Assembly (NCBI GenBank): GCA_016839515.1
Contig: JAEOUE010000116.1
Span: forward strand, 1 to 33,041
Direction of reading: 5' to 3'
From: Candidatus Hodarchaeum mangrovi
Lineage (GTDB): Archaea; Asgardarchaeota; Heimdallarchaeia; Hodarchaeales; Hodarchaeaceae
DNA length: 33,041 bases
Positions 1 to 33,041 of this stretch are shown one piece after another; the stretch's first letter is position 1, and the number at the start of each line of letters is the position of its first letter. Under the pieces are notes generated by a model. It was not told where the DNA came from and searched no databases. It worked only from the letters and a program-made list of their open reading frames with translations. A program made the position numbers and the translations under genes.

Positions 1-198
1 TATCAATTTTCTATTATGTTCAGACCTCCTCTGATTTAAGGCAGCTAGGAATGTAATTATTTCCTGAATAATGTTAAAGATCATTATTTATTAAATAAGA
101 AAATCCAAGAATTTTATGTCAAAATTATAATTATCGAGAAGCTATCCAAGCAATAAAAAATTTTTAGATCAACCTTTCCTATTCTTTTCAATAATATC

Positions 199-1110
199 TT
201 ATAAAACAATTCTTAGAAGTCGCAAATTTTCTTCATAATATTCTTTAATTTCATTTGAAAAACTAGCTAATGGAGCTATTTCAACACCTTTTTCGAGCTT
301 ATCTAACATCGATTCAACTGCTGATAAATGTCTTGTATTAAGTTTGAGTCCATGGCTCATTAGGGTGATTATTTGGTTTTCAAAATTTTCATCATAAATA
401 TCCCTTGGGAAAATATCGCATAGTTGTAAAAGGATTTTAACAACAGTTTGATAACTAGAATGGGCATTAACAAGGAATGGAACGATGTTATTTGGATTAA
501 ATAATCTACACGCTTCCTCCCACTTGCCTTTAGCTTCTAAAACTGATGTTTTAATTTCTGGTGAAAGATTAGATTCATTGAAATCCTTTATAATTTCTAA
601 TTTTTCCAGAAAGATTTCAAGATTCTTCTTCTTTTGTTCATGCTCTTGAATAGAAAGTTTTATTTTCTCAAGTCGTTCCTTCTCATTTCGTATTTTTGAG
701 GAGGCACGTTTAACCTTATTATGTTGTTGTTTTACAAGTAAAATTTGTTTCTCATGATTTGATTTCTCTTGTTTTAAAGCTTTAATTTTCGTTTCGATGA
801 TGTTTCCTTCAGATTTCATTTCTGCAAGTTGGTCTTGAAGCTGAGTAATTTCTATTTTGAGAATTGGAATAATTTTTTCAAGTTTTTCTACAGTAAAGAG
901 TAATTCCTCATAATTTTCTGTTTGTTTCGGAGGAATTCCACCTGTTTTAATGTATTCTTGAATTTCTCTGATTTTTTCTCTTATAATAAATTTTTGAGAT
1001 TCAATGTCTTTAATTTCACGTGTAAGATCAGCTTTGTATTTTAAATGGGATTCGAATTCCTGATGGATTACCTCGTTTAATGAAAGAATGTCGCCAATAA
1101 GATTGTTCAC
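199..1110 (-). CDS. Coiled-coil protein, function unknown
   Basis: A 303-residue protein that I do not recognise. Residues about 10-55 and 65-185 are dense in Glu/Lys with regularly spaced Leu/Ile, typical of a long two-part coiled coil; a Gly/Pro break (GGIPPKQ, about 57-63) separates the parts. Residues about 190-303 form a less charged, probably helical C-terminal domain. There is no signal peptide or membrane segment, so it should be cytosolic. The start is GTG. An AGGGGA Shine-Dalgarno lies in the last codons of the upstream coiled-coil gene and only 5 bases separate the two genes, which indicates one operon and probably translational coupling. A structural or scaffold role, possibly as partner of the neighbouring coiled-coil protein, is inference only. 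Confidence 0.75.
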   Translation of the reverse strand: MNNLIGDILSLNEVIHQEFESHLKYKADLTREIKDIESQKFIIREKIREIQEYIKTGGIPPKQTENYEELLFTVEKLEKIIPILKIEITQLQDQLAEMKSEGNIIETKIKALKQEKSNHEKQILLVKQQHNKVKRASSKIRNEKERLEKIKLSIQEHEQKKKNLEIFLEKLEIIKDFNESNLSPEIKTSVLEAKGKWEEACRLFNPNNIVPFLVNAHSSYQTVVKILLQLCDIFPRDIYDENFENQIITLMSHGLKLNTRHLSAVESMLDKLEKGVEIAPLASFSNEIKEYYEENLRLLRIVL

Positions 1111-1115
1111 TAGAT

Positions 1116-1670
1116 TTATCCCCTCAAATGTATTTTTTGTTGTAATGATTCAATTTGATCATTTAGTTCCTTAAATTCATTGGAAATTCGATGAAATTCT
1201 TGAGTAAGAATAGCTAATTCAGCAAGCTCTGATTGGTCTTCAGCATCTTCAGTTAATATATCCGTCTCATCATCTAAATTTATAATATCCTCCTCTAAAT
1301 TGCTTTGTTCTTCAATCATTTCTTTCAAATGTTCTTGCTGATCTTTTATTGATTTTTCTACCTGAACTTTAGTAATTTGTAAGGCTGAATAAGTACTTTC
1401 CAATTCATTCTTCTGAGTAATTAGATGTTTAATTTTTGAGTCGTCAAATCCTTCTTTTACGACATTTAACTCTGGATGAACATCTATTAATTGAGTAAGT
1501 TGTGTGTTTAACTCTTCAAGTTCGTGTTGATTCTTCTTTAATTTTCTCTCTAACATTGTTTTAATCCGTCTATTTTTCGCTAATTTCTCTTCAAAATCTT
1601 TTTTTAGATTTTGATATATTTCTTGAAGCTCACTTTCAGAAAGAGATTCTAAATGTTCTTTTTTATACAT
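1116..1670 (-). CDS. Coiled-coil protein, function unknown
   Basis: A 184-residue, strongly acidic protein. Almost the whole chain looks helical with heptad-like spacing of Leu/Ile (about 15-60, 83-135 and 150-182), interrupted by a short Pro/Gly-containing linker near 62-78 (VHPELNVVKEGFDD). There is no catalytic motif, signal peptide or membrane helix. It is the first gene of a two-gene minus-strand operon; the next coiled-coil gene begins 5 bases after its stop. The ATG start has no strong ribosome binding site, so the message may be leaderless or nearly so. Paired coiled-coil genes suggest a hetero-oligomer, but nothing in the sequence identifies the partner or the process. Confidence 0.7.
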   Translation of the reverse strand: MYKKEHLESLSESELQEIYQNLKKDFEEKLAKNRRIKTMLERKLKKNQHELEELNTQLTQLIDVHPELNVVKEGFDDSKIKHLITQKNELESTYSALQITKVQVEKSIKDQQEHLKEMIEEQSNLEEDIINLDDETDILTEDAEDQSELAELAILTQEFHRISNEFKELNDQIESLQQKIHLRG

Positions 1671-1869
1671 TTAACACAGCCTACTATGAAAACTTTACTT
1701 GTGATAAATTGCAGGAGTTACTTCATTATTTATTTCTGCTTATTTTAAAAATTTCTAACTAAATACTAAGAATTTGTATTCTTTAAAAATTTGAAGACTT
1801 AATCAATTTGAAAATCTTAAGGTGTTTAAAAAGTATTTTGTAAATAATTTCACTAAATTTTTATTCAAT

Positions 1870-3024
1870 TTAAACTAAGGTATCAATAACTTTTAAAAAG
1901 GATTTCAAATGATTTTTAGTTGTTGATGGCATAATAACTAAACGTAAAAATCCATTAACTATCGATGTAGTCCAATTTTTTTCCCACAATGAAGCATGTA
2001 ATTCTTCAGTTGTAAGAGAAGACGCAGGAGGAATAACTCCTAAGATATTGATAACAGGTTTAATTGGAATAAAAAAACCACGTTCTTTTAATTCTTGTGC
2101 CAAGAATTTAGTATTTTCTACACATTGAAGAGCATTTTCTTTAAACCACGAATAACCATACTTATTCCATAGAACCGAGAAAGCAATAGCTGCAGCACCT
2201 GATCTAGTCCCAGACATTGTATATTGTTCAGGTTTTCCTGCTAGATATGGCAATACAAATTTAATTGCATCTGGATAAGATCTATCACGCCATAATAATA
2301 CTCCACCATTAATTGGTATTCTTCCCATCTTATGTAAATCAACAGTCATTGATGATAATGCAGGAAGAGTAAAAGAAAGGGAGTAGTTATCAGAATCTGT
2401 TAAAAATGGAATAACAAATCCTCCAAACGCTGCATCAATATGTAATAAAAGATTATGAGTTAAACAGATATCATTTAATTCTTTAAGGGGATCAATTGTA
2501 CCTAAACTGGTCGTCCCAGCGACTCCGACTACAGCGACTGTATTATCAGTTATTGAATCTTGAAGGATTTTTAAATTAATTTGATATTTATCAGTAACTG
2601 GTATTTTTACTAAATCTATGTTTAACAAATCTGCAGCTTTATCAACCGAAACATGAACCGATTCTGGCGCTAAAATTTGAAAATTGGTTGTTTTTCTTTC
2701 AGATTTTATTTTGTTACGAATTGCCCAAAGAGCAGTTATATTGGCTTCTGAACCTCCTGACAATATGACACCAATACCAGATTCGGGTAAAGAAAAAAGT
2801 TTTCCAACAAAATTGATACAATCCCGCTCTATCAAGACTGTTCCTGGAAATAAAGCAGGATCTCCAAGATTTCTTTGAACATTTTGTTGAAACACTTGAA
2901 GTGCAAGTGGATCTGCTTCTGTATTCATAGAACTTAATATTTTCCCTTGTGAATAGATATGATCCTTTGCTAATAATAATTCCACATCATAGCTATTCTT
3001 ATTGGAAGTCAATCTCTGATTCAT
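1870..3024 (-). CDS. mfnA: MfnA-type PLP-dependent amino acid decarboxylase (L-tyrosine or L-aspartate)
   Basis: A group II PLP decarboxylase of the glutamate/tyrosine decarboxylase family, 384 residues, close to the usual archaeal MfnA length. Visible motifs are the cofactor phosphate-binding SGGSEAN (89-95), the ring-stacking His in ESVHVS (His124), the pyridine-N Asp in HIDAAFGG (Asp197) and the PLP lysine in DLHKMGR (Lys232). In archaea this family makes tyramine for methanofuran in methanogens, or beta-alanine from aspartate for coenzyme A in non-methanogens. No methanofuran genes are visible here, so the aspartate role is favoured by inference only. The gene is monocistronic, with a GGTGGA-like ribosome site before the ATG, and is divergent from the giant surface-protein gene. 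Confidence 0.85.
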   Translation of the reverse strand: MNQRLTSNKNSYDVELLLAKDHIYSQGKILSSMNTEADPLALQVFQQNVQRNLGDPALFPGTVLIERDCINFVGKLFSLPESGIGVILSGGSEANITALWAIRNKIKSERKTTNFQILAPESVHVSVDKAADLLNIDLVKIPVTDKYQINLKILQDSITDNTVAVVGVAGTTSLGTIDPLKELNDICLTHNLLLHIDAAFGGFVIPFLTDSDNYSLSFTLPALSSMTVDLHKMGRIPINGGVLLWRDRSYPDAIKFVLPYLAGKPEQYTMSGTRSGAAAIAFSVLWNKYGYSWFKENALQCVENTKFLAQELKERGFFIPIKPVINILGVIPPASSLTTEELHASLWEKNWTTSIVNGFLRLVIMPSTTKNHLKSFLKVIDTLV

Positions 3025-3223
3025 TAGAAATTTTCCACCATAGAATACAAAAAATCTCTCAAATGAGATATAGGAGAAAAGTTATAGTATCTTTCTAATG
3101 AAACAGTATATACCTGTATAATTTTTATTTTTACACAATAACCCTAGAGAATTTATCCGAGTATTTTAATTTGGAATGGATTAAGAATGAGTGTTTTGTT
3201 GATAACTTCATCATGATTTGAAA

Positions 3224-3231
3224 TTTTTATA
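3224..3231 (+). promoter_or_regulatory. Probable TATA box of the giant surface-protein gene
   Basis: The sequence TTTTTATA, preceded by a purine-containing GAAA that could serve as a BRE, lies about 75 bases before the preferred ATG at 3303. An archaeal transcript would then start near 3255 and have a leader of about 45-50 bases. This is by pattern only; the region is AT-rich and false TATA matches are easy. Confidence 0.35.
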
Positions 3232-3302
3232 CTCAACCATAATTCTATGAATTACTGCGTTCTCTTCTTAAACCATTGAATAAGACGAAGGATCAGAGAC
3301 AT

Positions 3303-6300
3303 ATGAGTTGTAAGATAATGAAATTGGGTAAATATTTAATCGTTTCAATATTAGGTCTCCAAATTATAGCTAGTGCCTTAATTTTATCCATTAATAATCC
3401 TGTAGTTGTAGGAGAATTCTCTAAACATCTACTAAGGGGATTAGAGTATCCTAATAATTTAGAAGAAAGTGTATACCATTCAGTTCCTAGATTAATGAAT
3501 GAATCCTTGGATTCTTATTCTTTGGTTAAACAAGAAACTTCTACTCCTTTAAAACCAAAAATTCTTGATTCATTTTCATTGCCAAGCTGGAACGGCTTAG
3601 GATTCTCATATCGAAAAAATATCACTATAAATCCAGCTAATATACCAATTGATTTATTAAATTTTCCAGTATTGATTGATTTAGAATCAGATCCTGATTT
3701 GGCAGGCATACAACAAATAAATGGAAATGATTTATTTTTTACCGATGCTCAAGGGAACAAACTGGCATTTGAGTTAGAATATTTTGATAAACAAAATCTC
3801 AATCTTAAAGCATGGGTAAAAACAGATATATCTAGCTCAAGTCCAACAGTAATTTCAATGTATTTTGGAAATTCAACCGTTAGTTCTCAAGCAAATCCAA
3901 CCGGAGTTTGGGGAGCTGATTATATGGGAGTTTGGCATTTAAATAACAACCCTGTAGGAGGCACAATGTTCGATAGTACCTCAAATAATAACGATGGTAC
4001 TCCAGGGGGAAGTATGACATCCAATGATCTTATCAAGGGATTAATAGGAAAAGCCATTGATTTTGATGGATCGAATGATTTAATTAATTTAGGAAATATT
4101 AATTCGAACCTTTGGACAGGAATTACAGTTGAGGCATGGGTTTTCCATGATGTTTTAGGAGATGATCGAGTGATATGTAAATCACCTGATTCAGTAACTG
4201 CTAATCATATTTTTTCTTTAGCCATTGAGACCAGTAACAGATTAAGAGTACGACTTTCAACAGATGGAACTGGTGGAACAGTAGCTTCGAGTTTAGACTC
4301 TTCTGGAACCATTTCTCTTGGAACATGGCATCATATTGCTTTTACATGGAGTAGTACATCTGAAAGGGTCTATTTATATATTGATGGAGCTCAAGATATA
4401 AATAATTTTGCCAAAGACGGTGATTCAATAATGGATTCTACAGTTCCAGTTATAATTGCCAATGTAAATAGTGGAACTGAGAACAGATATTTCGATGGAT
4501 TAATTGAAGAAGCGCGAATTATTAAATCAGCCTTGCCCTCTTCTTGGATAACTGTAGAGTATTTGAATCAGTTTAATCCCTATAAATTTTATTCAGTAGG
4601 AAATCTTGAAAGACCTAGCACATATGATCTCTTTAGATATTCAAAACAACTTACAATAGATCATTCTAAAGTTATAGGAACAGCTGACCATAATCTAATT
4701 AATATATTATTTGATATTTATGATCCAGATTTACGAGTTACTGGGAAATTACCAAATAATGGTGAAAATTTGGTATTTACAAACATCGATACAAAAAATA
4801 ATCTTTATTATGAAGTAGAGGAATGGAATCCGACCTACAATTCTACTCACGCAAGACTACGTGTATGGGTACAAGTTGATACACTTTTTGTGGATAAAAA
4901 TACTCATATCAAGATGTTCTATGGAAACCAAGCAAATTATGGATATTATAGACCTGATATTGTTTGGTCAGATTATTTAGGAGTATGGCATTTAGGTGAA
5001 TCAGTAATTGATGAAGGATCAGCTGTAAATGTGCATATAGATTCATCTACAAATAGTAATCATGGTAACCAGCATGGCAACGATGATATCACAGGAATGA
5101 GTGGATTAGCACAGAATTTAGATGGGACTAATGATTATATTGAAATGGGTGATCTTGATATTCTTGAATTACAAGGAGACCAATTTTTTACTTTATCTGG
5201 ATGGTTTTATCGAGATACTGCAACAACATCAGATGTAATAATCGATAAATTTTATCCACAAAGCCCAGATTATACTGGCTACTTGATTTACATTGATGAA
5301 ACAGATGGATTACTTCATTTTTATCAAGGAGATGATGATGATGATGGAATTCATATGGCTTCCTCAACAAATTTTAATACTGCACCTTCTGGGTGGTACA
5401 GCTTTTATATAACTTTTGATACAGGAGTTAATTCTGACACCTCGTCTTGGAATATTTATATTAATGGAAATGATGACACAGCAATCCGTGAACTATGGGG
5501 AATTGGAGCTCCAAGTTATTCAGGTAATGATGATTTCTATTCATCAAATAATCTTGCATCTTTTACAATTGGAGCACATCATAATCTTTCTAATTATTTT
5601 GATGGAAAGATAGATGAAATTCGCTTTATCCAAGAGGAGTTATCATCTGATCGAGTAGCAACAGAATATAACAATATAAAATCACCAGTTGAATTTTATA
5701 GTATAAGCAATGAACAAGAAAACGAAAATTGGTGGATCGATAGCTCATTCGGGAGGAAAAAGGATATTATTCTTGATAATTCTTATTTTGGATCAAATGA
5801 AGAAATGATTTTTCAATATCCTCGTGCACCTGGTTATACTGAAACTTGGAATCACTTTTCGAAGACTGGTGGAACACAGGATTATCAAACATATGACGAA
5901 CAAGTAGCTGATGATGATTCATCCTATATTTACACTACTGTTAATGATTCTTACCGCTACACTTCTTTTTTCATTAAGGGAATAAGTGATTTAGAAGGAG
6001 ATATAATAAGTTTAAGTGTAAAAACTCGTACAAGACGAACAGGGTCTATAATATCAGGGGAAACACGAAGTTTCATCCGATTAAACAATAATAATTACTA
6101 TGGAAGTTCACGTTGGCCATCATATAGTTATTCTACATTTACTGATACATGGACAACAAACCCATTAACATTATCTAGCTGGACATGGGACGACCTTGCA
6201 AATCTTCAGCTAGGAGTAAGAGGGAGGATAACCTATACTTCGACTATTCAGCTAAGAATCACACAAGTTTATGTAGAAATCAAATATAGTAATAATGGAC

Positions 6301-9300
6301 AGTTGTTTGATTATCCTTTATTGGTTGATATTAAAGATAGTGATTTAAAAACTGATATACAATCGAATGGAAAAGATATTGCCTTTTACGATAGTACAGG
6401 AACTAAATTAACCCATGAAATTTCAATCCTAGATCAAGACTTTAACTCTACACATGCTCATCTTCAAACTTGGGTAAAAATGAAAACACTTTCACTTAGC
6501 AGCAGTACTGTTCTCTCGATGTATTATGGCAATAGTACTATTGAAAGTCAAGAACAGAAATATGATACATGGAATTCTTTTAAAGCAGTTTATCATCTTG
6601 AAGAATCACCAGTAGGACAAATAGTTGATGATTCATTAAAAGGATTCAATTTGACCTCATCTGGTAGTATGAGTTCCGGTGACCTTGTTTCTGGTAAAAT
6701 TGGCAATGCAATAGATTTTGATGGCATCAACGATCAGCTATATTCAACCCAGAATATGCAATTTAATAGCTTTAGTATTTCAGCATGGATTAATTTTGAA
6801 AATGGTAATGGCTGGAGAACCATTTTGAACATTGATCGAACTGCGTCTTACCCTAACTGGCTTCAATTAGCAATTACAGATTTTATTCCGACAATAGATG
6901 ATTCTTCAGGTTCATATACATTTGGTAGTGCTTTAAGTACTTATACTTGGTATTATATCACATATATCTATGATAATAACACTAATGAATTACGTGTTTA
7001 TGTCAATGGGGTTCAAGCAGGTTCTATTAGGTTTTTAGTAATTTCTGAAAGAAATGATGATTATGCTCTTGGTGCATGGGGAACTTCAGACTGGTTTGAT
7101 GGACGAATTGATGAATTACGAATTGGATCTATTCCATATGAAAACGCTTGGATCAAGATGGATTACATTACCCAAGTAAATCCTGGTTCAGTTTTACATA
7201 TCGGAAATGAATATGACCATGAAGCACCCCTTATTAATGATTTTGGAGTTGACGATTTCGGTCAGGGCACTCCAATATTTTGGGCAAACGTAACAGATTG
7301 GGATTCAACTACCTCTGGTGTTAAAATACAAATCAACGAAACAGAATATTCTATGACAAAAAATGGAACAGGAATCTGGATTTACCAAGCTACAGTTGCA
7401 TATAATGATTATATTGAATATGCTATTAGTAATTCAACTGATAATAAAGGAAACTATCTCACTAAACCATCTAATACTAAATCAGTCACTTTTAATTACG
7501 ATACGATTAGCCCAACAGTAGTTGACTGGATTTATCTTACTGATACCAAAGAATTTAGAGCTAATGTATCAGATAGTTGGGGAATCATCGATACAGTTAT
7601 TCTAAATGTTACCTACCATGAAAATATGGGAGATCTGACTGATCTATGGGCTGTTATGAGAAATACAACTTATGGATATGTAAATGATACTATTTTTATG
7701 ATAGAAGGAACAATTAACTTTGTTGTGACTGTAAATGACACAAATGGAAACACATTCACTTCAGCTACTCATCCAGGATATGTAGCAAATAACCCGCCAA
7801 GTATCTCGAATCTTCAACTTTCTAAAAATCCTTTAACTTTAGATTTACCTGTAACAAGTAACGATACTCTATTTGTTTTATATGATTATGCTGATACCGA
7901 GAATGATCTAGAATTTGGGACGGAAATTCGATGGGAAAAATGGAACGGTTCACATTGGATCCTGCAATCAGCTTTCAATGATCGCAAAAATATTACTGCA
8001 GCTTCATTAATCCGTGGAGCAATTTGGCAGGTTCAGGTACACCCAAAAGACGGCAAAGATTTTGGTAATTGGGGTATAACAGGAAATATAACTATTCAAA
8101 ACTCAATCCCAATTGTAACAGGGATTTCTTTAACTCCAAGTGCCCCTATTACCTCCTCTAATTTAGTTGCTGCTTATGTCTGGTTAGACGCAGATACTGG
8201 AGATACTGAACAGGGAAGCCAAATTAGATGGTACCTTGATAATGGAAATGGATCTGGATATTTTTTGTTAACAGCATATAATAATCTAAAAACCTTACCT
8301 TTTAGTGTAACTAGCAAAGGTTATCAAGTTTACTTCAATGTTACCCCATCAGATGGAATTGGATTAGGTAATCAAGTCAAATCACAGATTATTACTATTC
8401 AAAATAGTCCTCCAAGTCTTATTGTTAAAATTAATGGCTTTTCAACTCCAGGAACTGTAGATAATGTTACAGATCTAAATGGAAGTTATATTTATACTGA
8501 CATCGATCTTGACAGTATCAATATTTCATCGTTGGAAATACGATGGTGGCGATATAATTTTTCAAGTAGTCAATTTGAAAATTATGTCAATAATACCTTT
8601 ATTATATCGAATACAATTACTAAAACAACTGATTTATGGCGTGTGGAAATGCGAGTAAGTGATGGCACTACCATAAGTTCGTGGTTTTCTTCTGCCACAA
8701 TAAGTATTGGCGTATCTCCCAATACTCCTCCTGAAGCTTTATTTGTAAACCTTACATCAAGTAATCCAGTCGCTGGGGGTTATCTGTATGCGAATTATAC
8801 CTATTATGATTTAAATGGAGATCCTGAAGCCAGTACAACATTTAAATGGTTTAGAAATGGAGTTCACCAGCCTCAATTTGATGGAATGCAGCAGATTTCT
8901 ACGTCTCTAATAAAAAGTGATAATTGGACTGTTTCAGTTCGTCCACAGGATATTTATAATGATTATGGAAACTGGAGTACAAGTGAAATAATTAAAATTT
9001 TAAATACAGCTCCTACAGTAATAACAGCGACAATATTTCCAGCTTCTAACGTGTATACATCAAATATTTTATTAGCTAATTTTCAAGTTGATGATATTGA
9101 TGAAGATAGTGTTACTACCTATTCAATTGTATGGTTGAATGGAACAAAAGAAATTTCAGAACTAAATAACCATACTGAAGTAACAGTAGCATTTACTAAG
9201 AAAGGAGAGGTATGGAAATATATTGTAAGAGTTTATGATGGAGAAGCATGGTCAAATAACTTTACTTCATCTTCAATAACAGTTTTAAACTCATTATCTT

Positions 9301-12300
9301 ACTTAGAAAGTGTTACTTTAATTGGTGGTCGTAACACCTCTCAAGATGTAGGATTTATTTACTCCTTCAAGGATATTGATAATGATATTATTGATACTGG
9401 AAAAACTAAGATTAATTGGACAATTGAATTTGAGGGTGGGGGGAATATTACTGTTAATGGAGTTTGGACACTCTCACATGTATATTTCTCGGCAGGTGAT
9501 TATATTACAATCCAAATCACTCCTCATGATGGAGAAAGTCTTGGATTGGTTTGGGAAAGTTATAGAGTAAGATTAATTATCGGAAATGCAATTCCTCAAG
9601 TTCAAGGACAGCCTAATATTCTCGCTCCTAATAATAGTACAATTTATTACGCATCAGGAAAATTATCTCTAAATTATTCAGCATATGATGCTGATTTTGG
9701 GGAAAGTAGTTCTTTATATAATCTTGATTTCGATCTTGAAGGATATGTTGTAGGAGCACAATACCGTTGGTATCGTAATGGAATTTTAATGTCTGATTTA
9801 ACTACTCCAACCGTTTCTGTTAATTATTTAGCAAGAGGACAAATATGGAAAGCTGGTGTTCGTATTAGAGACCGATTTGGAAGCTACAGCAAATGGGTAA
9901 ACTCTTCATCAATTTTAATCATTAATAGCTTACCATATATTACTTCGTTCCAAGTTTTAAATCCAAATGTTAGATCAGATCAAAATCTTGATATTAAATT
10001 CTCATTTTATGATTACGACCTAGATACAATAAACATTTCTAAAACACTCATTTATTGGTATAAGAATTCTTTCCTTATTTCAGGAACAGAAAATTCAACA
10101 GTAATCTCAGTAGAACAAGGGATAAATCTTTATTACGTGACTATCAGGCTTTATTCTGATTATTACATTCGAGGAGATAATATAACTGTAGAGGTCCAGC
10201 CTCACGATGGTCTTAACTGGGCTATTGTGGTCAATACAAGTTCTACAATTATGATTAGGAATGCAAAACCAACTGCTTATAACGTAAATCTATTAGCTAA
10301 TGGAACATCATCCATTGCTTATACTATTGATCCATTGAATGTTTCTTGGGCTTATTTTGATCTAGATAATGATCCTGAAGTTTCTATGGAAGCAAAAATC
10401 ATCTGGCGGAATAAAGGAATAATTCAACCAATGTTTGAAAATTTTACTTCTATTAATCCTATAAATACCCTAAAAGGAGACATTTGGAGTGTAGAAGTTC
10501 TTGTTTATGATGGATTTGAATGGTCTAGCATTGGGAAGAGTTCTCCACCAATATCAATAATTAATAGTCCACCAGTAGTATTTTCTGTCATAATAGAAAG
10601 TAATTCCCATAATAGGACAGAAACATATGCAGATACTGATTTAGTCTTAGATTTATTGGATAATGTGAATTTTACTGATGTTGATGGAGATTTTATACTC
10701 TGGTATGAATCAGACATTAATTGGTTTAGAAACTCAATTTATATTCCGATGTATGATAATTTAACAATCCTACCTAGTACTGCAACTACAAAAGGAGAAA
10801 TTTGGTATGCAGTCTTAAGAATTACTGATGATCTCAAGATCTGGTCGTTAAATATCTCTTCTCAAACGATTTTAATTGTAAATAAAGCTCCTATAGTTTT
10901 AGGCGTTTCACTTGATGGAAATGAATATAGCGGTTTCTTTGTGGAAGACGAAAACATCACGATAATTATTAATTTATTTGATGTAGACATTGGCGATAAT
11001 GATTCCTCATATCTCTATTGGAGTGTAAATGGAAATTATTTATCACAATTTGATAATCTTCGTACTATTTCAAGTAAATATACTACTCCAGGAGATATTT
11101 GGAGTTTAGAAGTAATTGCATCAGATGGTTTTAGAAATGCTACAACAATTTTTCCCTTTAGCTTTGATATTGAAAGCCGTCCAAGCATTGAAAATATTAC
11201 CACGGAGATTCTTCAAGAGTCTGATGGACAATATTTGATTTCATCACTTATAACTGATGCATTAAATCATTCTATTGAATTAGTTAGGTATAATTTATTT
11301 ATAAATGGAGCAATATTATCTGATTCTGGGTTTATGGCACCTAATTCTACAGGACATTGGAGATTTTCATATGATTTATTAAGCAATGAAAATAACAGCT
11401 ATTTTGGCACGATAGCGACTGTTTACATTACTGCACGATCAAATATAGGAGTAACAACTGTACAAAGTTTTAATTTCACTTTAATTGATGGAGTTGCTCC
11501 ACGAGTGTCTAAATCAGCTGGATCACTTGGTGTTTATTTCAAACCAGATAAAGATACAAATCCAACAAACTTGACTTTCTTTGCTGAAATTGAGGAATAT
11601 GGTTCAGGCGCTGAACAAATACTTCTTTTCTACTATTTTGAGCTAATAGAGGAAGGAGAAGGAGCTTTCTTAGCACAAGAAGATTATAATGTTGTAGAAA
11701 TGATATATCAACGAACTGTAGGTTTAGTACAGATTTATTCAGTAAGCATACCTTTTTCAGCTAATGGATCAAATTTTAATGTCTTATACTATGTTTCTAC
11801 ATTGGATTTGTCTGGAAATCTTAATGAAAACGCATTTGATATTAGAAATTATCCTGATCGAATAGAAAATGAGCGATTAATATATAGGGTACCAGGATTA
11901 CCTGAATGGGTTCTTTTAGTTGCAGGATTAGCTGTATTTCTAGTAATTATTGGTAGTATAGTTTATGTCAAATTTATTCGAAAACCTGAAATAGTAGGAC
12001 TTGATAAAGAACTAGTAATAGCAAAATTAAAAAACATCATAGATTCTGATGTTGTGAACGCTCTCGATACTCATACTATAGGAGTAGTTGTATCCTTTTT
12101 CGACCAACGTCATGGACCAATCCCAATAATCGTAATTCCTGAGATCCTAAAGGATAATTTTGCTAAGCTTGTTGAAATGTCTGATCGATCATTCAGCGTT
12201 ACAGGATTCTCTGAAGATTTTGAAATCGAAGTGCCTTCAGGTTATGATTTTGTTTTAGCCCTAGGTACTAGAATTAGTGTTTTAACCTATGGTTTTTCAC

Positions 12301-12566
12301 TTGAGCGTCCTGAAGCTAGAGGAGGAAGAGAAAATATCACTGTTAATTTTCTGATTCATAAAGAACTCTTCCCTCTCGTTAATCAATTTGTCCCTGAAAT
12401 TCAAAAAGAAGTACATCAAATACATATCATCATGGATAAGGAACCCAATGAAAAAGAAAAGATCTTAAAGAATATTTTTGAATTACGAAAATATCTTTCA
12501 AAGATTATTCTGTCTTATCAAGAAATTTATGGAACTACAGAGCTTTTATTAAGTGAGGAAAAATGA
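3303..12566 (+). CDS. Giant single-span surface protein: DUF2341-LamG x3, Ig-like array, longin-like cytosolic tail
   Basis: About 3,087 residues. The N-terminus is basic then hydrophobic (about 7-30), a signal peptide or anchor. Three units of DUF2341 strands followed by a LamG/concanavalin-like domain fill residues about 100-433, 444-800 and 815-1310; LamG hallmarks such as AIDFDGSNDLINLG and YFDGLIEEARI recur. The third unit carries an insert. About eleven Ig/cadherin-like modules of 95-113 residues follow (1495-2620), each opening with N-x-x-P and carrying W-Y/F-x-N-G and Y/V-D-G motifs, with many N-x-S/T sequons. After a membrane-proximal domain comes one transmembrane helix (2869-2893), then basic FIRK and a 190-residue cytosolic tail with FDQRHGPIPI, resembling a longin fold. 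A role as adhesin or receptor is inferred. The ATG at 3303 follows GAAGGA; a TTG at 3276 in the same frame has no ribosome site. The stop is 5 bases from the convergent GTPase gene. Confidence 0.85.
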   Translation: MSCKIMKLGKYLIVSILGLQIIASALILSINNPVVVGEFSKHLLRGLEYPNNLEESVYHSVPRLMNESLDSYSLVKQETSTPLKPKILDSFSLPSWNGLGFSYRKNITINPANIPIDLLNFPVLIDLESDPDLAGIQQINGNDLFFTDAQGNKLAFELEYFDKQNLNLKAWVKTDISSSSPTVISMYFGNSTVSSQANPTGVWGADYMGVWHLNNNPVGGTMFDSTSNNNDGTPGGSMTSNDLIKGLIGKAIDFDGSNDLINLGNINSNLWTGITVEAWVFHDVLGDDRVICKSPDSVTANHIFSLAIETSNRLRVRLSTDGTGGTVASSLDSSGTISLGTWHHIAFTWSSTSERVYLYIDGAQDINNFAKDGDSIMDSTVPVIIANVNSGTENRYFDGLIEEARIIKSALPSSWITVEYLNQFNPYKFYSVGNLERPSTYDLFRYSKQLTIDHSKVIGTADHNLINILFDIYDPDLRVTGKLPNNGENLVFTNIDTKNNLYYEVEEWNPTYNSTHARLRVWVQVDTLFVDKNTHIKMFYGNQANYGYYRPDIVWSDYLGVWHLGESVIDEGSAVNVHIDSSTNSNHGNQHGNDDITGMSGLAQNLDGTNDYIEMGDLDILELQGDQFFTLSGWFYRDTATTSDVIIDKFYPQSPDYTGYLIYIDETDGLLHFYQGDDDDDGIHMASSTNFNTAPSGWYSFYITFDTGVNSDTSSWNIYINGNDDTAIRELWGIGAPSYSGNDDFYSSNNLASFTIGAHHNLSNYFDGKIDEIRFIQEELSSDRVATEYNNIKSPVEFYSISNEQENENWWIDSSFGRKKDIILDNSYFGSNEEMIFQYPRAPGYTETWNHFSKTGGTQDYQTYDEQVADDDSSYIYTTVNDSYRYTSFFIKGISDLEGDIISLSVKTRTRRTGSIISGETRSFIRLNNNNYYGSSRWPSYSYSTFTDTWTTNPLTLSSWTWDDLANLQLGVRGRITYTSTIQLRITQVYVEIKYSNNGQLFDYPLLVDIKDSDLKTDIQSNGKDIAFYDSTGTKLTHEISILDQDFNSTHAHLQTWVKMKTLSLSSSTVLSMYYGNSTIESQEQKYDTWNSFKAVYHLEESPVGQIVDDSLKGFNLTSSGSMSSGDLVSGKIGNAIDFDGINDQLYSTQNMQFNSFSISAWINFENGNGWRTILNIDRTASYPNWLQLAITDFIPTIDDSSGSYTFGSALSTYTWYYITYIYDNNTNELRVYVNGVQAGSIRFLVISERNDDYALGAWGTSDWFDGRIDELRIGSIPYENAWIKMDYITQVNPGSVLHIGNEYDHEAPLINDFGVDDFGQGTPIFWANVTDWDSTTSGVKIQINETEYSMTKNGTGIWIYQATVAYNDYIEYAISNSTDNKGNYLTKPSNTKSVTFNYDTISPTVVDWIYLTDTKEFRANVSDSWGIIDTVILNVTYHENMGDLTDLWAVMRNTTYGYVNDTIFMIEGTINFVVTVNDTNGNTFTSATHPGYVANNPPSISNLQLSKNPLTLDLPVTSNDTLFVLYDYADTENDLEFGTEIRWEKWNGSHWILQSAFNDRKNITAASLIRGAIWQVQVHPKDGKDFGNWGITGNITIQNSIPIVTGISLTPSAPITSSNLVAAYVWLDADTGDTEQGSQIRWYLDNGNGSGYFLLTAYNNLKTLPFSVTSKGYQVYFNVTPSDGIGLGNQVKSQIITIQNSPPSLIVKINGFSTPGTVDNVTDLNGSYIYTDIDLDSINISSLEIRWWRYNFSSSQFENYVNNTFIISNTITKTTDLWRVEMRVSDGTTISSWFSSATISIGVSPNTPPEALFVNLTSSNPVAGGYLYANYTYYDLNGDPEASTTFKWFRNGVHQPQFDGMQQISTSLIKSDNWTVSVRPQDIYNDYGNWSTSEIIKILNTAPTVITATIFPASNVYTSNILLANFQVDDIDEDSVTTYSIVWLNGTKEISELNNHTEVTVAFTKKGEVWKYIVRVYDGEAWSNNFTSSSITVLNSLSYLESVTLIGGRNTSQDVGFIYSFKDIDNDIIDTGKTKINWTIEFEGGGNITVNGVWTLSHVYFSAGDYITIQITPHDGESLGLVWESYRVRLIIGNAIPQVQGQPNILAPNNSTIYYASGKLSLNYSAYDADFGESSSLYNLDFDLEGYVVGAQYRWYRNGILMSDLTTPTVSVNYLARGQIWKAGVRIRDRFGSYSKWVNSSSILIINSLPYITSFQVLNPNVRSDQNLDIKFSFYDYDLDTINISKTLIYWYKNSFLISGTENSTVISVEQGINLYYVTIRLYSDYYIRGDNITVEVQPHDGLNWAIVVNTSSTIMIRNAKPTAYNVNLLANGTSSIAYTIDPLNVSWAYFDLDNDPEVSMEAKIIWRNKGIIQPMFENFTSINPINTLKGDIWSVEVLVYDGFEWSSIGKSSPPISIINSPPVVFSVIIESNSHNRTETYADTDLVLDLLDNVNFTDVDGDFILWYESDINWFRNSIYIPMYDNLTILPSTATTKGEIWYAVLRITDDLKIWSLNISSQTILIVNKAPIVLGVSLDGNEYSGFFVEDENITIIINLFDVDIGDNDSSYLYWSVNGNYLSQFDNLRTISSKYTTPGDIWSLEVIASDGFRNATTIFPFSFDIESRPSIENITTEILQESDGQYLISSLITDALNHSIELVRYNLFINGAILSDSGFMAPNSTGHWRFSYDLLSNENNSYFGTIATVYITARSNIGVTTVQSFNFTLIDGVAPRVSKSAGSLGVYFKPDKDTNPTNLTFFAEIEEYGSGAEQILLFYYFELIEEGEGAFLAQEDYNVVEMIYQRTVGLVQIYSVSIPFSANGSNFNVLYYVSTLDLSGNLNENAFDIRNYPDRIENERLIYRVPGLPEWVLLVAGLAVFLVIIGSIVYVKFIRKPEIVGLDKELVIAKLKNIIDSDVVNALDTHTIGVVVSFFDQRHGPIPIIVIPEILKDNFAKLVEMSDRSFSVTGFSEDFEIEVPSGYDFVLALGTRISVLTYGFSLERPEARGGRENITVNFLIHKELFPLVNQFVPEIQKEVHQIHIIMDKEPNEKEKILKNIFELRKYLSKIILSYQEIYGTTELLLSEEK
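7788..11172 (+). repeat. Array of about eleven Ig/cadherin-like protein modules
   Basis: Module boundaries recur at about 7788, 8101, 8404, 8722, 9004, 9289, 9586, 9926, 10261, 10564 and 10882, a period of 282-340 bases. Each module reads roughly N-x-x-P, a hydrophobic strand, an acidic YxDxDxD-like loop, a tryptophan strand with a following N-G turn, a K-G-x-x-W strand, a YDG strand and an N-S/T-x-P junction. The copies are clearly diverged at DNA level, so this is an old protein repeat and not a recent tandem duplication. The likely role is a rigid extracellular stalk. Confidence 0.75.
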
Positions 12567-12571
12567 TTTAT

Positions 12572-14827
12572 TCAATTATCCTCTAAAAGAGCTAGGTAAT
12601 GCTTTAATTTTTCAGAAGTCTCATCAACTTCCTTTTCTTTTTTATCAACTTGTTCTGGTATGAATTTAGGGATACGATCTTTCCAACTTTTCTTCTGTTT
12701 AGCGGTAGCTTGAATAAATGTCTGAAGAGAAGCATGAATCAACCGGCTTGCAAAATCAAAAGCTCCATCAGTTTCAAGAGGGATTTGCATTCTATCTTTA
12801 ATTAAGTGACTAATTCCTTCAATAGATAGGCTTCCATCAATTTCAACATTTCCAATGGGATGTCCTCTCTGTAGAAACGATAAAATGTAATTAGCATTAC
12901 CATTTGGTTTTGGTTCTAAAGTAAATGCAACACCTTGACTATCTGGTAATAGAAGGTAGTTACCTTGAACCTGAACTTCCAATGGAACTTTGAATTCGGA
13001 TAACGGGATTTTTTTAATATCCATCGATCCTTCTTTCGGAGACGTAACTAAATCTTTTGTTGATTTTAATTTTTTGACTTTTAGACTCTGGATTGCCTTA
13101 TGAATAATATTCGCTGCAAAATCGAGAGAAGCTTTTCCACCTTCAAAGATTCCCAAAGTTAACATACTCAATTCATAAGCCATAAAGTAGATGAGCTCAT
13201 TTATTGTTACATTTGGTGAAAGAATTGACCCACCAATAAGCTCATATTTATTTTGACCAGTAAAGATATAGAAATTTAATTGAACATTCACAGCTTCCTC
13301 CCCAGCTAACTCTATTCTAAATCCGAGGTCACGAGTATCTGGCAAAGTTATTATCCCCTCAATATTTTCTGAAATCACAGGAATATCGATACTAGCTTTT
13401 TCAATTGGCTTTTCTTTGGCTGGAGGTAGGACAATTTCTTCTTTAACTTTCTCTTTCTGCTTTTCTTTTACTTTTCGCTCTTCTCTTAAATCCTTTAAAT
13501 AACCCTCAGCAATTTGTGCTATAGATAAATTCGGACGTTCTGTAGCAATAACTAAACATTGAACCATCTCATCTTCAGCGATTAAGTTTTTAAGATATGC
13601 ATTAAAAAGTTCCGTAATTCGAAATTTATTCAGAGTACTAATATGTTTTAATTTTTGGTTCTTAACAAATGGGATGTATTTTAATATGACATTTAGTACT
13701 AGAGGAACAGGGATCCCAGATCTAGCTGCCATTTCAAAGAGATCAACATACCCAGAATTCATTAAATCAATTGCTTGTGCTTTTTCAATACGATAATAAT
13801 CAATAAGATGAACAATTTGCTTATTTTCTAATTCTTTCTCAATGGTAAGAGATTCAGAGGAAACAACTTTTATTTCTTCCGTTACAGTCTCAGGTTGTTT
13901 AGGAAAGGAGGATTGGTATGTAGAAGAAGATTTACTGGCTTCTGAAATAAAATTTTCATTTTGAACTGGCTCTGGTGTCATTTTATTATTTAGGGAATTT
14001 TCCGCAAAAGCTTTAGCTTCAGCTTGAGGTTTATTAGTAACAGCAGTGGACAAAAGGGATTGGAGGCGTTGTAAAATGGCAGGATCTCCAGCTTTAGATT
14101 TATCAGCTTGCATTATTGAAATTGTATGTGATCCAACAGGTTGATCTGAAGTTATTGCTGCTTCTGGTTTCTTTAAAATAATTGAACTATCAGCATATTC
14201 CTCAATCAAACCGATTTTACGCCCTTCTACAAATTCACTCTCTGAAAGCGAAGGCATTACGAGTTCAAAGATTCTTCCAAATGCATCAATAACTGTTTCA
14301 GGTTTATAAATCGTCGTTCTAAAAAATCTTAATGATTTAGGATTATATTCAAGTTGAAATTGTTCCTTTAATTGAGAATGAATACTTTCATAATTTGGGC
14401 TAGCACGAAGTAAATCATTTTTATGAAGAAAAACAAAGACTTCCGCTTCAGGTGAAAAAGTATTCAGTTTTTCTAAGCATGCTGCAAAATATTGAATCGA
14501 ATTATTTCGGGTTGTTTTATTTGCAACATCAATTAAATAAATAAAAGTTTTTACAGAAGAAAAAACAAACGGACTAAAGCCGCTTAGAAACCTCTTTAGA
14601 AAAATCTTCTGTCCTCCAAGGTCAACGATGTTAATTGGAGTATCTTTCACATTAAGTGATAGTCTTTCATAGTTTATTGTAGCAGATAGGGAACTAACTT
14701 CCTCAGTTCTCTTTTTTAAAAAGAAAATACGTTTAACCGCTGTTTTACCTGCTTCAGAAAGACCAGCGATTAGAATCTTATAACCTAACCTTTGAGTAAT
14801 TTCTGAATCCGAAACCCATTCGCTCAC
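12572..14827 (-). CDS. Large Rag/Gtr-like GTPase with long C-terminal extension
   Basis: A 751-residue protein. The N-terminal 195 residues are a GTPase domain with G1 GLSEAGKT (22-29), a switch-I Thr at 50, G3 DLGGQ (69-73), G4 HKND (135-138) and G5 TTIYK (171-175). The H-K-x-D form of G4 and the GGQ switch II are typical of the Rag/Gtr1 branch rather than Rab or Ras. Residues 200-330 look disordered. Residues 335-455 are helical and followed by a Lys/Glu coil. Residues 491-582 and 622-706 form a duplicated domain, each ending with a D-F-A-x-x-x-I/L-I-H helix. No lipidation motif is seen. The start is GTG after AGGGA. The gene is convergent with the giant surface-protein gene and divergent from a second Rag-like GTPase 158 bases away. 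Joint signalling with those neighbours is inferred from position and family. Confidence 0.85.
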   Translation of the reverse strand: MSEWVSDSEITQRLGYKILIAGLSEAGKTAVKRIFFLKKRTEEVSSLSATINYERLSLNVKDTPINIVDLGGQKIFLKRFLSGFSPFVFSSVKTFIYLIDVANKTTRNNSIQYFAACLEKLNTFSPEAEVFVFLHKNDLLRASPNYESIHSQLKEQFQLEYNPKSLRFFRTTIYKPETVIDAFGRIFELVMPSLSESEFVEGRKIGLIEEYADSSIILKKPEAAITSDQPVGSHTISIMQADKSKAGDPAILQRLQSLLSTAVTNKPQAEAKAFAENSLNNKMTPEPVQNENFISEASKSSSTYQSSFPKQPETVTEEIKVVSSESLTIEKELENKQIVHLIDYYRIEKAQAIDLMNSGYVDLFEMAARSGIPVPLVLNVILKYIPFVKNQKLKHISTLNKFRITELFNAYLKNLIAEDEMVQCLVIATERPNLSIAQIAEGYLKDLREERKVKEKQKEKVKEEIVLPPAKEKPIEKASIDIPVISENIEGIITLPDTRDLGFRIELAGEEAVNVQLNFYIFTGQNKYELIGGSILSPNVTINELIYFMAYELSMLTLGIFEGGKASLDFAANIIHKAIQSLKVKKLKSTKDLVTSPKEGSMDIKKIPLSEFKVPLEVQVQGNYLLLPDSQGVAFTLEPKPNGNANYILSFLQRGHPIGNVEIDGSLSIEGISHLIKDRMQIPLETDGAFDFASRLIHASLQTFIQATAKQKKSWKDRIPKFIPEQVDKKEKEVDETSEKLKHYLALLEDN

Positions 14828-14985
14828 GATAATCCCTTGATTTTATAGCTTATTGAGAAAGTAATTTGTCTATTGAGATGTATTATCATATTTCTATGAG
14901 TTATGAATTATAGATTCTTTTTAATGCAATGCTAACTAATATATTAGAAAAGCTTAATTAAAAGAATATCATTTCAAAAATCAAT

Positions 14986-15897
14986 ATGGCAACTCTTCAA
15001 ACAATTCAAAAGGTAGTCTTTCTAGGCTTAGGCCATTCTGGGAAATCAAGCATTAAATCAGTTGTTTTTGAAGGTAAAAGCCCAGAAGAGGTTATGGATT
15101 ACGCTGCGACAATTAACTATACCCGTTCGACAAAAGGGGTTTTAGACAGTGCGTTTCAAATATTCGATTGTGGAGGGCAAGAGAATTTTATTTCAGTATT
15201 TGTAGGTGATCAAGCAGAATTTATCTTTTCTGATGTAATCGTGTTAATCTGGGTTGTGGATGTCTCTAATATGGATCAAATTAGTACTAGTAAATTCTAT
15301 TTTGACCATGCTCTTAAGAGACTAAATCAATATTCCCCTGAAGCGGAAATCTATGTTTTTTTTCATAAAAATGATTTGATTATACAAAATCTTCAAAAAC
15401 AAGTAATAGAAACAATGGAACAATATTTTGTTTCTCCTTATGATAATAAAATCACCTATCGTGCAACTTCTATATTTAATCAGTCTATTTATCTTGCGAT
15501 TGGAGAAATTATTCGTACTTTGATGATAAAGTCAACTAAAGCTCAAACTGTAAGCGAGGCTATTCGAGAATTTTTAAAACAGAATAAAGAGCTAGGAGGA
15601 GTCTCGATTTATACAGCAGAAGAGGGTCTTCCAGTTTTTGAGGAAGGCGAACTAGCAGAACAAATAATTATCCCCGCTAATTTGTGTTTAACAACAAATG
15701 AAAGGATTGGGTCTGAATTTAGTGTTACAGATGTTTTTAAAACCACTATTGAAACTAATGACTATATTTTTGTTTTTCAACATTTAAAAACAACTCAAGA
15801 ACTCCTTTTATCAGGGATTGCACGAAAAATTGCCCCCTTGCAATATGTTATGGTAAAAATGGAACAACTAGCAACTATTGTGAAAGAGTTATTATAA
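14986..15897 (+). CDS. Rag/Gtr-like small GTPase with roadblock-like C-terminal domain
   Basis: A 303-residue protein. The GTPase domain occupies residues 8-180, with G1 GLGHSGKS (14-21), switch-I Thr42 within ATINYTR, G3 DCGGQ (61-65), G4 HKND (127-130) and G5 ATSIF (160-164). These motifs, particularly DCGGQ and H-K-x-D, match eukaryotic RagA/Gtr1. Residues about 203-303 have the strand-helix-strand-helix order expected of a roadblock domain: a strand pair with VSIYTAEEGLPVF, a helix near 222-240, strands IFVFQHL and ELLLSGIA, and a terminal helix. Eukaryotic Rag GTPases have the same GTPase-roadblock order and dimerise through it. There is no clear ribosome binding site, so it may be leaderless. 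Its partner could be the divergent 751-residue GTPase; that is inference. Confidence 0.87.
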   Translation: MATLQTIQKVVFLGLGHSGKSSIKSVVFEGKSPEEVMDYAATINYTRSTKGVLDSAFQIFDCGGQENFISVFVGDQAEFIFSDVIVLIWVVDVSNMDQISTSKFYFDHALKRLNQYSPEAEIYVFFHKNDLIIQNLQKQVIETMEQYFVSPYDNKITYRATSIFNQSIYLAIGEIIRTLMIKSTKAQTVSEAIREFLKQNKELGGVSIYTAEEGLPVFEEGELAEQIIIPANLCLTTNERIGSEFSVTDVFKTTIETNDYIFVFQHLKTTQELLLSGIARKIAPLQYVMVKMEQLATIVKELL

Positions 15898-15929
15898 TAT
15901 TCTTTCTATTATTCTAACACATGGATACG

Positions 15930-16046
15930 TTAACGGAAATCACTAGCAGCAAGTAATGCTTTTTTTACATCTTCACCATAATCAAAACTTTCAGAAAACA
16001 TAGCTATTTCGATCTGTTCCATGGCTAACTGTAAAAATTGAGCCAT
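15930..16046 (-). pseudogene. Small ORF or 3' gene remnant (38 codons)
   Basis: Reading on the minus strand from ATG at 16046 gives 38 codons beginning MAQFLQLAMEQIEIAMF and ending ALLAASDFR before TAA. The composition (acidic amphipathic, Ala-rich end) resembles real protein. The frame stays open for about 17 more codons upstream until a TAG near 16100 that lies just beyond the end of the small membrane-protein gene. No good ribosome site precedes the ATG. It may be the surviving C-terminus of a decayed gene, or a genuine small protein translated after the upstream gene. I cannot assign a family. Confidence 0.3.
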
Positions 16047-16110
16047 ATCATATCCGAATATTTGGAAAAAAAGGAGAGAAGGAAGAATCTGATACTTAGA
16101 ATGCTATTCT

Positions 16111-16539
16111 TCAGTTCACTAAAACTGGGATCAGCAACCCAAACATCAGAAACATCCAAGAGTTAGCAATCAGCTTCATTAAAGGATAGGGAGTCCTTGT
16201 TAAAAATACAGCAAAATCTAATAACAAAGAAAATAAAAGAAAACCTCCAATATACACTAATTTTGGATTTAGACCAAAAATCGATTCCTGAAGCAAGATT
16301 TGCTCATAAAACCACGTAAAAAATGGTCCAATTAGTAAGGCAAAACCTATTACTAATAATAGGGGAAGAAGATATTTAAAAAGGCTATAAAATAACACAG
16401 AGTTAATTAGTTCATCATTTGGAGATTCTTCTCTCATTTCTGTTACTAATTCATCTGAAATATAACCTAATCCTATTGCCATTACAAGTCCAAATAAAAA
16501 ACCTACAATAATTGAATTTAAATTCCATATAAAGATCAC
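16111..16539 (-). CDS. Small polytopic membrane protein, function unknown
   Basis: About 142 residues with four hydrophobic stretches, near residues 8-28, 55-77, 91-111 and 115-140, separated by an acidic loop (about 29-50) and a short loop. This is a four-helix inner-membrane protein. I see no catalytic motif and do not recognise the family. Two GTG codons can start the frame. The one at 16548 is part of the AGGTGA ribosome binding sequence itself, so the GTG at 16539, five bases after AGGTGA, is chosen. The gene stands between the Rag-like GTPase and an Lrp-type regulator, both on the other strand, and its function cannot be read from the context. Confidence 0.65.
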   Translation of the reverse strand: MIFIWNLNSIIVGFLFGLVMAIGLGYISDELVTEMREESPNDELINSVLFYSLFKYLLPLLLVIGFALLIGPFFTWFYEQILLQESIFGLNPKLVYIGGFLLFSLLLDFAVFLTRTPYPLMKLIANSWMFLMFGLLIPVLVN

Positions 16540-16708
16540 ATTTTTCACCTCATATTTTAAAACTAATTAATACTTAGTTTTAGGGTTTAATCAAGGTTTA
16601 GGCAATTAGGAATTCACTTTTAGGAATAAAGCTAGGACAAAATTCCCAGAAATCGAAAGAAAACTTTAAGATTCTAGTAACCTTCAATTTTAAAAGAGTG
16701 TAAAAAGA

Positions 16709-17644
16709 TTGGATTTACTCGATAAATCTATTTTATTTGAATTAAGCTCAAATTGTCGGGTATCTTTTACTTTTCTTGCTCAAAAATACGGAGTTACATC
16801 TAATACAATCAAAAATAGAGTGAAAATTTTAGAAGAACAACAAATCATAAAGAAATATATTGTAGAGCTAAATCCTAAATTATTAAATCTAAATACTGCC
16901 ATTATTTGGATAAAATTTCCCTCTTTAATTAATACGGATACTTTTTTAAAACTTGGCCAGAATGAAAACATTTCTGCCATAGGAATAGGATTAGATTCGG
17001 CGTTTTTAATTATTAACTATCTATCAAATAATGAATTAGCACAAATGAAAGATTTAGTTTTGAAACAAATAGATACTGAAGAGATCATCGTATTTCCAGT
17101 TTTACCACCTCTTTCTATCAAAACCCTGATTCCTAAAAGGAATTTAGAAGAAATTAATGATATTGAATGGTATATTTTATCTCTTTTACGGCATAATGCA
17201 AGAATAACCTTGAGTAATCTTTCTAGGAAAACAAATCTTTCAGTAAAAACCCTCAGACGAAGAATCGAAACACTCCATTCCGATTCTATTGCTTTTTTTA
17301 CAATTCAAATGAACCCAAGTGTTCTTAAGAAAGGATTAATGGTAATTTTTGCCCTTGAGCTTAAAAAATTAACTTTAGAATCTCAAACCTTGATAGAAAA
17401 GGAGGTAAGAAAAAAATTAGGTGAAAAATTTTGGGTTAGTTGGCAAGTTGTAGATAGACCAATTATTCTTCTCGCATTTCAAGCCAATAATATGTTAGAA
17501 GTATCAAACATCTCTAAAACCTTATCTGCTATTGAAAAAAACCCTATATCTATTCAAAAATTAATAGGAGAAAAATTTGAATATTTTTCAGATCTATTTG
17601 ACCATTTATTAGATAAAAAAATAAACAAAATTAAAATAAACTGA
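16709..17644 (+). CDS. Tandem Lrp/AsnC-like winged-helix transcription regulator
   Basis: A 311-residue protein with two copies of an Lrp-like DNA-binding unit. The first helix-turn-helix is at residues 2-55 (DLLDKSILFELSSNCRVSF, then VTSNTIKNRVKILEE) and the second at about 149-203 (DIEWYILSLLRHNARITLS, then LSVKTLRRRIETL). Each is followed by about 85-100 residues of alternating strands and helices, possibly a degenerate RAM-like effector domain. The tandem layout suggests that one chain mimics an Lrp dimer. Target genes and effector are unknown. The start is TTG: an in-frame TAA lies six codons upstream and no ATG is near. It ends 10 bases from the convergent winged-helix regulator gene. 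Confidence 0.75.
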   Translation: MDLLDKSILFELSSNCRVSFTFLAQKYGVTSNTIKNRVKILEEQQIIKKYIVELNPKLLNLNTAIIWIKFPSLINTDTFLKLGQNENISAIGIGLDSAFLIINYLSNNELAQMKDLVLKQIDTEEIIVFPVLPPLSIKTLIPKRNLEEINDIEWYILSLLRHNARITLSNLSRKTNLSVKTLRRRIETLHSDSIAFFTIQMNPSVLKKGLMVIFALELKKLTLESQTLIEKEVRKKLGEKFWVSWQVVDRPIILLAFQANNMLEVSNISKTLSAIEKNPISIQKLIGEKFEYFSDLFDHLLDKKINKIKIN

Positions 17645-17654
17645 AAATATGACC

Positions 17655-18323
17655 TTATTTTTGATTTCCGCTACTAAAACAATGTGAGATTTTAGTATAC
17701 CATGAATCTTCATCCAATAATATAAGGAGGAGCCTCAGAGTATCTAATAATGACTCTATATTTTTCCAATTCAACTGACTCACTAAATCGGCAAGACTTT
17801 TATCAGCATTTCTAATTAAATTTTGAGCTAATTCCCCCTTTGCTGAGAATAGGTCTATCAAATTGTTTCTAAAACATTCTACATCCACAATTTTGTTCAG
17901 ATGAGATTCCAATACTTTAGCCACTCCTGTATAATAGAGATACTTTTGTTTTTCAGTCTCTTCACACACCTCTTCAGATTTTGTTTTTACAAAAAAGATT
18001 TTTGCAGTTCTCATATAAAGGGTTTGGGTATTACGCTTTCCTTTGTAGGGAAATTTTCGCATTCCAGCTGATACAACTAATTTATAGTTTTCCAAAATTC
18101 CTAAATGCCTATAAATAGTTTTTTTAGACTTTTCAACACCTGAAGCATCAAGTTCTCTTTTTAAATCATCAACAGTCATAGGATTATTAGTTTTTCGAAG
18201 GATATTCAGAATATTATTGAGATTAGGGTCTTGAAACAGCTTAAGAACTTCAGGGTCAGTAATATCTTTGACAAGTGGCTGTAAATAAGAAATCTCATCA
18301 ACAAAATTATTTTCAGAGTTCAA
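17655..18323 (-). CDS. ArsR-like winged-helix transcription regulator
   Basis: A 222-residue protein with a winged helix in residues about 25-110. The recognition region reads KKTIYRHLGILENYKLV (67-83) and the wing KFPYKGKRNTQTLYM (90-104). The remaining 115 residues are helical and may form the dimerisation or sensing part. Cys120 and Cys150 are too few to claim a metal site. The start is TTG, supported by GGAGAG seven bases upstream. The gene is divergent from the GNAT gene, and the 117-base gap holds two palindromic TCTCA-N6-TGAGA sites, which suggests that this protein represses the GNAT gene, itself or both. That link is inferred from position. Confidence 0.75.
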   Translation of the reverse strand: MNSENNFVDEISYLQPLVKDITDPEVLKLFQDPNLNNILNILRKTNNPMTVDDLKRELDASGVEKSKKTIYRHLGILENYKLVVSAGMRKFPYKGKRNTQTLYMRTAKIFFVKTKSEEVCEETEKQKYLYYTGVAKVLESHLNKIVDVECFRNNLIDLFSAKGELAQNLIRNADKSLADLVSQLNWKNIESLLDTLRLLLILLDEDSWYTKISHCFSSGNQK

Positions 18324-18383
18324 TTTAATCTCTCCAATTTTTTTTCATATAAGAGTTGCCACAAAAAATATTTTTTTAAAGTG

Positions 18384-18419
18384 TCTCAGCTATATGAGAC
18401 TAATCTCATTTATTTGAGT
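18384..18419. promoter_or_regulatory. Paired palindromic operator (TCTCA-N6-TGAGA)
   Basis: Two inverted repeats stand side by side. TCTCA 18384-18388 pairs with TGAGA 18395-18399, and TCTCA 18404-18408 pairs with TGAGT 18415-18419 (one terminal mismatch). Both spacers are six bases and the centres are 20 bases apart, close to two helical turns. An AT-rich stretch (18363-18380) just upstream could be the TATA box of the GNAT gene, so a bound protein would cover its transcription start. The obvious candidate binder is the divergent winged-helix regulator. Confidence 0.55.
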
Positions 18420-18440
18420 TTAAATGTTTTGAGGTTAGAA

Positions 18441-19346
18441 ATGATGAATATTCAATATTTTGATTGGGAACCTGAAAAAGGATTAGAAGAATATCAAGCC
18501 CGAATTTATAATGAAACAAATAACCCTACCCCTCCAATTACCCCAGAGTCAATCATTCAACGAAATAAGCAGGAAAAACCTGTTTTTTGTAGAATCGCAT
18601 TAACTGAAGAAAAAGAGCCTTTGGCTTATGTACAAGCACGAGACTATCCTGCTATTAAAGAAACTCACATCGGCTTTCCATGGGCTTTAACAAACTGCCC
18701 AAAAGGAGTACAAGATCGTCTTTTCGATGAAATGGTAACTTATGTAAAAAATCGAAAGGAATCAATGACAATAAGAGCAAATGCAGCATCTGAAAGAAAA
18801 GAAATTCTAGAATTCTTTAAGAAAAAAGGGCTAAAGGAAAAAACAAGAAGCTATCGATATGATATTGAGTTAAAAAAACTTAATGAAGCGAAATTCGAAG
18901 GTTATACCACCCAACTTGCAACTCTTGACGATATTGATAAGCTGGTTGAATTAATTCGCGAAGATGGCCGATTTGATGGCCAATTTCCCACTGATGAAGA
19001 CGTAAAAACGTATTTTACGGATAGAGTATTTGCTACAGGACATTGTATTCTTGTGTATAAAGATGACAATCTAGTTATGGCTTCAGCTCCTCTTATTTAT
19101 AAACTGCCTCCAGAAAATAAGGATACTCTTATTTTACGATTTCATTCGTATAGAAAAGGATCAGAAGGAGCTTATAGGCCTTTATTGGTAGAAATGGCGA
19201 AAGAATGCTTAAAAGCAAACTACGGAACACAATTTCCTATTAGTACTTTTGTTTCCCCATCTAGTGAAGAGATTTTCGCAACAATTTTAGATGATTTTGA
19301 TCCAGTAAAAACAGTTACAGGGTTTAGTTTTGGATTTGAGGAGTAA
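18441..19346 (+). CDS. GNAT-family acetyltransferase-like protein (two GNAT-like halves)
   Basis: A 301-residue protein whose halves each look like a GNAT fold. The N-terminal half (about 1-150) has EPLAYVQARDYP, a strand as in GNAT motif A, followed by helix-rich VQDRLFDEMVTYVKNR and the FFKKKGLKEKTRSYRYDI motif-B-like end. The C-terminal half (about 155-301) opens with TQLATLDDIDKLVELIRE, as GNAT domains do, and ends in strands. The CoA-binding Q/R-x-x-G-x-G/A loop is not clear in either half, so catalytic activity is uncertain. The ATG at 18441 is chosen because GAGGT lies six bases upstream; a longer frame from GTG 18381 would start inside the palindromic operator. The substrate is unknown. 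Confidence 0.65.
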   Translation: MMNIQYFDWEPEKGLEEYQARIYNETNNPTPPITPESIIQRNKQEKPVFCRIALTEEKEPLAYVQARDYPAIKETHIGFPWALTNCPKGVQDRLFDEMVTYVKNRKESMTIRANAASERKEILEFFKKKGLKEKTRSYRYDIELKKLNEAKFEGYTTQLATLDDIDKLVELIREDGRFDGQFPTDEDVKTYFTDRVFATGHCILVYKDDNLVMASAPLIYKLPPENKDTLILRFHSYRKGSEGAYRPLLVEMAKECLKANYGTQFPISTFVSPSSEEIFATILDDFDPVKTVTGFSFGFEE

Positions 19347-19359
19347 ATTACTCCTCAAA
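19335..19359 (+). terminator. 12-bp perfect inverted repeat over the GNAT stop codon
   Basis: The arm TTTGAGGAGTAA (19335-19346) and its exact complement (19348-19359) are separated by a single base. The left arm contains the last codons and the stop of the GNAT gene. In RNA this would form a strong short hairpin with a slightly opened loop. No long T-tract follows, so it is not a classical intrinsic terminator. It may instead protect the 3' end or be a protein-binding palindrome. Confidence 0.4.
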
Positions 19360-19612
19360 ATTCTCATGTTTCATTCTAAAATTAATTGGCTGGCTTACAA
19401 ATCACAATATTACTCGAGTATATCTTGCAGAAAAAGCAGCAGCAGCTCTCGAGAAGGCTGAAGACCATATTCTCTCATATTAATTAATGTTACAATATTT
19501 CCAAATAATCTAGACCAAAACTTGAATAATTCTCCAAGCAAAATGGGATTCTATCTAAGTAAGGAATGCTTATAATTTCATCAATCGATGTCATATTAAA
19601 TGGTTGATAACC

Positions 19613-20683
19613 ATGGAAATTAAAGTAGTTCCCCTTGCTAAGGAAGAATTAAAGCCAAAATATGAATCAGAGGAAAATCTCGGTTTTGGTCAAATATTTA
19701 CTGATCGAATGTTAGTTTCTCATTATCATGAGGGTTGGAGTGATCCTATTATCCAAAAATATGAACCATTAGTATTGGATCCTGCCGCAATTTGTTTACA
19801 ATACGGACAAAGTATTTTTGAAGGACAAAAGGCTTATCTTTCACGATCAGGGTCGATAAATCTTTTTAGACCTAATAAAAACGTTGAAAGATTTAAAGCT
19901 TCGGCTGCACGAATGGTTATGCCTTCAATTGATGATAATATTTATTTTGAAGGATTAAAAGAACTACTTCGATTAGAAAAAGACTGGATTCCATCATCAA
20001 TTGGTTCTTCTCTCTACATTCGCCCTACAATGTTAGGAATCGATGGTCGACTAGGTGTTCAACCTTCAAAAAAGTTTCTTTTTTACATAATATTATCTCC
20101 TTCAGGTTCTTTTTTCCCAGAAGGGTTTAAACCAGTCAAAATCTATGTTTCAGATTTCTGGATCCGAGCTGCACCTGGAGGGACAGGTTTTGCTAAAACT
20201 GGAGGAAATTATGGAGCTAGCTTATTAGTTGGGGAAGAAGCTACAAAAAAGGGATGTGATCAAGTTCTCTGGTTAGATGCTATACATAAAAAGTACGTTG
20301 AAGAAGTTGGGGCAATGAATATCTTTTTCATTATTGATGACGTGATTTATACAGCTCCATTGCAGTCAGGAACTATTTTAGCGGGAGTTACTAGGGAAAG
20401 CCTTATTTATATGGCAAAAGATCTAGGATATAAAGTAAATGAGGAAGCACTTTCTATTGAGCGAATTATTAATTGTATTAAAAACAAAACATTAACTGAG
20501 TGCTTTGGAAGTGGGACTGCTGCATCTATTGCTCCTGTAGGGGCGTTAACTTATAAAACGGAAGAATATGTTATTGATAACTTTGAAATTGGTCCTATTT
20601 CTCAAACCTTATATGATAAATTAATTGGAATTCAATATGGGCTAATCTCTGATCCTTATAACTGGATTGTGACTATTAATTAA
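19613..20683 (+). CDS. ilvE: Branched-chain amino acid aminotransferase (PLP fold type IV)
   Basis: A 356-residue class IV aminotransferase of the longer BCAT group II type. It transfers the amino group between glutamate and the 2-oxo acids of Leu, Ile and Val. Visible landmarks are YGQSIFEGQKAY (64-75), YIRPTMLG (135-142), the PLP lysine in GFAKTGGNYGASL (Lys195), the EVGAMN motif (231-236) and the phosphate-binding loop region near GTILAGVTRES (253-263) and FGSGTAA (298-304). The ATG at 19613 is preferred over a TTG three codons upstream; neither has a good ribosome site. The next aminotransferase gene begins 34 bases downstream, so both are likely in one transcript. Confidence 0.9.
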   Translation: MEIKVVPLAKEELKPKYESEENLGFGQIFTDRMLVSHYHEGWSDPIIQKYEPLVLDPAAICLQYGQSIFEGQKAYLSRSGSINLFRPNKNVERFKASAARMVMPSIDDNIYFEGLKELLRLEKDWIPSSIGSSLYIRPTMLGIDGRLGVQPSKKFLFYIILSPSGSFFPEGFKPVKIYVSDFWIRAAPGGTGFAKTGGNYGASLLVGEEATKKGCDQVLWLDAIHKKYVEEVGAMNIFFIIDDVIYTAPLQSGTILAGVTRESLIYMAKDLGYKVNEEALSIERIINCIKNKTLTECFGSGTAASIAPVGALTYKTEEYVIDNFEIGPISQTLYDKLIGIQYGLISDPYNWIVTIN

Positions 20684-20717
20684 TTTAAAAACTTATTTAA
20701 AATAGCAGGTTTTTCTT

Positions 20718-21842
20718 TTGAAATTAAATGAATTTAAGCTTGAACGTTATTTTGCAAAATATGAGTTTAAGACAGCTTATAATTTATGCGCCTCAGATTG
20801 TGAACCTTTGACAATCAATGATCTTTTAGAAATGGAAGAAGGATCTTTATCAGCTCTTAAAAAGCAAGGATTGGGCTATACTGAGTCAGCAGGAGATCCT
20901 GAATTATTAGAATTAGTCTCAGGGCTATATACTACTATTATACCTGACCAAATTCTAACTTTCTCTGGTGCAGAAGAAGCTATTTTTATTTTCATGAATG
21001 TTTTATTAAATCCAGGAGATCATATCATCGTACAATTTCCTGCGTATCAATCTCTTTTTGAAATCGCTCAGACCATTGGATGTAAAGTAACTCTATGGGA
21101 ATTGGACTCTCTAAATGATTGGGAGCTTGATCTTCAAGTTTTACTCGATGATATTAATCCTAGAACACGAGCTATTATCATTAATTTTCCTCATAATCCG
21201 ACTGGTACTCATATTTCGAGACAAAAACTAAACCAAATCATCGATATTGCACAAGAAAACAATATTTATCTATTTTCTGATGAAGTATATCGACTATTAG
21301 AATATAATTCTTTGCAAAGATTACCAGCAGTTTGTGATCTTTATGACAACGGAGTGTCACTAGGGGTCATGTCAAAAGCTTTTGGATTAGCTGGACTTCG
21401 TATTGGTTGGATTTCTTCACCTAATAGAGAATTATTAAAGCAATTATCTATGTTCAAAGATTATACAACTATCTGTAATAGTGCTTCAAGTGAATTTTTG
21501 GCCAAAATTGCATTAAAACAAGTAGATACAATAGTAGAACGCAACTTAAATATCATCAATCAGAATCATGAATTATTTTCTGAATTTTTTGCCAATTTTA
21601 AGGAATTTTTTAATTATATTCCTCCTAAAGCTGGTTCAGTTGCTTTTCCCTGCTTCAAATCAGACTCTTCATTTGAACAATTTTATATTGATCTTGCCAG
21701 AGAAAAAAATGTATTGCTTCTTCCTGGTTCAACCTTTAATTACCCCAACCGTTATTTTAGAATTGGATTTGGTAGAAAAGGAGTAGCTGGAGCTTTGGAT
21801 TTATTAAGTGAATTTATTAATTCATCTTTTTTGGTAAAATAA
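20718..21842 (+). CDS. Class I/II PLP aminotransferase (substrate unknown)
   Basis: A fold type I aminotransferase, 374 residues, of normal length. Motifs are FSGAEEAIF (82-90) in the cofactor cleft, NFPHNPTG (156-163) with the ring-contacting Asn, the pyridine-N Asp in SDEVYR (187-192), the PLP lysine in SKAFGLAGLRIGW (Lys220) and the carboxylate-binding Arg in YFRIGFGR near the C-terminus. The start is TTG with CAGGT about seven bases upstream. It is placed right after the branched-chain aminotransferase, so a role in amino acid synthesis or turnover is likely. The sequence does not fix the substrate (aspartate, aromatic or other). Confidence 0.85.
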   Translation: MKLNEFKLERYFAKYEFKTAYNLCASDCEPLTINDLLEMEEGSLSALKKQGLGYTESAGDPELLELVSGLYTTIIPDQILTFSGAEEAIFIFMNVLLNPGDHIIVQFPAYQSLFEIAQTIGCKVTLWELDSLNDWELDLQVLLDDINPRTRAIIINFPHNPTGTHISRQKLNQIIDIAQENNIYLFSDEVYRLLEYNSLQRLPAVCDLYDNGVSLGVMSKAFGLAGLRIGWISSPNRELLKQLSMFKDYTTICNSASSEFLAKIALKQVDTIVERNLNIINQNHELFSEFFANFKEFFNYIPPKAGSVAFPCFKSDSSFEQFYIDLAREKNVLLLPGSTFNYPNRYFRIGFGRKGVAGALDLLSEFINSSFLVK

Positions 21843-22055
21843 GGTAATAATTGGTGATATTGTATTAAATCATTACCTTTTTCACTTGATTCTTAATGGG
21901 GAAACAAATTAGGTTCATATACCATATTTAGTAATGATGGAGAAATAATTTATAAAGGGAAAATCAAATAAATACAGGAGAATTTGCTAACTAAATTCCT
22001 ATATGGATTCCTTACAAAATTATTATCTTATTTCAGATGCTAGAAGGGATATAAT

Positions 22056-22889
22056 TTGTCAAGCACAGAAAATAATTGTATAGAAAATTGTATCACAAAT
22101 GTCTGTCAGGGCTGTACAGATGCTTGCACTGAGCGTTGTGAAGGTAACTGCCAAGATGCTTGCGATCAAGCGTGTGAAAATGCCTGTAATCAAGCTTGTT
22201 CAAATGCTTGCTCAGATGTAACTTGTAGATGTGGACCTTCTACTTTAAATCTTCTTTTCTTCATGAGTGGTACCATCATTATCCCCTTTTTTAGTACCTT
22301 AATTCTTGGAATCTTTCAAGCCTTTGATCCACGGGGACCCTTATGGATGACGATATTTGGGTCAATAATTCTTGCAATTAATCTCTCAGGTATCAAATTT
22401 GGCAATTTCCAACATAAATCAACCTGTAATCTTAGCGATCTGCCCTATACCTCAAAGTTTGGATTTATTAAGATCACACATTCACATCACCCTAAAACAT
22501 TAATTTCAGAAGGCCATGAGCTCCTTTTTAAAGGTAGATATTTTTGCACAGGTTGTTATGGACTTCTAATTGGAACATTGTTAGCAATATTAGTTGCATT
22601 AGGGTATCTTTCCCTTGGATTAGCCCCTCAGATTTTGCCTTTAGTCATTCTATTAATACCGATCTGCTATCTCCCCATAATTCTTCGTTATAGTCTAGGA
22701 AATAGATCTGGAACCATTTTCAGATTTATTTCGAATGCCCTCTTACCAGTCGGAAGTTGTTTTCTCTTTATAGCAGTAGATTTTCTCTACCATGATTGGA
22801 TGTTAAATACACTAACAGTTCTTTTCGTCCTCTTCCTTGCCTCTTTAAGGGGTTTAATTGGTGCAAAGAGTAATAAATTTACTGAATAA
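22056..22889 (+). CDS. Cys-rich (C-x3)n N-terminal domain fused to DUF2085-like membrane protein
   Basis: A 277-residue protein. Residues 1-60 contain 14 cysteines; nine of them (Cys20, 24, 28, 32, 36, 40, 44, 48, 52) are exactly four residues apart, preceded by Cys8, 12 and 17 and followed by C-R-C (57, 59). Two hydrophobic segments follow (about 66-88 and 94-112). Next come a loop ending in HSHHPKTLISEG and FCTGCYGLLIG, matching the His/Pro and C-x-x-C pattern of DUF2085 proteins, and then further membrane segments (about 172-193, 195-212, 225-245, 250-270). Cys-rich segments of this kind usually bind metal or Fe-S clusters, but which one is not shown. The start is TTG after GAAGGGA. Confidence 0.75.
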   Translation: MSSTENNCIENCITNVCQGCTDACTERCEGNCQDACDQACENACNQACSNACSDVTCRCGPSTLNLLFFMSGTIIIPFFSTLILGIFQAFDPRGPLWMTIFGSIILAINLSGIKFGNFQHKSTCNLSDLPYTSKFGFIKITHSHHPKTLISEGHELLFKGRYFCTGCYGLLIGTLLAILVALGYLSLGLAPQILPLVILLIPICYLPIILRYSLGNRSGTIFRFISNALLPVGSCFLFIAVDFLYHDWMLNTLTVLFVLFLASLRGLIGAKSNKFTE

Positions 22890-23082
22890 CTTTAATTTGA
22901 AAATACAACGAAGATAATTTTAGGATAAAACCACTAATTACAAGGTCATTGTTAATTATTACATCTATTATCTCTTCTAAATATTATTTCCTTTACTCTC
23001 ACTCTGGAGTGCTCTGATTGATCTGACTTATTTTTTAAAAACATTTTCATTTAAATTGATACATTCCTAAGGATGCACTAGG

Positions 23083-23913
23083 TTACTCGATTTCATAAAC
23101 TTCGCCATATAGAGTACCAATGGCATAAATAGTTCCTATCAATACTTTAGGAACATAGATATCCCCATCTATGGAAAGAGAATGGATAACAGAACGAAAT
23201 TCATCTAATGAAACGTCAGAAGCAATCGATAGGTCTCCATATACTTTAAGATGTATTTTTTCATCTCTTTCTATATAAATTTTAAAAAAATCACGGGGAA
23301 GAGAAACATCACCATCAAAGCTTTTTGTAATAATAGTGGGGGGAGTATCACTCGAATATTTTTCGATTTTACCACAGTCACGAGCGATTTTTATAGTAAG
23401 AAGATAAAGATGGGATGGAACAAAAATTTGATCAACATTTCGAAGTTCTTTAACCTTTTTGAACGTTTTACGATCAATATCAGGACCAAAAGTTAATCGT
23501 TTAATATCCACGAATCTAATAGTTTCCTCAAGTTCCATTAAATCCTCTAAACTCAAATCTAAAGAATCAATATTTCCAATATACCCCTCTTCTTGAACTA
23601 AATAGCTATCGATTATCTCATTTAATAAGTCTGAAATTGTCTTTCCTTGCTCTCTAGCTTTTTCCACAATTAATCTATACTTTTGATAATCAAGTCCTCT
23701 TATACCAATTACTTCAGGTATCCTAGGACGACGAGGAGGTTTCGGGGGACGAGGAGGTTTCGGGGGCATAGAGTTCATACCTTCCCAAGATTTAGAAGAT
23801 TTATATTGATGCTTATTAGCTTTATCAGATTCCCATTTTAATTCTTCATCATTGTCATCATCATCTTCCCATTCATCTTCGTTGTAAGATTCTTCATTTT
23901 CTTCCTCTTTCAT
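23083..23913 (-). CDS. Acidic/proline-rich protein with ribbon-helix-helix-like domain and beta C-terminus
   Basis: A 276-residue protein. Residues 1-30 are highly acidic. Residues 49-66 are proline-rich, with the hexapeptide PPKPPR repeated twice (50-61). Residues about 70-106 (GLDYQKYRLIVEKAREQGK followed by TISDLLNEIIDSYL) fit a strand-helix-turn-helix as in CopG/Arc ribbon-helix-helix proteins. Residues about 125-276 are strand-rich with DGDVSLP and DGDIYVP motifs and a final run of short strands, possibly a bactofilin-like or other beta-solenoid fold. The combination is not one I know. AAGGAAG precedes the ATG. Each PPKPPR matches the class II SH3-ligand consensus P-x-x-P-x-R, though no SH3 protein is visible here. 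Confidence 0.65.
   Translation of the reverse strand: MKEEENEESYNEDEWEDDDDNDEELKWESDKANKHQYKSSKSWEGMNSMPPKPPRPPKPPRRPRIPEVIGIRGLDYQKYRLIVEKAREQGKTISDLLNEIIDSYLVQEEGYIGNIDSLDLSLEDLMELEETIRFVDIKRLTFGPDIDRKTFKKVKELRNVDQIFVPSHLYLLTIKIARDCGKIEKYSSDTPPTIITKSFDGDVSLPRDFFKIYIERDEKIHLKVYGDLSIASDVSLDEFRSVIHSLSIDGDIYVPKVLIGTIYAIGTLYGEVYEIE
23731..23766 (-). repeat. Perfect 18-bp tandem duplication encoding PPKPPR twice
   Basis: Two identical 18-base units (ACGAGGAGGTTTCGGGGG on the plus strand, 23731-23748 and 23749-23766) lie head to tail in frame inside the acidic/proline-rich gene. They are G-rich, unlike the AT-rich surroundings. Being identical, they are probably a recent duplication or are kept by conversion. 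Confidence 0.85.
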
Positions 23914-23948
23914 ATTTGCATACTTCCTTGATTGATATCCTTCTAACC

Positions 23949-24158
23949 TTAAAAAAATCGAAGAAGGTGAAAATATACGATTTCACATTTAGGGTTTGTT
24001 TTATGGGGATTTGGAGTTACCAATCTATGATTTTTACGATGGAAATCCTTGTGTGCAGTTTTATTGTATTTTTCAACAATATTTTTTACCATCTTTACAT
24101 ATTTTTCTGGATATAGAAGAAAAAATTCCTGTTCAATGCGCTCCAGCATTTTTTCCAT
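23949..24158 (-). CDS. Possible small protein, function unknown
   Basis: A 69-residue frame from ATG 24158 (a TTG lies one codon upstream). The first 35 residues (beginning MEKMLERIEQEFFLLYPEKY) look like an amphipathic helix, while the rest is basic and of ordinary random composition, ending in LLRFF. No strong ribosome site is present; AGGTTG directly abuts the start. In its favour, a TATA-like element and a set of TGTTA motifs lie just upstream in a layout suited to a minus-strand promoter. If it is not a gene, 23914-24447 is a 530-base non-coding stretch holding only that promoter. It could also be the leader of the downstream acidic/proline-rich gene. Confidence 0.3.
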   Translation of the reverse strand: MEKMLERIEQEFFLLYPEKYVKMVKNIVEKYNKTAHKDFHRKNHRLVTPNPHKTNPKCEIVYFHLLRFF

Positions 24159-24163
24159 CAACC

Positions 24164-24236
24164 TGTTAGTTCTGTGTTAACAGAATTATCATTGTTTAAA
24201 AATGTTACTATTGTTATCAATGTTAACATATATAAG
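24164..24236 (-). promoter_or_regulatory. Promoter with five TGTTA motifs (two TGTTAACA palindromes) and TATA box
   Basis: TGTTA occurs at 24164, 24175, 24203, 24212 and 24221; the last three are nine bases apart. Two of them form the palindrome TGTTAACA (24175-24182 and 24221-24228), the second extended to ATGTTAACAT. Directly beside it, the minus strand reads CTTATATAT (24236-24228), a good archaeal TATA box for a transcript starting near 24205 and reading toward 24158 and 23913. The motif cluster would lie over and downstream of the start site, as an archaeal repressor operator often does. Confidence 0.4.
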
Positions 24237-24447
24237 CTAGATTCTAAACCTACTTCTAGGTAAATAAAGCTAAAAATTTGTTTGATTTAACCATGAAAAA
24301 TAATTTATCTCTACTGCATCAAAGTAATAGTTATTTAAAGGAAGTATAAACTTTTAAAGAAGAAAATATGAAAAAAAAAATAACTTGCATTCTTCCTAAT
24401 ATAAAAATAAGGCAAAAAGAGAAAGATCTAGGAAGATGGATAGTCCC

Positions 24448-25305
24448 TTATTTATGCTTCAGAAAAGTACCTTGTCGATATTCCTCAAACGCTAATTGCA
24501 ATTCTGCTTGACTATTCATCACGATTGGCCCAGCCCAGGCAATAGGCTCCTTTAAAGGCATTCCACTAATAAATAGAAATCTGAATCCATTTTTACCTGC
24601 TTTTGCGTATATATATTCCCCATCATCAAAGGTGACTAATTGAGTGTCCTTAATTTGTTTAACGGACTGTTCATCAAAATATCCTTCACCATCAATTGCA
24701 TATGCTAAACAGGTGAACCCTTTATTAGTATCTAGAGTGAATGAGATTTCAGGTGGTATTGTAACATCTAGATATGTTGGTTCAACGACAATATCTTTGA
24801 CAGGTCCCTTTGTTCCATTTAAATTCCCTGCTATTAACTTTATTTCTATATTATTAGGAAAATGCAACTTAGGAATTTCTTCTTCCTTAATTTCTTGATA
24901 TCGTGGAGCCATCATTTTTGATTTTGCAGGAAGGTTCACCCATAATTGAAATCCTCCCATCCTTCCAGTTGAGGATGGTTGAGGCATCTCACTGTGGATT
25001 ATTCCTGAACCTGCAGTCATCCACTGTACATCACCAAGTCCAATAATTCCTCCATTACCTAAACTATCTTCATGTTTTATTTTCCCTTCGATCATATAGG
25101 TTACTGTTTCAATACCACGGTGTGGGTGCCAAGGGAATCCTGCAATATAGCTTTCTGGATTGTCTCCACGAAAATCATCCAGTAATAAGAATGGATCGAG
25201 TAGTTTTGCTTCATTATGAGCAAAAGCTCGTCTTAACCTAACTCCAGCACCTTCTAGGGTTGGTTGACTGTTTTTAACAGCGTTTATCTTGCGAAGTTGT
25301 TTCAT
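24448..25305 (-). CDS. Pirin family protein (bicupin)
   Basis: A 285-residue pirin, the usual length. The N-terminal cupin holds the metal ligands His60 and His62 in WHPHRG and His104 and Glu106 in GIIHSEMP, spaced as in human pirin and E. coli YhhW; GFQLWVNLP follows at the expected place. The C-terminal cupin (about 180-275) includes FTCLAYAIDGEGYF and FLFISGMPLKEPIAWAGPIVMNS, the conserved pirin ending. Some pirins oxidise quercetin and others act as redox-sensing regulators; the sequence does not choose between these. The ATG start has no clear ribosome site. The gene is probably transcribed alone. Confidence 0.93.
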   Translation of the reverse strand: MKQLRKINAVKNSQPTLEGAGVRLRRAFAHNEAKLLDPFLLLDDFRGDNPESYIAGFPWHPHRGIETVTYMIEGKIKHEDSLGNGGIIGLGDVQWMTAGSGIIHSEMPQPSSTGRMGGFQLWVNLPAKSKMMAPRYQEIKEEEIPKLHFPNNIEIKLIAGNLNGTKGPVKDIVVEPTYLDVTIPPEISFTLDTNKGFTCLAYAIDGEGYFDEQSVKQIKDTQLVTFDDGEYIYAKAGKNGFRFLFISGMPLKEPIAWAGPIVMNSQAELQLAFEEYRQGTFLKHK

Positions 25306-25367
25306 AAATAGACATATTTCTAGATGATTTTATATTTCTCTTTTCTTGATTCGCAAGTTTATTTAAA

Positions 25368-25778
25368 TTAAATCTCTCCATATAAGCGAAAAACAAAATC
25401 CTCGACCTCATGTGTAAACTTATTAATAAACTGGTTAAACATTTTATAATATGGGCAATAATCATCACTTATGACTTTATGCTGTTTCATATCCCAGATC
25501 AGTGGATAAAAAGTACAACCTTTCGGTCGTAGATCATAGATTGAACATAAACCTTCATTATTTAGGAAAAAACAAACTAATTCTCCATTATTTCGTTCTT
25601 TATTCCTTAATACTTTTAATCCATCTTCGGTTTTCATTGAAAATTGCGCTGGGTCTTTCTTCACCAGATCAGATATTCGTTTGATATCCTCTGGAGATAA
25701 AATCATTTCAGTTTCAACACAACAATGAAAACATTTTTTCTTTAAACAAATATCTCCCTTAACATTTAGCTCTTTCAG
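25368..25778 (-). CDS. YkgJ-like cysteine-cluster (Zn/Fe-chelating) protein, CTG start
   Basis: A 136-residue protein. From the proposed CTG at 25778 the N-terminus reads GDICLKKKCFHCCVETE (residues 8-24), giving Cys11, Cys16, Cys19 and Cys20, the C-x(n)-C-x-x-C-C motif of the YkgJ family. Downstream, ELVCFF, GLCSIYDLRPKGC and DDYCPYY supply four more Cys, completing a probable eight-Cys metal site. The first ATG (25706) would delete the four N-terminal Cys. No ATG, GTG or TTG lies in frame before them, and an in-frame TAA is at 25794-25796. AGGTGA sits seven bases before the CTG. The family is thought to bind Zn or Fe; its function is unknown. The gene starts 21 bases after the kinase stop, so they form an operon. 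Confidence 0.75.
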   Translation of the reverse strand: MKELNVKGDICLKKKCFHCCVETEMILSPEDIKRISDLVKKDPAQFSMKTEDGLKVLRNKERNNGELVCFFLNNEGLCSIYDLRPKGCTFYPLIWDMKQHKVISDDYCPYYKMFNQFINKFTHEVEDFVFRLYGEI

Positions 25779-25785
25779 GAATTGT

Positions 25786-25791
25786 TCACCT
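25786..25791 (-). promoter_or_regulatory. AGGTGA ribosome binding site deciding a CTG start
   Basis: On the minus strand AGGTGA occupies 25791-25786, a strong match to the archaeal anti-Shine-Dalgarno consensus, and is followed after seven bases by CTG at 25778-25776. This spacing is ideal and marks CTG as the start of the cysteine-cluster gene. The overlapping GTG within the AGGTGA is in another frame and meets a stop after three codons. Confidence 0.65.
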
Positions 25792-25799
25792 AATTATTT

Positions 25800-26549
25800 T
25801 TAGGCATCAAAAATTTTATTACTTTCTGAATTATAGTACACATATTCTTCAACAAGAATAGATAAATCTTTACTATTCTTTGATAAAAAAGTGAATATAT
25901 CATCTACAAACTTCATTAATGCAATCTTTGCTCTAGAATCCATTGGTAGAGGAAACTCTTTTAGTATTTTATTTTTTAGGAAGATCAATTTTTTTCTATC
26001 GATTTCTGATTGAATCTTTCGTACTTCGGAATCGAAATCCGTCTCACGTAACCATGGATAATATAGAAAAAGCTCACTTCCCATTGTTTTGTTTGAAAAG
26101 CTATCTTCAAAATCAATTGCCCAAATTTGGTCTGAAGTTATAAGATAATTAGCCCCATGCCGATCTAAAGCTCCTATCCAGGCCTCAAATACAATTAATT
26201 CCTTTAACTTTGTTTCTATCCTGTTTCTACTCTTCTGTAATTCTTCACCTCCCTCAATCCAAAATTGGAGTAAGCCATAAGAATGTCCTATTTTTGATAA
26301 TATAGATTGAGGAATTGGTATTTCAAGAAATTGGGCTAATATGGAAATAATATATTCAGTTAAAAGAATTTTAGGACTTAACTTTTTCCATAACCATTTA
26401 TTATTTTCAGTATCAGTAAAAACAAAGGCTTTTTTTTTATAATTTGTTCCTCTGACAGAAATTGTATCGATGGAGTCCACTAATGAGAGAATTTTCTCGT
26501 GTGAGAATATTGGATAGATTTTGATGTCTTCTTGAGTGGAACCTTCCAT
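25800..26549 (-). CDS. HipA/PI-kinase-like protein or lipid kinase
   Basis: A 249-residue protein with the catalytic core of the HipA/phosphatidylinositol kinase-like group. ALDRHGANYLI gives D129-R-H-x-x-N134 (catalytic loop), and WAIDFEDSF gives the metal-binding Asp146. Upstream, WLWKKLSP offers Lys55/Lys56 for ATP, preceded by VRGTNYKKKAFVF as a glycine-loop equivalent. GLLQFWIEGGEEL (92-104) resembles the hinge and following helix. Residues 155-245 are helical. The substrate (protein or lipid) is not evident, and there is no HipB-like antitoxin gene nearby. GGTGA lies six bases before the ATG. It is the first gene of an operon with the cysteine-cluster gene; a short hairpin lies upstream. 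Confidence 0.7.
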   Translation of the reverse strand: MEGSTQEDIKIYPIFSHEKILSLVDSIDTISVRGTNYKKKAFVFTDTENNKWLWKKLSPKILLTEYIISILAQFLEIPIPQSILSKIGHSYGLLQFWIEGGEELQKSRNRIETKLKELIVFEAWIGALDRHGANYLITSDQIWAIDFEDSFSNKTMGSELFLYYPWLRETDFDSEVRKIQSEIDRKKLIFLKNKILKEFPLPMDSRAKIALMKFVDDIFTFLSKNSKDLSILVEEYVYYNSESNKIFDA

Positions 26550-26577
26550 GATAGGTCACCAGGAGCATTTTTTAGCA

Positions 26578-26593
26578 CCCTAAAGGGTTAGGG
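26578..26593. promoter_or_regulatory. Short hairpin/palindrome upstream of the kinase gene
   Basis: CCCTAA (26578-26583), the loop AGGG and TTAGGG (26588-26593) form a perfect six-base stem; an overlapping alternative is ACCCT-AA-AGGGT (26577-26588). It is a GC-rich island about 30-45 bases before the kinase start, where an operator or leader hairpin would sit. No function is demonstrated. Confidence 0.25.
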
Positions 26594-26696
26594 AACGATT
26601 TACTTAGCATATTGAAATTTTTGTAAGTTATTTTTATTATTATTCTAGTTTATTTCCCAGATTGAAATAAATTTCAATTAATTGTGTAAAACATTT

Positions 26697-27215
26697 CTAT
26701 TGTTGGAACAATTTAGGTCTTGAATTAGATTCTGTATTAATAATTGCTTCAAATTTATTTAATTCTTCTTGGATTTCTGCGATATTGGCCCTAAGCTTCT
26801 CAAAACCCACCATAAAACGTAATGCGAGACCCATAATAAAATTTGCAAAATGAATTTCCCCACAATAACCATATAATGATAAATGATAACCAAGATTCAT
26901 TTTGAGAAAACTTAAAGCTTGACGCCCTTCAGCTGTGTCTCGTCTGTTTAAATATTCATAAAGAATTTGACCAACATTATATCCCCACATTTGAGCAATT
27001 TGGTCTTCAGAGCCTGAAACTGACATTATTGCGTTTAACGCTTCCTCATAGGAACGTTCTAGCTGTTTTTTCACTCCAAGTGCAACTTCATCAGTAATTC
27101 CTAATCGCTCTTGAACATGTTCAACTTTATCCATTAAATTAGTTAGCTCTTCTGTTGCCTCTGTGGTTTCAGACTCTTTTTTAAGCTGTTCGAGAAGCTT
27201 TGTACCTTCTTTCAT
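26697..27215 (-). CDS. Helical protein, function unknown
   Basis: A 172-residue, all-helical protein that I do not recognise. Residues 1-60 are charged and coiled-coil-like (LLEQLKKESETTEATEEL). The middle (about 60-140) has tryptophan- and tyrosine-containing helices such as MWGYNVGQILYEYLNRRD and YHLSLYGYCGEIHFANFI. The end, LRANIAEIQEELNKFEAI, is again coil-like. The frame extends 17 codons upstream to an ATG at 27266, which would add a hydrophobic MCIFLTISLIIILGSF segment (a possible membrane anchor). I prefer the ATG at 27215 because GGGGTCA precedes it and a TATA-like CATAAAATAATATG lies at the right distance. That choice decides whether the protein is soluble, and it is uncertain. Confidence 0.6.
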   Translation of the reverse strand: MKEGTKLLEQLKKESETTEATEELTNLMDKVEHVQERLGITDEVALGVKKQLERSYEEALNAIMSVSGSEDQIAQMWGYNVGQILYEYLNRRDTAEGRQALSFLKMNLGYHLSLYGYCGEIHFANFIMGLALRFMVGFEKLRANIAEIQEELNKFEAIINTESNSRPKLFQQ

Positions 27216-27359
27216 AATAAATGACCCCAAGATTATAATTAAACTAATTGTTAGAAATATACACATTCATATTATTTTATGATTTTCTAGAAAAAAAATC
27301 CGAGAATTAAACTCATCTCATCAAGACATTAGAGAATAAAAAGAAAAGAAGAACAAGAA

Positions 27360-28868
27360 TTAAAATCCATATATTTTGGAATATTTTTTCTCGAGATACT
27401 GAATGAAATACTTAGGATTAATTTCCTCTCCTGTAATCCTTTTCATTAGTTCAGGAGGGTCATACATGTTAGCTGGTTTATGTACCTTCTCAATCATCCA
27501 ATTGATAATAGGTGATAACTGGCCGGTTTTAATCAACTCTTTAAAATTGGAGAGATCTTTGAGCATGGCATTTAACATTTGAGCGTTGTAAATATTGCCT
27601 AATGCATAGGTGGGAAAGTACCCGAAGGCACCACCAGCCCAATGAGTGTCTTGCATCACCCCTTCAGTATTATCTTCAATATCGACCCCTAAATAGTCTT
27701 TATATTTTCTATTCCAAACCGAAGGTAATTCATCAACAGAAATCTTACCTGTTAATAAATCACGCTCTATTTCAAACCGGATTATAATATGCAGACAATA
27801 AGTCACCTCATCTGCTGTTACCCTTATTTTTGATGGTATAACCCGGTTGAGGGCATGAACTAATGAATGTGTTTTAACATCAGAAAAGATCTCTCCTGTG
27901 ATCTTTTTGAAGATTGGTAAATAGTATTCCCAAAATTCTGGTGAACGCCCAAGAATATTCTCAATAAATCGACTTTGTGACTCATGAATTCCTAAACTAC
28001 AATAATTTCCTACAGATGTATAAAGAAAATCACGATTCAAATTCTGCTCATATAAAGCATGACCCGCTTCATGCATGACTGAATAAAATGAATCTACAAA
28101 ATCATTTTCATAATAATGTGTTGTTATTCGTACATCATCATAATATCCTGTTGTAAATGGATGCTCGGTTTCATCAATGGATCCTCGTTCAAGATCATAG
28201 TTAACAATGGATGCAATGGAGGTTGATAACCTTTTTTGAATTTCTATTGGGCAGTTTCGTTTAAGTAGCGAAATATCTGGCTGGTTTGAAGATGTAATAC
28301 ATTTTTCAATCAGGGGTATTAATCCAGCTTTCAGTTCATTAAATAATTTGGTAATAATATCAGAAGTCATTCCTGGTTCAAACTCATCAAGCAATACATC
28401 AAATGGCTCTAGATTAGGATTAATATAATGGGCTCTTTTCTTCGTAAGTGCTAAAATTTTATTTAATTCAGGTTTATAAAGTAGATAATTCTTTTCCTTT
28501 TTTGCTTCTTTCCATACTTGAATTGTCTTTGCTGATTGTGCTGCAATTTCTGCCACTAATTCGGATGGTACTCGAGTTTCTTTATCATATTCTCGCTTTA
28601 TAAGATAGAGATTCCTTTTTTCGATGTCTGTGAGGGTTCTATACTCAGGATGTTCCATTATTGTTTTCAATAAATTTCCAATAATGGGATCTGTTGTTTT
28701 TTCGTGAGCTACTTTAGCTAGATAAGCAAATTGTTTTGCCCTTTGCTCCACCCCTTTGGGAGGCATATAAGTTTCAAAATCCCAATTTAGAATATTTTGA
28801 ATTGTCCCAATCAATAAAGTTTCTTCTATAAGAGAAGTTAATTTATTGTAAGATTCTTTGAGTGACAT
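27360..28868 (-). CDS. M32 family metallocarboxypeptidase (carboxypeptidase Taq)
   Basis: A 502-residue protein, normal for the M32 family. The active site HEAGH is at 266-270 (His266 and His270 bind the metal, Glu267 is catalytic), with the third ligand Glu296 in GIHESQSR (293-300). DVRITTHY (245-252) is the conserved D-x-R-x-T substrate-binding segment, and HPFTTGYYDD precedes it as in other members. The N-terminus (QNILNWDFETYMPPKG) is also typical. These cytosolic zinc or cobalt enzymes remove C-terminal residues from peptides with broad specificity. GAGGT lies about ten bases before the ATG. The helical-protein gene lies 144 bases upstream of this gene's 3' side on the same strand, probably in a separate transcript. 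Confidence 0.95.
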   Translation of the reverse strand: MSLKESYNKLTSLIEETLLIGTIQNILNWDFETYMPPKGVEQRAKQFAYLAKVAHEKTTDPIIGNLLKTIMEHPEYRTLTDIEKRNLYLIKREYDKETRVPSELVAEIAAQSAKTIQVWKEAKKEKNYLLYKPELNKILALTKKRAHYINPNLEPFDVLLDEFEPGMTSDIITKLFNELKAGLIPLIEKCITSSNQPDISLLKRNCPIEIQKRLSTSIASIVNYDLERGSIDETEHPFTTGYYDDVRITTHYYENDFVDSFYSVMHEAGHALYEQNLNRDFLYTSVGNYCSLGIHESQSRFIENILGRSPEFWEYYLPIFKKITGEIFSDVKTHSLVHALNRVIPSKIRVTADEVTYCLHIIIRFEIERDLLTGKISVDELPSVWNRKYKDYLGVDIEDNTEGVMQDTHWAGGAFGYFPTYALGNIYNAQMLNAMLKDLSNFKELIKTGQLSPIINWMIEKVHKPANMYDPPELMKRITGEEINPKYFIQYLEKKYSKIYGF

Positions 28869-28991
28869 TTACAGTTCTTACCTCTAATATTTTTCTATAA
28901 AACCCTTATTTATTTCTAAAATTATAACAGCTAGGGTAAGCAAGGCTTTTTGTAGTTCTTTTTTTCTCTTTGCCTCGAGGTAAAATTTCAG

Positions 28992-30110
28992 ATGGATTGG
29001 GATTCAATTAAATTTCCCACATTAATTATTGATGAAAAGAAAATTCGACAAAATATTCACAGAATCGCGACGAAAGCGGCTAATTCCAATGTTGTATTCA
29101 GGCCACACTTTAAAACACATCAGTCAAGAACCATTGGCACTTGGTTTAGAGAAAACCAAGTAAAAAATATCACTGTCTCCTCAGTTCGAATGGCAGAATA
29201 TTTCAGTACTGAATGGGATGATATAACGATAGCTATTCCAGTTAATACAAGGGAAATATCAAATATCAATAAACTAGCTGAAGTTATTAACTTAAATCTC
29301 CTATTAGAATCTAAATATACAGCTAAAAAAATAGAATCTAGTTTGATCAAACCTGTTAATGTATTTGTAGAGATTGATGTCGGTTATGGGAGAACAGGGT
29401 TATTATGGAACGATTTCAAAAATATTATTGACTTATTAAATTATATTAAATCATGTAAGAAACTAAAATTGAAAGGGATCTTAACTCATGCTGGTCAAAC
29501 CTATAATACTAAAACAAAAGAGGAAATCATTGAAATTTATCATGAAACCTCAAAAAATTTAATTCAGCTCAAAGAAGTTTTAAATAGAGAAGGGTTTCCA
29601 AATCTTATAATTTCAGTTGGAGACACACCAACAGCAAGCACATTAGATTCTTTTCCTTATGTTCATGAAATTCGTCCTGGAAATATGGTTTTTTTTGATT
29701 TACAACAAGGATTTCTAGGATCTTGCCATGAAAGTGATATAGCAATGTGTATTGCCTGTCCTATAATTGCTAAATATCCAGCTAGAAATGAGATCGTGAT
29801 TTATGGAGGCGCAATTCATTTATCAAAAGATTATATAGAGACTTTAATACAAGGTAATATTCAAAAAATCTATGGTAAAATTGCCCTTCCTACTGAGTCA
29901 GGTTGGACAGAATCTGTTCCTAATGCTTATATTAGGTCAATCTCGCAGGAACATGGGATAATTTCTGTGAATGACTCTAAATTAATGGAAAATTTAGCCA
30001 TTGGAGATGTAATTTTGATTTTACCAGTCCATTCTTGTTTAACTGCTGATCTATATTCCTATTATCTTACTCTAGATAATAAAAAAATTGAACGATTACG
30101 ATTAATCTAG
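28992..30110 (+). CDS. DSD1-like fold type III PLP enzyme (D-serine dehydratase / D-threonine aldolase type)
   Basis: A 372-residue protein with an alanine-racemase-like barrel and C-terminal zinc site. The PLP lysine is Lys41 in FRPHFKTHQS. VEIDVGYGRTG and LTHAGQTYNT are the conserved barrel motifs, and SVGDTPTAS binds the cofactor phosphate. His347 and Cys349 in PVHSCLTADLY match the zinc ligands of eukaryotic D-serine dehydratase. Members cleave D-serine to pyruvate and ammonia or act as metal-dependent D-threonine/3-hydroxyaspartate aldolases; the substrate here is not fixed. CGAGGTA lies about nine bases before the ATG. The gene ends seven bases from the convergent thyX; a serine-related link with SerK is speculative. 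Confidence 0.88.
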   Translation: MDWDSIKFPTLIIDEKKIRQNIHRIATKAANSNVVFRPHFKTHQSRTIGTWFRENQVKNITVSSVRMAEYFSTEWDDITIAIPVNTREISNINKLAEVINLNLLLESKYTAKKIESSLIKPVNVFVEIDVGYGRTGLLWNDFKNIIDLLNYIKSCKKLKLKGILTHAGQTYNTKTKEEIIEIYHETSKNLIQLKEVLNREGFPNLIISVGDTPTASTLDSFPYVHEIRPGNMVFFDLQQGFLGSCHESDIAMCIACPIIAKYPARNEIVIYGGAIHLSKDYIETLIQGNIQKIYGKIALPTESGWTESVPNAYIRSISQEHGIISVNDSKLMENLAIGDVILILPVHSCLTADLYSYYLTLDNKKIERLRLI

Positions 30111-30117
30111 GTTGAAT

Positions 30118-30708
30118 TTACCTCCTAGTCCCAGGTTTCCAATGTTTTAAAAATTCAGCCCATTCTGGAATTGACATTACAAGATCTAATAGTTTTTGAG
30201 CAAGTTCTCTAATTTCCCATTGAGCCTCTGGTTTTAATCGTTGTTCTAAAAACCAAATCAACGAACTCATATTAAAGGTCCAGGTGATGGTCGTTTTGCA
30301 GGCATTAGGTAAACAAAATCTTGCATCTTCTTTTGGAATTTTATTATCAAGATAAAATCGATATTCCTCAGCTTCTTTCTCCCTAGCCTCAATATAGTAT
30401 TTTAAAAGCTCAGGACTATTCCGAATGCGAGGAGGAATAATAAACCAATCAGGGTCTGTTAAAGGATCAAAATACCTTTGTGACTCCTGCGTATAGGTGT
30501 TTCCAATCCGATGTCTCACAAGCTGGTGAGTGCATGCTCTACTTATTCCACTTATTTGAACAGTCATAGAAGAGTGTTCTAATACTGACCAATGTCCCCA
30601 ACTGAAGACTTTAAATGGAATATTCTCAATTTTTTCTCTTCGACGAGAAGTTGACATTCCTTTTACTATTCCATTAGTTCCAGTTGCTTGAATTAGTTTA
30701 ATTTCCAC
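30118..30708 (-). CDS. thyX: Flavin-dependent thymidylate synthase ThyX
   Basis: About 196 residues. ThyX methylates dUMP to dTMP using methylene-tetrahydrofolate (or a folate analogue), FAD and NADPH, as a homotetramer. The signature RHRIGNTYTQESQRY (residues 65-79 from the chosen start) is the RHR-x(7-8)-S motif, with eight residues between RHR and Ser. FSWGHWSVLEHSS is the N-terminal conserved His stretch, and FLEQRLKPEAQWEIRELA is the C-terminal R-x-x-x-x-A-Q-x-E-I-R motif. The longest frame starts at a GTG (30717) that is itself part of AGGTGA; the GTG at 30708, five bases after AGGTGA, is the better start. It follows serK by 25 bases, presumably in one operon. Confidence 0.95.
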   Translation of the reverse strand: MEIKLIQATGTNGIVKGMSTSRRREKIENIPFKVFSWGHWSVLEHSSMTVQISGISRACTHQLVRHRIGNTYTQESQRYFDPLTDPDWFIIPPRIRNSPELLKYYIEAREKEAEEYRFYLDNKIPKEDARFCLPNACKTTITWTFNMSSLIWFLEQRLKPEAQWEIRELAQKLLDLVMSIPEWAEFLKHWKPGTRR

Positions 30709-30733
30709 TTTTTTCACCTAATAAAAATTTAAA

Positions 30734-31447
30734 TTAGTATAATGCATCTAGTGGCACTTTAATATCTTGATAGCGAAAAGAAAGTATATGTCTGGTTGTT
30801 TTTGGTGCAAATGGTTTTCTTGCTATTGCATTATCTATTACATCTTGCTTAGTCACATTTCTTCGAAGTAACGCAAATTTAGCTTTCCCTTTCTCCACCA
30901 TAGAGATTGAATAATCAACAGTTTTTGAATATTCAAAGCTTTTGGGATTAAAAGTATTAAGGAATTTATCAAAAATATCCTGTTGTGGTCCCTCTAAACG
31001 AAATCTCTTATTAGATGTGATTAAGGTAAATCCATACCTTGGATCAGCTAATATAGAAAGATCAAAAGTATCAATCGCAATCCACGTTATATTCAGCTTT
31101 GTTAGAACTTCAGGAAAAGTTACTCCCTCTAAATCCCCTGTATAAAGCGGATGCCAGGTATCAAGCGTGATTTCTTCATTTTCTAAATAATCGATTTCAA
31201 TACAAGGGATTTTTTTCCCTCCCAGCTCTTTTAAAGCTTCTACTCTGTGATGTCCATCAAGTACAACATTATAACCCTTTGCAACTAAAATAGGTCTAAA
31301 AAAATAGCCTAGAGTTTGTAAATTTTCTTTTAACCAATCAATTTGACTTCGAACGGTTTGTTCATGTCCAAATAAATCATCTATAGAAATCAATACAATT
31401 CTTTGCTGAATCAATGGACGTTCTAGAAACTCTTCATTGTTTGTCAT
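30734..31447 (-). CDS. serK: ADP-dependent L-serine kinase, SerK-like (ParB/Srx fold)
   Basis: A 237-residue protein. The ParB/sulfiredoxin-like N-terminus contains LFGHEQTV (Glu29, position of the catalytic Glu in Thermococcus SerK), RPILVAK and VVLDGHHRVEALKELGGKK (61-79, with the nucleotide/metal-binding DGHHR at 64-68). The C-terminal APKTTRHILSF (214-224) is also a hallmark of SerK rather than of ParB. SerK phosphorylates free serine with ADP to give O-phosphoserine and AMP, feeding cysteine synthesis. I judge similarity from memory of the Thermococcus kodakarensis enzyme; other ParB-like kinases are possible. AAGGGA precedes the ATG. thyX follows 25 bases downstream. A TATA box and a palindrome lie about 40-55 bases upstream. 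Confidence 0.8.
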   Translation of the reverse strand: MTNNEEFLERPLIQQRIVLISIDDLFGHEQTVRSQIDWLKENLQTLGYFFRPILVAKGYNVVLDGHHRVEALKELGGKKIPCIEIDYLENEEITLDTWHPLYTGDLEGVTFPEVLTKLNITWIAIDTFDLSILADPRYGFTLITSNKRFRLEGPQQDIFDKFLNTFNPKSFEYSKTVDYSISMVEKGKAKFALLRRNVTKQDVIDNAIARKPFAPKTTRHILSFRYQDIKVPLDALY

Positions 31448-31484
31448 TGTATTCCCTTATTACGTTCCAAACTAGCAGGATGAT

Positions 31485-31503
31485 AAAAGGATCCTTTTTA
31501 TAA
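31485..31503 (-). promoter_or_regulatory. serK-thyX promoter: TATA box overlapping a 14-bp palindrome
   Basis: On the minus strand TTATAAAAA (31503-31495) is a good archaeal TATA box. It overlaps the perfect palindrome AAAAGGATCCTTTT (31485-31498). Transcription would begin near 31474, giving a leader of about 27 bases before the serK ATG. A protein bound to the palindrome would block TBP or polymerase, so this is a plausible operator. Confidence 0.5.
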
Positions 31504-31649
31504 TGATTCAACGAGGATTTTTAGTTATTAGGAATAATCAATCCTTAGGTAGGATCTCTTAAACTCATTACTTCCTATTTTTAGAGTAATCATTTCTTCC
31601 TTTAGATTTCTCAAAAATATTTTGCTTTCTAGAATCATATTCTTTTTGT

Positions 31650-32429
31650 TCATATAAACCAAAATATCCAAATTAATAGTGTTCCAATAAATAATTTAAG
31701 CAGATCTTTTAAATAAAAAGGTGTTTCAAATAAGTAAGTTCGTTCAGAATAGCAACCAAACCCTCTTCCCTCCATACTGATCGTTATATCTTTAATACGT
31801 TCTAGTGTTGATCCAATCAAAGGAATTAATGTGTATCTTAACAAGTTTACTAAACCTCGAAAGGTATTTGGATTTGTATTCAATCCACGAGCACTTTGAG
31901 CTTTTTGAATAATATTTGTTTCAATTGTAAAAACTGGGGCAAAGCGTAACGATAATGCCATTGTGTAGGCAATTCTATATGGAATTTTGAGTTTAATAAG
32001 AGATCGTGCAAAGGAAAATGGATTGGTGGAATTGACAAAAACCCAGCTAATTGCAATAATTCCAATAAATCGACCTATTATTAATAATCCATTAAATAAA
32101 CCCATTTCATAAACTGGGATAAAGGGACCAAAAATACTAATATTTGGGATGAGATAGAATAAAAATTTTCCATCGTGTACAAAAAGAACCTGTACTATTA
32201 AAATAAATGTTGAGAAAATTATCATCATTCTTATACGAGGTTTTGCTACATTGTATGGAAACTTACCCACTTTATAATAAGCTAAAATCAAGATTAAAAT
32301 CGAATATATTTTGATAAGATCATATAAATTGAATAATAAAATGGATAGAAAGAAAACAAAGATGAATTTTACTAATGGATTGGTCTCCTTAACTACAACT
32401 CTAGAATCCTCATTAAATACAAGACTCAT
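31650..32429 (-). CDS. ecfT: ECF transporter transmembrane component (EcfT/CbiQ family)
   Basis: A 259-residue membrane protein that couples ATP hydrolysis to the substrate-binding S component in energy-coupling factor (vitamin or Co/Ni) uptake systems. Hydrophobic helices lie near 20-50, 68-88, 93-125 and 236-258. The two coupling-helix motifs are present: A-R-G in AQSARGL (180-182) and G-R-G in SMEGRGFG (221-223). Its first four bases overlap the stop of the ATPase gene (ATGA), so the two are translationally coupled. No S component is visible in the window, so the substrate cannot be named. Confidence 0.9.
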   Translation of the reverse strand: MSLVFNEDSRVVVKETNPLVKFIFVFFLSILLFNLYDLIKIYSILILILAYYKVGKFPYNVAKPRIRMMIIFSTFILIVQVLFVHDGKFLFYLIPNISIFGPFIPVYEMGLFNGLLIIGRFIGIIAISWVFVNSTNPFSFARSLIKLKIPYRIAYTMALSLRFAPVFTIETNIIQKAQSARGLNTNPNTFRGLVNLLRYTLIPLIGSTLERIKDITISMEGRGFGCYSERTYLFETPFYLKDLLKLFIGTLLIWIFWFI

Positions 32430-33041
32430 TTATTTTCCTCCTCTTTATTTTTAGCAGAATACCAATTTTTTAGAATCCCTTTTTTAAATAGAAGTAAATA
32501 ATCAGAAAAGGACTCGAGAAGAGAAATACGATGAGAAACAATTATTGTTGTAAGTTGATTTTCTTTTCTTAGCTTTATTCTTTCCAAAATATATTTAATA
32601 TTTCCATAACTCTGACCAATGAATGGTTCATCTAATAAAAGTATTTCGGGTTCGTACACTTCGACTGAAGCTAGATTTAACCGTCTTTTTTCTCCATATG
32701 ATAAAGTGAAAGGTGAGAATTGTTTATATTGTTCTAAAGCGGCCTGTTGCAGAAGATTATCAGCAATTTCATGAGATTCAGAAATTTTAAAATTTTTAGG
32801 AGCGAATAAAACTTCATCAAAAACAGTTTTTTCAAAGATCTGATGATTTGGATTTTGAAAAATAATTCCTATTTCTTTAGCTAATTTATGACTGGGGATA
32901 TTTTTTAAATTAACACCTTTAAAGAATATATTTCCATTATATGAAATTAAATTGGCTAATGTTAGAAGGAATGTCGATTTCCCTGCTCCATTTCTACCTA
33001 TTATGCCATATATATAACCTTTTTTTATTTTAAAAGAAATA
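32426..33041 (-). CDS. ecfA: ECF transporter ABC ATPase (EcfA), 5' end beyond the window
   Basis: The open frame runs without interruption from the stop at 32426 to the right edge, giving 204 residues, with the beginning missing. Seen in order are the P-loop GRNGAGKST, the Q-loop IIFQNPNHQIF, a signature LSYGEKRR, the Walker B EILLLDEP, D-loop region and the switch His in IIVSHR. The FQNPxxQ Q-loop is typical of ECF/Cbi ATPases. The signature is LSYGE rather than LSGGQ, as in one of the two ATPases of many ECF pairs. The frame overlaps the EcfT gene by four bases. A second ATPase, or the other half of a fused one, may lie to the right. Confidence 0.92.
   Translation of the reverse strand, partial: ISFKIKKGYIYGIIGRNGAGKSTFLLTLANLISYNGNIFFKGVNLKNIPSHKLAKEIGIIFQNPNHQIFEKTVFDEVLFAPKNFKISESHEIADNLLQQAALEQYKQFSPFTLSYGEKRRLNLASVEVYEPEILLLDEPFIGQSYGNIKYILERIKLRKENQLTTIIVSHRISLLESFSDYLLLFKKGILKNWYSAKNKEEENK

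Follow-up and report, generated by a model that had tools for sequence, protein, structure and literature searches.

The window, the whole 33,041 nt stretch of DNA analysed here, comes from Candidatus Hodarchaeum mangrovi and corresponds to contig C28 of an assembly of 348 contigs, representing a genome of 4.0 Mb. It harbours the gene for a giant predicted surface protein alongside two genes for Rag-type GTPases, with the following features:

3303..12566, + strand: gene for the giant protein (3,087 aa), consisting of a signal-like N-terminus, a LamG/DUF2341 head, a stalk, a predicted membrane span and a predicted longin tail
3570..7172, + strand: head of the giant protein, approximately residues 90-1290, with three DUF2341 and three LamG domains (Pfam); limits approximate
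7788..11153, + strand: eleven tandem modules of ~100 aa, residues 1496-2617, from an iterative self-search
11889..11984, + strand: predicted membrane span, residues 2863-2894, from hydropathy
11976..12563, + strand: cytosolic tail (196 residues), residues 2892-3087, predicted to be a longin domain (model pLDDT 90.4, pTM 0.86)
12114..12119, + strand: GP motif, residues 2938-2939, between tail strands 1 and 2, from alignment and model
12318..12320, + strand: codon of Arg3006 (tail residue 115), in the predicted beta4-beta5 loop, paired with folliculin Arg164 by a joint profile
12572..14827, - strand: long Rag GTPase (751 aa), G domain 14246-14779; Gtr1_RagA 1.4e-30, above cut-off
14986..15897, + strand: short Rag GTPase (303 aa), G domain 15010-15582; Gtr1_RagA 1.4e-38, above cut-off

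The initial annotation had the giant gene converging on that of the 751 aa protein across a 5-base gap (12567-12571), and the latter (12572-14827, - strand) divergent from the 303 aa gene (14986-15897, + strand), all of which is confirmed. The giant reading frame may begin at the ATG at 3303, giving 3,087 aa, or at the TTG at 3276, giving 3,096 aa. Its proposed complement of three DUF2341 and three LamG units is borne out by Pfam, which, among the matches listed, finds Laminin_G_3 three times (E 1.7e-38) and DUF2341 three times (9.8e-18) in the head; likewise, the single membrane crossing corresponds to the one span detected by hydropathy at residues 2863-2894, besides a signal-like N-terminal segment inside residues 5-39. 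The stalk had been described as about eleven Ig-like modules: the number stands, as the iterative self-search recovers eleven and supersedes an initial count of module starts by pattern, which gave five, but the Ig name does not, since Pfam provides none for these modules. The module profile also drifts to residues 128-247, 474-599 and 1011-1132 and, weakly, to 1194-1265. Elsewhere in the window, a 249 aa open reading frame (25800-26549, - strand) has weak matches to PI3/PI4-kinase (8.8e-4) and HipA-like (2.6e-3) families, both below cut-off.

The two GTPases merit their description as Rag-like, with both exceeding the Gtr1_RagA cut-off and both being closest to RagA/Gtr1 by sequence; for the long Rag this is also true by fold, with good coverage only for residues 9-203. 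Their G-domain motifs are intact, comprising GLSEAGKT (P-loop), DLGGQ and HKND in the long protein and GLGHSGKS (P-loop), DCGGQ and HKND in the short one. The P-loop and GGQ are kept in all 63 Rag-type G domains compared, and the HKxD pattern is missed in three, none of which comes from a trio of tail gene, long Rag and short Rag. Past its G domain, the long Rag is modelled as a low-confidence stretch, a helical part and two alpha/beta repeats, which are left unnamed because the model is too poor (pLDDT 70, pTM 0.45). The roadblock-like end ascribed to the short Rag is not established: with this end and 12 relatives, Pfam yielded weak matches to SLM4 (0.049) and LAMTOR5 (0.096), in one member each and among other weak families, and a PDB profile search ranked nitrogenase chains (0.18-0.20) above a dynein roadblock chain (0.97).

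The tail of the giant protein, modelled from an alignment of 46 rows, is confidently predicted to adopt the longin fold that had been suggested for it. The best PDB matches of the model are Asgard longin, folliculin, Lst4, GATOR1 and C9orf72-SMCR8 chains, with a Loki longin without ascribed activity tied for first place and the folliculin, Lst4, GATOR1 and C9orf72-SMCR8 rows ranked above those of the exchange factor DENND1A and of TRAPP; in a Foldseek search, no match of the model reached E <= 0.001, and the first ten included LOV proteins, which are unrelated. Judged from the model, the tail looks like a member of the longin-domain GAP group that includes folliculin, GATOR1 and C9orf72-SMCR8. 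Predicted strand 4 extends over tail residues 98-110 and strand 5 over 118-128, with Arg115 in the loop between them, and the last longin helix stops at residue 185 of 196, leaving no space in the model for a C-terminal DENN domain. By sequence, GATOR1 and C9orf72-SMCR8 chains were not retrieved from the PDB with the tail alignments, being seen by fold only, and a profile of tails alone did not find folliculin there, its sole yield being two designed proteins, which were discarded. MAP kinases, recovered from PDB sequences in a single-sequence search (best E 0.032), were dismissed as chance matches.

Conservation of the tail centres on a few residues. In an alignment of 25 tails, with identities to that of the window down to 22%, the invariant columns are G36, F42, G47, P50, F78, R115 and G117, such that Arg115 sits between glycines in a turn. 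The same arginine is present in 46 of the 46 rows used for the tail model and in all but one of the sequences when the window protein is compared with 66 database giants (R in 66, a gap in the other). Pfam Folliculin has matches at E <= 1 in ten of the 25 tails, the lowest E being 8.7e-4, and the window's own tail has no match to this family at that threshold. A rescan of ten tails gave no match in four and scores of 12.0-17.9 bits in six (a range covering five tails among the matches listed plus L005), all short of the 23.3 cut-off. Across 52 genomes, Folliculin matches at E <= 1 occur in 38 and exceed the cut-off in 20, compared with five and none, respectively, of 14 control genomes. The tail genes fall among the weaker matches; the 27 above the cut-off come from reading frames of 375-458 aa in 26 cases and from a 234 aa frame in the other. 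As, unlike folliculin proper, the tail is below the PF11704 cut-off and has no space for a DENN domain, it is not classed as folliculin. Soluble folliculin-like proteins of 422-442 aa lie in a recurring cluster of their own (L099-L103, L108-L112; for example L100:121-5479), which at L100 includes a roadblock protein (PF03259, 3.9e-5), a zinc-ribbon protein, a 460 aa protein without a Pfam match and Nre.

When seven tails were aligned with 13 of 15 fetched folliculin-like sequences, four columns, G, P, R and G, were invariant. Run against PDB sequences, the resulting profile has human folliculin as its top match (1.5e-4 and 1.6e-4, the next being 0.2) and aligns folliculin FFIKDSLARGFQ with the ARG loop of the tail, the matched arginine being residue 164 when numbered from start residue 141 of 6ulg_L; this alignment is a bridge rather than an independent test, because 13 of its rows were chosen for matching Folliculin. 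One of them is a fusion of a Ras-family GTPase to a longin (L113:4371-5450; Folliculin 8.9e-5, just below cut-off), possibly a GTPase carrying its own GAP, which keeps the ARGG loop, so that the arginine may be common to a broader set of longins. In the sections cited, FLCN Arg164 is the catalytic arginine (PMC8107286, PMC7464330), its loop is analogous to that of NPRL2 Arg78 (PMC7464330) and SMCR8 Arg147, which is directed at the nucleotide of ARF1 (PMC8213707), is equated with it (PMC8336837); PMC8213707 also notes that neither FLCN nor GATOR1 had by then been trapped in an active complex with Rags. Similarly, the monomeric DENN GAPs described in a preprint are distinguished there by an arginine located between strands 4 and 5 of the longin (PMC12803157).

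Tail matches (E <= 0.001) were found in 33 of the 56 genomes first searched, amounting to 73 tail genes. Among 227 genomes of the phylum, with up to 15 candidates scored in each, matches to the profile of 25 tails at E <= 1e-8 occur in 55; those outside the window's class are in frames of 211-505 aa, and all those below 1e-13 are within it, which does not support a distribution throughout Asgard archaea. Named records carrying the tail are Candidatus Hodarchaeota or Heimdallarchaeota MAGs (12 loci) of the Hodarchaeales lineage.

Conservation of the neighbourhood, one of the checks proposed in the initial annotation, is evident both within and beyond the window's genus. The trio is found in identical order in four genomes of the genus (G001, G002, G008 and G011), in which the genes flanking it differ from those in the window, and is rearranged in two more (G007 and G010). 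In G005 a 400 aa tail gene is ~6 kb from the Rag pair, and a second cluster in G000 consists of two tails and another Rag. A similar trio exists in two other families: at eight of the 14 loci fetched from groups f3 and f5, the tail gene shares its strand with a long Rag, and a short Rag lies on the opposite strand, with the others comprising a tail and long Rag (L122) or, in five cases, a single-domain Rag of 180-199 aa. Like Rag pairs with no tail in view (G000:C186, G011:C79, G010:C157, G003:C98 and G009) are mostly near contig ends.

Taking all 73 tail matches, from 33 genomes, and 183 of 198 Rag rows, a Rag match lies no more than 3 kb away from 34 tail genes, where Rag density predicts 1.42 under a random null that ignores shared descent and contig ends (38 against 2.18 within 6 kb). 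These are distributed as 10 of 35 in f1, 0 of 1 in f2, 7 of 7 in f3 and 17 of 30 in f5, and at least one such neighbour occurs in 26 of the 33 tail-bearing genomes. The linkage spans three families and about ten gene orders, which guards against shared descent inflating the excess. The remaining 39 tails, some on short contigs, lack a Rag inside 3 kb, including 25 of the 35 in the window's genus. Of 66 giants in the protein database, 16 apparently share a contig with a relative of the long Rag, judged by size match alone among the best 120 of 146 relatives and leaving out the complete chromosome. The trio GTPases of f1 and of f3/f5 form separate clades in a midpoint-rooted FastTree phylogeny; therefore the link to the tail was either retained between Rag subfamilies or established anew with different ones, and the phylogeny does not support a single operon inherited by all families with orthologous partners.

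Several further arrangements were observed around these genes. In the window's own genome, a 316 aa Rag of a third kind and an 893 aa HEAT-repeat protein are encoded between two tail genes (L036:6893-10903). Genes for proteins of approximately 311, 1140 and 445 aa adjoin some long and short Rag pairs (L088:11190-19218, L063, L067); the 441 aa protein at L088 matches Tubulin/FtsZ (5.8e-19) and its two companions match no family. Upstream of some f3/f5 tail genes is a gene for a protein of 243-247 aa (L114:584-1315, with similar genes at L115, L116, L122 and L123), that at L114 having a weak Ras family match (8.3e-6). A tail fragment with a TGA adjoining a short Rag (L062, G011:C41:26818-27036) is probably a decayed receptor gene. 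Tandem distant tail genes followed by a gene of ~960-1060 aa, with no Rag nearby (L038, L055, L056, L058), represent another use of the tail.

The predicted fold, the arginine and the neighbouring genes agree on a membrane-spanning receptor, the cytosolic end of which would act as a folliculin-type GAP for the adjoining Rags, an explanation we judge to have slightly better than an even chance of being correct. The connection to Rag-related longin folds drawn in the initial annotation is thereby retained, with the fold predicted, and sharpened from a recruiting scaffold to a GAP-type longin. From the folliculin-like tail, the aligned arginine and the adjoining Rag genes, it is likely that the giant protein relays signals from outside the cell to these GTPases; in human cells, the corresponding domain of folliculin is regarded as turning Rags off. 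The extracellular part, a LamG/DUF2341 head on a stalk of eleven modules, would engage a partner outside the cell, and such binding, or tension, could alter the pairing or exposure of the tail; Arg3006 might then enter the nucleotide pocket of one Rag, in the way that SMCR8 Arg147 enters that of ARF1 and that is proposed for FLCN Arg164 and NPRL2 Arg78 in Rags, and speed GTP hydrolysis. The Rag pair would thus report the state of the surface to the cell interior.

A less probable, though serious, alternative is that the tail serves not as a GAP but as a membrane anchor or exchange platform for Rags, comparable to Ragulator or TRAPP, with a structural or docking role for the arginine and the receptor gathering Rags at ligand-bound membrane. 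Longin and roadblock platforms are mainly exchange factors and scaffolds, according to the sections cited of PMC10933270, the top PDB match is a longin without ascribed activity, and an arginine flanked by glycines in a turn could be structural; against this, GAP-type chains outrank DENND1A and TRAPP in the fold comparison, and the tail arginine is aligned with a catalytic one. It is improbable that control runs from the inside out, with the nucleotide state of the Rag determining tail binding and hence how adhesive the giant protein is, in the manner of talin acting on integrins: the extracellular part does look adhesive, in having LamG domains and a long stalk, and the partner Rag varies while the tail is kept, but an invariant arginine would not be needed. 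That the genes are neighbours only by chance and common ancestry, with the tail serving some other purpose, for example the sorting or anchoring of a surface protein, is very improbable given the excess of linkage over expectation, its recurrence in three families with different Rag subfamilies and the divergence of genes outside the trio, even though the genomes are related and most tails in the window's genus have no Rag close by.

A receptor with a Rag-GAP tail would have wider implications. The recurrent gene layout pairs Rags with one class of membrane protein, and the fold and arginine together lead to a definite enzymatic prediction. The archaea concerned are relatives of the lineage regarded as nearest to eukaryotes. 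More tentatively, it may be proposed that transmembrane receptors in these Asgard archaea switch off Rags through a folliculin-type GAP, constituting a pre-eukaryotic, outside-in small-GTPase pathway from whose longin GAPs the cytosolic nutrient-sensing proteins FLCN, NPRL2 and SMCR8 would descend. If true, this would be the first receptor-to-small-GTPase pathway recognised in archaea, as far as is known, and might lie at the origin of the Rag-GAP machinery in mTORC1 signalling.

Rag-like GTPases, longin folds and GTPase-longin fusions have been reported in Asgard archaea by Tran et al. 2024, the cited sections of which do not include a transmembrane longin receptor among the proteins described (PMC10933270). 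There, the MK-D1 genome is stated to have one operon pair of Rag-like genes, its GTPase genes generally not being in operons with longin or roadblock genes (PMC10933270). Literature titles and abstracts contained no description of such a receptor, which is weak evidence, as subscription papers and preprints fell mostly outside their scope. The closest parallels are the longin-domain GAPs FLCN-FNIP (Lst7-Lst4), NPRL2-NPRL3 of GATOR1 and C9orf72-SMCR8, with which the tail shares a predicted longin fold and a beta4-beta5 loop arginine, aligned with FLCN Arg164 in the non-independent joint alignment; its gene in the window also adjoins Rag genes. Unlike these GAPs, the tail is part of a transmembrane surface protein, with a predicted GAP role, and is a single longin with no partner found, whereas the known longin GAPs act as longin pairs. 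The GP and ARG motifs of the tail are also common to Asgard soluble folliculin-like proteins of about 375-458 aa (for example G000:C238, equivalent to L099), which, unlike the tails, exceed the Folliculin cut-off, have no membrane span noted and lie in a separate gene cluster in the window's genus. The MglA-MglB system of Myxococcus is described, in the part cited, as a prokaryotic small GTPase with a roadblock/longin-fold GAP (PMC9481161). MglB is a soluble roadblock protein and, in contrast to the longin of the giant, not the tail of a receptor. Plexins are single-span receptors with an internal GAP domain for small GTPases, which has a RasGAP fold and acts on Rap and Ras; the giant protein has a similar layout, but its tail is, by the model, a longin rather than a RasGAP fold.
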